A DNA stretch of 64,000 bases. Origin: Sideroxydans sp. (GTDB taxonomy: Bacteria; Pseudomonadota; Gammaproteobacteria; Burkholderiales; Gallionellaceae). The position numbers and the translations under genes are program-made. Below are positions 1-64,000 of the stretch, one piece after another (positions within the stretch are counted from its first letter, which is position 1; every line of letters begins with the position of its first letter). Below the pieces are notes generated by a model that was not told where the DNA came from, did no database searches, and worked only from the letters and a program-made list of their open reading frames with translations. The stretch lies in assembly GCA_027310725.1 (NCBI GenBank), contig DAIDAG010000080.1, positions 1 through 64,000 of the forward strand, written 5' to 3'.

Positions 1-1
1 G

Positions 2-571
2 GGTGATCTGTATAAGGACAAGCTGCAGAGCGACTGCGCGTCTTGCCATGAGAAGGACGACAAGCACAAGGGGCAGGAAGGCAAAAAATGCGAGTCCTGC
101 CATGATGCGCAAACCTGGAACAAGACCACGTTCGACCACAACAGAATGTCGGCGTTTCCGCTGCTTGGACGTCACCTGCTGGTGGAATGCAAAAAATGTC
201 ACGCCGCAGTGACGTTCAAGGACGCAAGGTCGGATTGCTGGTCGTGTCACGAAAAGGATGATGTCCATAAACGCAAACTGGCGACCGAATGCCAGGTTTG
301 CCACAACACGCGAAACTGGAAGGCGTGGGATTTCGACCACAATAAGACCGGCTTCAAGCTGGACGGGCCGCATAAGAAGATCGGCAGCAACTGCTATGCC
401 TGTCACAAGAAGCCGATGGACAAAAAAGTGCTGCTGTCCGCTGCATGCGGAATTTGCCATGATCGCGACGATGTGCACAACGGCAATTTCGGCGACCGCT
501 GCGAACGTTGCCACGAAGGTAATGACTGGAAGCAGATCAGGATGGGCGTGACAATTACGCGAAAGAAGTAA
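2..571 (+). CDS. Multiheme c-type cytochrome, C-terminal part (5' end outside window)
   Basis: The reading frame is open from base 2, so the gene begins before the window; the ORF-track start at 146 is only an internal Met. The visible 189 residues hold eight CXXCH heme-attachment motifs (CASCH, CESCH, CKKCH, CWSCH, CQVCH, CYACH, CGICH, CERCH). A repeated unit of the type FDHN..(S/T)GF.L.G.H....C..CH resembles cytochrome c3/c7-like multiheme proteins. Such proteins are exported unfolded and carry electrons in the periplasm or at the outer membrane. The next gene is a second multiheme cytochrome 43 bp away, followed by an outer-membrane barrel, so a role in transmembrane electron transfer is likely (inference). 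Total heme number and the signal peptide cannot be judged from here. Confidence 0.9.
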   Translation, partial: GDLYKDKLQSDCASCHEKDDKHKGQEGKKCESCHDAQTWNKTTFDHNRMSAFPLLGRHLLVECKKCHAAVTFKDARSDCWSCHEKDDVHKRKLATECQVCHNTRNWKAWDFDHNKTGFKLDGPHKKIGSNCYACHKKPMDKKVLLSAACGICHDRDDVHNGNFGDRCERCHEGNDWKQIRMGVTITRKK

Positions 572-614
572 TAGGCTGAATGCACGCGGTAACAGTTAAA
601 TCAGGGGAGAGAAA

Positions 615-1673
615 ATGAAACGACCAGGACGAATATTGGGCAACATATTTGCCGTGATGCTGGCGGTATTTGCGCTACAGGCAATGGCCGAGACGCAAAT
701 GGCCGGGCGCGATTTCGATCACATGAACACCGGTTTCCCGCTTGTCGGCGGACACGCCACGGCCGCCTGCGAAATATGTCACGTTGCGGGGGTGTTCAAG
801 GGCACCCCCAGGAATTGTGACAGCTGTCATGCACTGGGAAGGCGCGTTGTGGCGACACCGAAACCCACCAACCACATTGTGACCGACGCACCTTGCGAGT
901 CCTGCCATTTCAATACCTTTACCTTCCTCGGCGCGCGTTACAACCACGGGACTGCACTGCCGGGACAATGCACGACATGTCATAACGGGTCGATTTCCAC
1001 CGGCAGGCCGGCAAGCCACGGCGTGGGCCTGAAGGCGACCGGCTCCTGCGACAGCTGCCACAGATCCTATTCATTTCTTCCTGCGAGCTGGAATCACGTC
1101 GGTGTGATACCGGGCAGTTGTGCCAACGCAGGTTGCCATGTTCAGGGTTCCAACCAGTACTACAGGTCGACAGCGACCCATGTTTATAACCTCATGCGCA
1201 ACAACGCGTGCGACGATTGCCATAACTATATTTCCTGGACGCCAAGGCATATGGCGCCAACCAAACTTTGCAGCGGCTGCCACAACGGTACCGATGCAAA
1301 AGGAACTACTTCATTCACTGGTCACGTCGCCATTACCGCAACCCAAAATTGCACGGATTGCCATACGACCACAACCATGAATTCGCCAAGCTGGGCAGGT
1401 GCGCTCGGAGCCACCCCGGCGGGCCACGTAACCTACACCCCTGGTGTTCCCTGCACCGTTTGCCATATCGGGACGACTGTGGCGACAGGCGCAGCCTTGC
1501 ACGCCTATCTGTCCCAGACGGCATGCAACTCCTGTCACTACAAAGGTGCCGTCGTCTATGCACCTAACCATCCGCCTCAACAAAGCAGCCACCAGGGGAA
1601 CGTGACGTGTTCGAGCAGTTCGTGCCACGCACCCGCAGGCAGAACTGGAACAGCGTATGTCAACTGGAATTGA
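615..1673 (+). CDS. Periplasmic multiheme c-type cytochrome, 10 CXXCH plus 2 CX4CH motifs
   Basis: Start ATG 615 follows AGGGGAGAG at good spacing. The N-terminus is a signal peptide (basic MKRPGR, hydrophobic core, cleavage probably after AMA near residue 25). Ten canonical CXXCH motifs are visible (CEICH, CDSCH, CESCH, CTTCH, CDSCH, CDDCH, CSGCH, CTDCH, CTVCH, CNSCH). Two expanded motifs, CANAGCH and CSSSSCH, have four residues between the cysteines; CX4CH can bind heme in some cytochromes, so 10-12 hemes are expected. The first repeat matches the DH.NTGFPL.G.H unit of the upstream cytochrome, indicating a shared family. No transmembrane anchor is seen after the signal peptide. Probable soluble electron carrier working with the neighbouring cytochrome and barrel protein; redox partner unknown. 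Confidence 0.92.
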   Translation: MKRPGRILGNIFAVMLAVFALQAMAETQMAGRDFDHMNTGFPLVGGHATAACEICHVAGVFKGTPRNCDSCHALGRRVVATPKPTNHIVTDAPCESCHFNTFTFLGARYNHGTALPGQCTTCHNGSISTGRPASHGVGLKATGSCDSCHRSYSFLPASWNHVGVIPGSCANAGCHVQGSNQYYRSTATHVYNLMRNNACDDCHNYISWTPRHMAPTKLCSGCHNGTDAKGTTSFTGHVAITATQNCTDCHTTTTMNSPSWAGALGATPAGHVTYTPGVPCTVCHIGTTVATGAALHAYLSQTACNSCHYKGAVVYAPNHPPQQSSHQGNVTCSSSSCHAPAGRTGTAYVNWN

Positions 1674-1776
1674 GCGGCCTGGGCGGCGTGGTTTCCCATC
1701 CGGCAAACGAAAGAATTTTCGGGCCTGTATAAATGAAAACGCACATGATTTATTTTAAAGTTGGCCAGGAGCAAGG

Positions 1777-3990
1777 ATGAGGAAACAATTCTTTAAGCGT
1801 CACAGATTCTTTGGCGGTTTATTGCTGACCCTTCTTCCTTTTCTCGCGGATGCACAGCCTCTGGATGACATAGAGATCGAGTATCAACGCCAGGGAGTCG
1901 TCGCGACCATTCGGCTGACCGGGCCGGTGCAGTACCTGCGCCATTTTCCGGAGAGCCACGGCAAGACACTGGAGATCTATTTCGAGCGAGTTCAGGGGGT
2001 GGCAAGCACAGAAGCCTGGGTGGATGACGAAGTACGCAAGTCTCCGCCTTCCGGACTCATTCCGGGCTTCACGGTGACCACACGGGATCAATTGACCAAG
2101 CCGAAATTGGTGATCGAGTTTTCACGGGAAGCGGAATTCAGTGTGGAAGCGGGCACGGACAGGCGGAGTTTCCTGATTACCATACGCCCGGACAAACAGC
2201 CGGCGAGCAATGCACCCCTGCCTTTTCTGCCTGCGATCAGCCCGGAAGAGAAACCCGCAGCCGGAACGACATTGAAGCCGGAGGAGGCGGCCGTGGCAGA
2301 CATCAGCCGGCAGGCGCGCGATTTGATGATACAGGCGCGCGATGCGCTCGCTGCCAAACAAAACGAACAGGCAGTCGAAGTCTTGAACAAGCTGTTGCTG
2401 TTGCCCCCCAACGATTACACCCAGCAGGGGCAGGAATGGATCGGGGTCGCGCGTGAACGCAGCGGGCAACCCGACAAGGCGAAAGTCGAATACGACCTGT
2501 ATCTGAGATTGTATCCGGAGAGTGCGGGTGCGGCACGTGTGGCACAACGTCTGGAAGGGTTGTCGGAGAAAGGGGGGGCGAACTCGCCGATGGCGGCTGC
2601 CGGCTCGGAAAAGAAACTGGCCCCCAGCGTGACCACATTCGGCGGCATATCCTCGCGTTATTACTACGGCAGAAGCAATATCGCGACGACCAGCACTTTC
2701 AACGGCGTGACGACGACCGATTCGCAATCGATGACAGACCAATCCATGCTCATCACCAGCGTGGACGCGTCGGAACGCTACAGAAATGAAAACTATGACA
2801 GCCGTCTCGTGTTCAGGGATGTGAACACCAAGAATTTTCTGTCCACTCAACCCGGCTACAATCGGGCAATTGCAGCCTACGGCGAAATCAAGGGCCGCAC
2901 GCAGAATTATCTGGTGAGAGTGGGAAGGCAGTCATCCATGGGGGACGGTGTGCTGGGGCTGTTTGACGGTCTGGCAGCTTCATATGGCGATGCACAAGAC
3001 CTGCGTGTGAACAGCGTGGCGGGAGCTCTGGTGGATTATTCGCCTGGGGCCAAACCGAGATTTGTCGGTGCCAGCGTGGACAAGGGGTCATTTTCGTTCT
3101 ACGGCATCAATCAAACGGTGGAGGGAGTGCTCGACCGGCGTGCGATAGGCTTGGAATACCGGTATTTCGACGACAAGAGAAATGCATACGGACTACTGGA
3201 CTACGATGCCTATTTCAAGGCGGTGAACGCAGCCCAGTTCATGGGCATGACGAAAGGGATGTATCTGCTGCCCGACGCGACCGTGAGTTTCATGCTGGAT
3301 CACCGCAAAACCCCTTCCCTGAGCATCCGCAACGCCCTGAACGGCGCTAGCACGTCATCGGTCAATGATTTGCTGCAAACCATGTCGGTCAGCAGCCTGC
3401 GCGATCTGGCCATGGCGCGCACTGCAACCGCGAATATGGGGCAAGTCGGCATCACTGTCCCCTTCCGCGAAAAATGGCAAGTTGGCGGCGACTTCAGATT
3501 GACCAACACGACGGGACTGGGTACCAGCGGACAGACGATAGATCCGGTCACCGGTTTGCCGATATCTCAGGGTACCGGTACCGCGACACCCCAGGGCTTT
3601 GTTCAAACCACACCGGGTCGCGGGTTGGAAAGAAGCGTGACCGGGCAAGTGATCGGGAGCAGCCTTTACAAGCAGGGGGATATCTGGTCGGGGAGCGTTA
3701 CTTTGAGCTCCAGCGGCACGGTGAACGGCCACACCGTATTCTTCTACAACCACAACCAGATCAACAGCGGCTGGATGGTGGATACGACGCTGCAGATGTC
3801 CAGTTTCAAAGATCAATTCGGCGGTACGACGACGCAAGTCATGCCCATGCTGCGCGGATCCTACCGTTTCAGGGAACGGTTCACTTTCGACACGGACTTG
3901 AGCTATCAGAAGATCGATACCAACGGCCCGCAAGTGAGTACGAGTATTTCCAGCCTGTTCTGCTCCGGGGGGGTGCGCTGGGATTTCTAA
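1777..3990 (+). CDS. Outer-membrane beta-barrel protein with periplasmic TPR-like region
   Basis: ATG 1777 is preceded by AGGA six bases upstream. Residues 1-26 form a signal peptide ending ADA. Residues about 30-145 form a beta-rich domain, about 170-260 a helical TPR-like stretch rich in Lys, Ala and Leu, and about 285-737 consist of alternating aromatic/polar strands typical of a large barrel. The C-terminal residue is Phe (GVRWDF), the usual signal for the BAM assembly machinery. At 737 residues it is long for a general porin. Directly downstream of two multiheme cytochromes, it could be the porin part of a porin-cytochrome conduit such as those proposed for neutrophilic Fe(II) oxidisers. 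That functional link is inference; no heme motif occurs in this protein. Confidence 0.8.
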   Translation: MRKQFFKRHRFFGGLLLTLLPFLADAQPLDDIEIEYQRQGVVATIRLTGPVQYLRHFPESHGKTLEIYFERVQGVASTEAWVDDEVRKSPPSGLIPGFTVTTRDQLTKPKLVIEFSREAEFSVEAGTDRRSFLITIRPDKQPASNAPLPFLPAISPEEKPAAGTTLKPEEAAVADISRQARDLMIQARDALAAKQNEQAVEVLNKLLLLPPNDYTQQGQEWIGVARERSGQPDKAKVEYDLYLRLYPESAGAARVAQRLEGLSEKGGANSPMAAAGSEKKLAPSVTTFGGISSRYYYGRSNIATTSTFNGVTTTDSQSMTDQSMLITSVDASERYRNENYDSRLVFRDVNTKNFLSTQPGYNRAIAAYGEIKGRTQNYLVRVGRQSSMGDGVLGLFDGLAASYGDAQDLRVNSVAGALVDYSPGAKPRFVGASVDKGSFSFYGINQTVEGVLDRRAIGLEYRYFDDKRNAYGLLDYDAYFKAVNAAQFMGMTKGMYLLPDATVSFMLDHRKTPSLSIRNALNGASTSSVNDLLQTMSVSSLRDLAMARTATANMGQVGITVPFREKWQVGGDFRLTNTTGLGTSGQTIDPVTGLPISQGTGTATPQGFVQTTPGRGLERSVTGQVIGSSLYKQGDIWSGSVTLSSSGTVNGHTVFFYNHNQINSGWMVDTTLQMSSFKDQFGGTTTQVMPMLRGSYRFRERFTFDTDLSYQKIDTNGPQVSTSISSLFCSGGVRWDF

Positions 3991-4120
3991 GTCGGCTGAG
4001 ACCGGTTGAGGAGTATTATCAGGACTTCGAGAAGTCGTTCGGCGATAGCCGCGAAAAGATTTCTGCCTGCGTTAAAAGTAGCGCGGGGATGGGGTGCGCG
4101 CCCATTGATTTTGGTATTCT

Positions 4121-4137
4121 AATAATGATTATTATTT
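4121..4137 (+). promoter_or_regulatory. Fur-box-like 6-1-6 palindrome upstream of sucC
   Basis: In the 214-bp gap between the barrel gene and sucC the sequence AATAATGATTATTATTT contains the inverted repeat AATAAT-G-ATTATT, which fits the 6-1-6 Fur recognition pattern and matches much of the classic 19-bp Fur box. A TTGATT at 4105-4110 lies about 17 bp before ATTATT, so a sigma70 promoter could overlap it. AT-rich palindromes also occur by chance; binding is not shown. The rest of the gap (3991-4104) shows no gene or clear terminator. Confidence 0.4.
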
Positions 4138-4204
4138 AAAGGATGCCAAACAGCGGATCTGACGCCGTCTGGTAAATTCCTCTCTTCCTAAAACAGGAGT
4201 CATC

Positions 4205-5368
4205 ATGAAAATCCACGAATACCAGGGTAAAGAGATACTGCGTGAGTTCGGCGTGCCGACTCCGCGCGGAGTAGCATGCTTTAGCGTAGAGGAGGCTGTC
4301 GCGGCAGCTCAGAAACTGGGCGGCAAAGTATGGGTGGTGAAGGCTCAGATTCATGCGGGCGGGCGCGGCAAAGGCGGCGGAGTAAAGGTGGCAAAGTCGC
4401 TGGATGAAGTGCGACAGTTTGCGGGCCAGATCCTGGGCATGCGTCTCGTTACTCACCAGACCGGACCCGAAGGCCAGGTGGTGCGCCGATTGCTGATCGA
4501 GGAAGGTGCGCAGATCGTCAAGGAATTCTATGTCGGCATGGTGGTGGATCGCGCTTCGCAGCGCGTGGCCCTGCTGGCTTCCAGCGAAGGCGGCATGGAG
4601 ATCGAAGAAGTCGCAAAACATTCGCCGGAGAAGATCCGAACCGTGCGTATCGATCCGGTCACCGGCCTGACCGATGCGGAGGGTGCGCAAGTGGCGCGTT
4701 CCATCGGTATTCCGGATGTGGCGAATGCCGAGGCGGTCAAGGTGCTGCAGGGTTTGTATCGCGCCTTCGTTGAAAAGGATGCGATGCTGGCGGAGATCAA
4801 TCCATTGATCATCACGGCGGACAACCGCGTGGTGGCGCTGGATGCAAAATTCAACTTCGATTCCAACGCACTGTACCGTCGTCCCGAGATCGTGGCTTAT
4901 CGCGATCTGGATGAAGAAGACCCGGCCGAGATCGAAGCGTCGAAGTTTGAGCTGAGCTACATTCAGCTCGACGGCAACATCGGTTGCCTGGTGAATGGCG
5001 CGGGGCTGGCGATGGCGACCATGGATATCATCAAACTGTACGGCGGCAGTCCGGCCAACTTCCTCGATGTGGGCGGCGGCGCGAACAAGGAGAAGGTGAC
5101 CGAGGCGTTCAAGCTGATGCTGAAGAACCCGTCGCTCAAGGCGATCCTGGTCAACATCTTCGGCGGCATCATGAAATGCGATGTGATCGCCGAGGGCGTA
5201 GTGGCGGCAGCACGTGAGGTGCACCTCAGCGTACCGCTGGTGGTGCGTCTGGAAGGAACCAACGTCGAGCTTGGCAAAAAGATACTGGCTGAATCCGGAT
5301 TGCCCATCATCTCCGGTAACGATATGGCGGACGCGGCGCAAAAAGTCGTTGCGGCTGCGAAAGGTTAA
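4205..5368 (+). CDS. sucC: Succinyl-CoA synthetase (ADP-forming) beta subunit
   Basis: Full-length SucC (387 residues, family norm about 388), starting at ATG 4205 after AGGAG. With SucD it interconverts succinyl-CoA plus ADP (or GDP) and phosphate with succinate, CoA and nucleoside triphosphate in the TCA cycle. The N-terminal ATP-grasp fold shows [18 protein letters not shown] and the glycine-rich [12 protein letters not shown]; the C-terminal CoA-ligase-like part contains [10 protein letters not shown] and VRLEGTN. sucD starts six bases after the stop codon, so the two are co-transcribed and made in equal amounts. The upstream gap carries a Fur-box-like palindrome, so iron-linked control is possible but unproven. 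Confidence 0.97.
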
Positions 5369-5373
5369 ACATC

Positions 5374-6255
5374 ATGTCCATACTGATCAACAAGAACACC
5401 AAAGTCATCACCCAGGGCATGACCGGCAAGGTCGGCCAGTTCCATACCTTCCATTGCAAGAGCTACGCGAACGGGGCGAATTGCTTCGTTGCGGGAGTGA
5501 ACCCGAAAAAGGCCGGCGAAGACTTTGAAGGGATTCCGGTGTATGCCAGCGTGCTGGACGCGAAAAAAGCGACGGGTGCGACGGTTTCCGTGATCTACGT
5601 CCCGCCATCCGGTGCGGCAGCGGCAATCGACGAAGCAGTGGAAGCCGATCTGGACCTGGTGATCTGCATCACCGAAGGTATTCCCGTGCACGACATGCTG
5701 AAGACCCGCTACAAGATGCAGGGCAAGCGTACGCTGCTCATCGGGCCGAACTGTCCCGGCCTCATCACGCCGGATGAGATCAAGATCGGCATCATGCCCG
5801 GACACATCCACAAGAAAGGCCGCATCGGTGTCGTGTCGCGTTCCGGGACGCTGACTTACGAAGCGGTCGGGCAGCTTTCCGCACTGGGTTACGGTCAGTC
5901 GTCCTGTGTGGGCATCGGCGGCGACCCGATCAATGGCATGAAGCATATCGATGTGATGCGCCTGTTTAACGACGATCCGGAAACGGACGCGGTGATCATG
6001 GTCGGCGAGATCGGCGGCAGCGACGAGGAAGAATGCGCGCGCTGGATCAAGGGCAACATGAAGAAGCCGGTGGTTGGTTTCATCGCTGGCGTTACGGCTC
6101 CGGAAGGCAAGCGCATGGGGCACGCCGGGGCGATCATCTCCGGCGGCCAGGGCGGAGCCAACGAGAAGCTGGCCGTGATGGAAGAATGCGGCATACACAT
6201 CACGCGCAACCCGGCGGAGATGGGGCGCACGATGCAAAAGGTGTTGAAAGGCTAA
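5374..6255 (+). CDS. sucD: Succinyl-CoA synthetase (ADP-forming) alpha subunit
   Basis: SucD of 293 residues, standard length. The N-terminal CoA-binding Rossmann domain opens with [20 protein letters not shown]. The phosphorylated active-site histidine lies in [17 protein letters not shown] near residue 250, the phospho-His that passes phosphate to nucleotide. Further family motifs are GPNCPG and GEIGGSDEE. It is spaced five bases from sucC. Downstream the operon is interrupted by an imperfect inverted-repeat element before the TerC-family gene, which may end or process the transcript. Confidence 0.97.
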
Positions 6256-6258
6256 AAC

Positions 6259-6345
6259 GGAAAGGGATATGGGGGAAGGGGGAGGGGTGGAGGTTTCCCC
6301 TTGAGCACCGCAGGTGCGATCCCTTCTCGTTTATCCCTTCCCCGG
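6259..6345. repeat. Imperfect inverted-repeat (REP-like) element between sucD and the TerC gene
   Basis: Starting just after the sucD stop, a G-rich arm (GGAAAGGGATATGGGGGAAG) is mirrored by a C-rich arm at about 6321-6345. Between the arms sits a small perfect hairpin, GCACC-gca-GGTGC (6305-6317). It has no T-tract, so it is not a classical intrinsic terminator; it looks like an intercistronic palindromic repeat. Similar elements occur between cheZ and cheA and inside flhG. Confidence 0.5.
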
Positions 6346-6361
6346 TTTTGAAGGGAATGCC

Positions 6362-7102
6362 GTGCTGGAAATGCTGAGTTCAACCCAGTTCTGGGTGGAT
6401 GTGTTCAAGATCATCGTTATCGACTTGCTGCTCTCGGGGGATAACGCAGTGGTGATCGCGCTGGCGTGCCGCAACCTGCCGCTGGAACAGCGCAAGCGGG
6501 GTATTCTCTTTGGTGTGGCAGGGGCGATCACCCTGCGCGTAGTCCTCACTTTCTTCGCGGTCAGCCTGCTTTCGCTGCCATATCTCAAGCTGGTCGGCGC
6601 CTTGTTGCTGATCTGGATCGGCATAAAACTGATCCAGCCGGAAGAAGAGGAGCACGGCGAGGGTAATATCAAGGCTGATACTCACCTTTGGGGGGCGGTA
6701 AAAACGATCATCATCGCCGATTTCGTGATGAGCCTGGATAACGTGCTGGGCGTGGCGGGCGCGGCACACGGCAACGCCACCCTGCTGGTATTCGGCCTGC
6801 TGGTGAGCATCCCGCTCATCGCCTGGAGCAGCCAATTGGTATTGAAACTGATCGACCGGTTTCCTTTCATCATCTACGCGGGAGGCGCGCTGTTGGGCTA
6901 CGTCGCAGGTGAGATGCTGGCAGGGGAGGCGCTTTTCAAAACATTGCTGGACGCGCAACATGTATTGCACTGGCTGATCCCGGCGGGGTGTGCGTTTCTT
7001 GTACTGGTGGTTGGCAAGTGGCTGGCTGCACGCAAGACAGCGAAAGCACGGGTGATCGACCTGCTTGACGAACAGGTTCCATCCCCGCACGATAAATCCT
7101 GA
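6362..7102 (+). CDS. TerC/YjbE-family integral membrane protein (possible metal-ion exporter)
   Basis: The ORF is open from 6314, but the extra N-terminal residues lie in the repeat element and do not fit the family. GTG 6362 (after GAAGGGA) or ATG 6371 gives the usual opening, a short leader then FWVDVFKIIVIDLLLSGDNAVVIALA. The family hallmark acidic motifs in membrane segments are present: LSGDNAVVIALA and, in the second half, MSLDNVLGVAGAA. About seven to eight hydrophobic helices are visible. TerC-family members are associated with metal-ion (notably Mn) export and tellurium resistance; the substrate here is unknown. A universal stress protein follows eight bases after the stop codon, suggesting a stress-related operon. 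Confidence 0.85.
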   Translation: MLEMLSSTQFWVDVFKIIVIDLLLSGDNAVVIALACRNLPLEQRKRGILFGVAGAITLRVVLTFFAVSLLSLPYLKLVGALLLIWIGIKLIQPEEEEHGEGNIKADTHLWGAVKTIIIADFVMSLDNVLGVAGAAHGNATLLVFGLLVSIPLIAWSSQLVLKLIDRFPFIIYAGGALLGYVAGEMLAGEALFKTLLDAQHVLHWLIPAGCAFLVLVVGKWLAARKTAKARVIDLLDEQVPSPHDKS

Positions 7103-7110
7103 ACGGGTAA

Positions 7111-7542
7111 ATGACGATGAAGATATTGATTCCGGTAGACGGCTCGGCTGGCGCTAACCGCGCGGTGGAATACGTGATCAGAAGTGTTGCCTGGTTAAAG
7201 GAAACGCCGCAAGTGTGTCTATTGAATGTGCAATGGAAGTTGGCGTCCGGAAATGTAAAACTGTTTATAAATCAGGAAACTATCAATGATTACTATCGCG
7301 AGCAGGGTGCGTCCGCGTTGGCCGAGGCACGTGCGAAGCTGGATGCGGCCAGGCTTGCATATAGTTATCACATCAGTATCGGCGCGCCGGCTGAGGCCAT
7401 TGTGCAATATGCACAGGAGCAACAAGTTGATCAGATCGTGATGAGCGCTCATGGCCAGGACAAGTTGTCCAATCTGTTGCTTGGGTCGGTGGCCAGCAAA
7501 GTCACTCACTTGGCTAGCGTTCCGGTATTGCTCATTAAGTGA
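7111..7542 (+). CDS. Universal stress protein, UspA family
   Basis: This is a single Usp domain (143 residues). It opens MKILIPVDGSAGANRAVEYV, the beta1-alpha1 segment with the conserved Asp of the nucleotide-binding fold, and ends in LLLGSVASKVTHLASVPVLLIK, the C-terminal nucleotide-loop region. The canonical G-2X-G-9X-G(S/T) motif is only partial (HGQDKLSNLLLGS, second Gly replaced), so ATP binding may be weak. Met at 7111 or 7117 could start translation. It is eight bases downstream of the TerC-family gene and is followed by a terminator-like hairpin, so these two probably form one unit. Confidence 0.9.
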   Translation: MTMKILIPVDGSAGANRAVEYVIRSVAWLKETPQVCLLNVQWKLASGNVKLFINQETINDYYREQGASALAEARAKLDAARLAYSYHISIGAPAEAIVQYAQEQQVDQIVMSAHGQDKLSNLLLGSVASKVTHLASVPVLLIK

Positions 7543-7552
7543 AACGGCTGAT

Positions 7553-7578
7553 AAATCAAACAGGTATGGTTTGATTTT
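7553..7578 (+). terminator. Probable intrinsic terminator after the Usp gene
   Basis: A perfect 9-bp AT-rich stem, AAATCAAAC / GTTTGATTT, with loop AGGTATG runs into TTTT and more T-rich sequence. It sits between the usp stop codon and the kinase start and separates the two operons. Confidence 0.6.
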
Positions 7579-7641
7579 GAAAATTGTTTTAGTATTCGCC
7601 CTTGTGTGCTCAGTGATCGAGTGAAAACGGGCAGGGCGAAT

Positions 7642-10158
7642 ATGAAGAAATCATTTTGGAAAACGGATGGGTTCACCGCTTTGCTGATCGCATTGGTGTT
7701 CCTGTTCAGTGCCAATAGTGATTTGATACAGAGCTTGGAGCGCAAGGCTTATGACTGGGGCGTGCTGGCTTCTTCCCGGTCACCCAGCGACAAGGTCGCG
7801 GTCATCGCCATCGACGACCAGAGCATCGCCAACCTTGGACGTTGGCCATGGCCGCGCGCAATCCAGGGCAAGATGCTGGACATTCTGGCTTCGGGACATG
7901 CCAAGGTGGTCGGGAACACCGCTTTTTTCTTCGAGCCGCAAGTCGATGCAGGCTTGGACTATATCAACAAGATCGGCGCAATCCTTGCCGATTCTTCTCT
8001 GAAACGCAGCAATCCTGATGAATGGGCGCAGCTGGATGCATTGATGCAGGATGCCCTGGATCATCTGGATAACGACAAAAAACTGGCAGAAAGCATGCTC
8101 AAGGCCAACGATGTGCTGTTGGGCATGTACTTCGAATTGGGCGAGCCCCAGGGTAAACCGGATAGCGCGCTTCCGGACTATGTCCTCAAGAACAACCTGA
8201 CCAATGTGGTGGGCGGCGAAGATTCTGCATTGCCCATTCCTGCCCTCGGTGCGCAATTCCCCATCCCCTCTATCGGCGCGACTGCCTTGGCCATCGGCCA
8301 CCTCAATGCCACGCCGGATGTGGATGGCGCGGTGCGCACCGAGCCGCTGGTGATCGGCTATTTCGACCAATACTATCCCTCGCTGTCGCTGATGCTGGTG
8401 GCCAAGAGCCTGAATCTCGATCCAAAAGATATCAAGGTCACATTGGGGCAGGGTGTGAAGGTGGGCAACCTCAACATTGCCACCGATCCGGCCCTGCGCA
8501 TGCACACTTTCTTCTACGGCGACCGCGAAGGGAAACCTGCATTCCAGGTGGATTCCTTTTACGACGTGTTGAGCGGCAAGATACCCGCGGAGAAATATCG
8601 CGACAAAATTGTGCTGATCGGCGCCACCGCGGCCGGGGTGGGCTCATCGCAAGTGACCCCGATCTCTGCCGGGACTTCGCCTGTGCTGACGCTGGCACAT
8701 TCAGTCTCCAGCATCCTCAAGCAGGATTTTTTCGTCACGCCGAGATGGGCATTCTGGGCCCAGAGCGCTGTCTTCCTCGCGGTATCGCTTTACCTGATCC
8801 TGCTGGTGCCGCGCCTGAGCGCGGGGTTGGCAGCGGCTATCACGGGCGGGCTGTTCGTGTTGTTGCTGGCGGTTCATTTCATCCTGATGACGACGCAGGC
8901 GATGTGGTTGCAGTTGATGTTGCCGGCGGCACTGTTGCTGGTCGGCCATCTGCTGTTGACGACCAAACGTTTTCTGATGACGGAAAAGGGCAAGCTCAAA
9001 TCCGATGCCGATTCCGCAGAAAGCAATCGCATGCTGGGCCTGGCGTTCCAGGGCCAGGGGCAACTGGATATGGCCTTCGACAAGTTCCGCAAAGTTCCGC
9101 TGGACGACAGCTTGATGGATGTGTTGTACAACCTCGGACTGGATTTCGAGCGGAAGCGCCAGTTCAACAAGGCTGAATCGGTATTCAGGTATATGGCCGA
9201 TCACAACCCCAAGTTCCGCGACCTGGAAGCGCGAACGGCACAATCGAGGGCAATGGCGGAGACAATTGTGCTCGGCGGCTCTGCCGGCCGAAGCAACGAT
9301 AGCACGATGAAATTGGATCGGCCCGGACTGGCCAAGCCCATGCTGGGGCGCTACGAGATCGAGAAGGAGTTGGGCAAAGGTGCGATGGGCGTGGTCTATC
9401 TGGGCAAGGACCCCAAGATCAGCCGCGTTGTGGCGATCAAGACCATGGCTTTGGCGCAAGAGTTCGAGGCGGATGAGCTGGAAGACGTCAAAGCCCGTTT
9501 CTTCCGCGAGGCCGAAACGGCCGGGCGCCTGAACCATCCCAATATCGTCACGATGTACGACGCGGGCGAAGAGCATGATCTGGCGTATATCGCGATGGAG
9601 TTCCTCAAGGGCAAGGATCTGGTGATGTATACCAAGCAGCCCAATTTGTTGCCGCTGCCCAGGGTGTTGAGCATCATTGCGCGCGTGGCGGATGCGCTGG
9701 GCTATGCGCATAGTCTGAACGTCGTGCATCGCGATATCAAACCCGCCAACATCATGTATGACCCTGAAAGCGACACGGTAAAGGTTACCGACTTCGGTAT
9801 TGCGCGCATCACGGATTCGTCCAAGACGAAGACCGGCATGGTGCTGGGTACGCCTTCCTACATGTCGCCGGAGCAATTGTCGGGCGTCAGGATCGAGGGG
9901 CATTCGGACCTGTTCTCACTGGGTGTGAGCCTGTACCAACTGGCGTGTGGTAAGCTGCCGTTCGCTGGCGATTCCATGGCTCAACTGATGTTCCGGATCG
10001 CCAACGAGCCACCTCTGGACATCCTGAGCGTCGATCCGGATGTGCCACCGTGCGTAGTGGCAATCATAAACAAGGCGCTGGCCAAGAAGATCGAAGACCG
10101 CTATGAAAGCGGCCACGCGATGGCCGAAGCGATACGGCAATGTGCAGCGAGCCTGTAA
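7642..10158 (+). CDS. CHASE2-domain transmembrane Ser/Thr protein kinase
   Basis: ATG 7642 (after AGGGCG) is preferred to the ORF-track start at 7606, giving about 838 residues. An N-terminal TM segment precedes an extracytoplasmic CHASE2 domain (about 30-330) with VIAIDDQSIANLGRWPWPR. Several TM helices follow (about 355-450), then a short TPR-like stretch (about 470-530) and a Hanks-type kinase domain (about 569-838). All catalytic motifs are visible: glycine loop GKGAMGVVYLG, VAIK lysine, HRDIKPANI, DFG and GTPSYMSPEQ. It should sense an unknown periplasmic signal and phosphorylate Ser/Thr of cytoplasmic targets. The following PP2C and FHA genes are its natural eraser and reader. The CHASE2 motif RWPW recurs in the cyclase three genes on, hinting at a shared input. 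Confidence 0.93.
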   Translation: MKKSFWKTDGFTALLIALVFLFSANSDLIQSLERKAYDWGVLASSRSPSDKVAVIAIDDQSIANLGRWPWPRAIQGKMLDILASGHAKVVGNTAFFFEPQVDAGLDYINKIGAILADSSLKRSNPDEWAQLDALMQDALDHLDNDKKLAESMLKANDVLLGMYFELGEPQGKPDSALPDYVLKNNLTNVVGGEDSALPIPALGAQFPIPSIGATALAIGHLNATPDVDGAVRTEPLVIGYFDQYYPSLSLMLVAKSLNLDPKDIKVTLGQGVKVGNLNIATDPALRMHTFFYGDREGKPAFQVDSFYDVLSGKIPAEKYRDKIVLIGATAAGVGSSQVTPISAGTSPVLTLAHSVSSILKQDFFVTPRWAFWAQSAVFLAVSLYLILLVPRLSAGLAAAITGGLFVLLLAVHFILMTTQAMWLQLMLPAALLLVGHLLLTTKRFLMTEKGKLKSDADSAESNRMLGLAFQGQGQLDMAFDKFRKVPLDDSLMDVLYNLGLDFERKRQFNKAESVFRYMADHNPKFRDLEARTAQSRAMAETIVLGGSAGRSNDSTMKLDRPGLAKPMLGRYEIEKELGKGAMGVVYLGKDPKISRVVAIKTMALAQEFEADELEDVKARFFREAETAGRLNHPNIVTMYDAGEEHDLAYIAMEFLKGKDLVMYTKQPNLLPLPRVLSIIARVADALGYAHSLNVVHRDIKPANIMYDPESDTVKVTDFGIARITDSSKTKTGMVLGTPSYMSPEQLSGVRIEGHSDLFSLGVSLYQLACGKLPFAGDSMAQLMFRIANEPPLDILSVDPDVPPCVVAIINKALAKKIEDRYESGHAMAEAIRQCAASL

Positions 10159-10202
10159 TTGAGGCATGGGCGATAAAGTAAAGACGTTTTCAGGGGTGGT
10201 AC

Positions 10203-11027
10203 GTGGATATACATGATGCGCTTGAGATAGTCAGCAAGACCGACCCCGGGATGGTGCGCTCGCATAATGAGGACAGCGTCACTTACGATGCGGATCTCGG
10301 GTTGGTGGTGCTGGCGGACGGCATGGGCGGATATAATGCCGGCGAAGTGGCGAGCGGGATCGCCGTTTCGGTACTGTCCAGCGAGGTGAGGCACCGTCTT
10401 CAGGATGCGCACCCGGAAGACCTGGACGGTGCGGGCGAGGAACTGGGTGTGGTTTTGCTGCGCGACAACGTGAAGAAGGCGAATCTGTCCATCTTCCGTG
10501 CAGCGCAGAGTCAGCCGCAATATGCCGGGATGGGCACGACCATCGTCACTGCGCTGTTCTACGATGATCGGGTGGCAGTGGTGCATGTAGGCGATTCGCG
10601 CATGTATCGTTTGCGCGGCGATGAGTTTGAGTCCGTAACGCGCGATCATTCGCTGCTGCAGGAGCAGATAGACAGCGGAATGATCAGCAAGGAAGACGCG
10701 CGCTTGTCCAAGAACAAGAATCTGGTGACTCGCGCGGTCGGCATCGATGCCGACGTCGACCCCGAATTGCATGTGCATGAGGTTCAAGTCGGCGACATAT
10801 ATTTGTTGTGCTCCGACGGTCTGAACGATATGGTCGAGGATGAAGATATCGGGACGACGCTGCAGATGCTGCAGAACAATTTGCCTTTGGCGGCAACCCA
10901 GCTGATACAACTGGCCAATGACAATGGCGGGCGCGACAACGTGTCGGTCATCCTGGTCAAGGTAAAGGGGCGTTACACCGCCCCTCGCGGATGGTGGCAG
11001 AAGTTGTATTCATGGTTCGGAAATTGA
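10203..11027 (+). CDS. PP2C-family Ser/Thr protein phosphatase
   Basis: The start is GTG 10203; no in-frame ATG lies nearby. The 274 residues form a complete PP2C domain: RSHNEDSV (metal-binding Asp), LADGMGGYNAGEVAS, HVGDSRMYRLR, LLCSDGLND and GRDNVSVILV. Such bacterial enzymes are Mn/Mg-dependent and soluble, and reverse Hanks-type kinase phosphorylation. It lies 45 bp after the CHASE2 kinase and 32 bp before the FHA gene, a classical writer-eraser-reader set. No sensory domain is attached. Confidence 0.95.
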   Translation: MDIHDALEIVSKTDPGMVRSHNEDSVTYDADLGLVVLADGMGGYNAGEVASGIAVSVLSSEVRHRLQDAHPEDLDGAGEELGVVLLRDNVKKANLSIFRAAQSQPQYAGMGTTIVTALFYDDRVAVVHVGDSRMYRLRGDEFESVTRDHSLLQEQIDSGMISKEDARLSKNKNLVTRAVGIDADVDPELHVHEVQVGDIYLLCSDGLNDMVEDEDIGTTLQMLQNNLPLAATQLIQLANDNGGRDNVSVILVKVKGRYTAPRGWWQKLYSWFGN

Positions 11028-11059
11028 GATAGCAAGAATTAACTACGGGGATTGATGAT

Positions 11060-11800
11060 ATGCCGGCTAAATTGATACTCAGCATGGACGGAGCGGTGCT
11101 GAAAGAATATCCGCTGAACAAGGAGCGCACCACGATAGGGCGCAAGCCGCACAACGATATCGTGATCGACAACCTTGCGGTGAGCAGTGATCACGCCGCC
11201 ATCGTTACTATCCTGAACGATTCTTTCCTGGAAGACCTGGATAGCACCAACGGATTGGCCGTCAACGGTACGCCGACAAAAAAGCACTTCTTGCAGAACA
11301 ATGACGTGATCGAGATCGGCAAGTACAAATTGAAATATCTGAACGATCAGCCCACGCAGACTTCGGCGGCAGACTTTGAGAAGACCATGGTATTGCGCGC
11401 TCCGGTCAAGATGTCGCCGAAGGAAGGTTTTGCCAAGTCCCCTCTGGATGTCACTGTGACGCGCAAAACGGAAGCGACCGCACAGTTCAATGCAACAAAC
11501 AGCGGCATGGTAGCCGAAGCATCGGCAGGGCAACCTCCGGCAGCAGTGGTGCAAATATTGAACGGCCCCAATGCGGGCAAAGAGCTGGAACTGGTCAAGA
11601 ACCTGACGACGCTGGGCAAGCCCGGAGTGCAAGTGGCGGTGCTGGCGCGCCGTCCGCACGGGTTTTTCATCACCCACGTGGAAGGTGGCAGCTTCCCTAC
11701 CGTGAACGGTTCGTCTATAGGTGAGCAACCGCACCAATTGAGAGACCATGACCTCATCGAACTGGCCGGGGTAAAGATGGAGTTCTACTTCAAGACCTGA
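11060..11800 (+). CDS. FHA-domain protein (one canonical, one degenerate FHA domain)
   Basis: The N-terminal FHA domain (about residues 20-95) has the phosphothreonine-binding signature: TIGRKPHNDIVID, then SSDHA and DSTNGLAVNG. The C-terminal part (about 155-245) has FHA-like spacing, with LVKNLTTLGKPG and FPTVNGSSIG, but lacks the clear Ser/His pair and may only be structural. A variable linker joins them. It is 246 residues with no TM segment. As the third gene of the kinase-phosphatase-FHA set it probably binds a phosphorylated partner, perhaps the kinase itself (inference). Confidence 0.9.
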   Translation: MPAKLILSMDGAVLKEYPLNKERTTIGRKPHNDIVIDNLAVSSDHAAIVTILNDSFLEDLDSTNGLAVNGTPTKKHFLQNNDVIEIGKYKLKYLNDQPTQTSAADFEKTMVLRAPVKMSPKEGFAKSPLDVTVTRKTEATAQFNATNSGMVAEASAGQPPAAVVQILNGPNAGKELELVKNLTTLGKPGVQVAVLARRPHGFFITHVEGGSFPTVNGSSIGEQPHQLRDHDLIELAGVKMEFYFKT

Positions 11801-11855
11801 TTACTTCAGTGATCAGTCGACGCGCAATCCGGCGGGGGGAAAGGCGGGGCGGCAG

Positions 11856-14087
11856 GTGAAGAGGCACGCACTTCTTATTGCGCTCGGTCTTTCGCTGGTA
11901 CTCCTGTTTATGGGCGATGCGGCCAGGTTCTACCGTTTGGGCTTCGTCCGGTTCATCGACGCAAAACTCTACGATTACCGTTTGCGGCTGACCTTGCCGA
12001 ACAAGGGTGACGATCGCATCGTCATTCTCGACATCGACGAAAAGAGCCTGAAAGAAGAAGGGCGTTGGCCGTGGGGGAGGGACAAGTTGGCAGCGCTGAT
12101 GGACAAACTGTTCGAACATTACGGTGTTGCGGTGGTCGGCTTCGACGTGGTGTTCGCCGAAAAGGACAACAGTTCCGGCCTGAAAGTATTGCAGGAGTTG
12201 GGGAAGAATCAGCTCAAGAACGTGGCACAGTTCCAGTCCGTGTTAACCCGGATCCAGCCTCACCTCGAATACGACAAACTTTTCGCCGACAAGATCCGGC
12301 ACCGAAGCGTGGTGCTGGGATACTATTTCAGCAACGGCGAGCGCGGTTCCGCCAAGAGCATTTCCGGCGTCCTGCCGGAACCGGTTTTCCCCGCTGGGAC
12401 TTTCAAGGGGCGACCGATCTCGTTCATGCGCTGGGACAGCTACGGGGGGAACCTGCCTGAGTTGCAAAGCAGCGCGGAATCGGCCGGGCACTTCAATCCG
12501 GTGGTCGATTTCGACGGGGTAGTGCGCCGTGTGCCGATGATCGTCGAATACGATGGGGCGTATTACGAATCCCTGTCACTGGCAGTCGCGCGCGCGGTAC
12601 TGGGTATGCCAAAATTATCTCCAGGTTATGCGACAGGCAAAGACAAGAACTATGGCGGATTGGAGTGGCTGACGCTGGAGTCGGCACAGGGCAATTTGCG
12701 TATTCCGGTGGATGCTGAGGTCAGCGCGCTGGTGTCTTATCGGGGAAGACGCGGAACGTTCCGTTACATCTCGGCATCGGACGTGCTGCATGAGCGCACC
12801 CCGCTGGCAGACCTGCAAAACAAGATCGTGCTGGTGGGCACTTCCGCGCCGGGATTGATGGATATGCGTTCCACGCCGGTCGGCGAGGTCTATCCCGGAG
12901 TGGAAGTCCATGCCAACATGATCAGCGGCATCCTCAATCAGGACATCAGGCAGAACCCCCCTTATGTGCTGGGTGCGAACGTGCTGATGTTGCTGGTCGT
13001 CGGGGTTGCATTGGCTATTCTTCTGCCCCTGCTGGGTCCGATCTACGGCACCCTGCTTTCGACGGGTGTGCTGCTGCTTGAAGTCATCGTCAATGGTTCG
13101 TTGTGGGAATACGGCAATATCGCGCTACCTTTGGCGGGCGGACTGACCATGGTCTTCGCTTTGTTCGCGCTGAACATGACCTACGGCTACTTTACAACGG
13201 AACGTACCAAGCGACAGATTACCGGCTTGTTCGGCCAGTATGTGCCGAGCGAAGTGGTGGACGAGATGAGCAAAAATCCGGAGCAGGTTTCGATGGAAGG
13301 CGAAAGCCGGGAAATGACCGTCCTGTTCTCGGATGTGCGCGGCTTCACCACGATCTCGGAAGGGCTGGAACCCAGGGAATTGTCGCTATTGATGAACGAG
13401 TTTCTGACGCCTCTCTCGCGTGTGATCTACAGCCATCGCGGCACAATTGATAAATACATGGGCGACTGTATCATGGCGTTCTGGGGAGCGCCTTTGCCCG
13501 ATACACGCCATGCGTATCACGCCGTGCTGTCAGGGCTGGAAATGCAGCGCGCGTTGAGCGACCTGCAGCCGCATTTCAGGGAACGCGGCTGGCCGAACAT
13601 TGCCATTGGCGTCGGCATCAATACCGGACGGGTGAGCGTCGGCAACATGGGCTCCGAGGTGCGCATGGCTTATACGGTGATGGGTGATGCGGTCAATCTG
13701 GCAGCGCGTCTGGAAGGTATTACCAAGGAGTATGGAGTCGGTGTGCTGGTGGGAGAGGTGACCAAGAAAGAGGCCCCGGAATTTGTCTATCGCGAACTTG
13801 ATTTGGTACGCGTCAAAGGAAAAGACAAACCGGTGGCAGTCTACGAACCAATCGGCCCGGTCGGAGAGGTCGAATTCTCCGTGCTTGAAGAAATCAGGCT
13901 GTTCCAGCAGGCGCTGAGATTTTATCGCAAGCAGGAATGGGACAAGGCGGAACTGCAACTGTATGGCCTGTCGAAGATCGCTCCGCAGGAGAAATTGTAT
14001 GGGGTGTACGGCGAGCGCGTCGCCTACTACCGCAGCAATCCGCCGGGTGAGAACTGGGACGGCGTGTTCGTCTTCGGGACGAAATAA
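11856..14087 (+). CDS. CHASE2-domain transmembrane class III adenylate/guanylate cyclase
   Basis: The start is GTG 11856 behind a G-rich stretch; 743 residues. An N-terminal TM helix and CHASE2 domain (about 40-335, with IVILDIDEKSLKEEGRWPWGR) are followed by three TM helices (about 365-445). A class III cyclase domain (about 480-640) comes next, then a helical TPR-like tail. Both metal-binding aspartates are visible (LFSDVRGFTTISE and KYMGDCIMAFWG), as are the Asn and Arg of VNLAARLEG. The Lys of DKYMGD favours ATP as substrate. cAMP as product is therefore the likelier call. The next two genes encode a putative cyclic-nucleotide phosphodiesterase and a cNMP-binding protein, completing a local second-messenger circuit. 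Confidence 0.93.
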   Translation: MKRHALLIALGLSLVLLFMGDAARFYRLGFVRFIDAKLYDYRLRLTLPNKGDDRIVILDIDEKSLKEEGRWPWGRDKLAALMDKLFEHYGVAVVGFDVVFAEKDNSSGLKVLQELGKNQLKNVAQFQSVLTRIQPHLEYDKLFADKIRHRSVVLGYYFSNGERGSAKSISGVLPEPVFPAGTFKGRPISFMRWDSYGGNLPELQSSAESAGHFNPVVDFDGVVRRVPMIVEYDGAYYESLSLAVARAVLGMPKLSPGYATGKDKNYGGLEWLTLESAQGNLRIPVDAEVSALVSYRGRRGTFRYISASDVLHERTPLADLQNKIVLVGTSAPGLMDMRSTPVGEVYPGVEVHANMISGILNQDIRQNPPYVLGANVLMLLVVGVALAILLPLLGPIYGTLLSTGVLLLEVIVNGSLWEYGNIALPLAGGLTMVFALFALNMTYGYFTTERTKRQITGLFGQYVPSEVVDEMSKNPEQVSMEGESREMTVLFSDVRGFTTISEGLEPRELSLLMNEFLTPLSRVIYSHRGTIDKYMGDCIMAFWGAPLPDTRHAYHAVLSGLEMQRALSDLQPHFRERGWPNIAIGVGINTGRVSVGNMGSEVRMAYTVMGDAVNLAARLEGITKEYGVGVLVGEVTKKEAPEFVYRELDLVRVKGKDKPVAVYEPIGPVGEVEFSVLEEIRLFQQALRFYRKQEWDKAELQLYGLSKIAPQEKLYGVYGERVAYYRSNPPGENWDGVFVFGTK

Positions 14088-14119
14088 GGCCGGGAGGACC
14101 GCGAAAGGATGTCTCAAAA

Positions 14120-14884
14120 ATGAAACTGAGAATATTGGGATGCAGCGGCGGTATCGGGGGCAATTTGCGCACCACCTCGATGGTGCTCGACCACGATGTG
14201 CTGATCGATGCCGGAACCGGTGTCGGCGATCTGAGTCTGGCCGAGATGAGCATGATCGACCACGTCTTTGTGACCCATTCCCATCTCGATCACATTGCCT
14301 GTCTGCCTCTGCTCATTGACAGCGTGGGATTCATGCGCGACCAGCCTTTGGTCATTCATGCGACCGACGAGACGTTGAGCATTCTCAAGCAGCATATTTT
14401 CAATTGGGAGATATGGCCGGATTTCAGTGAGATACCCAGTTTGCACCAGCCCATCTTGCGTTACGAGCGGATTGCGCTGGGTGAAACGGTGGAAATCGGT
14501 GGCCGCAAGATCACACCACTGCCGGCGAATCACGTGGTTCCGGCGGTAGGCTTTCAGATCGATAGCGGGAGGAAAAGCCTGGTGTTCAGCGGAGACACGA
14601 CCACGTGCGATGCCTTGTGGGAGGCGGTCAACCGTATCCGGAACCTGGAATATCTGATCGTCGAAACCGCATTCTCGAACGCGGAAATGGATCTTGCCGT
14701 TATTTCCAAACACCTATGCCCTTCTTTGCTGGCTGAAGAGCTGGACAAACTCACGCTTCATCCCAAGATATATATCTCGCACCTGAAGCCGGGCGAGATC
14801 GAACTGACGATGCAGGAAATCGGTGAGTGCGTGCAGAAATTTGTACCGAAGATGCTGCAAAACGGACAGGTGTTCGAGTTCTAG
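14120..14884 (+). CDS. Metallo-beta-lactamase-fold hydrolase, probable class II-like cyclic-nucleotide phosphodiesterase
   Basis: The 254 residues open KLRILGCSGGIGGNLRTTSM, as in MBL-fold hydrolases of the RNase Z/class II phosphodiesterase group. The metal motif is THSHLDH (about residue 53), with later ligands in NHVVPAVGF and SGDTT and a final ISHLKPGE. Close relatives include class II 3',5'-cyclic-nucleotide phosphodiesterases; RNase Z-like or unrelated esterase activity cannot be excluded from sequence. Its position between a cyclase and a cNMP-binding protein favours degradation of the cyclase product. It starts 33 bp after the cyclase stop codon and is probably co-transcribed. Confidence 0.8.
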   Translation: MKLRILGCSGGIGGNLRTTSMVLDHDVLIDAGTGVGDLSLAEMSMIDHVFVTHSHLDHIACLPLLIDSVGFMRDQPLVIHATDETLSILKQHIFNWEIWPDFSEIPSLHQPILRYERIALGETVEIGGRKITPLPANHVVPAVGFQIDSGRKSLVFSGDTTTCDALWEAVNRIRNLEYLIVETAFSNAEMDLAVISKHLCPSLLAEELDKLTLHPKIYISHLKPGEIELTMQEIGECVQKFVPKMLQNGQVFEF

Positions 14885-14900
14885 CGGCCATAGGGACATT

Positions 14901-15980
14901 ATGCAGGATATCCTCGACATCAGAATACTCGCTGCGCTGGAACCGATCTCGTCGTTCAGCCCGGCGCGCCTGCGCGAACTGCTCGACTATTGCCATGTGG
15001 AAAGCCTGGCACAGGGCAGCGACCCGTTCAGTGAGCATCCGCCTACCGGGCAGTCGGTCTATTTGTTGCGCGGTGAACTGGAGGTGGTGTACGAGGATGG
15101 CAATCGGGTGCTGATCCGGTCCGGCTCGGAATGGGCGCGTCACCCTATAGGCAAGCGTCAGCCGGCCATCCGCTCGGCGCAGGCCTTGAGCGATGTGCAA
15201 CTGCTTCGCGTGAATGACGACCTGCTGGATCGTATGGTGACATGGGATCAGTTCGCCTATCACGACGATGCGAGGTCGACGGCGTTGAAGGATGGCTCGG
15301 AATCGGCGCTGAAAAGGCTGCTCAATTCCGGCATGTTCAGCGCGGAAAATCTGAGCAACAGCCCGTTTGCACATCTGCCGTCTGCCAATATCGGTAAACT
15401 GCTGAACTGCATCGAAGCGATCGCGGTATGGGACAAGGATGTCATCATCCGCGAAGGCGATGATGGCGATTATTACTACCTGATCGAAAGCGGGCGCGCG
15501 CAAGTCACGCGCCTGGTTGGCGGGGCGAATCTGGTATTGGCAGAACTCAAGGCGGGCGATGTCTTCGGGGAGGAAGCGCTGATCTCGGATTCCAAACGCA
15601 ACGCCACGGTGACGATGAAGAGCAACGGCGTGCTGTTGAGACTGAAGAAACAGGATTTCCTGAAGTTGATGCAGGAACCCCTGTTGCATCGCATCAGTTA
15701 CGAGGATGCCGGGAAGAAAACAGCTCAGGGTGCAATCTGGCTGGATGTGCGCCATCCGCCTGAATACCGGTACGACAAGTTGCCGGGAGCGATCAATGTG
15801 CCGCTCAATGACATCCGCAATGCGATCGGGGTGCTCAGCAAGGCAACAACGTATATCGCCTATTGCCAGAGCGGGCGGCGCAGTGCGGCCGCCGCATTCA
15901 TTCTGGCGCAGGCCGGATACGACGTGTATGTTCTGGAGAACGGTTTGTGGTCTGTGCCCAAGGCACAGCAGCAACAATAG
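14901..15980 (+). CDS. Cyclic-nucleotide-binding protein with C-terminal rhodanese domain
   Basis: ATG 14901 (after TAGGGA) is preferred to the ORF-track start at 14823, which overlaps the upstream gene. Two cap-ED/cNMP-binding-like domains lie at about 15-120 and 150-270. Only the second has an intact phosphate-binding cassette, GDVFGEEALISDSKRNATV, with the Arg that contacts cyclic phosphate. A rhodanese domain (about 275-355) carries the active-site loop CQSGRRS with its catalytic Cys. No DNA-binding domain is present, so this is an allosteric effector rather than a CRP-type regulator. It is the probable receptor for the nucleotide made by the cyclase two genes upstream; the rhodanese substrate is unknown. 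Confidence 0.88.
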   Translation: MQDILDIRILAALEPISSFSPARLRELLDYCHVESLAQGSDPFSEHPPTGQSVYLLRGELEVVYEDGNRVLIRSGSEWARHPIGKRQPAIRSAQALSDVQLLRVNDDLLDRMVTWDQFAYHDDARSTALKDGSESALKRLLNSGMFSAENLSNSPFAHLPSANIGKLLNCIEAIAVWDKDVIIREGDDGDYYYLIESGRAQVTRLVGGANLVLAELKAGDVFGEEALISDSKRNATVTMKSNGVLLRLKKQDFLKLMQEPLLHRISYEDAGKKTAQGAIWLDVRHPPEYRYDKLPGAINVPLNDIRNAIGVLSKATTYIAYCQSGRRSAAAAFILAQAGYDVYVLENGLWSVPKAQQQQ

Positions 15981-16006
15981 TAGCTGAAAGGTTGAGGAGA
16001 AAGAGA

Positions 16007-18406
16007 ATGGCGAGTCCGGTACAAGGCAATATGAACGAAATGGGGTTGCGGTTGGAGTTCACCAGGAACCTCAACCACGTCACCAACAAGATCCACGCCA
16101 CCAGCAACATCGACGAGATCATGCTGGATGTCAGCAAGGACATCTGCACCTTGTTCAATGCCGACCGCCTGACCATCTACGTGGTGGGTGAGGACAAAGC
16201 GTCGCTGATCTCCAAGGTCAAGACCGGACTGAATTCGTTCAAGGATCTGAAGCTGCCCATCGCCGAACAAAGCATTGCGGGTTATGCCGCATTCCACAAG
16301 AAGTTGCTCAATCTCAAGGACGTTTACGATGAGCAGGAACTGGCTGCTTTCAGCACGACGTTGCGCTTTCTGCAGGATGTAGACCGGCGCACCGGTTACC
16401 GTACCAAACAGATGCTGGTTGCACCGATAGTCGATGTGGAGGGAAGCGACCTGATCGGGGTGATGCAGGTCATCAACAACAAGGCCGGCATCCCTTTTCC
16501 GTCGATGGTGGAAGAGGGAGCGCGCGAACTGGCACAAACCCTGGCGGTCGCCCTCAAGCAACGCCAGCAACAGGCCAACACGGTCAAGACCAAATACGAC
16601 TACCTCGTTTCAGATGCGGTGATGTCCGCGGCAGAATTCGAACTGGCAACGCGCACCGCGCGGCGCAAGGGTGTGGATGTGGAAGATGTTCTGCTGGATG
16701 AGTTCCAGGTCAAGCCGGAAGCGCTGGGCAAGGCGTTGTCCAGTTTTTTCGGTGTGCCTTATGAGCCGCTCAAGACGGACCGGATCAAGCCGTCCGAACT
16801 CCTGCGCAACCTGAAACGCGAATATGTGGCAAGCAGCCATTGGGTGCCGGTGGACGATACCCCGGAGGGCGTGATCATTCTCACCACCGACCCGGAACGT
16901 ATACAGGCGTCGCGGGTGGTCAACAATATTTTCCCCAAGAACAGGCTGATCTATAAAGTATGTACACAGCGCGAATTCAAGGCCACGCTGGACCAGTTTT
17001 ATGGCGGCGGCGCCGCCGGCGGGGTGGGCGATATCACCGGCAGCTTTGAAGATACTGGCTCCATGGATGACCTGCTGACTTCTTTGGGAAGCGGGGATGA
17101 AGAGGAAGTGGGCGGTGCCAGCCAGGACGAAGTCAGCGCCGCGGCGGATAACGAACTCGTCAAACTGGTCAATAAGATCATCATCGATGCCTACAAGATG
17201 GGGGCCTCGGATATTCATATCGAGCCGCAACCTGGCAAAGGCAAGACGGGAATCCGTTTGCGCAAGGACGGTTCGCTGTTGAACTACATCGAAGTGCCTT
17301 CCACCTATCGCAATGCGATGATCACGCGCCTCAAGATCATGTGCGACCTCGATATCTCCGAGAAGCGCAAGCCGCAGGACGGCAAGATCAAGTTCAAGAA
17401 ATACGGTCCCCTGGATATCGAGTTGCGCGTTGCGACCATTCCCTCGCAGGGCGGCGTGGAAGATGTGGTGATGCGTATTCTCGCTTCCGGCGAACCCATA
17501 CCGCTGGATAACATGGGTTTTTCGGCGCGGAATCTTGAGTTGGTGAAAAAAACCATCAGCAAACCTTACGGCCTGTTCTTCGTATGCGGCCCGACCGGTT
17601 CCGGTAAAACGACTACGCTGCACTCCATCCTGAAACACATCAACACGCCGGATACCAAGATATGGACGGTGGAAGATCCGGTGGAAATCACGCAAAAAGG
17701 CCTGCGCCAGGTGCAGGTCAACAAGAAGGCCGGCCTGGACTTCGCTTCCATCATGCGCTCATTCCTGCGCGCCGATCCGGACGTGATCATGGTGGGTGAA
17801 ATGCGCGACAAGGAGACGGTTTCCACCGGCATCGAAGCTTCGCTCACCGGCCACCTAGTGTTCGCCACCCTGCACACCAATAGCGCGCCGGAGTCGATCA
17901 TCCGCTTGCTCGATATGGGCATGGACCCATTCAACTTCGCGGATGCTCTGCTCGGCATCCTTGCGCAACGTCTGGCCAAGCGTTTATGCAAGGACTGCAA
18001 GAAAGTTCACATCGCGTCGCAGGATGAGATCAAAGCGCTGCTCACCGAATATGCCGAGGAGATGCGCAGCACCGAGACCTGGAAAAAGGATCCAAATGCC
18101 GCTTACAAGGCGCTGTATGGGGAATGGGTCAAACTGTTTGGCGATGACAAAGGCCAGATCAAGCTTTACGAAAAAGTGGGTTGCGATAAATGCTCCGGCA
18201 CGGGTTATCGCGGGCGTGTCGGTTTGCACGAATTGCTGATCGGTACCGATGCGGTCAAGAAAGCCATCCAGGGACATGCGCGGGTTGCCGAGCTTTTTGC
18301 GCTTGCGCTGGAAGAAGGGATGCGTACCCTGAAACAGGACGGTATCGAAAAGGTCCTGAGCGGCATCACCGACATCCATCAAGTGCGCGCCGTTTGTATC
18401 AAGTAG
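16007..18406 (+). CDS. GAF-domain GspE/PilB-type secretion ATPase
   Basis: ATG 16007 follows GAGGAGA; the earlier ORF start at 15863 runs through the upstream gene. Of 800 residues, about 20-180 form a GAF domain, about 205-340 a GspE/MshE-like N-terminal domain (FFGVPYEPL...) and the rest the hexameric ATPase. The Walker A motif is GPTGSGKTTT (about 527), Walker B is VIMVGEMRDKET (about 590), and a four-cysteine zinc site is formed by CKDCKK and CDKCSGTGYRGR. This is the layout of extension ATPases for type IV pili or type II secretion. A GAF sensor on such an ATPase is uncommon. No pilC/pilD/pilT lies alongside, so it is an orphan ATPase inside a signalling cluster, with a pilin gene two genes later. 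Confidence 0.9.
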   Translation: MASPVQGNMNEMGLRLEFTRNLNHVTNKIHATSNIDEIMLDVSKDICTLFNADRLTIYVVGEDKASLISKVKTGLNSFKDLKLPIAEQSIAGYAAFHKKLLNLKDVYDEQELAAFSTTLRFLQDVDRRTGYRTKQMLVAPIVDVEGSDLIGVMQVINNKAGIPFPSMVEEGARELAQTLAVALKQRQQQANTVKTKYDYLVSDAVMSAAEFELATRTARRKGVDVEDVLLDEFQVKPEALGKALSSFFGVPYEPLKTDRIKPSELLRNLKREYVASSHWVPVDDTPEGVIILTTDPERIQASRVVNNIFPKNRLIYKVCTQREFKATLDQFYGGGAAGGVGDITGSFEDTGSMDDLLTSLGSGDEEEVGGASQDEVSAAADNELVKLVNKIIIDAYKMGASDIHIEPQPGKGKTGIRLRKDGSLLNYIEVPSTYRNAMITRLKIMCDLDISEKRKPQDGKIKFKKYGPLDIELRVATIPSQGGVEDVVMRILASGEPIPLDNMGFSARNLELVKKTISKPYGLFFVCGPTGSGKTTTLHSILKHINTPDTKIWTVEDPVEITQKGLRQVQVNKKAGLDFASIMRSFLRADPDVIMVGEMRDKETVSTGIEASLTGHLVFATLHTNSAPESIIRLLDMGMDPFNFADALLGILAQRLAKRLCKDCKKVHIASQDEIKALLTEYAEEMRSTETWKKDPNAAYKALYGEWVKLFGDDKGQIKLYEKVGCDKCSGTGYRGRVGLHELLIGTDAVKKAIQGHARVAELFALALEEGMRTLKQDGIEKVLSGITDIHQVRAVCIK

Positions 18407-18437
18407 CTTTCATGCCATAGCGGGATCAGGAAAAGTC

Positions 18438-20027
18438 ATGACGCAAGGCGAAAAACTGCTGCACCGGCTGGAGGAATTGAATGCCATCGGCGTTGCGCTT
18501 TCAAGCGAACGCGACATCGATCGTCTGCTGGAGACCATTCTGGTCGCCGCGCAGCGTATCACCAATGCCGATGCAGGCACCTTGTATCTGCTTGAACCTG
18601 ATCAGCAGCAGCTCAAATTTTCGATCATGCGTACCAACTCGCTGGACATTGCGCAGGGCGGTACCAGCGGCAATGCCATCAAGCCCTATCCCATCCACCT
18701 GATCGACAGGGATGGCAAGCCCAATCATTCCATGGTGGTGGCGCATGTGGCGCTGAATGATGTGACGGTGAATATCGCCGATGCCTATACCGCCGAGGGC
18801 TTCGACTTTTCCGGCACCAAGGGGTTCGACAAGAAGACCGGCTACCGCTCCACTTCGTTCCTGGCGGTGCCGATGAAGAACCACGAGGGTGAAATCATCG
18901 GCGTGTTGCAACTCATTAATGCCCTGGATCGGGAAAGCGGCGCGATCGTTTCGTTTTCGGAAGACGATCAGCATCTGCTGGAGTCGTTGGCTTCGCAGGC
19001 AGCCATCGCGCTGACCAACCGGCGACTGATCCAGCAACTGGAGGATTTGTTCGAGTCGTTGATCAACCTCATCAATACAGCCATTGACGACAAATCGCCC
19101 TATACCGGCGGGCACTGCGAACGTGTGCCGGCGCTGACCATGATGCTGGCCGAAGCAGCGAACAAGGCCAAACTGGGTGCGCTCAAGGATTTCAACCTGA
19201 CCGACAAGGATCGTTACGAACTCAAGATCGCCGGGCTGCTGCATGACTGCGGCAAGATCACTACGCCGGTGCATGTGGTGGATAAATCCACCAAGCTGGA
19301 GACCATCTTTGACCGTATTCAATTGATCGATACGCGCTTCGAGACGCTCAAGCGCGACGCCGAGATCGAGATGCTCAAGGGAGCCAAGACGAAGGCCGAC
19401 TTTGAAGCGACTGTCCGGCAACTCGATGCCGACCGCGAATTCCTGCGCCGCTGCAATATCGGATCGGAAAAGATGCAGGATGCCGATATTGCCCGGGTAC
19501 AACAGATCGCCCGATACCAATGGCGGAATACCCAGGGCGAACCGGCTGACTTCCTTAACGCAGAAGAAATCGAGAACCTGACTATCCGTGCCGGCACCCT
19601 GACTGCGGCGGAACGCGAGGTCATCAATCACCACATCAACGTCACGATCAAGATGCTGGAGGCGCTGCCCTGGCCGAACCACCTGAAACATGTGCCGGAA
19701 TACGCGGGCGGCCATCACGAGCGCATGGATGGCAAAGGTTATCCCAAGGGCCTGACGCGCGATCAGATGCCGATACAGGCCAGGGTCATGGGTATCGCCG
19801 ACATTTTCGAGGCACTGACTGCCAAAGACCGGCCCTACAAGGAAGGCAAGACGCTTACCGAGTCGCTGGCGATCCTTGGCAAATTCAAGGAGAACGGCCA
19901 TATCGACGCGGACCTTTTCGACGTGTTCATCCGCGAAAAGGTCTATCTCACCTATGCCAAACAATTTCTCAAGCCGGAACAGATCGACCTGGTGGATGAA
20001 AGCAAGATTCCGGGATATGTTCCCTGA
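18438..20027 (+). CDS. GAF-HD-GYP domain protein, probable c-di-GMP phosphodiesterase
   Basis: A GAF domain occupies about residues 10-195 and an HD-GYP domain about 205-520. The metal and catalytic residues of the family are present: HDCGK, NHH, HHERMDGKGYPKGL and a downstream GIADIFEALTAKDRPY. These should permit c-di-GMP hydrolysis to pGpG/GMP. About 100 residues of charged sequence are inserted between the HDCGK and NHH blocks, longer than in typical HD-GYP proteins. The GAF ligand is unknown. It is 31 bp downstream of the GAF-ATPase and last in the run of signalling genes, so the two GAF proteins may respond to the same cue and tune pilus or secretion activity. Confidence 0.92.
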   Translation: MTQGEKLLHRLEELNAIGVALSSERDIDRLLETILVAAQRITNADAGTLYLLEPDQQQLKFSIMRTNSLDIAQGGTSGNAIKPYPIHLIDRDGKPNHSMVVAHVALNDVTVNIADAYTAEGFDFSGTKGFDKKTGYRSTSFLAVPMKNHEGEIIGVLQLINALDRESGAIVSFSEDDQHLLESLASQAAIALTNRRLIQQLEDLFESLINLINTAIDDKSPYTGGHCERVPALTMMLAEAANKAKLGALKDFNLTDKDRYELKIAGLLHDCGKITTPVHVVDKSTKLETIFDRIQLIDTRFETLKRDAEIEMLKGAKTKADFEATVRQLDADREFLRRCNIGSEKMQDADIARVQQIARYQWRNTQGEPADFLNAEEIENLTIRAGTLTAAEREVINHHINVTIKMLEALPWPNHLKHVPEYAGGHHERMDGKGYPKGLTRDQMPIQARVMGIADIFEALTAKDRPYKEGKTLTESLAILGKFKENGHIDADLFDVFIREKVYLTYAKQFLKPEQIDLVDESKIPGYVP

Positions 20028-20183
20028 GTATCTGCATATTTGAAATACCAGGGTGTGCAAAGTGACAAAAAACGTCACCAGCCTGACGCTTTTATGTTTG
20101 CTGCCGCTACGATCCGGGTATCGGTTGGTCTGCATCGGACATCCAAGCCAATAAAACAGGGCGTTTCTCGATTGGTTACCATC

Positions 20184-20198
20184 TGGCACGGGTTCTGC
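20184..20198 (+). promoter_or_regulatory. Sigma54-type -24/-12 promoter of the pilin gene
   Basis: TGGCACGGGTTCTGC matches the sigma54 consensus TGGCACG-N4-TTGC at every fixed position except one (C for T), with the GG and GC doublets correctly spaced. It lies 69 bp before the pilin ATG. Sigma54 with the PilS/PilR system controls pilA in many proteobacteria. Upstream, GTGAC-N7-GTCAC at 20062-20078 is a possible activator site. Confidence 0.75.
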
Positions 20199-20266
20199 TA
20201 ATATCCATTCGCACACCTTGTGTGTAGCCCGCAACGGCAATAATAAATTCTTTTAAGGAGTTCAAT

Positions 20267-20875
20267 ATGAAACAAATTCAGAAAGGTTTCACCCTGATAG
20301 AGCTGATGATCGTGGTTGCCATCATTGGTATTCTGGCAGCGGTGGCGATTCCAGCGTATCAGGACTATGTGGTGAAAGCCAAGCTGTCCAAAGTGCAATC
20401 GACGATGGATTCAGTCAAATTGGCACTGGCGATGTACTATCAGGAAAATGGCTCTTTCCCGCTGGCCACTGCAACCGTCAATGTAACGGGTGGTGTAGGT
20501 GGTACGGCAGGTACAGTCGATGCGGGGCCTGATGTTTGGACGTCAATAGGTTTGAGCACCTTTCCTACCCTGCCTTCAGAAGTATCGAATCTCGCATACA
20601 ATACAAATGTGATTGGAGACTCTTTTGCTTTAACCCTGACCCTTGCTCCAGGTAAGATCAAGGCAGGTACGATCGACGGTGCCTTGGTTACCATTACGCC
20701 GTCTGTTGGAGTGCCTGCCGGTGGACCTCCGGCTGCTACTGCTGCAAATACTGCCGTTGTTGGTACAGCTATGGTGTGGCATTACGCATGTTCCTTAGCT
20801 GGGGGTACCATCGATCCGATTTTGACCAAGTACTTCAACAATGCAGGTGTTGCTTGCACGACAAACTCGCAATAA
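20267..20875 (+). CDS. Type IV major pilin (PilA-like prepilin)
   Basis: ATG 20267 follows AAGGAG. The short prepilin leader MKQIQKG is cut before Phe, giving [20 protein letters not shown] with the conserved Glu5; this is the class III signal recognised by prepilin peptidase PilD. The hydrophobic helix anchors the subunit and builds the pilus core. The globular part contains two cysteines near the C-terminus (YACSL and VACTTN) that could form the D-loop disulfide. At 202 residues it is somewhat longer than classical 150-165-residue pilins. It has a sigma54-type promoter and its own terminator, so it is monocistronic. A pseudopilin or minor pilin is the alternative, but promoter and terminator strength favour a major subunit. 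Confidence 0.9.
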
Positions 20876-20893
20876 GTTGAATTATGTTGCGCG

Positions 20894-20923
20894 CAAACCC
20901 CTCTTCGGAGGGGTTTGTTTTTT
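20894..20923 (+). terminator. Intrinsic terminator of the pilin gene
   Basis: A perfect 10-bp stem, CAAACCCCTC / GAGGGGTTTG, closed by a TTCG tetraloop, is followed at once by TTTTTT. It is one of the clearest intrinsic terminators in the window. Confidence 0.95.
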
Positions 20924-20936
20924 GTGGGAACGATCC

Positions 20937-22580
20937 ATGTTGAATCGCACAATATTTTTAGATTATTTCCTGAAGCGCGACCGCGGCTGGCTGCTTTCAT
21001 TGACAGCGGCGGTATGCCTTGTTTACCTGCCGTTTCTCGGTAACGAGTTCTTTTTCGACGACCTGAGTTTTTTCATGAATGGCATTCCCGGGCGTTATGC
21101 AGAGGCCGGATTCCATTTCGATTTGCGCTGGTTTGCCTATGCCTCGCTGGGCTGGACGGTCGCACTCTTCAGCGATGTGGTGCCGCATTTCTTTCATCTG
21201 GGTAATTTGCTGTTGCATGCGGCAAATGCCATTTTACTGTTCTACCTGCTGCGGCAACTGATCTGCGCCGTGTTTCCCGATCGCCGTGATTCATCAATGA
21301 TGATTTGGGGTGCCTGGCTGGGTGCGCTGCTCTTTGCGCTGCATCCGGTGGCAGTCTACGCTGTGGGTTATGTGGTGCAGCGCAGCATTCTGATGGCGAC
21401 GTTGTTCGCCTTGTTGGCACAGATGGCATATCTGCGCGGCTTGCTCACAGGGCAGGGGCGCTGGCTTGCGCTGGCGGTGTTGTGTTATTTCCTTGCGGTC
21501 TTTTCGAAAGAACATAGCGTGCTGACGCCTTTGGTATTGGCTGCACTTACCCCGTTGCTGGGTGAAAGGAATATCGCTTCGAACCGCGCGTTATGGGTAA
21601 CGTGGAGTGCGTTCCTGCTTGTGGCTGTGCTGGTAACTTTGCGAGCGCGCGGCATATTCGGCACGCCTTACGAACCGATGGCGGCAGAACTGTTCGAACA
21701 GCAGGGAGTGTTGGCCGGCACCCCCGAATTGCATCTGCTGAGCATGTTGACTCAGACGGGACTGTTCTTCAAATACCTGTTGTTGTGGTTGTTGCCCAAT
21801 GTGTCATGGATGTCGGTGGATATGCGCGAGCCTTTCGTCGCCAACTGGGCGGACTGGAACGCCTGGATCGGGCTTCTCGCATTCACTGTTTATGGCGCGG
21901 CAGCTATTCGCCTGTTGTTGCGTGGTGGAACAAAGGGATTGATTGGATTCGCTTTGCTCTATCCCTGGCTGCAATTCGGCGTGGAACTGGTCGGGATTCG
22001 CGTGCAAGAGCCATTCGTGCTCTATCGCAGTTACCTGTGGATGCCGGGCTTGCTGCTGCTGATCCCGTTATTGCTATTACAGTTCCAGCAACGGAGATCG
22101 ATTCTGATTCTGGGTTGCGTGGCAATCCTGCTCGTCCCGTTGGCATGGAATCGCCTATGGGTATTCGGTGACCAATTTCGTTTATGGAACGATGCAGCGT
22201 TGCTGTTGAAGGATGAAAGAGTGTTTGGCGCAGACCGGATCTTCTTTAATCGCGGTCAGGGCTTGATGGAAGAGCGGAAATGGGAAGAGGCGGCCAGGGA
22301 CTTTGAGCGTTCCGCGGCGATCAGTCCCAAGCTTGAGCCGGTTCACTATAGTCTGGGAATGGCATACAGCAAAGCTGGGCGTTATCAGGAGGCATTGGAT
22401 CAATTCGAGGCTGCGATCTCAATTCAGCCGAAAGACGGAAGGGCCTATTTTGCCGAGGGTATTGCGTTAAAACGGTTAAATCGCAATGAAGAAGCCATAA
22501 AAAAATTGGAACAAGGCTGCAGGCTGAATAATTTCCCGGCTTGTTTGCTGATTTCTGCTTCTCAAGGTGGCAAGAAATAG
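20937..22580 (+). CDS. Polytopic membrane protein with C-terminal TPRs, possible GT-C pilin glycosyltransferase
   Basis: ATG 20937 (after GGGAA) is chosen because the longer ORF runs through the pilin terminator. About ten hydrophobic segments fill residues 15-425. The first external loop contains NEFFFDDLSFF, an acidic pair where GT-C lipid-linked-sugar transferases have theirs, and LHPVAVYAVGYVVQRS resembles the HPV..EAV motif of TMTC-type enzymes. The last 115 residues contain about three TPR units (EEAARDFERSAAISP, YQEALDQFEAAISIQPKD). Genes of this architecture often lie beside pilA and have been linked to pilin glycosylation. That role is inference; the enzyme class and sugar are not determined by the sequence. 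Confidence 0.65.
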   Translation: MLNRTIFLDYFLKRDRGWLLSLTAAVCLVYLPFLGNEFFFDDLSFFMNGIPGRYAEAGFHFDLRWFAYASLGWTVALFSDVVPHFFHLGNLLLHAANAILLFYLLRQLICAVFPDRRDSSMMIWGAWLGALLFALHPVAVYAVGYVVQRSILMATLFALLAQMAYLRGLLTGQGRWLALAVLCYFLAVFSKEHSVLTPLVLAALTPLLGERNIASNRALWVTWSAFLLVAVLVTLRARGIFGTPYEPMAAELFEQQGVLAGTPELHLLSMLTQTGLFFKYLLLWLLPNVSWMSVDMREPFVANWADWNAWIGLLAFTVYGAAAIRLLLRGGTKGLIGFALLYPWLQFGVELVGIRVQEPFVLYRSYLWMPGLLLLIPLLLLQFQQRRSILILGCVAILLVPLAWNRLWVFGDQFRLWNDAALLLKDERVFGADRIFFNRGQGLMEERKWEEAARDFERSAAISPKLEPVHYSLGMAYSKAGRYQEALDQFEAAISIQPKDGRAYFAEGIALKRLNRNEEAIKKLEQGCRLNNFPACLLISASQGGKK

Positions 22581-22657
22581 TTTTTTGTAATTAAATTTCA
22601 TATAATCAATCTGTTGATGCAAGTTGAAAATATTCTAACTATTTTTAAAGATTTCCC

Positions 22658-22684
22658 TAAAGTTTTCAAAATTCCCGCCGATAC
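22658..22684 (+). promoter_or_regulatory. Sigma28 (FliA)-type promoter upstream of flhDC
   Basis: TAAAGTTT - TCAAAATTCCC (11 nt) - GCCGATAC matches the FliA consensus TAAAGTTT-N11-GCCGATAA at 15 of 16 positions. It is on the + strand, about 210 bp before the flhD ATG, and points towards a hairpin/T-tract at 22737-22776. The 313-bp interval 22581-22893 has no convincing protein gene. Confidence 0.75.
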
Positions 22685-22691
22685 ATCAACA

Positions 22692-22770
22692 GTACGAGCA
22701 ATTGCGTCCCCTCGCGAAGCTTGGTACACAAAATCACCTCTATTGGTCTTGGCCATATAGGGGTTTTTCT
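22692..22770 (+). ncRNA. Candidate FliA-dependent small RNA or attenuated leader ahead of flhDC
   Basis: Transcription from the sigma28 promoter should begin near 22692 and meet a terminator-like hairpin ending at 22763, predicting an RNA of about 75-80 nt. There is no ATG in this stretch and no credible small ORF. The exact start and function are unknown; it could be a free small RNA or the attenuated 5' part of an flhDC transcript. Confidence 0.45.
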
Positions 22771-22776
22771 GCTTTT
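22737..22776 (+). terminator. Terminator-like hairpin inside the flhDC upstream region
   Basis: CCTCTATTGG pairs with CCA-T-ATAGGGG (ten pairs including one G-T, one bulged T, loop TCTTGG) and is followed by TTTTTCTGCTTTTTT. Just downstream GTAGG-N7-CCTAC (22779-22795) is a second small palindrome that could be an operator. Confidence 0.6.
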
Positions 22777-22893
22777 TTGTAGGCCATATTCCTACAGGAT
22801 AATCGGAAGTCGTCGGATATTTCACTTGGATTTTCTCCCCGAGAATGCAACCGTCGTAACAAGACATCACACTGTTTAAGCGAGGGGACTGCT

Positions 22894-23214
22894 ATGAACA
22901 CGAATCAATTGCATGAAGAAATCAAGGAAACCAATCTCTCTTATATGCTGTTGGCCCAGCAAATGATACGCGACGACAAGGCCAGCGCGATTTTCCGTCT
23001 CGGGGTGAGCGAAGAGCTGGCAGACCTGATCGTCGGGCTTTCTTCGGCTCAGATGCTCAAAATGGCCGCGTCGAACATGTTGCTGTGCCGTTTCCGTTTC
23101 GACGAGCGCTTGCTGCTGAATATGGTCACCGATTACAACAAGGACAGGATGATGTCGCAGGCGCATGCCGCTATCCTGATGTCAGGGCAGCCCGCCGAAG
23201 CTTTGGTTCTCTGA
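22894..23214 (+). CDS. flhD: Flagellar transcriptional activator FlhD
   Basis: FlhD of 106 residues: NTNQLHEEIKETNLSYMLLAQQMI at the N-terminus and the FRLGVSEELADLI helix region are typical. With FlhC it forms the hetero-hexameric D4C2 complex that activates class II flagellar operons through sigma70 RNA polymerase. It starts at ATG 22894 after GAGGGGAC. flhC follows 17 bp after the stop codon. The upstream region contains a sigma28-type promoter and a hairpin, suggesting that FliA feeds back on this locus (inference). Confidence 0.96.
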   Translation: MNTNQLHEEIKETNLSYMLLAQQMIRDDKASAIFRLGVSEELADLIVGLSSAQMLKMAASNMLLCRFRFDERLLLNMVTDYNKDRMMSQAHAAILMSGQPAEALVL

Positions 23215-23231
23215 ACGGTAAGGTGAGATCC

Positions 23232-23774
23232 ATGCGAAACAAGAGCGTAGTGAACGAAGCCCGCGAGATACAGATATCGGTCGATCTTATCGAATTGGGG
23301 GCGCGCCTCCAGTTGCTGCAAGAAGAAACGGGGCTGAGCCGGGAGCGCCTGTTGAGACTTTACAAAGAGGTCAAGGGGGAATCGCCTTCCAAGGGTATGC
23401 TGCCGTACTCGACGGACTGGTTCATGAGCTGGTTGCCCAATATCCATTCCTCTTTATTCATGGGCATCCATCAGTATCTGCTGAAGAATGCCAGTGTTTC
23501 CGGCGTCGAGGCTTTGATCAAGAGTTACCGTTTGTACCTCGAGCAGGTGGCGGTCACCACGGGAGAGCAGGTGCTGAGCATCACGCGCGCGTGGTTCCTG
23601 ATTCGTTTTTTCGAGGCCAAAATGCTGCAACTGACGGAATGCAAAGAGTGTGGCGGTCATTTCGTCGTGCACACCAACGAGCTTTGCGAGAGCTACAACT
23701 GCGGCATTTGCCGTCCGCCTTCACGCGCGGGGAAAACGAAAAAAGCCGCACAAGGCGAAGCTGCAGTCGCCTAA
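23232..23774 (+). CDS. flhC: Flagellar transcriptional activator FlhC
   Basis: ATG 23232 gives 180 residues; the longer ORF from 23085 overlaps flhD out of frame and is rejected. The four cysteines of the FlhC zinc site are visible (CKECGGHF and CESYNCGIC), together with the conserved SWLPNIHSSLF and FFEAKMLQLTEC. FlhC supplies most DNA contacts in the FlhD4C2 activator. The TAA stop codon (23772-23774) is at the same time the beginning of a sigma28 -35 element for motAB. Confidence 0.96.
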   Translation: MRNKSVVNEAREIQISVDLIELGARLQLLQEETGLSRERLLRLYKEVKGESPSKGMLPYSTDWFMSWLPNIHSSLFMGIHQYLLKNASVSGVEALIKSYRLYLEQVAVTTGEQVLSITRAWFLIRFFEAKMLQLTECKECGGHFVVHTNELCESYNCGICRPPSRAGKTKKAAQGEAAVA

Positions 23775-23798
23775 AGTTATCACATCAAGCGCCGCTAC
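23772..23798 (+). promoter_or_regulatory. Sigma28-type promoter of motAB, overlapping the flhC stop codon
   Basis: TAAAGTTA - TCACATCAAGC (11 nt) - GCCGCTAC fits the FliA consensus with three mismatches. The first three bases are the flhC stop codon TAA. It lies about 165 bp before the motA ATG. Confidence 0.65.
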
Positions 23799-23875
23799 TA
23801 CTGACGAGTAGGTATCATCAGCAGTGGCGGCGTTGTTGCGTCCTGAATCGCTGAGAAGCTGAAATGCCGGCGAAT

Positions 23876-23908
23876 AGGTACCCTGTTCCATTTATGGGCA
23901 GGGTACCT
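23876..23908 (+). promoter_or_regulatory. Perfect 10-bp inverted repeat in the motA leader
   Basis: AGGTACCCTG and CAGGGTACCT flank a 13-nt loop, 55 bp before the motA start. There is no T-tract, so it is more likely an RNA structure in the leader or a protein-binding palindrome than a terminator. Confidence 0.5.
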
Positions 23909-23962
23909 GAATGCTACGATGCCATCGTAATAGGAAAAAGTGTCGATTCAAGGGAGCAAATT

Positions 23963-24817
23963 ATGCTGGTGATTGTTGGGTATTTAGTGGTTTTGGGTTC
24001 CGTGTTCGGCGGTTTTGCCTTGGCCGGCGGACATCTGGCCGCATTATTGCAGCCGTTGGAGCTGCTGATGATTGCGGGGGGGGCGGGCGGCGCCTTCTTC
24101 GTTGGCAATAGCATGAAGGCAATCAAGGCGACATTTAAAGATCTGCCCACAATTTTCAAAGGCTCCAAGTACAACAAAGAGAGTTACATGGAGCTGATGG
24201 CGCTGATGTACGAATTGCTCGGCAAAGTGCGCAAAGAAGGCCTGATGTCCATAGAAGGCGACGTCGAGAATCCGCAAGAGAGCCCCGTGTTCGCCAAATA
24301 TCCAAAGATACTTGCAGACCATCATGTGGTCGAATTCATGACCGATTACCTGCGCATCATGGTCAGCGGCAATCTTAATGCAATGGAGATCGAGAATCTG
24401 ATGGATGTGGAGATCGAGACGCATCACCACGAGGCGATGGTGTCATCGCACGTGATCGCCAAGGTGGGCGACGGCATGCCGGCGTTCGGTATCGTTGCAG
24501 CGGTGATGGGCGTGGTACACACCATGGAGTCGGTGGGCATTCCGCCGGCCGAGTTGGGCATGCTGATCGCGCACGCGCTGGTGGGAACCTTCCTCGGGAT
24601 TTTGCTGGCCTATGGTTTCGTCGGTCCGTTGGCCGGCCTGCTGGAGCAAAAAGCCGAAGAGGGCAGCAAGATGTTGCAGGCCATCAAGGTCGTCCTGCTG
24701 GCCAACCTGAACGGCTACGCACCCGCAATGGCAGTGGAATTCGGCCGCAAGGCGCTCAATTCGACCGAGCGCCCCGGTTTCATCGAACTGGAAGCGCACG
24801 TCAAACAAAAACGTTAG
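23963..24817 (+). CDS. motA: Flagellar stator protein MotA
   Basis: ATG 23963 after AGGGAGC gives 284 residues, the normal MotA length; the longer ORF includes leader sequence. Four TM segments are visible (LVIVGYLVVLGSVFGGFALAGG, the LELLMIAGGAGGAFFVG region, and the pair FGIVAAVMGVVHTM and LLAYGFVGPLAGLLE). The cytoplasmic loop carries charged residues that contact FliG. With MotB it forms the ion-driven torque unit. A sigma28-type promoter upstream makes it a late flagellar gene, co-transcribed with motB 33 bp later. Confidence 0.96.
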   Translation: MLVIVGYLVVLGSVFGGFALAGGHLAALLQPLELLMIAGGAGGAFFVGNSMKAIKATFKDLPTIFKGSKYNKESYMELMALMYELLGKVRKEGLMSIEGDVENPQESPVFAKYPKILADHHVVEFMTDYLRIMVSGNLNAMEIENLMDVEIETHHHEAMVSSHVIAKVGDGMPAFGIVAAVMGVVHTMESVGIPPAELGMLIAHALVGTFLGILLAYGFVGPLAGLLEQKAEEGSKMLQAIKVVLLANLNGYAPAMAVEFGRKALNSTERPGFIELEAHVKQKR

Positions 24818-24850
24818 TCGTTACCAATAACCAGTCGATAGAACCGAATC

Positions 24851-25888
24851 ATGGCAAACGAAGACAAAAGACCCATCGTCATCAAGCGCATCAAAAAGGT
24901 GGTGGGCGGCGCGCACGGCGGGGCATGGAAGATCGCGTATGCCGACTTTGTGACGGCGATGATGGCGTTCTTCCTGCTGATGTGGCTGCTGGGTTCGACA
25001 ACCAAAGGCGATCTCAACGGTATCTCGGAGTACTTCAAAACACCTCTGAAAGTGGCATTGATGGGCGGCACGGGAAGCGGCGACAGTTCCAGCATCATCA
25101 AGGGGGGCGGGCAGGATCTCACGCGCAGCGAGGGCCAGGTCAAATCGGGCGAGTTGCCGCCGGAAAAAAAGATCATCAACCTCAAGGCGACCCGGGAGGA
25201 ATTTCTGCGCCTGGAGCGTAAAAAGGAACTTGAAAAACTCAAGGACCTGAAAGCCAACCTTGAAAAAATGATCGACGCGGATGCCAAATTGAAGAAATTC
25301 AAGGATCAGATATTGCTGGACCTGACCTCGGAAGGTCTGCGCGTTCAGATTGTGGACGAAAAGAACCGCCCCATGTTCAAGAGCGGCAGCGCCGAGCTGG
25401 AGCCTTACACCAAGGATATCCTGCGTTCGATCGGTAATGTACTGAACGAAATGCCGAACAAGGTCAGCCTGTCCGGGCATACCGATGCACAGCCGTATGT
25501 AACTGCGGACGGGCGTTACAGCAATTGGGAGCTGTCGGCTGATCGGGGCAATGCCTCCCGCCGTGAACTGATCAAAGGCGGTCTGGCCGATGACAAGATC
25601 GTGCGCGTGGTCGGCCTGTCGTCGGCTGTGCTATTTGATAAAACACAGCCACTCAACCCCATCAATCGCCGGATCAGCATCATCGTGATGAACAAAAAAG
25701 CAGAAGAAGCGGCCCTGAAAGACGGCGGCAGCGTAGATATCGATGCCGAAACCGGGGATCCACTCGATACGTTGCAACCAGATGCGGCATCCGGTGTGAC
25801 AAGCGGCGCCTCGGCGCCAGCGGCTGCGGCCGCTCCTGGGTTGCCGGAACCAGTCGCAAATCCAGGCCAGCCGTCTGCTCTGCATTAA
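24851..25888 (+). CDS. motB: Flagellar stator protein MotB
   Basis: A single N-terminal TM helix contains WKIAYADFVTAMMAFFLLMWLL with the ion-binding Asp conserved in MotB. A charged periplasmic linker (about 85-155) leads to an OmpA-like peptidoglycan-binding domain (about 160-285) with LSGHTDAQPY and NRRISI. The C-terminal 55 residues are an Ala/Pro-rich tail. It anchors the MotA4B2-type stator to the cell wall (current structures suggest MotA5B2). Its TAA stop doubles as the -35 of the sigma28 promoter for the first MCP. Confidence 0.96.
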   Translation: MANEDKRPIVIKRIKKVVGGAHGGAWKIAYADFVTAMMAFFLLMWLLGSTTKGDLNGISEYFKTPLKVALMGGTGSGDSSSIIKGGGQDLTRSEGQVKSGELPPEKKIINLKATREEFLRLERKKELEKLKDLKANLEKMIDADAKLKKFKDQILLDLTSEGLRVQIVDEKNRPMFKSGSAELEPYTKDILRSIGNVLNEMPNKVSLSGHTDAQPYVTADGRYSNWELSADRGNASRRELIKGGLADDKIVRVVGLSSAVLFDKTQPLNPINRRISIIVMNKKAEEAALKDGGSVDIDAETGDPLDTLQPDAASGVTSGASAPAAAAAPGLPEPVANPGQPSALH

Positions 25889-25912
25889 AGAATAATAACC
25901 TTATGCCGCTAT
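25886..25912 (+). promoter_or_regulatory. Sigma28-type promoter of the first MCP, overlapping the motB stop codon
   Basis: TAAAGAAT - AATAACCTTAT (11 nt) - GCCGCTAT. The -35 core TAAAG and GCCG are intact and spacing is exact, with four mismatches in total. It begins with the motB stop codon and lies 47 bp before the MCP start codon. AAATAGGGCATG directly downstream (25915-25926) recurs in the flgA-flgB intergenic region. Confidence 0.6.
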
Positions 25913-25958
25913 GGAAATAGGGCATGTATAACAGAGCAGGGAAGTCAGGGTAGATGAA

Positions 25959-27584
25959 ATGAATAAGTGGTGGAGCGGACTTTCACTAAAGAACAAGTTG
26001 CAGATTCCTATACAGCTTGTCCTGATAGTCGTTCTGACGATGGTGCAAATGACCGCATTGGACAGGTTCGAGGCGCATGTGCTGGAAGGCGCGCGCGAAA
26101 AGGCGGTCGTTTCGGCGGACGGGGTAATCAACGGACTCAACTTGTTGATGCTCAACGGCATTATCAGCCAGGAAGACCAGCGAACCCTGCTGGTTAAAAA
26201 AATGGGCGCTTCCGAACATGTGCTGGAGCTGCGTGTCATCCGCAACAAGCCGGTGCAGGATCAATTCGGCCCGGGCATGCCGTCCGAGCAGCCGGCAGAC
26301 GATCTGGATCGGCTGGCGCTTTCTTCCGCAAAACAACAGAAAGAGTTGCTGGAAAAGAACGGTGTGCGAGCCTTGCGCGTGGTCGTCCCTTTCATCGCCA
26401 GTAAAGAGTTTCGGGGTACGAACTGCCTGATGTGCCATACGGTGCCGGAAGGCACGGTGAATGGTGCGGCCAGTATCACACTTGATATCAGCGACGAATA
26501 TGCCGTCGTAAGGCGTGCCAACTTGACGCTATGGGGAGCGCAGTTCGTTCTGCAAATCGCCTTGTATTTCATCATCGGCTGGCTGATCGGTCTGGTGACC
26601 AAGCCCGCAAAGGAATTGCAGAAAGCCATGCAGACCATGCAGAAGGATGGAGACCTCTCGAAACGTGTTGCGGTGCGCAGTGAGGATGAGATCGGCCAGA
26701 CGTCCCAGGCTTTCAATGACCTTGCCAACGGTTTCCATGTGATCGTCACCCAGGTGGACGGTCATGCCCATCAGGTTGCGGACGCCGCCCGCTCGCTTGC
26801 GCATGACGCGGAACAACTTGCGCAGAGCATGCAACGGCAAAGCGATGCGGCAGAGTCGACATCCAGGGCGGTGGAACAAGTCAGCGCCAGCATCGCCCAA
26901 GTTGCGGAAGGCACCGACCAAGTGGCCAGGCTTTCAAACGACAGCCTGGAGCGCGCCAACCGGGGGCAGCAAAGTCTGCAGGAGATGATGCAGGAACTGG
27001 GGCGTGTGGAAAGTTCGGTGCAGGAGATCGCAATCGACGTCGGCAAGTTTGTCAACAACACCCAGAGCATCACCGATATGACGCAGCAAGTGCGCGAGAT
27101 CGCGGAACAGACCAATCTGCTGGCACTGAATGCGGCGATCGAGGCGGCACGGGCTGGCGAGCAAGGCCGCGGCTTCGCCGTGGTCGCCGATGAGGTGCGC
27201 AAGCTGGCGGAGAAATCAGCGCAATCCGCGATGCAGATCGATGAAGTCACCCAGGCTCTTGGCGTGCAGTCGGGGCAGGTCGAAAAGACCGTGCAGCGTG
27301 GGCTGGCTGCTTTGCAGGGCAGCCAGGCGCACATCAGGGAGGTTACGGCCGTTCTGGTCGAAGCCAATGCGTCCGTGGACGGTGTGAATCGCGGCCTGGA
27401 GAACATTTCCGTATCGATCAACAAGCAGCGTGATGCCAGTCAGGAGATCACGCGCAACGTCGACCGGATCGCCAATATGGCCAGCAGCAGCAACGAAGTG
27501 GTCAAGCGTACCGTCAATGCCGTGAAGTCGATGGAAGAGCTGGCTGCAAATTTGAACAGGACCATCGGGCGTTTCAAGGTTTGA
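25959..27584 (+). CDS. Methyl-accepting chemotaxis protein with periplasmic c-heme motif (1)
   Basis: It has TM1 near residues 12-30, a periplasmic sensor (about 31-190), TM2 (about 192-212), HAMP, then a signalling domain with the hairpin core [26 protein letters not shown]. The sensor contains [17 protein letters not shown], where CXXCH (Cys near 156) would bind heme c covalently once exported. This resembles the c-heme sensor domains known from Geobacter chemoreceptors. The ligand could be redox potential, O2, NO or CO (inference). There is no C-terminal CheR-tethering pentapeptide. MCP2 is 62% or more alike by eye in the N-terminal part, suggesting tandem duplication. A sigma28-type promoter precedes it. 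Confidence 0.93.
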
Positions 27585-27627
27585 TGGACACTGATAACGG
27601 AATGCCGGACCGCAAAAGGTAAAAAAA

Positions 27628-29259
27628 ATGAGCGAATGGTGGAGCAGTCTCTCGATCAAGAATAAATTGCAGATCCCTATCCAGCTGATCCTGCTGGTGG
27701 TGATGATTGCCGCCCAACGCTGGGCATTCGACCGCTACGAGATGCGCGTACTGGAAGACGCCAAGAATCGCGCGGTGATTCCGGCCGACGGTGCATTCAA
27801 CGGTCTGAACATGATGATGTTGAACGGGACGATCACCGATGTCGAACAGCGAAAACTGTTCGTCAGGAAGATGGCTGCATCCAGCAAGGCGGAAGACTTG
27901 CGGGTCATGCGCGGCAACCCGGTACAGGCGCAGTTCGGACCCGGTGCGGCTGAGGAGCAGCCCAAGGACGATCTGGATCGCGCGGCATTGAGCCGCGGCG
28001 AGCAGCAAAACGAATTTATCGAAAAAGACGGCAAGCGCATTCTGCGCGTGGTTCAACCGATCGTTGCTGCAAAAGATTTTCGCGGCACCGGAACGAATTG
28101 TCTGCAATGCCATATGGTGGAAGAAGGCGCGGTGATGGGGGCGGTGACCGTGAGCCTGGATATGACCGGCGAATACGAGGCGATGAGCAAAGCCAGTGCA
28201 GTGCTATGGGCGGGACAGGCCGTGGTTCAGCTGCTGCTGTTCTTCGTCATCGGCTGGCTGATCAATCAAGTGACTCGTCCGACGCGAGAGCTGCAGCAGA
28301 TCATGCTGGCGATGCAGACCGACGGCGATTTGTCCCGCCGCGTCTCGGTGAAAAGCAAGGACGAGGTTGGACAGACTGCCGTCGCATTCAACGCGTTGAT
28401 CGATAGCTTCGCCGCCATCATCCGGCAAGTGCTGGACGGCGTGGACAGGATCAACAAGACCACCAGTCACATCGCCGCGACGTCTTCGGAAGTGGCGGGC
28501 GGCTCGCGTGCGCAAAGCGAAGCCGTTTCATCCACCGCGGCGGCGGTGGGGGCGGTGACGTCAAGCATCAATTCGGTGGCTGAAAACACCAATGTTGTGC
28601 GCGGACTTTCCGAGAAAAGTCTGCAGCAGACCGAGCAGGGCAATCGCAGTGTTGAGGAGATGGTGCATGAGATACAGAGCATCGAAAATGCCGTGCAACA
28701 GATCGCATCGGCTGCCGGCGAGTTTGTCGAAAGTGCGCGCACCATCGCCAGCATGACGCAGCAAGTGAAAGACATCGCCAACCAGACCAATTTGCTGGCA
28801 TTGAATGCCGCCATCGAGGCCGCCCGTGCCGGCGAGCAGGGGCGCGGTTTCGCGGTGGTTGCAGACGAGGTGCGCAAGCTGGCGGAGAAGTCCGCGCAGT
28901 CGGCCAGCGAGATCGACAAGGTGACCGGCAAGCTGGACGAGAAATCGTCGCGTGTGGAACAGGCCATCGCTTCCGGTGTGCAATCCCTGCAAACCACGCA
29001 CAAACATGTCGAATTGATGGCCGCCGTGCTGAACGAGGCCGGCGCGGCCGTGAAAGAATCGAACGTGGGCGTCGGCGAGATCGCCGTATCTGTGGGTGAA
29101 CAGGGTGCCGCGAGCAATGAGATCACCCGCCACATCGAACAGATCGCCAGGATGGCCGAGAAGAACCATGCGGCCATCGAACGGACGGCGCATGACATTG
29201 GCGATCTGGAACGCATGGGTGTCGAGCTGCAGCGTGCCGTCGCACGCTTTAAAGTATAA
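27628..29259 (+). CDS. Methyl-accepting chemotaxis protein with periplasmic c-heme motif (2)
   Basis: This is a paralogue of the upstream MCP: the N-terminus [19 protein letters not shown] mirrors [19 protein letters not shown]. The same order is seen, TM1, periplasmic sensor (about 31-192), TM2, HAMP and MCP signalling domain. The heme motif is [14 protein letters not shown] (Cys near 158). The signalling hairpin core is essentially identical to MCP1, so the two may form mixed arrays. It ends VARFKV like MCP1 (IGRFKV). The 43-bp gap and lack of an own promoter suggest co-transcription. Sequence differences are concentrated in the sensor and the first half of the signalling helix, so ligand tuning may differ. 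Confidence 0.93.
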
Positions 29260-29272
29260 AAATGAAATTCAG

Positions 29273-29301
29273 GCGCTATGCCCGCGGACAGGACATAGCG
29301 C
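29273..29301 (+). other. Inverted repeat between MCP2 and MCP3
   Basis: A perfect 8-bp repeat, GCGCTATG / CATAGCGC, with a 13-nt loop is followed at 29324-29338 by GCTGCT-AAA-AGCAGC. No T-tract is present. These probably form RNA hairpins that stabilise or attenuate the transcript between the two receptor genes. Confidence 0.4.
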
Positions 29302-29378
29302 ATCCGAAAAAGGTGGCAAGAGAGCTGCTAAAAGCAGCCGGTCAAATCAAGGCATAGGCTTCAGCCTTAGGTGGAAAT

Positions 29379-31457
29379 ATGCAAAACAAGAACGCTTATG
29401 TGTCGCAAAAAGAAGTGCCATTCCCGGCCGGGACGGTACTCGTCTCCAAGACCGATACCAAGGGCATCATCACCTATTGCAACGAAGCGTTCGTGAACAT
29501 CTCCGGCTATTCGCGCGAGGAGTTGCTCGGAAAAAGCCACAACATCGTGCGTCATCCCGACATGCCGCCGCAAGCTTTCAAGTGGTTGTGGGATGAGGTT
29601 AAAGCGGGCAGACCCTGGCGCGGCGTGGTCAAGAACCGCTGCAAGAACGGGGATCATTATTGGGTGCGCGCCACCGTTGCGCCCTTCATCGAGCAAGGCA
29701 AGATCACGGGCTATGTTTCGATACGCAGGGCGCCGAGTCGTGAGCAAGTGGCCGAGGCTGAGGCACTGTATCGGGAGTTGAACCGGACCGGCGCGCAGGT
29801 CGTTTCCAGGTACGAGCGCTACAAATTCAAGAATTGGTCGCTGATCTCGAAATTGCAGTTTCTGATCCAGACGACGCTGCTGGTCGTGTTGTCGGCGGCG
29901 CAATTCTTCGTTTCCGCCAACATGCGTGAAGAGTCGAGCACGCAGGCGGAGGAGAAAGGCGCGCAGATCGCGAACGAGATCATTGACGGCTTCAACATGT
30001 TGATGGTCACAGGGCAGATCGGGGAAGTCGGCAACCGCGAACTTCTCATCCGCAAGTTCAGCTCGGGCGTGAACATCAAGTCGGCAAGGATATTGCGCGC
30101 CAAGCCGGTGATCGATCTTTACGGGGCCGGGCTGCCGCAAGAACGCGTCCAGGACGACGCGCAGCGCCAGGCGCTCGATACCCGGAAGCCGGCTGTGATA
30201 TTCGGTCAGGACGAACAGGGGGCCCAATTCCTGCGCGTGATCACTCCTTACACGGCCAGCAAGGATTTTCACGGTACCGATTGCACCGGTTGCCATCAGG
30301 CCCAGGAAGGTACGGTTCTCGGCGCGTCGGATGTGATGGTCGACTTGAAACCGGATTACGACCGTATCCACCGCATGGAATTGCAGACCATCTCGGGCCA
30401 GGTCGCATTGCATGTGTTCCTGTTCTTCTTTATCGGTTTTTGCGTAAAGCGCTATGTGCGCCAGCCGGTCGACATGGTCAGGGCGGAATTCAAGCACATC
30501 ATGGAAGGCGATCTGGATAACGAACTCGATATTTCCACACGGGATGAAATGGGCGTGTTGTTGTGCGAGATCCAGACCATGCAATCCTACCTGCGCACCA
30601 TGATGGATGAGATCGTCTCTTCAGTGCAGAATATGCGGGAACACATCAAGGGTGTGGATACAAAGGTGACCGGGGTGGCGAACAATGCGATGACGGAACA
30701 GGACCATATCCAGCAGATCGCTGCTACCATGGAACAGTTCAGCCAGTCAGTCGCCGAAGTCGCCAATATGGCGGCGGATTCGCTTGGCGATGTCAAAACG
30801 ATGCGGCAGATCGTCGATGAAAACGGTCGCAACATGGAACTCAGCATCGTGGCGACCGGCAAGGTGGCAAGTACCGTGCAGTCATCCAGCAAAACCATCT
30901 CCGAACTGGGAGAGTCCATCCGGCGTATCGGCGCGATCGCCAATACGATCAAGGAGATTGCCGACCAAACCAACTTGCTGGCCTTGAACGCGGCCATCGA
31001 AGCGGCACGCGCCGGCGAGCAGGGGCGCGGCTTCGCAGTGGTGGCCGATGAGGTGCGCAAGCTGGCGGAACGCACCACCGTCAGCACCAAGGATATCGCC
31101 CAAACCATCGCCGAGATCAATGCGGTTTCCGATTTGGCGGTGAAATCGATGCAGGAGGCGGTGACCGAGGTCGAAGAGGGGATCACGCTGATACGCAAAA
31201 ACGGCGACGGTTTGAAGCAGATCATGAACGCCACGCAAAACGTTTCCGGGCGGGTCGATCATATCGCCACTGCTTCGAAAGAGCAGTCGGCGGCGGGCGA
31301 AAGCGTGGCGCAGAGCCTGGAACGCATCGCGGGGTTGGTGGACAATAATACCCATTCTGTACAGGATGCCAAATCTGCCACTGAAGAATTGGCAAAATCT
31401 GCCGATGAACTGAGCAAGGCGGGTTATCCGTTAACCAAATGTGCTGTGGGAAAATGA
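29379..31457 (+). CDS. PAS-domain methyl-accepting chemotaxis protein with periplasmic c-heme motif (3)
   Basis: It begins with a cytoplasmic PAS domain (about 15-125; [31 protein letters not shown]), as in energy-taxis receptors of the Aer type, where PAS usually holds FAD. It then has TM1 (about 165-185) and a periplasmic sensor with [17 protein letters not shown] (CXXCH Cys near 302). TM2, HAMP and the signalling domain with the hairpin [23 protein letters not shown] follow. One protein may thus combine a cytoplasmic redox/flavin sensor and a periplasmic heme sensor (inference; cofactors not shown). The end, [16 protein letters not shown], departs from the (I/V)(G/A)RFKV ending of its two neighbours and may reflect a late frameshift. 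Confidence 0.92.
31382..31408 (+). promoter_or_regulatory. Possible sigma28-type promoter inside the MCP3 3' end, ahead of cheV
   Basis: TGAAGAAT - TGGCAAAATCT (11 nt) - GCCGATGA has four mismatches to the FliA consensus but exact spacing. It lies about 100 bp before the first cheV and is inside coding DNA, so chance is a serious alternative. GGGACA-TC-TGTCCC at 31471-31484 is a small palindrome just before the cheV ribosome-binding site. Confidence 0.3.
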
Positions 31458-31505
31458 AGTCAGGGAAGCGGGGACATCTGTCCCGGCCATCCGGAGGAGA
31501 GATAC

Positions 31506-32447
31506 ATGTCTGATCTGTTAAAGAACATCGATGCCCGAACCAAGCTGGCGGGTACCAACAAGCTGGAGATCCTGATGTTCACGCTCGGGTTGGACAAGCG
31601 CACCGGGCGCGAGGAGACCTACGGCATCAATGTGTTCAAGGTGCGCGAGGTAATGCGCATCCCGCCCATCACCCGTGCGCCGGACATGCCGGAGGCGGTG
31701 GAGGGCATGGTGAGCCTGCGCGGGGCGCTGGTGCCGGTGATCGATCTGGCGAAATACGCGGGGATCGAGACGGACGAGAAGGCCGATATCATGATCGTCA
31801 CCGAGTACAACGGCCACACGCAGGGCTTTCTGGTCAAGGGTGTGGACAATATCCTGCGCCTGGACTGGTCGGCGATGCGCGTTCCGCCGGCGATGCTGGT
31901 GGCGCAAATGGGCGGTCTGGTAACGGCGATCACCGAACTCAAGGATGGCCGCCTGGTGATGATGATGGACGTGGAAAAGGTCCTGTCCGAGACCGGGCAT
32001 TTCGACGAAGACGAGATGATCTTCAAGAGCGTGAAGCCGATAGGCAAGGATCGCACGGTGTTCTACGCCGACGATTCTTCCGTGGCAAGACACCAGATCC
32101 AGCGTACGCTGGATGCGATGGGGGTCAAGTCGATTGCCGCCATCAACGGGCGCCAGGCATGGATCGAGCTGTCGAAGATGGCCGACTATGCCGTTGCCTC
32201 CCATACTTCGATGAAGGATATGGTGCAGGTCATTTTGACCGACGTGGAGATGCCGGAAATGGACGGATACATGCTGACGCGCAAGATCAAGTCGGACAAA
32301 CGTTTTGCCGGTATCCCGGTATTGATGCATTCGTCCCTGTCCAGTACTTCCAACCAGCAGCTCGGCAAAGCGGTGGGTGTGGATGAATATGTGCCGAAGT
32401 TCGAGCCGCAGAAACTGGCGCAGACATTGACCCGGCTATTGGCTTAG
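31506..32447 (+). CDS. cheV: Chemotaxis coupling protein CheV (1), CheW-receiver fusion
   Basis: ATG 31506 follows GGAGGAGAG. Residues about 18-165 form a CheW-like domain (YGINVFKVREVMR, GMVSLRGALVPVIDL) that links receptors to CheA. Residues about 180-313 form a receiver domain with acidic pocket YADDSS, phospho-acceptor in ILTDVEMPEMDG and Lys in YVPKFE. CheV proteins couple like CheW, and phosphorylation of the receiver tunes adaptation. The next gene is a second CheV. No stand-alone cheW occurs in this window, so the two CheVs may be the coupling proteins for the neighbouring MCPs. Confidence 0.94.
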   Translation: MSDLLKNIDARTKLAGTNKLEILMFTLGLDKRTGREETYGINVFKVREVMRIPPITRAPDMPEAVEGMVSLRGALVPVIDLAKYAGIETDEKADIMIVTEYNGHTQGFLVKGVDNILRLDWSAMRVPPAMLVAQMGGLVTAITELKDGRLVMMMDVEKVLSETGHFDEDEMIFKSVKPIGKDRTVFYADDSSVARHQIQRTLDAMGVKSIAAINGRQAWIELSKMADYAVASHTSMKDMVQVILTDVEMPEMDGYMLTRKIKSDKRFAGIPVLMHSSLSSTSNQQLGKAVGVDEYVPKFEPQKLAQTLTRLLA

Positions 32448-32460
32448 CGAGGAGCTGAAG

Positions 32461-33408
32461 ATGAGTTATGCAGAAGACATGATGAGTTCGGGGCTGGATG
32501 GGATGCTGGAGCATATCGATGCCCGCACCAATCTGGCGGGAACCAACAAGATGGAGATCCTGCTGTTCAGCCTGGGCAGCAACGAGAAGTTCGGCATCAA
32601 TGTGTTCAAGGTCAAGGAAGTGTGCCAGATCGGCAAGGTGACCCGCACGCCGAACATGCCCGGCGGAGTGGATGGTATCGTCAGCCTGCGCGGCCATGTC
32701 ATGCCGGTATTGAACCTGGCCAATTTCATGGGCATGAACCCCGCGATCAAGCACGAGACCATGCTGGTCGCCGAATTCAACCGCCATATATTGGGATTCC
32801 TGGTCGAAGGTGTCGACCGCATCATCCGGGTCGATTGGGACAAGGTTCATCCGACCGAAGGCATGCTTTCGGACAAGGGAGCGCTGATCACCGCGATCAC
32901 TGAGCTGGAAGACGGTTCGCTGGTGTCCATTCTAGACGTAGAGCAGATCCTGGCCGATGCCTTCGGCGAGGCGGTGGTCGGCAATGTCGAAAGGATCGAG
33001 TCGGAACACGAACTGTGTGTCTTCTTTGCCGACGATTCGCTGGTGGCGCGCCGGAAGATCGTCGAGGTGCTGGACAAGATGGGCGTCAAGCATGTGCAGG
33101 CCAACAACGGGCGTGAAGCATGGGACAGATTGAAAGCGATGGCGGATGCGGCACAGAGCGCGGGCGTCAACCTGCACGACCAGATACAGGTCATTCTCAC
33201 CGACGCGGAGATGCCTGAGATGGACGGCTATGTGCTGACCCAGCACATCAAGGGCGACAGCCGTTTTGACGACATTCCCGTGGTGATGCATTCGTCCCTG
33301 TCTTCGGATGCGAACCGGGCCATGGGCAAGCGCGTCGGGGTGGATAATTACGTATCGAAATTCGATTCGATCGTGCTGTCGTCAACGTTGCGTCCGTTGT
33401 TGACGTGA
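32461..33408 (+). CDS. cheV: Chemotaxis coupling protein CheV (2), CheW-receiver fusion
   Basis: Second tandem CheV, 13 bp after the first, with the same layout. The CheW-like domain (about 20-165) has FGINVFKVKEVCQIG and GIVSLRGHVMPVLNL; the receiver (about 180-315) has FADDSL, ILTDAEMPEMDG and YVSKFD. The N-termini share ID(A)RT.LAGTNK.EIL, pointing to duplication. Divergence in the CheW part suggests the two prefer different receptors. A long hairpin follows before cheY. Confidence 0.94.
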   Translation: MSYAEDMMSSGLDGMLEHIDARTNLAGTNKMEILLFSLGSNEKFGINVFKVKEVCQIGKVTRTPNMPGGVDGIVSLRGHVMPVLNLANFMGMNPAIKHETMLVAEFNRHILGFLVEGVDRIIRVDWDKVHPTEGMLSDKGALITAITELEDGSLVSILDVEQILADAFGEAVVGNVERIESEHELCVFFADDSLVARRKIVEVLDKMGVKHVQANNGREAWDRLKAMADAAQSAGVNLHDQIQVILTDAEMPEMDGYVLTQHIKGDSRFDDIPVVMHSSLSSDANRAMGKRVGVDNYVSKFDSIVLSSTLRPLLT

Positions 33409-33413
33409 ATAAA

Positions 33414-33449
33414 ATGCAGGGCGGGCACGTTCTTGTGCCCACTCTGCAT
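33414..33449 (+). other. Long hairpin between cheV(2) and cheY
   Basis: Outer arms ATGCAG / CTGCAT and inner arms GGGCAC / GTGCCC (loop GTTCTT), joined by one extra pair, a wobble and one mismatch, make about 14 bp of stem. The downstream GAAGGATTTTA is only weakly T-rich. It may attenuate or process the che transcript ahead of the cheY ribosome-binding site. Confidence 0.5.
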
Positions 33450-33470
33450 GAAGGATTTTAGGAGAAGGTG

Positions 33471-33869
33471 ATGGGAATAGAAAATACAAAGTTTCTGGTG
33501 GTGGACGATTTTTCCACGATGCGACGTATCGTGCGGAACCTCCTCAAGGAACTCGGGTTCGCCAACGTGCAGGAGGCGGAAGACGGTGTGGACGCGCTGA
33601 ACAAACTGCGCAGCGAGCCTTTCGATTTCGTGGTGTCGGACTGGAACATGCCGAACATGACCGGCATCGATCTGCTGCGCGCGATCCGTGCCGACGAGAG
33701 CCTGAAACATCTGCCGGTCCTGATGGTGACGGCGGAAGCGAAGAAGGAAAACATCATCATGGCGGCGCAGGCAGGGGCTTCCGGCTATGTGGTGAAACCG
33801 TTCACCGCAGTGACTCTGGACGAGAAGCTGAAAAAGATATTTGCGGCATTCCCGCAATTAAACAAGTGA
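33471..33869 (+). CDS. cheY: Chemotaxis response regulator CheY
   Basis: A single receiver domain of 132 residues; ATG 33471 follows GGAGAAGGTG (the ORF-track GTG at 33468 is the less likely start). The acidic pocket is FLVVDDF, the phosphorylated Asp lies in [12 protein letters not shown] (about 57), and the conserved Thr/Ala and Lys are in [12 protein letters not shown] and VVKPFT. When phosphorylated by CheA it binds FliM and reverses flagellar rotation. cheZ starts nine bases after its stop codon, pairing the regulator with its phosphatase. Confidence 0.97.
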
Positions 33870-33877
33870 GGCAGGTA

Positions 33878-34618
33878 ATGGCTACCAATACTGCAACCCA
33901 GGACTCGGACGACCTAGAAGCGCTCTTTGACAGCATCATTGCGGCAAACGCAAATGAAGGCAAACCGGCGACAGTGGCTGCCGCAAATGCTCCCATGGCG
34001 GCGGGCGACGGCGATCCGACCAAGGTCATCAACCAGATCGGCCACATGGCACGCGCTTTGCACGACACGCTGCGCGAGCTGGGATTGAACAAGGAGATCG
34101 AGAAGGCCGCGTCGACCATCCCCGATGCCCGCGACCGCCTGAACTACGTGGCGACGCTGACGCAGCAAGCCGCCGAGCGCGTGCTGAATGCCACCGAAGC
34201 GGCACAGCCCGTCGTCGAGAAGATGGGCAACGACGCACAGTACCTGGCCAGGCAATGGGACATGCTGTTCGAAAAAAAGCTCGACGTCCCGCAGTTCAAG
34301 GACCTGGTCACGCAGACCCATGCCTACCTGCATGAGATGCCCAGGCAGGCCAGAGCAACCAATGCCAGGCTGACCGAGATCATGATGGCGCAGGACTTCC
34401 AGGACCTGACGGGTCAAGTCATCAAGAAGATCATTGAGCTGACACAGAACATGGAGCAGCAACTGCTGTCGCTGCTGCTGGAAAACGCGCCGGCTTCGGT
34501 GAAAGCGGAGATCAACAACAGCCTGCTGAATGGCCCGGTCATCAATGCGCAGGGACGTTCCGATGTGGTGACCAGCCAGGATCAGGTGGACGATTTGTTG
34601 GAGAGTTTGGGGTTTTAG
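33878..34618 (+). CDS. cheZ: CheY-P phosphatase CheZ
   Basis: ATG 33878, after GAGGCAG, is preferred to GTG 33866, which overlaps the cheY stop codon. The long four-helix-bundle region contains IMMAQDFQDLTGQVIKKI, the CheZ signature with the catalytic Gln that activates water against CheY-P. The C-terminal DDLLESLGF is the CheY-binding tail. A flexible Ala/Ser/Asp-rich N-terminus (about 1-50) and linker before the tail are normal. It is 246 residues, slightly longer than the E. coli protein. Confidence 0.95.
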   Translation: MATNTATQDSDDLEALFDSIIAANANEGKPATVAAANAPMAAGDGDPTKVINQIGHMARALHDTLRELGLNKEIEKAASTIPDARDRLNYVATLTQQAAERVLNATEAAQPVVEKMGNDAQYLARQWDMLFEKKLDVPQFKDLVTQTHAYLHEMPRQARATNARLTEIMMAQDFQDLTGQVIKKIIELTQNMEQQLLSLLLENAPASVKAEINNSLLNGPVINAQGRSDVVTSQDQVDDLLESLGF

Positions 34619-34690
34619 GAATCAGGATGCGGGAGACAGGAGACAGGGGGCGTGCGGACTGGCCGTATCCTGTCTCCCGTATCCTGAATC
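34619..34690 (+). repeat. 23-bp palindromic repeat element between cheZ and cheA
   Basis: GAATCAGGATGCGGGAGACA plus GGA begins one base after the cheZ stop codon and is mirrored by 34668-34690 with 21 of 23 positions complementary (one mismatch, one potential G-T). The 26-nt loop is GC-rich. There is no T-tract. The cheA ribosome-binding site AAGGAGAC follows. It has the form of an intercistronic palindromic (REP-like) repeat. Confidence 0.7.
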
Positions 34691-34707
34691 CTGACAAGGA
34701 GACGGAT

Positions 34708-36567
34708 ATGAACGATTTCGTGGGTATGGAAGAGTTGTTGCAGGACTTCCTGATGGAGGCAGGCGACATGCTGTCCGATGTGGACAGCAAGCTGATGGCG
34801 CTGGAAAAGAATCCCGGCGATGCTGCGCTCCTCAACGAGGTATTCCGCGGCTTCCACACCATCAAGGGCGGCGCGGGTTTCCTCAACGCATCCGAACTGG
34901 TGACGTTATGCCACCTCACCGAAAACCTGTTCGATAAATTGCGCAATAACGAACTGAAGCTGTCTGCCGAATTGATGGATGTGATCTTTGCGGCCACCGC
35001 CGAAGTGCGCAAGATGTTCGGCGCGTTGCAGCAAAGCCAGCAACCCGCCGCCGCGCCGGCGGAGGTGATCCAGGCCTTGAAGGATGCATTGAGCGGCAAG
35101 ACGATCGCGGCAATATCCAGGAACGCCAAACCGGCCGCGGCGACAGCGCCTGCGCCGACGGCCGCCGCACCCGCCGCAGTGGGCGCGGACGCCGTGGATT
35201 GGGATGCACTGTATAACGCGATCACGGGCGGCAACGATATCGTCAAGGAAGTCGGTGCGACGCGCGATGAGGCAAAGATCGCCGAAGCGATCAACGAGGA
35301 AGAATCCACCAGAAAGGCATTCGGACGCCGCTCCACCGATGTGCCGGGCACGACCGTCGGGCGCCGTGCCGGGGATGTGCCGGCTGCCGAAGCGAAAGAA
35401 ACGACCATTCGCGTCGATACCGACCGTCTGGACCAGGTGCTCAACCTGTCCGGCGAGATCGGGCTGACCAAGAACCGCCTTACCCATCTGCGTTCCGATA
35501 TCCTGCAGGGCCACAACGATGCGGATACCCTGCGCGAACTGGACCAATCGGTCAGCCAGCTCGACATGCTGGTGGTCAGTTTGCAGAACGCCGTGATGAA
35601 GACGCGCATGCAGCCCATCGGTCGGCTGTTCAAGAAATATCCGCGTCTGGCACGCGATCTGGCACGCTCTTTGGGCAAGGACGTCGAACTGGTCCTGGTC
35701 GGTGAAGAGACCGAGATGGACAAGACCATGATCGAAGACCTGAACGATCCGCTGGTGCACCTGGTGCGCAACGCCGTGGATCACGGTGTGGAAACGATAG
35801 AAGAACGGGTCGCCGCGGGCAAGTCGGAGAAGAGCTTCGTCGAGCTCTCGGCACGCCAGGAAGGCGACCATATCCTTATCACCATCACCGACGACGGCAA
35901 GGGCATGCGGCCGGAAGTCATACGCAACAAGGCGGTGGAGAAAGGGCTGATCACCGCGGAGATCGCGAATACGCTGGACGAGAACCGCTGTCTCGAACTG
36001 ATCTTCCTGCCCGGCTTTTCGACCAAGGACGAGATATCCAGCGTGTCCGGCCGCGGCGTCGGCATGGACGTCGTGAAGACCAACATCCAGAAACTCAACG
36101 GCACGGTCAATATCAGTTCCGAAGCGGGCAAGGGATCGACCATTTCCATCTCGCTGCCGCTGACGCTGGCGATCCTGCCGGTGCTGGTATTGCGGCTGGC
36201 CGACCAGTCTTTTGCCGTGCCGTTGTCCATGGTGCGCGAGATATTGCCGGTCACGCAGGGGGAACTGCAACGGGTATCCGGCAAGGCGACCATGGTGGTA
36301 CGCGGCGAAGTGCTGCCGGTGTTGCCCCTGTCGCAGCTGATAGGCTGGGGCAGCAGCGACAGATCGGAAGTCGGCGTGCTGATGCAGTTCGGCAATAACA
36401 GCTTCATCCTGACTGCGGACGGTTTCGTCGGCCATGAAGACGTGGTCATCAAATCGCTGGACACATTCCGTCCCAAAGGCGTTGCGGGCGTCACCATGTC
36501 CAGCGAAGGCGACATCGTGCTGATTCTGGACATCAAGGAACTGCTCAGCGACGTGCGCGGAACCTGA
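34708..36567 (+). CDS. cheA: Chemotaxis sensor histidine kinase CheA
   Basis: ATG 34708 after AAGGAGAC; the ORF-track start at 34627 reads through the repeat element. Of 619 residues, the Hpt domain (1-105) carries the phosphorylated His50 in FHTIKGGAGF. A low-complexity Ala/Pro region (about 110-150) replaces much of P2. The dimerisation domain (about 235-300), ATPase with NAVDHGVE, DDGKGM and GRGVGMDVV, and a C-terminal CheW-like domain follow. It phosphorylates CheY and the CheV receivers. A full-length two-domain CheB is not encoded nearby, so adaptation feedback by CheB-P is unlikely through the local cheB gene. Confidence 0.96.
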   Translation: MNDFVGMEELLQDFLMEAGDMLSDVDSKLMALEKNPGDAALLNEVFRGFHTIKGGAGFLNASELVTLCHLTENLFDKLRNNELKLSAELMDVIFAATAEVRKMFGALQQSQQPAAAPAEVIQALKDALSGKTIAAISRNAKPAAATAPAPTAAAPAAVGADAVDWDALYNAITGGNDIVKEVGATRDEAKIAEAINEEESTRKAFGRRSTDVPGTTVGRRAGDVPAAEAKETTIRVDTDRLDQVLNLSGEIGLTKNRLTHLRSDILQGHNDADTLRELDQSVSQLDMLVVSLQNAVMKTRMQPIGRLFKKYPRLARDLARSLGKDVELVLVGEETEMDKTMIEDLNDPLVHLVRNAVDHGVETIEERVAAGKSEKSFVELSARQEGDHILITITDDGKGMRPEVIRNKAVEKGLITAEIANTLDENRCLELIFLPGFSTKDEISSVSGRGVGMDVVKTNIQKLNGTVNISSEAGKGSTISISLPLTLAILPVLVLRLADQSFAVPLSMVREILPVTQGELQRVSGKATMVVRGEVLPVLPLSQLIGWGSSDRSEVGVLMQFGNNSFILTADGFVGHEDVVIKSLDTFRPKGVAGVTMSSEGDIVLILDIKELLSDVRGT

Positions 36568-36600
36568 GGTATTGGCCGGACAAACAGTTAAAATCGCTGC

Positions 36601-37434
36601 ATGAACAATGCTCACCCACGCGAATTCAATTTCACCGACCAGGATTTTCAGCGCATCCGCAAGCTGATCCACGAACGCGCGGGCATCTCCCTGGGAGAGA
36701 ACAAGCAGGAACTGGTGTATAGCCGTTTGGCCCGGCGGCTGCGCGCTACCGGCATCAGGAATTTCGCCGACTACCTGGATCATCTGCAGCGAGGGGATGC
36801 GGCGGAGTGGGAAGCCTTCACCAACTCCCTCACGACCAATCTCACTTCGTTCTTTCGCGAGCCGCACCATTTTCCCCTGCTGGCCGAGCATCTGCGCAAA
36901 CAGGAAAAGGGAAGGCCGCTGACATTGTGGTGTTCGGCATGCTCAACGGGGGAAGAAGCCTATTCAATGGCGATGACGGCGGTGGAAGCATTGGGCGGGT
37001 ATGAGCGGCCGTTCCATATCATCGCTTCCGACCTGGATACCAAAGTGCTGGAAACCGCACGTGCAGGGCGCTACAAGGCGGATGCCATAGCCAGGCTGCC
37101 GGCGCAGCAGGTCGAACGTTTCTTTGTGCGCGGCACGGGCGAGCAGGCCGGGTTCGTGCAGGTGAAACCGGAGCTGCAGAAGAAGATCGACTTCCGGCGC
37201 ATCAATCTCCTGGACATGACGTGGCCGATTCATGCGCCCGTGGATGCGATCTTCTGCCGCAATGTGATGATATATTTCGACAAGGACACCCAACTCTCCG
37301 TACTCAAGAAGTTCGCCCCGCTATTGCGCAGCGACGGCCTGCTGTTTGCCGGGCATTCGGAGAATTTCTATCACGCCGGTGCCTGGTTCAAGTTGCGCGG
37401 ACATACCGTGTACGAACTGGCTGTAAAGGACTAG
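36601..37434 (+). CDS. cheR: Chemoreceptor glutamate methyltransferase CheR
   Basis: 277 residues: an N-terminal helical domain (about 10-75, [20 protein letters not shown]) and a SAM-dependent methyltransferase domain. The SAM-binding loop is [16 protein letters not shown] and later motifs are [13 protein letters not shown] and [13 protein letters not shown]. The protein adds methyl groups to glutamates of MCPs to restore activity after attractant binding. The neighbouring MCPs lack the tethering pentapeptide. The methylesterase gene starts five bases after the stop codon. Confidence 0.96.
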
Positions 37435-37439
37435 CGGCG

Positions 37440-38021
37440 ATGATGGGCGAGAAGATCATCGTGGTCGGCTCCTCCACTGGCGGTACCGAGGCGCTCAAGA
37501 TATTCCTGTCCGGCATGCCCGAGCGCTGCCCCGCCATCCTTATTTCCCAGCACATGCCGGAATTGTTCACCAAATCTTTCGCCGAACGCCTGGACAGCCT
37601 GTGCGCGATGCAGGTGAAGGAAGCGGAGCATCATGAGGACATCGTGGCGGGCCGCGTCTATCTTGCCCCCGGTCATTCGCACCTGTTGCTGGAGCGGGTC
37701 GCCGGGAAATATCGAACCGCGCTTAGCCGGGAGCCGCCGGTGAATCGCCACCGCCCTTCGGTCGAGGTACTGTTTCATTCCGCCGCCAAACAGCTGGGAG
37801 CCAATGCCATCGGTGTGATGCTGACCGGCATGGGCAAGGACGGCGCGACCGCGATGCTGGAGATGAAGCAGGCAGGTGCTTACAACTTCGCGCAGGACGA
37901 AGCCAGCTGTGTGGTGTTCGGCATGCCGCGCGAGGCCATCGCGCTGGGCGCGGTGGACGAGATCGTGCCCTTGCCCAGGATGGCGGAACGCGTGCTGGCG
38001 CGGCTCGCTCTGGCTAGATAA
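37440..38021 (+). CDS. CheB-type methylesterase domain protein lacking a receiver domain
   Basis: ATG 37440 or 37443 gives 193 residues, equal to the catalytic domain of CheB alone; the longer ORF from 37221 runs out of frame through cheR. The catalytic triad motifs are intact: [12 protein letters not shown] (Ser), ISQHMPELF (His) and [13 protein letters not shown] (Asp). In normal CheB the N-terminal receiver inhibits this domain until phosphorylated. Here none is present, so the enzyme should be constitutively active or regulated another way (inference). It is probably co-transcribed with cheR and acts on MCP methyl esters and amidated glutamines. Confidence 0.93.
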
Positions 38022-38097
38022 GCCATATTTCCCCCGCTGTTCAGCGGATTGGAAATCCTTCCGATGCCGATAATCGCCATGTGCAAAGGATCGTGCC

Positions 38098-39243
38098 ATG
38101 GCCGAAGAAGACAGTGACCTAGAAAAAACAGAATCGCCCTCGCAGCGGCGCCTGGACCAGGCGCGCGAAGAAGGCCAGGTCGCGCGCTCGCGCGAGCTAT
38201 CCACTTTTGCCGTGCTGATGGCAGGCGGCGCCGGCATATGGCTGATGGGTTCCGCGCTTTCACAACAACTGGTCTCGCTGATCCGCGAGGGCCTGACGCT
38301 GGATACCGGACTGGCTTTCCATACCGAACTGCTGTTGCCGCACCTGCATGATTTGAGCATGGCGACACTGCTCGCTTTCCTGCCTCTGCTGGGGCTGATG
38401 CTACTGGTTGCGGTGTTCTCGCCCCTGCTGATGAACGGCTGGCTGTTCACATTGACACCGCTGCAACCCAATTTCGGCAAACTCAATCCGCTCAACGGCA
38501 TCGGCCGCATGTTCTCCATCAACAGCCTGATGGAACTGGGCAAGGCGATCGCCAAGTCTGTGGTGGTGGGCGGGGTGGGAGCGTGGGTGATCTGGCACAA
38601 CAAGGAAGCGGTGCTGATGCTGGTGACCGAACCCCTCGCGCACGCCATCCCTCATCTGGGCAATCTGGTATGGGGCAGTTTCGCCGCCATCATGGGCGGC
38701 ATGCTGCTCATCGTGGCGGTGGATGTGCCGTTCCAGCTGTATGAGCACAACAAGAAACTGAAGATGACCAAGGAAGAGGTGCGCCAGGAAGCCAAGGAGA
38801 CCGAGGGCGACCCGCAGGTCAAGGCGCGCATCCGCAGCATGCAGCGCGAGATGGCACGCCGCCGCATGATGGCGGAGATTCCGACCGCCGATGTGGTGGT
38901 GACCAACCCGACTCACTTCTCCGTTGCGCTGAAGTACAGCGACAACAAGATGCGCGCGCCTGTCGTCGTGGCGAAAGGCTCGCATCTGATGGCGGCACGC
39001 ATCAGGGAGATCGCCAAAGAGAACAACGTGCCCATACTCGAAGCGCCGCCCCTGGCGCGCGCGTTGCACAAGCACTGCGAACTCGGGCAGGCTATCCCGG
39101 AAGCGCTATATACCGCCGTTGCCGAGGTGCTGGCCTATGTCTATCAACTGCGCCGCTACAAACAGGCGGGTGGTGTCTATCCGCAGGAGCCGCATGAGTT
39201 GCCGGTTCCGAAAGAGCTCGATCCGGCGAATGCAGCGCTGTAG
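38098..39243 (+). CDS. flhB: Flagellar export apparatus protein FlhB
   Basis: 381 residues. The N-terminus is charged (EKTESPSQRRLDQAREEGQV, a FlhB hallmark), followed by four TM helices (about 30-210) and a cytoplasmic C-domain. The autocleavage site NPTH (about 271, within VTNPTHFSVALKY) is present; cleavage between Asn and Pro switches export from rod/hook to filament substrates. It starts after AAGGATC. The next gene is flhA, 134 bp away, with no clear terminator between; the gap contains a GATAAT-like element but no convincing promoter. Confidence 0.97.
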   Translation: MAEEDSDLEKTESPSQRRLDQAREEGQVARSRELSTFAVLMAGGAGIWLMGSALSQQLVSLIREGLTLDTGLAFHTELLLPHLHDLSMATLLAFLPLLGLMLLVAVFSPLLMNGWLFTLTPLQPNFGKLNPLNGIGRMFSINSLMELGKAIAKSVVVGGVGAWVIWHNKEAVLMLVTEPLAHAIPHLGNLVWGSFAAIMGGMLLIVAVDVPFQLYEHNKKLKMTKEEVRQEAKETEGDPQVKARIRSMQREMARRRMMAEIPTADVVVTNPTHFSVALKYSDNKMRAPVVVAKGSHLMAARIREIAKENNVPILEAPPLARALHKHCELGQAIPEALYTAVAEVLAYVYQLRRYKQAGGVYPQEPHELPVPKELDPANAAL

Positions 39244-39377
39244 GCGTTTTTGCCGACTCGCCTGAATTGCCGCAGAAATCCCCCTCTATTCACGTCATCG
39301 ATTTGACGGCCGTTTCAGATAATACGCACAAGAAAAGCGGTCTCGGCAGACTGCGCGAATGAACTCAAGAGGTGCGT

Positions 39378-41462
39378 ATGAATATCCTGGAAACGTTGAA
39401 GGCCGCCATGATGCGCGGTGGTGTCCGCGGCCTGGCGGGCCCCATCCTGATCGTGATGATCCTGTCGATGATGGTGTTGCCTCTGCCGCCGTTCCTGCTC
39501 GACATCCTGTTCACCTTCAATATCGCACTGGCCATCATGGTGCTGCTGGTGGCGATGAACACCACCAGGCCGCTGGATTTCGCCGTCTTCCCCACCGTGC
39601 TGCTGATCTCCACCCTGCTGCGTCTTTCCCTGAACGTGGCTTCCACGCGCGTGGTGCTGCTGCAGGGCCATACCGGGCCGGATGCCGCAGGCAAGGTGAT
39701 CGAATCGTTCGGCCATTTCCTCGTCGGCGGCAACTACGCCGTGGGTATCGTGGTGTTCATCATCCTCGTGGTGATCAACTTCGTGGTCATCACCAAAGGT
39801 GCCGGGCGTATCGCGGAAGTGGGCGCGCGTTTTACCCTGGATGCGATGCCGGGCAAGCAGATGGCGATCGATGCCGACCTGAATGCGGGCCTGATCGGTG
39901 AAGACGTGGCGCGCAAACGCCGCGCCGAGGTCGCGCAGGAAGCGGAATTCTACGGCGCGATGGACGGTGCCTCGAAATTCGTGCGCGGCGATGCCGTTGC
40001 GGGCATCATCATCATGCTCATCAACATCGTGGGCGGCCTGGTCATCGGCGTGCTGCAGCATGATCTGGACCTGGCGACCGCCGCGAAGAACTACACCCTG
40101 CTGACTATCGGCGACGGTCTGGTGGCGCAGATCCCGGCGCTGGTGATCTCCACCGCTGCCGGCATGGTGGTGAGCCGCGTCGCCAGCGAAGACAACATCG
40201 GCCAGCAGCTGGCCAAACAATTGATCTCCAGCCCGCAAGTACTCATTCTGACTGCCGCCATCATCGGCATGCTGGGTATGATTCCCGGCATGCCGCATTT
40301 CGCTTTCCTGCTGCTGGCGGGCGCGATGGGCTGGTTCGCGTTCTTCCTGTTGCAGCGTACCAAGCAGGCGGAAGACAAGGCGGCGGAAGTGGCCAACCCG
40401 GTGCTCGCGCCGAGTACCGAAGCGCCGGAAGCCAGCTGGGAGGATGTGGCGCAGGTCGATGTGCTGGGACTTGAAGTCGGCTATCGCCTGATCTCCCTGG
40501 TGGACAAGGCGCAGGACGGCGACCTGCTGCGGCGCATCAAGGGCATCCGCAAGAAATTCACCCAGGACATGGGATTCCTGCCGCCTGCCGTGCATATCCG
40601 CGACAACCTCGATCTGCGTCCCAACGCCTACCGCATCACCCTGAAGGGAGCCGAGATCGGCAGCGGCGAGGCATACCCCAACATGTTCCTCGCGATCAAC
40701 CCCGGCAGCGTGAACGGTGTATTGCCGGGCACCCCGACCAAAGACCCTGCCTTCGGTTTGCCGGCCACCTGGGTGGATGCGGCTGTGCGCGAACAGGCGC
40801 AAGTCATGGGTTACACCGTGGTCGATGCGGGAACCGTGGTCGCGACGCACATGAGCCACCTGATCCATACCCATGCGGCCGAGTTGCTGGGTCGCCAGGA
40901 ACTGCAGCAGCTGCTTGATCATCTCGGCAAGCTCGCGCCCAAACTGACCGAAGACCTTGTGCCGAAATTGCTGCCGCTGTCGACAGTGCAGAAAGTGATG
41001 CAGAACCTGCTGGACGAAGGCATGCATATCCGCGACATGCGCACCATCCTGGAGACGCTGGCGGAACATGCGCCGCAGACGCAGGACACGACGGTGCTGA
41101 CCGGCCTGGTGCGCGTGGCACTTGGCGCGGCCATCGTGCAGCAGTTCTACCCCTCAGCGCAGGAGTTGCAGGTCATCGGTATGGACAAGGAACTGGAGTA
41201 CGTACTGGCGCAGGCATTGCAGGCAGGCGGCTCGGCCATCGAGCCCAACCTGGCCAATACCCTGCTGCGCGAGGCGCGCAATGCGACACAGACCCAGGAA
41301 CAACTGGGCCTGCCCGCGGTGCTGCTGGTGCCCGGACATATCCGCGATCTGCTGGCGCGTTTCCTGAAGCGTTCGCTGCCGCAACTCAGAGTGATTTCGC
41401 AAGACGAAGTGCCGGGATTCAAGACGGTACGGTTTACATCCATGGTAGGGGGTAGAGCATGA
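39378..41462 (+). CDS. flhA: Flagellar export apparatus protein FlhA
   Basis: ATG 39378 is preferred to GTG 39372 (AAGAGG precedes). 694 residues: eight TM helices fill about 15-320, including the FHIPEP cytoplasmic loop GRIAEVGARFTLDAMPGKQMA. The C-terminal cytoplasmic domain (about 355-694) has VGYRLISLVD and forms the nonameric ring that docks chaperone-substrate complexes. It uses proton motive force to drive export. The stop codon overlaps the flhF start codon (ATGA), so translation is coupled. Confidence 0.97.
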   Translation: MNILETLKAAMMRGGVRGLAGPILIVMILSMMVLPLPPFLLDILFTFNIALAIMVLLVAMNTTRPLDFAVFPTVLLISTLLRLSLNVASTRVVLLQGHTGPDAAGKVIESFGHFLVGGNYAVGIVVFIILVVINFVVITKGAGRIAEVGARFTLDAMPGKQMAIDADLNAGLIGEDVARKRRAEVAQEAEFYGAMDGASKFVRGDAVAGIIIMLINIVGGLVIGVLQHDLDLATAAKNYTLLTIGDGLVAQIPALVISTAAGMVVSRVASEDNIGQQLAKQLISSPQVLILTAAIIGMLGMIPGMPHFAFLLLAGAMGWFAFFLLQRTKQAEDKAAEVANPVLAPSTEAPEASWEDVAQVDVLGLEVGYRLISLVDKAQDGDLLRRIKGIRKKFTQDMGFLPPAVHIRDNLDLRPNAYRITLKGAEIGSGEAYPNMFLAINPGSVNGVLPGTPTKDPAFGLPATWVDAAVREQAQVMGYTVVDAGTVVATHMSHLIHTHAAELLGRQELQQLLDHLGKLAPKLTEDLVPKLLPLSTVQKVMQNLLDEGMHIRDMRTILETLAEHAPQTQDTTVLTGLVRVALGAAIVQQFYPSAQELQVIGMDKELEYVLAQALQAGGSAIEPNLANTLLREARNATQTQEQLGLPAVLLVPGHIRDLLARFLKRSLPQLRVISQDEVPGFKTVRFTSMVGGRA

Positions 41463-42784
41463 ACGCCAGAAAATTCATCGCAGCCAGTTCGCGTGACGCA
41501 CTGAAGCTGGTACGTATCGAACTCGGCGAGGATGCCGTGATCCTGTCCAACCGGAAAGTGCCGGAGGGCGTGGAGATCGTGGCCGTGGCCGGCTCTGAAC
41601 TGGCACACCTGAGCGAGACTCGAGTGAGTGGAAGGAGCGCAGCGGAGCAGCGCAGTCCGGACCGGTCGCCTTCGCGAGCGGGGAACGAGGTGCGAGCCAG
41701 GGATGATGCCAAGGCCCAGGTACCTGGCAGGCTCTCCGCACAAGGTGCGAACCAGGCGGCAGCGCTTGGGGCCAAGGTATTGGAAGCGAACACCATGCGC
41801 GAGAATATGGCTGTACGCGAGACCAGGGATACAACCGCAGAACAACAGACGCTGCTCTCCGAGATCAAGACCATGCGCAACATGATGCAGGAACAGATGG
41901 CTCGCCTTTCCTGGTCTGACATGCAGCAGCGCGATCCGGTGCGCGGCGGTCTGCTGCGCGACATGCTCAACGTCGGCTTCAGCCCGATGCTGTCGCGCCA
42001 GTTGCTGGAAAAGCTCCCGGCCGACGGCGGCCTGGATTGGCTGCGCCGCATCCTCGGGCACAATCTGCGCGTGGCGACGGTACAGGAAGATGTCGTGGCG
42101 CGCGGCGGCGTGTATGCGCTGGTCGGCCCGACCGGGGTGGGCAAGACCACCACCACGGCCAAGATGGCGGCACGCGCCGTGGTGAGGTACGGTGCGGACA
42201 AGGTCGCGCTGGTCACCACCGACAGCTACCGTATCGGGGCCCACGAGCAACTGAAGATCTACGGCAAGATACTCGGCGTATCGGTGCATGCCGTGCGCGA
42301 TACCGAGGATCTGAAACTCACCCTGTCCGGCCTGAAACACAAGCACTTGGTGCTGATCGACACCATGGGTGTGGGGCAGCGCGACAGCCGCGTGGCGGAA
42401 CAGGCGCAGATGTTCGACACAGTGGGCGTGCAGCGCCTGTTGCTGCTGAATGCCACCAGTTCCGGCGGCACGCTGGACGATGTGGTGAAGATGTACGGCG
42501 GCACGGGCGTGATCGGCTGCATCCCGACCAAGCTGGACGAGGCGGTGACGCTGGGAACAGTGCTGGATGTGGTGGTACGCCACAAACTGACCATGCACTA
42601 CATTGCCAGCGGCCAGCGCGTGCCTGAAGATCTGCATGAAGTGAACCTGGAATATCTGCTGCATCGCGTCTTCAAGGATGTGGGCAAGACGAGCCCGGCG
42701 TTCGCCATGCACGAGGCGGAACTGCCTGCCTTCATGGCGGGCATGGGCAGCGCACAGAACATGAGGGGGCAATATGCGATCTGA
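41459..42784 (+). CDS. flhF: Flagellar biosynthesis SRP-like GTPase FlhF
   Basis: 441 residues; the start ATGA overlaps flhA. An N-terminal basic region (MNARKFIAASSRDALKLVR), a linker and NG domains are present. The GTPase motifs are GPTGVGKTTTTAKMA, TTDSYRIGAHEQL, LIDTMG and PTKLDE. FlhF recruits flagellar components to the pole and sets flagellar site and number together with FlhG. The linker at about residues 55-105 (encoded by 41620-41770) is unusually rich in Arg, Ser and Ala and looks like inserted repeat-type DNA kept in frame. Confidence 0.95.
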   Translation: MNARKFIAASSRDALKLVRIELGEDAVILSNRKVPEGVEIVAVAGSELAHLSETRVSGRSAAEQRSPDRSPSRAGNEVRARDDAKAQVPGRLSAQGANQAAALGAKVLEANTMRENMAVRETRDTTAEQQTLLSEIKTMRNMMQEQMARLSWSDMQQRDPVRGGLLRDMLNVGFSPMLSRQLLEKLPADGGLDWLRRILGHNLRVATVQEDVVARGGVYALVGPTGVGKTTTTAKMAARAVVRYGADKVALVTTDSYRIGAHEQLKIYGKILGVSVHAVRDTEDLKLTLSGLKHKHLVLIDTMGVGQRDSRVAEQAQMFDTVGVQRLLLLNATSSGGTLDDVVKMYGGTGVIGCIPTKLDEAVTLGTVLDVVVRHKLTMHYIASGQRVPEDLHEVNLEYLLHRVFKDVGKTSPAFAMHEAELPAFMAGMGSAQNMRGQYAI

Positions 42785-43721
42785 CATGCCCCCACCTCAA
42801 TCCTCCCCCAGCGGGAGAGGAGGCAAACGAGAGGGACAATCTTATATCCCTGACCAAGCTGCCGGGTTGCGCCGCCTGCTGGCGCGCTCCAGTTCGCGCG
42901 TGGTGACGGTGGTCGGCGCGCGCGACGGATTGGGGGCAACCAGTATCGTCGTGAATCTGGCGGCAGTGCTGGGAAATTCTGGCAAGGATGTGCTGGTGCT
43001 GGACGAGAACCTGTCGCAGGATAATGTGGCGAACACGCTGGCACTCAAGGCGCGTTTCGATTTATTGCATGTGGTGCACGGCGACAAGACGTTGCAGGAT
43101 GTGATTGTTCAGGGTTCACAGGGCGTTCATGTATTGCCCGTGGCGAGGGCGATACAGGGCTTGCCGAAGCTGGGCGAGAGCCAGCGCGAGCGATTGCTGG
43201 AGGCGCTGAGTGCCGCAGCGAAAGATGCGGACGTGGTGCTGGTGGATGCGGCGCGTGCCGGGCATTCGTTCTGTGCCAGCCTGTCCGGCGACGAGCCCTT
43301 GCTGCTGGTATTGAACGCCACCGCCAGCGGCATCACGGAAAGTTATGCGCTGCTCAAACAGATGGCGATGCATAATGGCAGACAGGCATTCGATATCGTG
43401 GTCAACAAGGTGGGCAGCGAACGCGAAGCGCTGGCGATATTCGACAATATGGCACAGGTCGCGAGCCGGCACCTGCAAGTGCATCTTGAGTACCTGGGAC
43501 ATATTCCAGTTGATGAAAAGCTCAAACGTGCGACACAATTGGGCCGTCCGGTGACCGAGGTCTTCCCGGCGGCACAGTCGTCCTACGCAATGCGCGAGAT
43601 CGCACAAGGTTTGCTGCGCGCGCCGGCGGTGTCGGATGAAGGGCATGATGTGCTGGGCAGCGTGGTGCAACGCTTGATGCGCCAATCGCGTCCGGTAAAC
43701 AATACAATGGCGATCACATGA
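42774..43721 (+). CDS. flhG: FlhG/FleN-like MinD-family ATPase with degenerate Walker A
   Basis: It overlaps the flhF 3' end by 11 bases (ATG 42774; ATG 42786 is an alternative). Residues about 5-23 are encoded by a palindromic C/G-rich element and are unlike the family. The MinD/ParA fold starts at about residue 40: VVTVVGARDGLGATSIVVNLA, then VLVLDENLSQDN. The deviant Walker A (GLGATS) lacks the usual lysines of GKGGVGKT, so ATP-dependent dimerisation may be weak or altered. FlhG normally opposes FlhF to limit flagellar number. fliA starts inside its stop codon (ATGA). Confidence 0.85.
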   Translation: MRSDMPPPQSSPSGRGGKREGQSYIPDQAAGLRRLLARSSSRVVTVVGARDGLGATSIVVNLAAVLGNSGKDVLVLDENLSQDNVANTLALKARFDLLHVVHGDKTLQDVIVQGSQGVHVLPVARAIQGLPKLGESQRERLLEALSAAAKDADVVLVDAARAGHSFCASLSGDEPLLLVLNATASGITESYALLKQMAMHNGRQAFDIVVNKVGSEREALAIFDNMAQVASRHLQVHLEYLGHIPVDEKLKRATQLGRPVTEVFPAAQSSYAMREIAQGLLRAPAVSDEGHDVLGSVVQRLMRQSRPVNNTMAIT

Positions 43722-44461
43722 ATATCGCCGGCAATCTTAAGACGAAGGCTATGTACACGCCGAATGGACTGAGCGACAAGGAAGAATGCCTGAAGGAGTA
43801 TGCGCCTTTGGTGAAGCGCATCGCCCATCACATGATGCTCAAATTGCCCGGCAGCGTCGAAGTGGATGACCTCATCCAGGCCGGGATGATGGGGCTGCTC
43901 GATGCCGCCAGCCGTTATGACGAGTTGCGCGGCGCGATGTTCGAGACTTACGCCGCGCAACGCATACGCGGTGCGATGCTGGATGAGCTGCGCGGCGCCG
44001 ACTGGCTGCCGCGTAGCCTTCGCCGCGATATGCGCCGCATCGAAGCGGCCATCAGCCGCCTGCAGCAGAAGCTGGGCAAGGCACCGAGCGAGTCCGAGAT
44101 TGCCAAAGAGTTGGGCGTGACTTTGCCGGAATACCAGCAGATGTTGCAGGAAGGGCGCGGCGCCCAACTGCTCTATTATGAAGATTTTCACGGCGAGGGA
44201 GAGGAGGATTTCTTCGAGCGATTCGAGTTCTCGACCGATTCCAACCCGCTGGAACTGCTGCAGGACGGGCGTTTCCGCGAGGCGCTCGTTCAGGCCATAG
44301 AGCGATTGCCGGAGCGCGAACGCATGATGATGGGCATGCACTACGAGCAGGACATGAACCTGCGCGAGATCGGCGAAGTGATGGGCGTCTCCGAATCGCG
44401 CGTGTGCCAGCTGCATAGCCAGGCCGTGGCGCGCCTGCGTACGTCGATGAAGGGCCATTGA
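43718..44461 (+). CDS. fliA: Flagellar sigma factor FliA (sigma28)
   Basis: 247 residues if started at ATG 43718 (overlapping flhG); ATG 43751 (MYTPNG) matches the family start better and has GACGAAGG upstream. Sigma regions are recognisable: region 2 with YAPLVKRIAHHMM, DDLIQAGMMGLLDA and YAAQRIRGAMLDELR; region 3; region 4 with LPERERMMMGMHYEQDMNLREIGEVMGVSESRVCQLHSQ (helix-turn-helix, -35 contacts). It reads the TAAAGTTT-N11-GCCGATAA promoters listed here. It is inhibited by FlgM, encoded at 48891-49205, until the hook is complete. Confidence 0.97.
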   Translation: MNIAGNLKTKAMYTPNGLSDKEECLKEYAPLVKRIAHHMMLKLPGSVEVDDLIQAGMMGLLDAASRYDELRGAMFETYAAQRIRGAMLDELRGADWLPRSLRRDMRRIEAAISRLQQKLGKAPSESEIAKELGVTLPEYQQMLQEGRGAQLLYYEDFHGEGEEDFFERFEFSTDSNPLELLQDGRFREALVQAIERLPERERMMMGMHYEQDMNLREIGEVMGVSESRVCQLHSQAVARLRTSMKGH

Positions 44462-44605
44462 GCCCGCGCTCCTCAGTTGACCGCGCCACAGGAGAACCAG
44501 GCAGGATGACAAGAAGAATATCGGGTCTTTTTCCGCGCACTCTCGCTTTGCGCTGCACCGCGATGAACGTACACTACGTCCCGTTCAACTACGGAGTCTG
44601 GGTTT

Positions 44606-45355
44606 ATGGACAAGCTTAGCCTGTTCGGATTGGTTGTTGCCATAACCGGGATCATTGGCGGGCAATTGCTGGAAGGCGGGTCGATCAATGTCTTGATGCA
44701 GATGGCTGCATTCTTCATCGTGTTTGGCGGCACCATCGGCGCGGTGATGTTGCAACACCCGCTCAATGTGTTCGTGAGTGGTATCAAGATGGCAGGCTGG
44801 GTATTCGTCACGCCACTGATCGACACGCAGAAGCTGGCACACCAGATCGCCACCTGGGGCGGTATCGCGCGCAAGGACGGCATCCTTGCGCTGGAGGCCC
44901 AGCTCAAGAACATCGACGAACCTTTCGTCGCCAAGGGACTGCAGATGCTGGTGGACGGCAACAGCGCGGAAAAGATACGCGAGGTGCTGGACATCGACCT
45001 GCAAAGCTACGAGACGCTGCGCTGGCAAGCCGCCCGTGTGTGGGAATCGGCAGCGGGTTACGCGCCCACCATCGGTATCATCGGTGCCGTACTGGGACTG
45101 GTGCACGTGATGCAGAGTCTGGGCGAGCCGGCCAAGCTGGGTGCCGGCATCGCGGTCGCATTCATCGCAACCATCTACGGCGTGGGTTCCGCCAACCTGC
45201 TGTTCCTGCCGATCGCGGGCAAGTTGAAGATCATCATCGCGCAGCAGGTGAACTTGCGCGAGATGCTGATCGACGGGCTGTGCATGGTGGCGAATGCCGA
45301 GAATCCGCGCTTCATCGAGAACAAACTTAAGGGTTATATCCCGGAGGCATCCTGA
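44606..45355 (+). CDS. motC: Second stator protein MotC (MotA/PomA-type)
   Basis: 249 residues with four TM helices (DKLSLFGLVVAITGIIGGQLLEGG, a second near 28-50, then YAPTIGIIGAVLGLVHVMQ and AVAFIATIYGVGSANLLFLPIAG). It resembles MotC/PomA-type stators more than the MotA at 23963. Together with MotD it makes an alternative torque unit, as in pseudomonads, where MotCD serves swarming or high load. The 144-bp gap after fliA holds no recognisable sigma28 box. Its TGA overlaps the motD ATG by one base (TGATG). Confidence 0.92.
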   Translation: MDKLSLFGLVVAITGIIGGQLLEGGSINVLMQMAAFFIVFGGTIGAVMLQHPLNVFVSGIKMAGWVFVTPLIDTQKLAHQIATWGGIARKDGILALEAQLKNIDEPFVAKGLQMLVDGNSAEKIREVLDIDLQSYETLRWQAARVWESAAGYAPTIGIIGAVLGLVHVMQSLGEPAKLGAGIAVAFIATIYGVGSANLLFLPIAGKLKIIIAQQVNLREMLIDGLCMVANAENPRFIENKLKGYIPEAS

Positions 45356-46134
45356 TGGCGCGCCGCCCCAAAAGAGCGGAGCACGACAATCACGAGCGCT
45401 GGATGGTCTCTTACGCCGACTTCATCACGCTGCTGTTCGCCTTCTTCGTCGTCATGTACGGCATCTCCTCGGTGAACGAGGGCAAGTACAGAGTCTTCAG
45501 TGTCTCCGTCAACCAGGCGTTCGGCGCCAACGGCAAAGCGGGTGAAGGCAGTGGAATAAAACTGACCGAGGACGAGATCTTCTTCAAATCCCTGGTCGAC
45601 CGGCGCAATGCACGCCTGGCCGAGAAGCAACGCAAACAGAACGAACGCATGCAGAATCTCGCGCAGACGCTGAATGCAGCGATGGCAACATTTGTGAAGA
45701 GCGGGCAGATGAACGTTTCGCAGAACGGCCGCGGTGTGGAACTGGAGATCAACGCCAGCGCGTTGTTCAACCAGGGAGAAGCGGATATACAGCCGGAAGC
45801 AAAGAAGACACTGGCGGATGCGGCGAAGGTGTTGGCGGACAATGACTTTGCCATCGAAGTGGAAGGGCATACTGACAACATGCCCATCAGTACCAACAGG
45901 TTTCCTTCCAACTGGGAACTGTCGTCAGCTCGCGCAAGCAGTGTTGTTCGTTTGTTCATCGATCAGGGCATTATTGCAAAGCGCCTGAAAGCGGTAGGCG
46001 AGGCCGACAATCAACCCGTAGTGCCGAACGATACCCCCGAAAATCGCGCCCGCAACCGTCGCGTGACCATCACCGTGCTGTCGCCGGAGCCTGAAGCGGA
46101 ACCGGCGATTCCGCAATCCCCGGATCAACAATAA
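45355..46134 (+). CDS. motD: Second stator protein MotD (MotB/PomB-type)
   Basis: 259 residues. The single TM helix contains WMVSYADFITLLFAFFVVMYG with the ion-binding Asp. A coiled, Lys/Arg/Gln-rich periplasmic stretch (about 85-110) precedes the OmpA-like peptidoglycan-binding domain (about 120-240) with VEGHTDNMPI and NRRVTITV. It pairs with MotC through overlapping reading frames. Ion specificity (H+ or Na+) cannot be decided from sequence alone. Confidence 0.93.
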   Translation: MARRPKRAEHDNHERWMVSYADFITLLFAFFVVMYGISSVNEGKYRVFSVSVNQAFGANGKAGEGSGIKLTEDEIFFKSLVDRRNARLAEKQRKQNERMQNLAQTLNAAMATFVKSGQMNVSQNGRGVELEINASALFNQGEADIQPEAKKTLADAAKVLADNDFAIEVEGHTDNMPISTNRFPSNWELSSARASSVVRLFIDQGIIAKRLKAVGEADNQPVVPNDTPENRARNRRVTITVLSPEPEAEPAIPQSPDQQ

Positions 46135-46214
46135 GAACCGAAATCAAATCCGTTCGCGGTCAGCTTGTCGAACCATGAATGGCTTAAATCCGATATTCCG
46201 CATCGCAACGATGA

Positions 46215-46502
46215 GTTTCTTTTGAACGCCGTCTGGCCACCGACTCCATTGCCGGCAAGGTGGCGCGCTTGAAACGAGCTCCCGGTAACGGTCTGCTCCG
46301 GGTGAGGGAAGTGAGCTTGCCGCATCCTTCCCTGAACTCGGGCTTCTGTATGAGCTACGCTTCACCATCACGCCAATCCTGCTCGGCAGCGGAAAAAAAG
46401 GTCTTTGATGGCATAAAGGAGCGGCACTCACTCCGGTCGCTTTCGACGAGAAAGTTCCAGTCAGGAAACCTGGTGGTGATCTACGAGCCAACGATGCGCT
46501 AA
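46215..46502 (+). pseudogene. Dihydrofolate reductase/RibD C-terminal-like pseudogene, multiple frameshifts
   Basis: No single frame is intact, but successive frames give a recognisable family C-terminus. SIAGKVARLKRAPGN comes first, then after a shift EGSELAASFPELGLLYELRF and TITPILLGSGKK, then VFDGIKERHSL, TPVAFDEKV and SGNLVVIYEPTMR. These match the end of dihydrofolate reductase-family (RibD C-terminal-like) proteins. At least three frame changes are needed. The N-terminal two thirds of the gene are missing or unrecognisable; 46135-46214 shows nothing clear. It is a decayed accessory gene, not functional. Confidence 0.7.
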
Positions 46503-46757
46503 AGTGCAGGACGGAGAGTGACTATAGGGGTCGAGCGGCCGCTTTCGAGAAGCGCGACCGTCGGGAATGGGTAGAACAGTTGCCGTTCGCTGTTAAGATT
46601 GGGAAGGGGCGCTGCGCGGCCATTAGCGGCCGTTCGCATGTGCCTTCCAATTTGAATTGCGATACGATTTGAATATGAAATTACTTTTTCTACATCTTCC
46701 TTATGCATAGTAGATGAAAAGAAAAAATAAAGGCTGCTCCCCTTAAAGTTTGAATGT
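46503..46757. other. Non-coding, degenerate repeat-like stretch
   Basis: No gene is visible. The first 130 bases are GC-rich with several near-copies of a (G/C)GCC(G/C)TTCGC-type ending (for example AGCGGCCGTTCGC near 46626), resembling remnants of dispersed intergenic elements. From about 46660 the composition changes abruptly to AT-rich. Confidence 0.4.
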
Positions 46758-46760
46758 TTG

Positions 46761-47048
46761 ATGAAACGGATAAAAAGAAATATGAATAATATTACGGATA
46801 ATATGAACGTCGGATATATTGATAACGCAATTCTGATGTTAAATACATACGCAAGGGAAGATAGTCTAAAACCATTAATATCGATACTGGAAGCTTTAAA
46901 ACCAGACCTAAACAACGAATCACTTTTGGCAGAACTTACCAATACATGGAGAAATCTCGGTATATATCAGGGTACAGTTTTAACCTATGTGCCATATTTC
47001 TACACTTTAATATCTGATGATATTTTTGGAGATAATTTAAAGAAATAA
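46761..47048 (+). CDS. Hypothetical small AT-rich protein
   Basis: An ORF of about 95 residues, or 88 if it starts at ATG 46782. It is not recognised. It is helical-looking with repeated Asn/Asp/Leu (VGYIDNAILMLNTYARED, SILEALKPDLNNESLLAEL) and has no signal peptide or TM helix. Its base composition is far more AT-rich than the surrounding genes, a sign of foreign origin. No good ribosome-binding site is visible, but a strong intrinsic terminator follows 16 bases after the stop codon, which supports a real transcription unit. It could be a small immunity-like or regulatory protein, but nothing in the sequence decides this. Confidence 0.5.
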   Translation: MKRIKRNMNNITDNMNVGYIDNAILMLNTYAREDSLKPLISILEALKPDLNNESLLAELTNTWRNLGIYQGTVLTYVPYFYTLISDDIFGDNLKK

Positions 47049-47063
47049 ATTGGGCCAGTGATT

Positions 47064-47106
47064 AAAAGGGGGGCAGCTCGGCTTAATCGTTGAATGCCCC
47101 CTTTTT
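47064..47106 (+). terminator. Intrinsic terminator after the small AT-rich ORF
   Basis: AAAAGGGGGGCA pairs with TGCCCCCTTTTT around a 19-nt loop, giving about 11-12 bp of stem that ends in a T-run. Because the A- and T-runs are symmetrical it could act in both directions. Confidence 0.8.
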
Positions 47107-47163
47107 GATTTAATGACCGTTTCCTTTGGGCACGCCAGAGGCGAATGAAAAGTCTAAGATCGA

Positions 47164-47553
47164 ATGGCTGAAGTTTTTCGCATAGCGGACTGTGGCTTCA
47201 GCAATAATGGTCGGGCAGAATGCGGCCAGGAACGGCCCTTCGCGTACGGCAGCTATAGCGAAGGCAATTCGCAACTTGAGCTACTGCAATGTGCCATGAG
47301 CCCGCCGTTCGAGGGTGCACTCCAATTCAGACCTTCCAAAAAATGCATCGGCCAAAACGGCATATTGTTTTTGTCCATCCATTCAGGTATCGTCCGCCGA
47401 TTATTCGATTGGCAGAGCCATGGCAGTATTGACTTTAGAGATGCACAATATTTTCTGAAACCCAACTCGCCAGCGGCTGCTATCGGGCGGGATATTTTGA
47501 AGGATGTACGAACACAATTGGCCGGTTTTGATCCGCTCGCCTTGAATCCATGA
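47164..47553 (+). CDS. Doubtful ORF, probably degenerate DNA
   Basis: An open frame of 129 codons with no recognisable domain, no ribosome-binding site, and an overlapping minus-strand ORF of similar length (47253-47582). Its beginning resembles the repeat-like remnants upstream (ACGGCCCTTCGC near 47235). It overlaps the region just before the lipoprotein gene. It is kept only to describe the interval; coding status is unlikely. Confidence 0.15.
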   Translation: MAEVFRIADCGFSNNGRAECGQERPFAYGSYSEGNSQLELLQCAMSPPFEGALQFRPSKKCIGQNGILFLSIHSGIVRRLFDWQSHGSIDFRDAQYFLKPNSPAAAIGRDILKDVRTQLAGFDPLALNP

Positions 47554-47570
47554 CAGTCTGGAGATACCTG

Positions 47571-48176
47571 ATGAAGCTGCATAAAACCTTTTTATCGTCG
47601 ATAGCAATTGTGGTAGCAGTTGGAATGCTGTCATCATGTGCGCAATATAAAGTCTCAACAGATCACGTAAAAGATTATCAAGGACATATAGAAAAGCTTT
47701 CTATATGGTCGGGTATAGTAAACGTCCCAACGTTTGGGTTCAAAGGCAGACTTGAATCGGATACGTTTTCCAACCGATTTGATGCCGCACTTGCCCATGC
47801 TTTTCTGGATGAAAAGATAAGTGTGGTTATCCATGACATTCCTCAGCCCAGACAAAACGAACTTAATGTTAACTTTAGCTTAGGCGAACAAGATTTTCAT
47901 CCTGATACACGCTTGCTTATTCAGCCGGTTCGTTATCAAATTTTAAATATGTCCGGCGGAATTGGCGGCAGCTCAAGTGAAGTTGCAAGACTGTGGCTTA
48001 ATCTGATTCTTGTAGATTTGAGAGGTGATGTTTCAGATCTCAATAAAAAGGTGATTTGGCGTGGGTCGATATTCGTCGACAATTCCGGTCTCGACCTTAC
48101 GGTATGGAAAACCGCCGGTGCTGAAAAATTGTCAAAACAGATTACTGATGCCCTTAAAAAGGATAAATTTTTATAA
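47571..48176 (+). CDS. Hypothetical lipoprotein
   Basis: ATG 47571, with GGAG eight bases upstream, gives 201 residues; the longer ORF from 47550 adds seven residues before the signal sequence. A lipoprotein signal peptide is clear: MKLHKTFLSSIAIVVAVGML followed by the lipobox SSC, so Cys23 would be lipidated. The mature part is beta-rich with no known motif visible (IEKLSIWSGIVNVPTFGFKG, LLIQPVRYQIL). AT-rich codon use sets it apart from the flagellar genes and matches the preceding accessory interval. Downstream, 48177-48420 contains no gene or terminator that I can support. Confidence 0.75.
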   Translation: MKLHKTFLSSIAIVVAVGMLSSCAQYKVSTDHVKDYQGHIEKLSIWSGIVNVPTFGFKGRLESDTFSNRFDAALAHAFLDEKISVVIHDIPQPRQNELNVNFSLGEQDFHPDTRLLIQPVRYQILNMSGGIGGSSSEVARLWLNLILVDLRGDVSDLNKKVIWRGSIFVDNSGLDLTVWKTAGAEKLSKQITDALKKDKFL

Positions 48177-48420
48177 AAACCACTGAACGCCGCGACGGGT
48201 AGAATATGTGAGGTCCCCAATGTCCGGTTTGCGGCAACGAATCCGTTCAGCGCAATTTTCGAAACGGGTTAGGAAGCGTCGTTCGAACCTAATCAATCCA
48301 CCTATTTTGAATGTCTCATCTCGGGCGTATTTCAGCCGTTTTGAAGACAGATGCCTGGGTCATCAGGTTGATCCCAAGCGGAATAAATCGGTATCGGGGT
48401 AGAGCAGTAATGAGGTTTGT

Positions 48421-48894
48421 TCAGACGCTGCCAAGCGTCCGGCTGCCGCTGGGCAGATTGGGTTGGCCGTCCGCGCCGTATAGTCCGGCGGTGCTCTGTG
48501 CCGCGCCATACAGTACGCCGAGTGCCTGCTGGTTGTAGCGCAGCTTGATCTGGATCATTTCACCGTTGGTCTGGTTGAGGCGTTGCACATGTGCCGCCAG
48601 CTGGCGGGCTTCCTGCCATGCCGGCAATCCCTGCGGGATATTGCGTTTCAGCCACTCCGCCATATTGCTCGTGCCTTCCGGCAGGTATCGCTGACGGGCC
48701 GCGGAAAGCGCGGCTATCTTGTTGGTGAGTTGTATTTTGGCTTCTGCCAGTGGCAACAGTTCTTCAGTGTGCTGGCCGAGCAGGATACGTTGTTCGTTTT
48801 CAAGCAAAACGACGAATGCGCGCAAGGCGGCGCATTCGTCGTTCAGGTTGGACAGAAACTCTGTCGTCAGGCCGTTCGCGGGTTTTGCGGTCAA
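48421..48894 (-). CDS. flgN: Flagellar export chaperone FlgN
   Basis: The ORF on the track extends far upstream, antisense-free but out of frame through flgM. The likely start is TTG at 48894, overlapping the flgM stop codon as TTGA, giving 157 residues. The sequence is a helical coiled-coil protein (FLSNLNDECAALRAFVVLLENEQ, LLPLAEAKIQLTNKIAALSAARQRYL) with a disordered C-terminus, as in FlgN. It delivers the hook-filament junction proteins FlgK and FlgL to the export gate. It lies in the flgM-flgN pair transcribed from the sigma28 promoter upstream of flgM. Confidence 0.85.
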   Translation of the reverse strand: MTAKPANGLTTEFLSNLNDECAALRAFVVLLENEQRILLGQHTEELLPLAEAKIQLTNKIAALSAARQRYLPEGTSNMAEWLKRNIPQGLPAWQEARQLAAHVQRLNQTNGEMIQIKLRYNQQALGVLYGAAQSTAGLYGADGQPNLPSGSRTLGSV

Positions 48895-49205
48895 CGTTTG
48901 CTCGCGGTGATGAGATCTTGCACGGAGTTGATCAAGCGATCGGCAACGACGCCGGAGTTGACTTTGAAGCGCCCTTCGCTGATAGCCTGTTTGATTTCCG
49001 CGACCTTTTTCACGTCCACCAGCGGGGTACCGGCGATGCTGCCCTCCAGGCTGCGCAGCTGCGCGGTGGTGGAGCCTAGATGTACGCTGGTACCGCTTGT
49101 TTCGGCGGGAGTCTGGCTGCCTGTTGCTTTCGTTGCTGAGTTGCGCGAACTCGCTTCCCCTGCCGTGCTGGGGGGGAGCGGCTTGCTGGTTTTTTCGATC
49201 TTCAT
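48891..49205 (-). CDS. flgM: Anti-sigma28 factor FlgM
   Basis: 104 residues, ATG 49205 after AAGGGAA. The N-terminus is disordered and Ser/Thr/Ala-rich; the C-terminal half carries the FliA-binding helices (VDVKKVAEIKQAISEGRFKVNSGVVADRLINSVQDLI), the FlgM signature. It holds FliA inactive until exported through the completed hook-basal body. A near-consensus sigma28 promoter 37 bp upstream means FliA stimulates its own inhibitor. Confidence 0.95.
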   Translation of the reverse strand: MKIEKTSKPLPPSTAGEASSRNSATKATGSQTPAETSGTSVHLGSTTAQLRSLEGSIAGTPLVDVKKVAEIKQAISEGRFKVNSGVVADRLINSVQDLITASKR

Positions 49206-49241
49206 GGGGTAATTCCCTTTTCACTGACTCGGTTAAGCATT

Positions 49242-49268
49242 ACATCGGCAGATGATCGATAAACTTTA
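49242..49268 (-). promoter_or_regulatory. Sigma28-type promoter of flgM (minus strand)
   Basis: Read on the minus strand: TAAAGTTT - ATCGATCATCT (11 nt) - GCCGATGT, 14 of 16 matches to the FliA consensus. It lies in the flgA-flgM gap and drives flgMN. Confidence 0.88.
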
Positions 49269-49302
49269 GGATACTTTACGGCTACTGCAGATTATAGCTG
49301 CT

Positions 49303-49992
49303 TCATGGACGCACTTCCACGGTGCCGTCCGCCCCCGCTGCACCGCTCAGGACCTGGCCGGAAGACATGCGTACCTGCACGATCTGTCCTGCTGTGGCGT
49401 TATTGAGTGCTTGCCCGGACGAACGAACGGAAAACCCTTCGCTGCGCACCCTTATTTCGGTCGTATTTCCCTGGACCACAACGAACTGCGCGCGCAGCAT
49501 GTCTTGCCGCAGCACCTGCCCTGCACCGATACCAAACCTGAGCGTTTTGCCGATGGCCTGTGCCGGATCGGTAAGGATGCCAGGTTGTCCCAGTTCGCCG
49601 TTTTGCATGCTGAAGTCGTTCGCGCTCAACACCGTGTTCTGGGCCAGAGGGCGATTGGCGACCAGCCTGTCAACGCTGACCTTGATGTTGGCCTGGAGAA
49701 AGATCGACCAGCCGGGCTTTTCGTTGCAGCGCACGCCGATGCTGGTTTTGCCCATCAACTGCGATCCGGCGGGCAGAAAGGCCTCGAGCGTGCCGCAAGC
49801 CGGCAGGACAGTGCGTGCATCGATGTCGTCGACCGTGATGCCGACCTTGCCCGGCAAAGCGCGGGTCTGTGCCTGCGCATAGGCCAAGGCGGCCTCGCGT
49901 ATTGCGGCATGGCTCTGCTTGTCTGCGGCCCAAGCGGTCGGGGAGCAAATAAAGGTCGCAATCAATACTAAGCACAGGTTTTTCATGGCCAT
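49303..49992 (-). CDS. flgA: Flagellar P-ring assembly chaperone FlgA
   Basis: 229 residues with a signal peptide (MKNLCLVLIATFICSPTAWA). The C-terminal SAF-like domain shows RPLAQNTVLSANDFSMQNGELG and the conserved end LNNATAGQIVQVRMSSGQVLSG. FlgA acts in the periplasm, helping FlgI subunits assemble the P ring around the rod. It is divergent from flgB, with 171 bp between the two starts. No Shine-Dalgarno sequence is obvious; Met at 49986 is the alternative start. The flgA-flgM gap separates it from flgMN, which has its own promoter. Confidence 0.94.
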   Translation of the reverse strand: MAMKNLCLVLIATFICSPTAWAADKQSHAAIREAALAYAQAQTRALPGKVGITVDDIDARTVLPACGTLEAFLPAGSQLMGKTSIGVRCNEKPGWSIFLQANIKVSVDRLVANRPLAQNTVLSANDFSMQNGELGQPGILTDPAQAIGKTLRFGIGAGQVLRQDMLRAQFVVVQGNTTEIRVRSEGFSVRSSGQALNNATAGQIVQVRMSSGQVLSGAAGADGTVEVRP

Positions 49993-50055
49993 ATTGTGGA
50001 ACCGGAGGCGGATTTTTAAAGCGGGAAATAGAACGGCTTTCTACCCCTAATCGTC

Positions 50056-50074
50056 AAATAGGGCATGACATGCC
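50056..50074 (+). promoter_or_regulatory. Palindrome in the flgA-flgB divergent promoter region
   Basis: GGCATG-A-CATGCC (50062-50074) is a perfect 6-1-6 inverted repeat within the 171-bp gap between flgA and flgB. The overlapping 12-mer AAATAGGGCATG (50056-50067) recurs exactly at 25915-25926 before the first MCP. It is a candidate site for a flagellar regulator such as FlhDC. No sigma28 box was found here, fitting a class II (FlhDC/sigma70) promoter. Confidence 0.45.
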
Positions 50075-50163
50075 GTGATTAGTATGCGAACCATGAAAGA
50101 AGTAGCGGCTGCCACCGGGGGCGGTGAGCTGCAGGTGCGGGAACAGACAGACAGGAGGGCGAG

Positions 50164-50568
50164 ATGAGCGGCAGAATAGACCAGATGTTGCAATTCCAAC
50201 AGTCAGCGCTGAATTTGCGCGCTACACGCCAGGAATTGATCGCGTCCAATATCGCCAATGCGGATACGCCGAACTATAAGGCGAGGGACATCGATTTTGC
50301 CAGTGCATTGCAGGGGGCATTATCGGGCAACGGACAGAAATTGCCCGTGGCGGCGACTTCGCCGCAGCATCTGGCGGGTGCGTCCGGCGAAAGCGTGATG
50401 GGGGCGCCGGTGCTGTATCGCAAGCCGTTGCAACCGAGTGCCGACGGGAATACTGTTGATATGGACGTGGAAAGGTCGCAATTTGCCGACAACGCCTTGC
50501 GTTACGAGGCTAGCCTGACGTTCGTCAGCAACGATGTCAAAAACGTGTTGGCCGCCCTGCAAGGATAA
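50164..50568 (+). CDS. flgB: Flagellar proximal rod protein FlgB
   Basis: 134 residues; ATG 50164 after AGGAGGGCGAG. The typical rod/hook N-terminal motif appears as [24 protein letters not shown]. The C-terminal segment [22 protein letters not shown] is the second helix of the D0-type coiled coil. FlgB is one of the first proximal rod subunits built on the MS ring. It opens the class II flgBCDEFGHIJ operon and is spaced five bases from flgC. Confidence 0.96.
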
Positions 50569-50573
50569 CGATC

Positions 50574-50978
50574 ATGTCTCTATTCAATATCTTCAATATC
50601 GCCGGTTCCGCCATGACAGCGCAGTCGCAACGTCTCAACGTGGTGGCAAGCAACCTTGCCAACGTCGACAGCGCCACCGGACCGGACGGCAAACCCTACA
50701 GGGCAAAGCAAGTTGTGTTTTCCACCGTGCCGACTGCCGGCCAGCCGGGGGAGGGCGTCAAGGTGGCGGCGGTGGTGGAAGACAATTCGCCGATGAAAAT
50801 GGTGTACGACCCGAAACATCCGATGGCGGATGCCAAGGGCTACGTGACCATGCCGAATGTGAATCCGGTGGACGAGATGGTGAACATGATCTCGGCTTCC
50901 CGTTCATACCAGAACAACGTGGATGTGATGAATACATCCAAAACCCTGCTGATTAAAACACTCACTCTCGGGCAATAA
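50574..50978 (+). CDS. flgC: Flagellar proximal rod protein FlgC
   Basis: 134 residues. The N-terminal [21 protein letters not shown] and the C-terminal [21 protein letters not shown] are the paired rod/hook family helices that pack as a coiled coil in the assembled axis. FlgC is a proximal rod subunit next to FlgB. It is exported by the type III apparatus with no cleavable signal. flgD starts 12 bp later. Confidence 0.96.
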
Positions 50979-50990
50979 AGGAGATAGATC

Positions 50991-51653
50991 ATGACCACTT
51001 CCGTACAGAGCACTACTTCATCGACCACAGCGGCGGCGACTGCTGTGGCAAGTTCGCAGCTGGCCGCCACCCAGGACCGGTTCCTGACGCTGCTGGTGAC
51101 GCAGTTGCAGAACCAGGATCCGCTGAATCCGATGGACAACTCGCAAGTCACGTCGCAGATGGCGCAGCTTTCCACGGTGAGCGGCATCAACCAATTGAAT
51201 GCAACCGTGCAGGCGCTGAGTACCAGCATGACGACGTCACAATCCTTGCAGGCGACTTCCATGATCGGGCACGCGGCGCTGGTGCCGGGCAACCAGATCG
51301 CGCTGGCGAGCGGGCAATCCAATGCGGCGGTGGAATTGACCCAGCCTGCCGACCAGGTCACGGTGACGATCGCCGATACCAAGGGCAATGTCGTGCGCAC
51401 CATGCAACTCGGGTCGCAAAGTGCTGCCGGTGTGGTCAACTTCCAGTGGGATGGCAAGGACAATACCGGCGCAACAGTGGCGGACGGTACCTACCAATTC
51501 AGCGCCAAGGCAGTGCTTGGCACCAGCAACAGCAGCCCGACGACACTGTCTTACGGGATGGTGAACAGTCTGGCGCTGACCTCAGGCGGGCCGACATTGG
51601 GCATGGGCACGCTCGGCGATGTGGCACTGAGCGCGGTCCGTCAGGTTTTGTGA
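50991..51653 (+). CDS. flgD: Hook cap/scaffold protein FlgD
   Basis: 220 residues. The hallmark segment QDRFLTLLVTQLQNQDPLNPMDN lies near residues 28-50. The C-terminal part contains the FlgD Ig/Tudor-like hybrid with GVVNFQWDGKDNTGATVADGTYQF. FlgD caps the growing hook and directs FlgE polymerisation, then leaves when the hook is finished. The first 25 residues are Ser/Thr/Ala-rich and disordered. It is followed by flgE. Confidence 0.95.
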   Translation: MTTSVQSTTSSTTAAATAVASSQLAATQDRFLTLLVTQLQNQDPLNPMDNSQVTSQMAQLSTVSGINQLNATVQALSTSMTTSQSLQATSMIGHAALVPGNQIALASGQSNAAVELTQPADQVTVTIADTKGNVVRTMQLGSQSAAGVVNFQWDGKDNTGATVADGTYQFSAKAVLGTSNSSPTTLSYGMVNSLALTSGGPTLGMGTLGDVALSAVRQVL

Positions 51654-51700
51654 TGAACGTTTCGCCGAGTGCGAGAGATCGAATTTAATAGGAGGATGTC

Positions 51701-53146
51701 ATGGGTTTCGAACAAGGTCTGAGCGGTCTGAATGCAGCATCCAAAAGTCTGGACGTGATCGGCAATAACGTCGCCAATGCCAGCACGGTCGGTTTCAAAC
51801 AATCGCAAGCGCAATTTGCCGACATCTATGCAAACTCACTGGGCGGCGGCGGATCAAGCGTGGCTGCCGGGATCGGTGTCCAGGTGGCGGCTGTGGCGCA
51901 GCAATTTACGCAGGGCAATATCACCACCACGAATAACTCCTTGGACATGGCTATCAGCGGCAGCGGTTTTTTCCGCATGAGCAACAACGGCACGATCACG
52001 TATTCGCGCAACGGGCAGTTCCAGTTGGACAAGAACGGTTTCATCGTCGATAACCAGGGTAAAGACCTGACAGGCTACCAGCCGAATGCAGCCGGAGTCA
52101 TCGTGGCAACCACGCCCGGCCCGATCCAGATATCCACAGCCAATTTGTTGCCCAAAGCCAGCACTGCGGTCACTGCGGGGGTTAATCTGAATGCAAATGC
52201 GGCAATCATTCCTGCGGCACCGGCGTTCGATCCGAACAATCCTGCGACCTTTGACAATTCCACTTCGGCAACGATCTACGACAGTCTGGGTGGAAGCCAC
52301 ATTGCCTCAATGTATTTTGCCAAAACGTCAGCGAACACATGGAATACCTATCTGACAGTGGACGGAGCCATGGTTCCGCCGGGCGGCGCAACTCCAGGGC
52401 TGCTAACGCCAATGACTTTCAATACCAACGGCACGTTGGCGACCCCAACGACTGCGGTGACTTCGGCGTCTTTCACCCCGTCTTCGGCTGCGATAACTCT
52501 TGCGGGATCAACAATAACCGGCGGTACGACCGTTACCGTGCCAAGTACTGCTGGATTGGTAAGCGGTGCAACGGTCACTGGTGACAATTTCCCTGCGGGA
52601 ACCACAATCACAATTACTGGCCCAACCACCTTCACAACTTCGGCGCCAGGGACAAATGCAAGCGGTGTCACCTTGAACGTGACTAATCCGCCCAGCGCGG
52701 CACCGCAAACATTGAGTTTCAACTTTGGCAGCACTACGCAGTTCGGCACCACCTTCGGCGTGAATTCGCTGAGCCAGGACGGCTACACTTCCGGTCAGAT
52801 GACCGGTTTCACCACCGGCTCGGATGGTATGGTCACCGGCCGTTATTCCAACGGCCAGACAAGGACGCTCGGACAAGTGGTGCTGGCCAACTTCAGTAAC
52901 GCCCAGGGCCTGCAATCGCTGGGCAACAACCAGTGGGCGGAGACTTCCACCTCGGGCAACCCGCTCGTGGGCACGCCGGGATCGGCAAGCCTGGGTGTGT
53001 TGCAAACCTCGGCAACTGAAGACTCCAATGTGGATCTCACCGCGGAACTGGTGAACATGATTACTGCACAGCGCGCGTATCAGGCCAATGCGCAGACGAT
53101 CAAGACGCAAGACCAGATCATGCAGACGATCGTCAACTTGCGTTAA
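51701..53146 (+). CDS. flgE: Flagellar hook protein FlgE with extra beta-rich module
   Basis: 481 residues, longer than the 403-residue Salmonella hook protein. ATG 51701 after AGGAGG. The conserved termini are visible (GLSGLNAASKSLDVIGNNVANASTVGFK and VDLTAELVNMITAQRAYQANAQTIKTQDQIMQ). The middle contains an insertion (about 257-326) with VTVPSTAGLVSGATVTGDNF and FPAGTTITITGPTTF. FlgL, nine genes downstream, carries a clearly similar module. The insertion would lie on the outer surface of the hook. FlgE builds the flexible universal joint of the flagellum. Confidence 0.95.
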   Translation: MGFEQGLSGLNAASKSLDVIGNNVANASTVGFKQSQAQFADIYANSLGGGGSSVAAGIGVQVAAVAQQFTQGNITTTNNSLDMAISGSGFFRMSNNGTITYSRNGQFQLDKNGFIVDNQGKDLTGYQPNAAGVIVATTPGPIQISTANLLPKASTAVTAGVNLNANAAIIPAAPAFDPNNPATFDNSTSATIYDSLGGSHIASMYFAKTSANTWNTYLTVDGAMVPPGGATPGLLTPMTFNTNGTLATPTTAVTSASFTPSSAAITLAGSTITGGTTVTVPSTAGLVSGATVTGDNFPAGTTITITGPTTFTTSAPGTNASGVTLNVTNPPSAAPQTLSFNFGSTTQFGTTFGVNSLSQDGYTSGQMTGFTTGSDGMVTGRYSNGQTRTLGQVVLANFSNAQGLQSLGNNQWAETSTSGNPLVGTPGSASLGVLQTSATEDSNVDLTAELVNMITAQRAYQANAQTIKTQDQIMQTIVNLR

Positions 53147-53170
53147 GTGAACTGAGGCGAGGAAGGTGAC

Positions 53171-53914
53171 ATGGACAGGCTGATCTATACCGCGATGACA
53201 GGCGCTTCGCACACCATGCAGCAGCAGGCATCGGTGGCGCAGAATCTGTCCAACGTCAACACGCCGGGATTCCGCTCGACCATCGACACCTTTCGCAGCG
53301 TACCGCTGGTGGGCGAAGGCCTTGCAACCCGTACCTTCGTGGTCGATTCGACATCCGGCACCGACTTCACGCCCGGCGTGATGCAAGCCACCGGACGCAC
53401 ACTCGATGTCGCCATCGATGGCAAAGGATGGATCGCGGTAGAGGATGGCAACGGCAACGAGGCTTATACCCGCAACGGCAGCCTGCAGGTGTTGCCCAAC
53501 GGTATTTTGCAGTCCCGTAACGGCATGAATGTGGTGGGCGATAGCGGGCCCATCACCATACCGCCGGACACCCAGGTGACGATTGCCAAGGACGGAACCA
53601 TTTCGACCGTACCCAGCGGAACGATGGCGGCTCAAGTGGTATTGGTCGGGCGTCTCAAGCTGGTCAATCCTCCGGAGGATCAGTTGGTGCGCGGCGAGGA
53701 TGGTTTGTTCCGCACCAGGGACGGCAAACCGGCCGACGCAGACATCAAGGTCGGTGTGGTCTCGGGCAACCTGGAAGGCAGCAACACGAACATGGTGGAG
53801 TCGATGGTGAACATGATCTCGCTGTCGCGCCAATTCGATATGCAGATGAAGATGCTGACAACGGCGGACGACAACGCCAAGCAAGCCAGCGGCGTACTCA
53901 GCGTCACCGGCTGA
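53171..53914 (+). CDS. flgF: Flagellar proximal rod protein FlgF
   Basis: 247 residues, ATG 53171. The N-terminus [35 protein letters not shown] is typical of FlgF. The central hook-basal-body domain shows [15 protein letters not shown], and the C-terminal helix is [22 protein letters not shown]. FlgF is the proximal rod subunit below FlgG. Spacing to flgG is 22 bp. Confidence 0.96.
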
Positions 53915-53936
53915 ATTTTATAAAAGGATACTCATC

Positions 53937-54719
53937 ATGATTCGTTCCCTGTGGATTGCCAAGACCGGTCTGGAAGCACAACAGACGCAGATGGATGTCA
54001 TCTCCAACAACCTGGCCAACGTCAGTACCAACGGCTTCAAGCGTTCGCGTGCGGTGTTCGAGGATCTGCTGTACCAGAACCTCCGCCAGCCGGGTGCGCA
54101 ATCGTCGCAACTGACACAGATACCCTCCGGTCTGCAGATCGGAACCGGTGTGCGCCCTATCGCGGCCGAACGCATCCATACCCAGGGCAACCTGCAACAG
54201 ACCAGCAATCAGCTAGATGTGGCGATCCAGGGCGCAGGCTTCTTTCAGGTTGTGCTGCCAGACGGCACGACGGGCTATACCCGCGACGGCTCTTTCCAGA
54301 CCGACAATCAGGGGCAGATGGTCACTTCGAATGGCTTTCCATTGCAGCCGTCGATCACCATCCCCGCCAATGCCACCTCGGTAACCATCGGCCAGGATGG
54401 CGTGGTGTCGGTCACGCAGCCGGGTACGACAGCGGCGGTGCAGGTCGGCAGCATACAGCTGGCGACATTCATCAATCCGGCCGGACTGGAAAGCATGGGG
54501 CAGAACCTTTATCAGGAGACAGGCTCGTCGGGGGCGCCTCTGGCCAATGTGCCCGGCACCAACGGCACAGGAACGATCAGTCAGGGTTATGTCGAGACTT
54601 CCAACGTGAATGTGGTGGAAGAACTGGTGAACATGATCCAGACACAGCGCGCGTACGAGATCAATTCAAAAGCGGTCACCGTCTCGGATCAGATGCTGCA
54701 GAAACTGACGCAGATGTAA
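53937..54719 (+). CDS. flgG: Flagellar distal rod protein FlgG
   Basis: 260 residues, the standard length. The opening [37 protein letters not shown] and the end [34 protein letters not shown] are textbook FlgG. It forms the straight distal rod through the peptidoglycan and outer membrane. After it the operon has an unusually long 245-bp gap before flgH. Confidence 0.97.
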
Positions 54720-54964
54720 TGTTATCAAAATGAACATGCTTGAAATTGCCATGGGCGCTTCCCCCCATCCTGACCCTGGTGGAACAACTAGCTATCCCAC
54801 TAAGCAACCAAAAGACGGTTGCCAAGTGGTTGGTTATAAGCCCGCAAGCTGGCAAGTCGCCGGTTATCTCCTGGAAGGAGAGGGAACACACGAGAAGAGG
54901 GTCAAGCAGGCAATCCGCGAAGCGGATGCTCGCAAAGGCAATTTTGAATTTCCGGAGGCGAATC
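54720..54964 (+). other. Unexplained 245-bp insert between flgG and flgH
   Basis: The other gaps in this operon are 5-48 bp. The insert contains an overlapping pair of open frames (80 codons at 54730-54972 and the upstream part of the flgH frame) without similarity to known proteins. It also holds a direct-repeat pair, CAAGCTGG/CAAGTCGC, and a small hairpin CTCC-tggaa-GGAG (54870-54883). No promoter or terminator is clear. Confidence 0.4.
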
Positions 54965-55621
54965 ATGCGTAAAACAATGGGAGTAATAAGTCTGCTGGTT
55001 GTCGCTTTGCCACTGACTGCCTGCGTGCCGCCGCCGTCCACCAGCATCCGGGAACCGTTGACGGCTCGTCCGACCCCTTTGCCTTTGGTGCCGAATAACG
55101 AGGGGGCAATTTTCATGGCGGGAGTGAACGATCATCCGATGTTCGAGGACATGCGCCCGCGCCACGTTGGCGATGTGCTCATCGTCAACATCGTCGAAAC
55201 GACGGCGGCTTCCGGCAAATCGGGACATGACGACACCAATACCGGCAGTCTGGCGATTACTGCACCGTCCCTGACGGGATTGACTGGCGGAGTGTCGGGC
55301 AGCAGCAGTGTCAAATCGGGCGGCGCAAGTGACAGTTCGGGGAGTAATTCTTTCACGGGAGCCATCACCGTGACAGTGACTGAAGTGCTGCCCAACGGCA
55401 ATCTGCGTGTTGCAGGCGAGAAGCAAGTGTCCATCAAATACGCCCAGGAATATGTGCGCTTTTCCGGCATCGTGAATCCGGCCACCATCAGCGGCAGCTA
55501 CACTGTGCAATCGACCCAGGTGGCGGACGTGCATGTCGAATACAAGGGAGCAAACAGCATCGACACATCTGCAGTGCTCAGCATGTTCAACCGCATCTTC
55601 TACTCGGTATTGCCGTTCTAG
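54965..55621 (+). CDS. flgH: Flagellar L-ring lipoprotein FlgH
   Basis: ATG 54965 after GGAGGCG gives 218 residues; the ORF-track start at 54740 runs through the insert. The lipoprotein signal is MRKTMGVISLLVVALPLTAC, with Cys20 lipidated. Conserved FlgH segments include HVGDVLIVNIVETTAASGK, ITVTVTEVLPNGNLRVAGEK and VRFSGIVNPATI. It forms the outer-membrane L ring around the distal rod. The short Ser/Gly-rich loop near 105-130 is normal. flgI follows 11 bp later. Confidence 0.96.
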   Translation: MRKTMGVISLLVVALPLTACVPPPSTSIREPLTARPTPLPLVPNNEGAIFMAGVNDHPMFEDMRPRHVGDVLIVNIVETTAASGKSGHDDTNTGSLAITAPSLTGLTGGVSGSSSVKSGGASDSSGSNSFTGAITVTVTEVLPNGNLRVAGEKQVSIKYAQEYVRFSGIVNPATISGSYTVQSTQVADVHVEYKGANSIDTSAVLSMFNRIFYSVLPF

Positions 55622-55632
55622 CGGGGTAAGCC

Positions 55633-56742
55633 ATGAATATCAGATCGTTTTTATTTGCGCTGTTGATGCTCGTTTCTCTGAGCGCAACAGCGGAACGCAT
55701 CAAAGACCTGGCCAGTGTGCTGGGCGTTCGCGAGAACCAGTTGCTGGGTTACGGGCTGGTGGTCGGCCTGGACGGCAGCGGCGACATGACTATGCAAACA
55801 CCGTTCACGGTGCAAAGCATCACCAACATGCTGTTGCAGATGGGCGTCAACATGCCGCCGGGCAGCAGCAGCATCATGATGCTGAAGAATGTGGCCGCGG
55901 TAACAGTGACGGCTTCGCTGCCGGCGTTTTCACGTCCCGGACAGACCATCGACATCACGGTATCGTCCATCGGCAATGCCAAAAGTCTGCGCGGTGGCAC
56001 CTTGCTGATGACGCCGCTGAAAGGCGCCGACGGGCAGGTGTATGCCATGGCGCAGGGCAACATGCTGGTGAGCGGGGCGGGTGCGGCGGCGGGCGGTTCC
56101 AAGACTCAGATCAATCACTTGAGCGTGGGCCGCATTCCCGGCGGTGCGACAGTGGAGCGCACGGTGCCGACGTCGCTGGGGCAGGGCGAGTACATCTATC
56201 TCGAATTGAATTCTGCCGACTTCACCACGGCGATGCGTCTGGCAGAAGTGATCGGTAATAACGTTTCGCCCGGCAATCCGGAGGTCGCGGCTGCAGTGGA
56301 TGCGCGCACCATACAAGTCAAGGCACCGGAAGGCAACGCGCGCGTGGCGTTCATTTCGCAGATCGAGAACCTGGAAGTCGATGCGGCGGCGGGCAGTGCC
56401 AAGGTCATCGTCAATGCGCGCACCGGCTCGGTGGTGATGAATCAGCATGTCTCGCTCGATGACTGCGCCGTGGCGCACGGCAACCTCACTGTCGTGATCA
56501 ACGCCGAGAACACGGTGAGCCAGCCCGCGCCGTTTTCGCAAGGGCAAACCGTGGCGGTGACCAATGCCAATATCGAGATCAAGGCCGACAAAGGCAATCT
56601 GCTGCACCTGAAGCGCGGTGTGGATCTGAACGATGTGGTCAGGGCGCTCAATTCCATCGGTGCGACCCCGCAGGACATGCTGGCGATCCTGCAGGCAATG
56701 AAGGCCGCCGGTGCGCTGCGCGCCGAACTTGAGGTGATATAG
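55633..56742 (+). CDS. flgI: Flagellar P-ring protein FlgI
   Basis: 369 residues. The signal peptide ends SATAE near residue 21. Family motifs: RIKDLASVLGVRENQLLGYGLVVGL, VTASLPAFSRPGQTIDITVSSIGNAKSLRGG and VVRALNSIGATPQDMLAILQAMKAAGAL. It polymerises in the periplasm into the P ring, aided by FlgA, and forms the LP-ring bushing with FlgH. Confidence 0.97.
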   Translation: MNIRSFLFALLMLVSLSATAERIKDLASVLGVRENQLLGYGLVVGLDGSGDMTMQTPFTVQSITNMLLQMGVNMPPGSSSIMMLKNVAAVTVTASLPAFSRPGQTIDITVSSIGNAKSLRGGTLLMTPLKGADGQVYAMAQGNMLVSGAGAAAGGSKTQINHLSVGRIPGGATVERTVPTSLGQGEYIYLELNSADFTTAMRLAEVIGNNVSPGNPEVAAAVDARTIQVKAPEGNARVAFISQIENLEVDAAAGSAKVIVNARTGSVVMNQHVSLDDCAVAHGNLTVVINAENTVSQPAPFSQGQTVAVTNANIEIKADKGNLLHLKRGVDLNDVVRALNSIGATPQDMLAILQAMKAAGALRAELEVI

Positions 56743-56753
56743 GTTCTGCGGCC

Positions 56754-57587
56754 ATGGCGATCTCCGGCACAGACATCAGCAGCATGGCGATCGACAGCCA
56801 GAGTCTGAACAGGCTGAAATTGCAGGCTACGCAGGCTCCGGACCAGGCGCTGAAGGCGGCAGCCAAGCAATTCGAAGCGGTATTCCTGAACATGATGCTG
56901 AAAAGCATGCGCGATGCGACACCGCAGGACGGTGTATTCGATAGCGAGCAGACCAAGATGTTCACCGGCATGCTCGACCAGCAATTGGCGCAAAGCATGT
57001 CGTCTCGCGGCGTGGGATTGGCGGAAGTCATGGTGAAACAACTCAGCCGCAACCACCAGGTCAGTCCCTCTGCTCCCGCCGCGGTTGCACCGGCCGCGAT
57101 GCGCGCCGTGCCTTCAGCTTACAAGGCCGATGTCCAGCAATCCTTTATCGATAAATTAAGAGTGCCTGCCGAGCAGGCAAGCAGCAGTACCGGTATCCCG
57201 GCGCATCTCATACTGGGACAGGCTGCGCTGGAAAGCGGTTGGGGCAAGCGCGAGATAAAAATGGCGGATGGCAGCAACAGCTATAACCTTTTCGGCATCA
57301 AGGCGGGCAAGGATTGGAAGGGCAAGGTGGCGGAAGTGACCACCACCGAATATCACAACGGAGTGGCGAGCCAACAAGTGCAGCGCTTTCGCGCATACGG
57401 CTCATATGCGGAGTCGTTTCAGGATTACGCAAAATTATTGAACAATAACCCGCGCTATTCGGGAGTGACGGGGCAGGAAGATGCCAAGGTCTTTGCGCAG
57501 GGGCTGCAGCAAGCCGGATATGCGACCGACCCGCATTACGCGGACAAGCTGGTCGGCGTGATCGGCAGCGTCAGCACCCGCGTCTAA
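56754..57587 (+). CDS. flgJ: Rod cap and peptidoglycan hydrolase FlgJ
   Basis: 277 residues. The N-terminal rod-capping domain (about 25-100) has KQFEAVFLNMMLKSMRDATP. A linker (about 105-130) leads to a C-terminal glucosaminidase-type domain (about 135-275) with LGQAALESGWGKRE, carrying the catalytic Glu, and YNLFGIKAG. It opens a hole in the peptidoglycan for the rod. It is the dual-domain form found in beta- and gammaproteobacteria. Its TAA stop codon is the first triplet of the consensus sigma28 promoter of flgKL. Confidence 0.96.
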   Translation: MAISGTDISSMAIDSQSLNRLKLQATQAPDQALKAAAKQFEAVFLNMMLKSMRDATPQDGVFDSEQTKMFTGMLDQQLAQSMSSRGVGLAEVMVKQLSRNHQVSPSAPAAVAPAAMRAVPSAYKADVQQSFIDKLRVPAEQASSSTGIPAHLILGQAALESGWGKREIKMADGSNSYNLFGIKAGKDWKGKVAEVTTTEYHNGVASQQVQRFRAYGSYAESFQDYAKLLNNNPRYSGVTGQEDAKVFAQGLQQAGYATDPHYADKLVGVIGSVSTRV

Positions 57588-57611
57588 AGTTTTCAATTAA
57601 TGTGCCGATAA
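57585..57611 (+). promoter_or_regulatory. Consensus sigma28 promoter of flgKL, overlapping the flgJ stop codon
   Basis: TAAAGTTT - TCAATTAATGT (11 nt) - GCCGATAA is identical to the FliA consensus at all 16 positions. The TAA is the flgJ stop codon. It lies 42 bp before the flgK ATG and allows flgKL to be expressed late as well as from the operon promoter. Confidence 0.95.
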
Positions 57612-57652
57612 CCAGACTGTAGAGCTGACTAACGGCAGAAGGATCTTGCGAT

Positions 57653-59599
57653 ATGGCTATTTTCGGTATTTCAGTGAGCGCGCTCAATGCGGCCCAAGCA
57701 GGCCTTGCAACGACCTCGAATAACATCGCCAATGCCAACACGCCCGGCTATTCACGGGAACAGATCGTCCAGACGCAGATGTTGCCGCAGAACACGGGCT
57801 CGGGGTTCATCGGGCAGGGTGTCAGCGTGGCGACGGTGCAGAGACAATATGACCAGTTCTTGAGTGCACAAGTACTTGCAGCGCAGACGCAATCGTCCAA
57901 TCTGAATACGCAACTGGGCCTGTCGCAGCAGGTAAGCAATCTGCTGGGTGATTCCAGCGGCGGTTTGACTCCCACGCTGCAGGATTTCTTCACCGCGGTG
58001 AACGGCGTTTCCAATGCGCCCCAGTCCGTGCCCGCACGACAGGCCATGATCGGCAGCGCGCAAACGCTGGTGAGCCGTTTCCAGTCCCTGAGCCAGAACT
58101 TGAACCAGATTCGGGACGGTCTCAACAGCCAGATCTCGAACAGCGTGACACAGATCAATAGCTATGCGAACCAGATCGCCACACTGAACGAGCAGATTGT
58201 CCAAGCGCAGGCCAACAATCCGAACCAGCAGCCGAATGCACTGCTGGATCAACGCGACCAGTTGGTCAATCAGCTCAGTCAGCAAATACGCGTTTCAACT
58301 ATCAAGCAGAGCGACGGTTCGATGAACGTCTATATCGGCAACGGTCAATCGCTGGTTCTGGGTAACCAGACCACGACGCTGCAAGCGATCGCTTCTCCCA
58401 CCGACCCGACGGCGCTGCAAGTCGCCTATGCGAACAATGGCACCGTGATTCCGATCCAGCAAAGTTCGCTGCAGGGCGGCAGCCTGGGGGGATACCTCAG
58501 TTTCCGCCAGACCGTGCTCGATCCGGCAGTCAATGCGCTTGGCCGCATTGCAATGGGTTTTGTCGATACCTTCAATCAGCAACAGCAAAAAGGAACGGAT
58601 CTGAACGGCGCGCTCGGCGCAAGCATGTTCACTTCGGCAGTACCGCGCGTGACGCCTTCCTCTTCCAACGTTGGCAACGGTGTACTCGCGGCGACCGTCA
58701 ACAGTACCTCGGCGCTGACAGGGCACGATTACAGCGTGCAGTTCGATGGTACGAACTATACCGTCTACGATACGACCACCAATGCCGCGCAGTCTTTCAC
58801 TCCGGCACAGTTGGCCGCAGGACAAACGCTCCCAGGTACCGGCATCACACTGCAATTGACGGCGGGTTCGGTGGCGAACGTTGCGGGCGATTCGTTCCTT
58901 GTACGACCCACGGCGGACGGCGCAAGCAATATTGCACTCAACATCACCGACCCGACCAAGATCGCCGCATCAGCTCCCATCGCTTCCAACGCGCCGACTA
59001 CCAACCTGGGAACCGGCACCATTGCGCCAGCCAGCGTGGCCGCGACTACCCCGCTGCCATTGAGTGCGGTTCCGCTGCAGGACAATGTGACGATTACCTT
59101 TATCGATGCAACTCACTTTACTGTCACTGACAATACTGCGCCGTCAACGCTCGTTGGTGCACCGGGAACGCTGTATAACCCGGCCGTTGGAGCGACGTTG
59201 TCGTTTAATGGTTGGACGACGCAAATTAGCGGTGCACCTTCTGCCGGGGACACGTTTTCCGTGACTCAGAACACCAACGCCACTGCCGACGGCAGCAACA
59301 TGCTGAAAATGGCAGCATTGCAGACAACCAATACGCTGGTGAACGGCACGACCAGCTACCAGGGTGCTTATGCACAGTTGATCGCCCAAGTGGGCACACA
59401 GACGAACCAGTTGACTACCACCAGCCAGGCGCAGACCAGCCTGTTGACCCAGGTGACCAACTCGCAGCAGGCTGTTTCCGGTGTCAACCTGGATGAAGAA
59501 GCGGCCAATCTGTTGCGTTATCAGCAAGCCTACCAGGCAGCGGGCAAGGCGATGCAGATCGCCAATACCATGTTCGACACCATTCTGAATCTGAAGTAG
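57653..59599 (+). CDS. flgK: Hook-filament junction protein FlgK (HAP1)
   Basis: 648 residues, about 100 more than the Salmonella protein. The conserved termini are GISVSALNAAQAGLATTSNNIANANTPGYSR and VNLDEEAANLLRYQQAYQAAGKAMQIANTMFDTIL. The added length is in the variable middle (about 330-560), which is Thr/Ala/Asn-rich beta sequence. FlgK is the first junction subunit, exported with the FlgN chaperone encoded at 48421-48894. flgL follows nine bases later. Confidence 0.96.
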   Translation: MAIFGISVSALNAAQAGLATTSNNIANANTPGYSREQIVQTQMLPQNTGSGFIGQGVSVATVQRQYDQFLSAQVLAAQTQSSNLNTQLGLSQQVSNLLGDSSGGLTPTLQDFFTAVNGVSNAPQSVPARQAMIGSAQTLVSRFQSLSQNLNQIRDGLNSQISNSVTQINSYANQIATLNEQIVQAQANNPNQQPNALLDQRDQLVNQLSQQIRVSTIKQSDGSMNVYIGNGQSLVLGNQTTTLQAIASPTDPTALQVAYANNGTVIPIQQSSLQGGSLGGYLSFRQTVLDPAVNALGRIAMGFVDTFNQQQQKGTDLNGALGASMFTSAVPRVTPSSSNVGNGVLAATVNSTSALTGHDYSVQFDGTNYTVYDTTTNAAQSFTPAQLAAGQTLPGTGITLQLTAGSVANVAGDSFLVRPTADGASNIALNITDPTKIAASAPIASNAPTTNLGTGTIAPASVAATTPLPLSAVPLQDNVTITFIDATHFTVTDNTAPSTLVGAPGTLYNPAVGATLSFNGWTTQISGAPSAGDTFSVTQNTNATADGSNMLKMAALQTTNTLVNGTTSYQGAYAQLIAQVGTQTNQLTTTSQAQTSLLTQVTNSQQAVSGVNLDEEAANLLRYQQAYQAAGKAMQIANTMFDTILNLK

Positions 59600-59608
59600 G
59601 AGTAGATC

Positions 59609-61033
59609 ATGCGAATCAGTACCGCCACCATCTATAGCTCGAACGTATCCAACATGAACAATCTCGAGGCGCAGATTGCTCAAACCCAACAGCAGATTTC
59701 GACCGGGAACCGTATCCAGTCGCCGGCCGATGATCCTACCGGTGCGGCGCGCATCATTGAGCTCAATCAGGCCAATTCGGTAAACACCCAATATGGCACC
59801 AACAATACTGCCGCTCAAAACACCCTTTCATTATCCGAGAACGTTCTGCAAAGCGTGACGACGCTGCTGCAGAGCGTGAAGTCGACTGCGGTGAATGCGG
59901 CGAACGGTGTGCTGACCACCTCCGACCGCCAATCGTTGGCGACCAGCTTGCAGGGCCAATTGCAGGAATTGCTGGGGCTGGCAAACAGCACGGACGGCAC
60001 CGGAAATTACCTTTTTTCGGGTTCAAAAGGCAACACACAGCCCTTTGTGAATACTCCCGCCGGCATCGCTTACCAGGGCGACAGTTTGCAGCGCAACATA
60101 CAGGTAAGCCCGACAAGACAGATCGCCAGCACCGACGTGGGCACGGATATCTTCATGAAGGTGAGAAACGGGAATGGAACATTCACCGCCTCTTCAGGCT
60201 TGACCCTGGGTATCAGCGCAAACATAGCCGTGGGGGCAACGTCGGTGACTGTGGCCAACACCGGTGCTCTGGTGCCGGGCATGCCGATCACCGGGGGCGG
60301 GTTCCCGGCCGGAACAACGGTCGCCAGCATCACAGATGCAACGCACTTCGTTGCTTCCAATCCGGCAACAACAGCCACGGCCGCGGGGCAGACCATCCAG
60401 TTTGCCAATACAGGCACGGGGACAGGCATCATCAGCACCGGTGCGGTGATCAATCCTGCTTTATACAACAATAACACTTACCAGCTGTCATTCAGCGTAG
60501 TCGCCGGAGTGACTACCTATTCCGTGACCGATGTGACCAATCCTGCCGCTCCCGTCGCTGTTGCCGGTCAAACCAACGTCGCTTACACCAGCGGCAATGC
60601 CATCAATTTCAACGGCATTCAGGTGCAAATCAACGGAGCGCCTGCGAATGGCGATGTGTTCAGTGTCTCGCCTAGCGCCAATCAGGGCATCTTCGCTACC
60701 TTATCCAACCTGATCAATACCCTGAAATCGCCGGCAGCGCCGGGCGGTACTTCTTTCAATCAAAGTGTGAACGATGCATTGGGGAACATCGATCAGGGTT
60801 TGAATAATATCCTGACCGTACGCGCTTCGATGGGGTCCCGCCTGAACGAACTGACTGCCCTGCAAAACACCGTCAGCCAGCAGGGGCTGCAATACCAGCA
60901 AACGCTGACGTCCATCCAGGGTACGGACTACAACAAGGCCATCAGCGATCTGACACAGCAGCACACCGCGCTACAGGCAGCACAACAATCGTTTGCTTCT
61001 ATATCCAAATTGTCGCTGTTCAACTACCTGTAA
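59609..61033 (+). CDS. flgL: Hook-filament junction protein FlgL (HAP3) with extra beta-rich module
   Basis: 474 residues against about 317 in Salmonella; ATG 59609 after AGGAG. The flagellin-like termini are visible (MRISTATIYSSNVSNMNNLEAQIAQ, ADDPTGAARIIELNQ, and the C-terminal LNELTALQNTVSQQGLQYQQTL). The middle has an insertion (about 191-270) with SVTVANTGALVPGMPITGGG and FPAGTTVASITDATHF, similar to the module in FlgE. It connects FlgK to the filament. It ends the fla gene run; no T-tract terminator is visible in 61034-61140. Confidence 0.95.
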   Translation: MRISTATIYSSNVSNMNNLEAQIAQTQQQISTGNRIQSPADDPTGAARIIELNQANSVNTQYGTNNTAAQNTLSLSENVLQSVTTLLQSVKSTAVNAANGVLTTSDRQSLATSLQGQLQELLGLANSTDGTGNYLFSGSKGNTQPFVNTPAGIAYQGDSLQRNIQVSPTRQIASTDVGTDIFMKVRNGNGTFTASSGLTLGISANIAVGATSVTVANTGALVPGMPITGGGFPAGTTVASITDATHFVASNPATTATAAGQTIQFANTGTGTGIISTGAVINPALYNNNTYQLSFSVVAGVTTYSVTDVTNPAAPVAVAGQTNVAYTSGNAINFNGIQVQINGAPANGDVFSVSPSANQGIFATLSNLINTLKSPAAPGGTSFNQSVNDALGNIDQGLNNILTVRASMGSRLNELTALQNTVSQQGLQYQQTLTSIQGTDYNKAISDLTQQHTALQAAQQSFASISKLSLFNYL

Positions 61034-61212
61034 ATTCCTTCCGTTTTGATGCGGCGTGCAAGGTTTCCCTTGCATCCCGTCATTTCCGGTGCCTGAATCC
61101 CGGCGTTTCTGAAATCTATTGTGGCTGACGACTGCATTGCTCTGTGCAGTTAGAATGCGCGGATGCGGAACCGGACAATGCAACCCGGTTCCTTGGATTG
61201 CCATTAACCCAG

Positions 61213-62601
61213 ATGCATCTCACGGTCATGATAGACAAGGAACGCACGGAAGCCGAAGCGCTTTTCTTCCAGGGTACCCGCTGCATGGAAACCGGCGATG
61301 TCGCCGGCGCAGAAGCCTGCTTCAGGCAAGCTGTGCAAATCGTGCCGGACTTTGCCGAGGCCTATGCCAATCTCGGCCTGATGCTGGACAGGAAGTTTGA
61401 TACGGATGCCGCCGAGATCTGTTATCGGCGATCCATCGAACTTGCCCCGGGCTATTCGCAAACTCATCTGAACCTTGGGGTGCTGTGCGCCGGCAAGAAG
61501 CGATTCGCCGAAGCTGAGGCAGCCTATGAGCAAGCAATCGCGCTTGAGCCGGGGTCTCCGGTGGGGTGGTCGAATCTTGGTGTGCTCTATGCTTGCATGA
61601 AACGGGAAGCAGAGGCGGAACAATGCTACCGCAGGGCGCTGTCTTTGAATGACTCCTATAGAACGGCCCGCTTCAACTTCAGCTATCTGCTATTGCGCCA
61701 GGGTCGGTTTGAAGAAGGCTGGGAGTGTCTGGAGGCCCGCAACTGGTACACAGAACCGGCTGCCCGATTCGATTGCCCGCGCTGGCAGGGCGAAGCAGTC
61801 GCCGGCAAATCGGTCCTGATCGTTTACGAGGCCGGTCTCGGCGATGTGATCCAGTTTTGCCGTTACGCGGAAGTGCTGAAGGAGCGCGGTGCAGCGTCGA
61901 TCACCATGATCTGTCATCCGCCCTTGAAGGCATTGCTGGAAGGGCTGGAAAGCGTGAATAGCGTGGTTTCCTTCGACGAGAAATTACCGGCATCCGGCTG
62001 GGATTTCTGGACCCCGCTTCTGAGCATTCCATACCACTGTAAAACCGATTTCGATTCCATCCCGGCAAAGATTCCCTATCTGGCAGCGCCGCATGACCTG
62101 GTCGAAAAGTGGGCCGCACTGTTACCAAAAAACGGGATCCGAGTCGGTTTGGTGTGGAAGGGAAACACCCAATTCGAAAATGATGCAGACAGGTCGCTTC
62201 CATCGCTTGATGTGCTGGCCTCTTTGGGGTCGGTAGCCGATGTGAGCTTTATCAGCCTGCAGAAAGGCGCCGGCGAAGATGATGCGATTCAGCCGCCCGA
62301 TGGATTGCATCTGATCCATATTGGCTCGCAGCTGACGGATTTTGCCGATACCGCAGCTGCCGTGATGAATCTCGATCTGGTCATCTGCGTCGACACTGCG
62401 GTCGCTCATCTGGCAGGAGCGCTCGGGAAGCCTTGCTGGGTCTTGTTGCCGGATTACAAGACAGACTGGCGCTGGTTGACGGATCGCGAGGATACGCCGT
62501 GGTACCCCGGCATCATGCGCCTCTTTCGCCAGCCCGCGATGGGCGACTGGGGCTCAGTCGTTGCCGAGGTGGTCGCCGCGTTGGAGCAATGGGAAAAGTA
62601 A
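61213..62601 (+). CDS. TPR protein with heptosyltransferase-like (GT9-type) C-terminal domain
   Basis: The frame is open from GTG 61144, but the first 23 residues look non-coding; ATG 61213 or 61228 is likelier, none with a good ribosome-binding site. Residues about 10-160 contain four TPR units (AEAYANLGLMLDRKFDTDAAEICYRRSIELAP and similar). The C-terminal half has a Rossmann-like glycosyltransferase fold: SVLIVYEAGLGDVIQFCRY, IRVGLVWKGN and VICVDTAVAHLAGALGKPCWVLLP, as in GT9-like proteins. Proteins of this architecture occur near flagellar and polysaccharide genes. A role in flagellin or envelope glycosylation is suggested by position only. Confidence 0.8.
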   Translation: MHLTVMIDKERTEAEALFFQGTRCMETGDVAGAEACFRQAVQIVPDFAEAYANLGLMLDRKFDTDAAEICYRRSIELAPGYSQTHLNLGVLCAGKKRFAEAEAAYEQAIALEPGSPVGWSNLGVLYACMKREAEAEQCYRRALSLNDSYRTARFNFSYLLLRQGRFEEGWECLEARNWYTEPAARFDCPRWQGEAVAGKSVLIVYEAGLGDVIQFCRYAEVLKERGAASITMICHPPLKALLEGLESVNSVVSFDEKLPASGWDFWTPLLSIPYHCKTDFDSIPAKIPYLAAPHDLVEKWAALLPKNGIRVGLVWKGNTQFENDADRSLPSLDVLASLGSVADVSFISLQKGAGEDDAIQPPDGLHLIHIGSQLTDFADTAAAVMNLDLVICVDTAVAHLAGALGKPCWVLLPDYKTDWRWLTDREDTPWYPGIMRLFRQPAMGDWGSVVAEVVAALEQWEK

Positions 62602-62611
62602 AGGATGCGTA

Positions 62612-63382
62612 TCATTCGGCGAGGGTGGGGTATAACTTTACCGCGACGAATAACAGTGCGCAGAATACAGCAAGCAAAACCGAAAAATCCACAGCGTAAC
62701 CATGAATGCTTTCCCCTCCCGTGATCATGAGCCCGCGCAGCGCGTCGATCAGGTAAGTCAGCGGGTTGATCTGTGCGATGAAACGCAACCAGCCCGGCAT
62801 GATCTCCAGCGGATAGATCGCATTGCTCGCGAAGAACATGGGCATGGTCAGGAGCTGGCCTATTCCCATGAAACGTTCGCGCGTCTTGACGATGCAGGCG
62901 ATGACGAGCGAGAACGTGGCAAAGATCCCCGAGCCCAGCATCACGCTGACCAGTACCGCGAAGATCGCGAACGGATCCAGCCTGAGCGAAACATGCATCA
63001 CGAATGCGATGAGATAAATGACCGTCGCCTGCAGAAGGCCGCGGAATCCGGCGGCAACCGCCTTGCCGAATACCAGGGAAATGCGCAGCGCGGGGCTGAC
63101 CAGTAGTTTATGCACCACGCCCAGGTCGCGCTCCCAGATGATCGCGATGCCGTAGAAGATCGCGCTGAACAGAACGCTCTGCGCGAGTATCCCCGGCGTG
63201 ATGAAAGCGAGGTAGCTCAACTGCCCGGTCTGTATGCCGCGAACCTGGGCGAGTACCTGCCCGAATACCACCAGCCACAGCAACGGCTGCACCGCGCGCG
63301 AGATGATCTCGGTCGGGTCGCGGATCAGCTTGATCAGCTCGACTTGCACGATGGCGGCGCTTTCACGGATGAATCGTTTCAT
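62612..63382 (-). CDS. ABC-2 type transporter permease
   Basis: 256 residues with six hydrophobic segments. The N-terminus IVQVELIKLIRDPTEIISRAVQPLLWLVVFG and the C-terminal half with FFASNAIYPLEIMPGWLRFIAQINPLTYLIDALRG are typical of ABC-2 exporters of the DrrB/NodJ type. It is encoded just downstream of its ATPase (12-bp gap) on the minus strand and is convergent with the TPR gene, ten bases apart. The substrate (drug, lipid or polysaccharide) cannot be read from the sequence. Confidence 0.92.
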   Translation of the reverse strand: MKRFIRESAAIVQVELIKLIRDPTEIISRAVQPLLWLVVFGQVLAQVRGIQTGQLSYLAFITPGILAQSVLFSAIFYGIAIIWERDLGVVHKLLVSPALRISLVFGKAVAAGFRGLLQATVIYLIAFVMHVSLRLDPFAIFAVLVSVMLGSGIFATFSLVIACIVKTRERFMGIGQLLTMPMFFASNAIYPLEIMPGWLRFIAQINPLTYLIDALRGLMITGGESIHGYAVDFSVLLAVFCALLFVAVKLYPTLAE

Positions 63383-63394
63383 TGGAATAACCTG

Positions 63395-64000
63395 TCAGCC
63401 GAGTCGATGGGCTGTTCTGCGGTTCTGCACGATCTCGCGGAAAGTGCCGCTCTCCTGGATGGAGCCGCCCGCGTAATGCACGAACACGTCGTCCATGTTG
63501 GCGCCTTCCCCGAGTCCGGCGCGCAACTCGGCAGGTTTGCCGACCACACTGATCTTCCCCCTGTGCAGTATCGCCAGATTGTCGCAAAGCGCTTCTGCCT
63601 CTTCCATGTCGTGCGTGGTGATGAGTACCGTCATGCCATGGTTGCGCCGGAGATCGATCAGACGATCCCACACTGTGTGGCGCGCAACGGGGTCAAGCCC
63701 GATCGTCGGCTCATCCAGGAACAGGATCGCTGGGCGATGCAGCATGGCCTGGGCCAGTTCAAGCCTGCGTATCATGCCGCCGGAGTAGGTGCGTACCAGC
63801 TTGTCTGCAGAGTCGACCAGGCTCATGAACTCCAGCGCATTTTCGATCCGCTCTTTTCTCTCTGTTGCGGGTATGTCATAGAGCTTGGCCGACAGACGCA
63901 GATTCTCATAGCCGGTCAGTGCGCCGTCGGCAGACAGGAGCTGCGATACATAGCCGATGCGCCGCCTGACGTCCGCCGGGGACCGGATGATATCGAAACC
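63395..64000 (-). CDS. ABC transporter ATP-binding protein, N-terminus outside window
   Basis: The frame continues to the window edge on the minus strand; the ORF-track start at 63826 is an internal Met. The Q-loop (YVSQLL), signature TYSGGMIRRLELAQ, Walker B AILFLDEPTIGLDP and the switch His in ITTHDMEEAEAL are seen; Walker A lies beyond base 64000. It is of the DrrA-like family and couples ATP hydrolysis to the permease encoded immediately downstream. It would act at the cytoplasmic membrane. Confidence 0.93.
   Translation of the reverse strand, partial: GFDIIRSPADVRRRIGYVSQLLSADGALTGYENLRLSAKLYDIPATERKERIENALEFMSLVDSADKLVRTYSGGMIRRLELAQAMLHRPAILFLDEPTIGLDPVARHTVWDRLIDLRRNHGMTVLITTHDMEEAEALCDNLAILHRGKISVVGKPAELRAGLGEGANMDDVFVHYAGGSIQESGTFREIVQNRRTAHRLG

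Follow-up and report, generated by a model that had tools for sequence, protein, structure and literature searches.

The flhDC operon of the window, by which we mean the whole 64,000-nt stretch of DNA analysed here, is preceded by a FliA (sigma28) promoter and a conserved, covarying RNA structure that bears a conserved complement to the flhD Shine-Dalgarno (SD) sequence, and this arrangement is present family-wide in the Gallionellaceae. These features are shown, and the conserved RNA element itself is well supported. We consider it likely, with a probability of roughly 0.75, that the element encodes a small RNA dependent on sigma28, which by pairing with the ribosome-binding site of flhD represses the synthesis of FlhDC. 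The original prediction, made before any comparison with other genomes, was of a small RNA that depends on FliA and could exert feedback on flhDC; conservation and complementarity support it, and transcription, FliA dependence and repression, along with termination and the use of Hfq, are inferred only in the absence of transcript data.

The FliA promoter and the predicted RNA upstream of flhD

The window belongs to a Gallionellaceae genome, whose closest named relatives are Sideroxydans and Sideroxyarcus MAGs. The coordinates of the features discussed below are collected in Table 1. A FliA box scoring 15/16 on the + strand at 22658 had been proposed by the original prediction, and this claim held upon rescoring against the 16-position consensus TAAAGTTT-N11-GCCGATAA. 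The exact sequence TAAAGTTTN11GCCGATA occurs at only two sites in the 3.03 Mb genome, one preceding flhD and the other preceding flgK, and the box score never exceeded 12 in ten single-strand shuffles of the window. As the remaining high-scoring boxes in the window stand 5' of flgK, an FlgM-like open reading frame (ORF) and motA, the FliA consensus is valid in this DNA. The fliA gene, whose product should recognise this promoter, lies in the same 64,000-nt window as flhD.

Table 1. Features of the flhDC upstream region and associated genes, with the basis for each assignment
Feature	Position	Strand	Basis
FliA (sigma28) promoter, TAAAGTTT-N11-GCCGATAC	22658..22684	+	15/16 against consensus
Stem-loop 1: outer stem GUAC.., inner stem UUGCG/CGCGA, loop UCCCCU (22707-22712)	22692..22727	+	single-sequence fold; covariation in helices 1 and 2
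Anti-SD seed GUCCCCUCGC (DNA GTCCCCTCGC), loop and 3' arm of stem-loop 1	22706..22715	+	10-nt perfect inverted repeat with 22880-22889
Stem-loop 2, terminator-like hairpin, 12 pairs, one bulge	22736..22764	+	fold; helix 3, pair-keeping double changes in 9/11 pairs
T-rich tail TTTTCTGCTTTTTT, predicted RNA 3' end	22765..22778	+	sequence; tail comparison
Putative flhDC promoter and operator: TGTAGG-N7-CCTACA palindrome, ATCGGAA..TCGGAT, AGAATGCAACCGTCG	22778..22860	+	conserved in relatives; core promoter inferred; separate from the small RNA
flhD SD GCGAGGGGAC, predicted seed target	22880..22889	+	sequence; matches anti-SD between lineages
flhD, predicted target gene	22894..23214	+	PF05247, E = 2.2e-44
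flhC, second gene of the regulated operon	23232..23774	+	PF05280, E = 9.8e-87
fliA, sigma factor expected to read the pre-flhD promoter	43718..44461	+	TIGR02479 above cut-off; sigma-70 regions 2, 3 and 4

Transcription is predicted to start at approximately 22690-22692, downstream of the box, and to yield an RNA of ~80-87 nt (~22691 to ~22778) that comprises two stem-loops and a T-rich tail and ends ahead of flhD, in place of the 75-80 nt originally proposed. The 10-bp stem with one bulge and a T-rich tail, said to lie 52 bp after the box, also held, with the stem being slightly longer than claimed (12 pairs including G-U, one bulged U) and starting 51 bp past the box. A simple terminator scan of the window did not flag this hairpin, probably because of the bulge.

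Searches of Rfam returned no family match in the window, and the sole hit in this interval was at chance level and below threshold. When searched against its own genome, a covariance model of the element recovered one good copy (E = 1.2e-17), with the next best hit at E = 1.2. A 90-aa ORF that spans the interval on the minus strand was rejected as a protein gene, having no Pfam hit and a frame that is not kept open in the aligned relatives, in keeping with the earlier claim that no protein gene explains the interval.

The feature that proved to be key, and that the original prediction overlooked, is the complementarity of stem-loop 1 to the flhD leader, where the seed forms a 10-nt perfect complement to the SD; the check for such complementarity that had been suggested was thus positive. 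In the fold of the short RNA, the UCCCCU portion of the seed constitutes the loop. Amongst the 137 start regions in the window, that of flhD has the longest exact complement to the RNA, and of 3000 shuffled RNAs, 8 had a complement of 10 nt. The length of the contiguous complement served here in place of a duplex-energy ranking over the genes of the window, which was discarded because GC-rich sites dominated it and flhD was absent from it. A caveat to our reading is that part of the complementarity is to be expected, since any SD is G-rich.

Conservation and co-variation within the Gallionellaceae

In an alignment of 17 members of the window's genus, the FliA -35 element is invariant at 8/8 columns in 17/17 members, and 11 of the 12 columns of the anti-SD region (22704-22715) are likewise invariant; upstream of the box, the corresponding figure is 0 of 117 columns, with a mean identity of 0.45. 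The stems flanking the anti-SD have almost no invariant columns but continue to pair: across both stem-loops, pairing is kept in 92% of cells, and double changes are found in 17 of 24 pairs. There are 58 double-changed cells, where shuffles gave 19.9 +/- 3.9 and slid controls 5-10. Stems that vary while still pairing, combined with a fixed seed, are the signature of a functional RNA whose seed is constrained in sequence.

Conservation of promoter and hairpin in relatives, the other check put forward with the original prediction, was positive beyond the genus, with both kept across the family and with strong covariation. A FliA box scoring at least 13/16 is found in 55 of 90 Gallionellaceae flhD loci, 227-300 bases before flhD, and the recurring layout consists of the box, ~20-25 nt, a CCCCU(C/U)G stem-loop, a second stem-loop and then the flhDC promoter region. 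Stem-loop 1 has 30 double-changed cells across genera, versus 12.1 +/- 3.3. The family-wide model, R2, comprises stem-loop 1 only because stem-loop 2 aligns poorly across genera. The U-tail that follows stem-loop 2 is good in the window's genus (g1), acceptable in a Gallionella-like genus and poor in genus g8, such that termination is not equally likely everywhere.

Seed and target also appear to change together. Under strict matching, the SD variant CGAGGGG goes with CCCCUCG (19 loci) and CAAGGGG with CCCCUUG (18 loci), with none crossed; under looser matching, the anti-SD fits the SD type (UCG with CGA, UUG with CAA) in 42 of 45 loci, the mismatched ones being L087, L088 and L094. The summed pairing energy of each RNA with its own SD was -1157 kcal/mol, as opposed to -1026 +/- 21 kcal/mol when partners were swapped, and none of 20000 permutations was as strong, a comparison that is uncorrected for phylogeny. 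Mapped onto a tree, there are three changes of SD type and two of the anti-SD; of three independent pairs, one or two agree and none shows the reverse. As the co-change rests on two or three independent changes, we regard it as suggestive and not proven. The exact complement between seed and SD extends to 12 nt in L027, L056 and L065 and to 15 nt in L033, and longer or shifted complements at single loci, such as those of L033 and L065, lend the co-change additional support.

Departures from the common layout occur in both directions. Two box-bearing loci (L053 and L067) have lost the C-rich seed, and four loci without a FliA box (L031, L035, L037 and L039) retain the anti-SD complement. In three of the latter (L035, L037 and L039), a sigma70-like promoter, TTTGANA-N15/16-TACAAT, replaces the FliA box at approximately -270 to -190 from flhD and the anti-SD hairpin is kept, which may represent a promoter swap. 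Tandem FliA boxes with two seeds were observed upstream of flhD in L025, L027, L033, L044 and L056, where the upstream copy often lacks stem-loop 2. An AGGGG SD is kept in several box-less Gallionella-type loci. A link between loss of the box and loss of the AGGGG SD, which looked strong by eye, was unsupported on the tree and was not used.

We found no convincing copy of the element outside the Gallionellaceae among 399 genomes of the order (model R2) and 369 of the class (model R1), noting that the strict filters could miss a diverged relative. Hits of the models outside the family were rejected, as all had chance-level E-values except one at 4.7e-5, and there was neither flhD nor a FliA box nearby. 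In other families of the order that were sampled, FliA-like boxes lie 5' of flhD in L100, L104, L107 and L110, with no anti-SD hairpin seen. Several such boxes each are present in L104 and L110. L100 and L107, which belong to another family of the order, contain a 17-bp perfect inverted repeat (GCCGATACAGTGTTTGT/ACAAACACTGTATCGGC) at approximately -166 to -125 from flhD that overlaps a FliA-like -10, with two more FliA-like boxes upstream.

Proposed mechanism and rival explanations

In the mechanism that we favour, FlhDC would activate fliA, and FliA, active late in flagellum assembly, would transcribe the small RNA from the promoter upstream of flhD. Stem-loop 1 is predicted to expose UCCCCU in its loop, and the loop and 3' arm would pair with the SD of the flhD mRNA, block ribosome binding and lower FlhDC synthesis, closing a negative loop from FlhDC through FliA and the small RNA back to flhD. 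A separate promoter downstream of the hairpin probably drives flhDC, in which case the small RNA would act in trans even though it is encoded next door. Hfq may assist in the pairing, by inference: among 34 genomes from the genus, 31 encode the protein, making such help possible, and no hfq was found in the 65%-complete genome that carries the window. A bolder form of this reading, which we also hold to be likely, is that a FliA-made RNA beside flhDC co-evolves with the flhD SD throughout the family as a direct negative loop from the end of the cascade to its start, and that some lineages have duplicated, lost or re-promoted the RNA.

The region between hairpin and flhD bears on whether the RNA is separate from the flhDC transcript. 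Its elements (the palindrome, ATCGGAA..TCGGAT and AATGCAACCGTCG) are kept in relatives that have neither FliA box nor anti-SD, and identity across the promoter/operator region is 0.85-0.89 in the genus. We infer that this conservation in the absence of box and seed fits flhDC having its own promoter there, and a terminator-like hairpin placed before a conserved flhDC promoter region makes a separate short RNA the simpler reading. The palindrome and ATCGGAA..TCGGAT at 22778-22822 are conserved upstream of flhD across the Gallionellaceae, even where the small RNA is missing, and by inference this stretch is likely the operator of some regulator of flhDC.

The rival that survives best is a cis-acting leader, in which transcription from the FliA promoter continues past the hairpin and the anti-SD, lying close to the 5' end, pairs with the SD of the same molecule, leaving the FliA-driven flhDC mRNA silent or conditionally open. 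In its favour, a fold of the 231-nt leader pairs the anti-SD with the SD (z = -2.9), the distance from anti-SD to flhD is nearly constant (-188 to -199 in most non-Gallionella loci), and the U-tail is poor in g8. Against it, a conserved terminator-like hairpin intervenes, with a U-rich tail in two clades; the conserved promoter/operator after the hairpin persists without the RNA; and an operon promoter that yields only silenced mRNA would require a further switch. We consider this explanation unlikely, albeit not excluded. Since the full leader can fold the seed onto the SD, any read-through RNA would be self-silenced, and the predicted sign, whether in cis or in trans, is repression of flhD.

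Two further alternatives appear very unlikely. The first is a broad anti-SD RNA whose C-rich loop either binds a wide range of G-rich ribosome-binding sites or serves as a sponge, flhD being one target amongst others. UCCCCU loops are indeed able to pair with many SDs, and the complement is retained in the box-less loci L031, L035, L037 and L039. However, the complement takes in flhD-specific bases (GCG or GCA before AGGGG) and follows their changes, the RNA always adjoins flhD, and the genome contains just four CGAGGGGA-N3-9-ATG sites. The second is a positive feedback promoter, whereby FliA does no more than drive flhDC, the hairpin being incidental or the terminator of the upstream gene. 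The FliA box is oriented towards flhD, and terminator relics are present in some box-less Gallionella-type loci (L076 and L078), but this explanation leaves unaccounted for the invariant anti-SD, the covarying stem-loop 1 and the placement of a hairpin between promoter and gene. A chance arrangement without function, which has nothing of weight in its favour, is all but excluded by the conservation and covariation seen in many genomes.

Relation to known flagellar small RNAs

The sigma28-dependent small RNAs of E. coli are UhpU, MotR, FliX and FlgO, which derive from UTRs and are reported to be conserved among some of the Enterobacteriaceae; MotR and FliX base-pair within coding sequences, and UhpU acts on lrhA, an indirect positive route to flhDC (PMC10578931). 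The Gallionellaceae RNA resembles them in its predicted FliA control, its tie to flagellar genes and its predicted regulation of flagellum synthesis. It differs in lying in the intergenic region upstream of flhD and in its predicted pairing with the flhD SD in a direct negative loop, and the sections of PMC10578931 that bear on this point attribute pairing with the flhD SD to none of the E. coli sigma28 small RNAs. Judged by position only, without alignment, homology to these four RNAs is not supported, as the RNA described here is intergenic, outside the UTRs of uhpT and the flagellar genes concerned.

The flhDC mRNA is itself targeted by ArcZ, OmrA, OmrB, OxyS and McaS and by the antisense RNA AsflhD (PMC10578931), so that control of this mRNA by base pairing, mostly repressive, is a shared feature. 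These RNAs answer to other regulators, and most have their genes at other loci. AsflhD runs antisense to flhD; the Gallionellaceae RNA, in contrast, lies on the same strand, upstream. In Campylobacter jejuni, FlmR (CJnc170) is FliA-dependent, and FlmE (CJnc230) is RpoN-dependent, contains an anti-SD motif and represses flgM and cfiR (PMC11187230). These are likewise flagellar small RNAs that share FliA dependence (FlmR) or an anti-SD motif (FlmE) with our prediction; however, Campylobacter has no FlhDC, and the targets and sequences differ.

Neither this RNA nor any small RNA in Gallionellaceae flagellar control turned up in our search of the open literature, which leaves subscription journals mostly uncovered. 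The direct feedback layout is thus not described in the literature examined, while flagellar sigma28 small RNAs are already known as a general kind. Little is understood of how cells turn flagellar synthesis down once the class III genes are on, and the known feedback proteins and small RNAs act indirectly or answer other signals. If our reading is correct, the last sigma factor of the cascade would exert a built-in brake on the master regulator, in environmentally important iron oxidisers whose regulatory biology is little known. The idea lends itself to direct testing through the natural variation in the family, which includes SD/anti-SD variants, tandem copies, loss of the RNA and what may be a promoter swap.

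Two other FliA-like sites were observed downstream of flhD. A 13/16 box at 23772-23798 (+) starts on the flhC stop codon, ~165 nt before motA, a Pfam-confirmed gene that begins at 23963 downstream of flhC; its layout is like that of the E. coli motR/motA promoter, and it could yield a MotR-like leader RNA. A weak FliA-like site with three mismatches lies at 25886-25911 (+), 48 bases 5' of a methyl-accepting chemotaxis-type gene at 25959.
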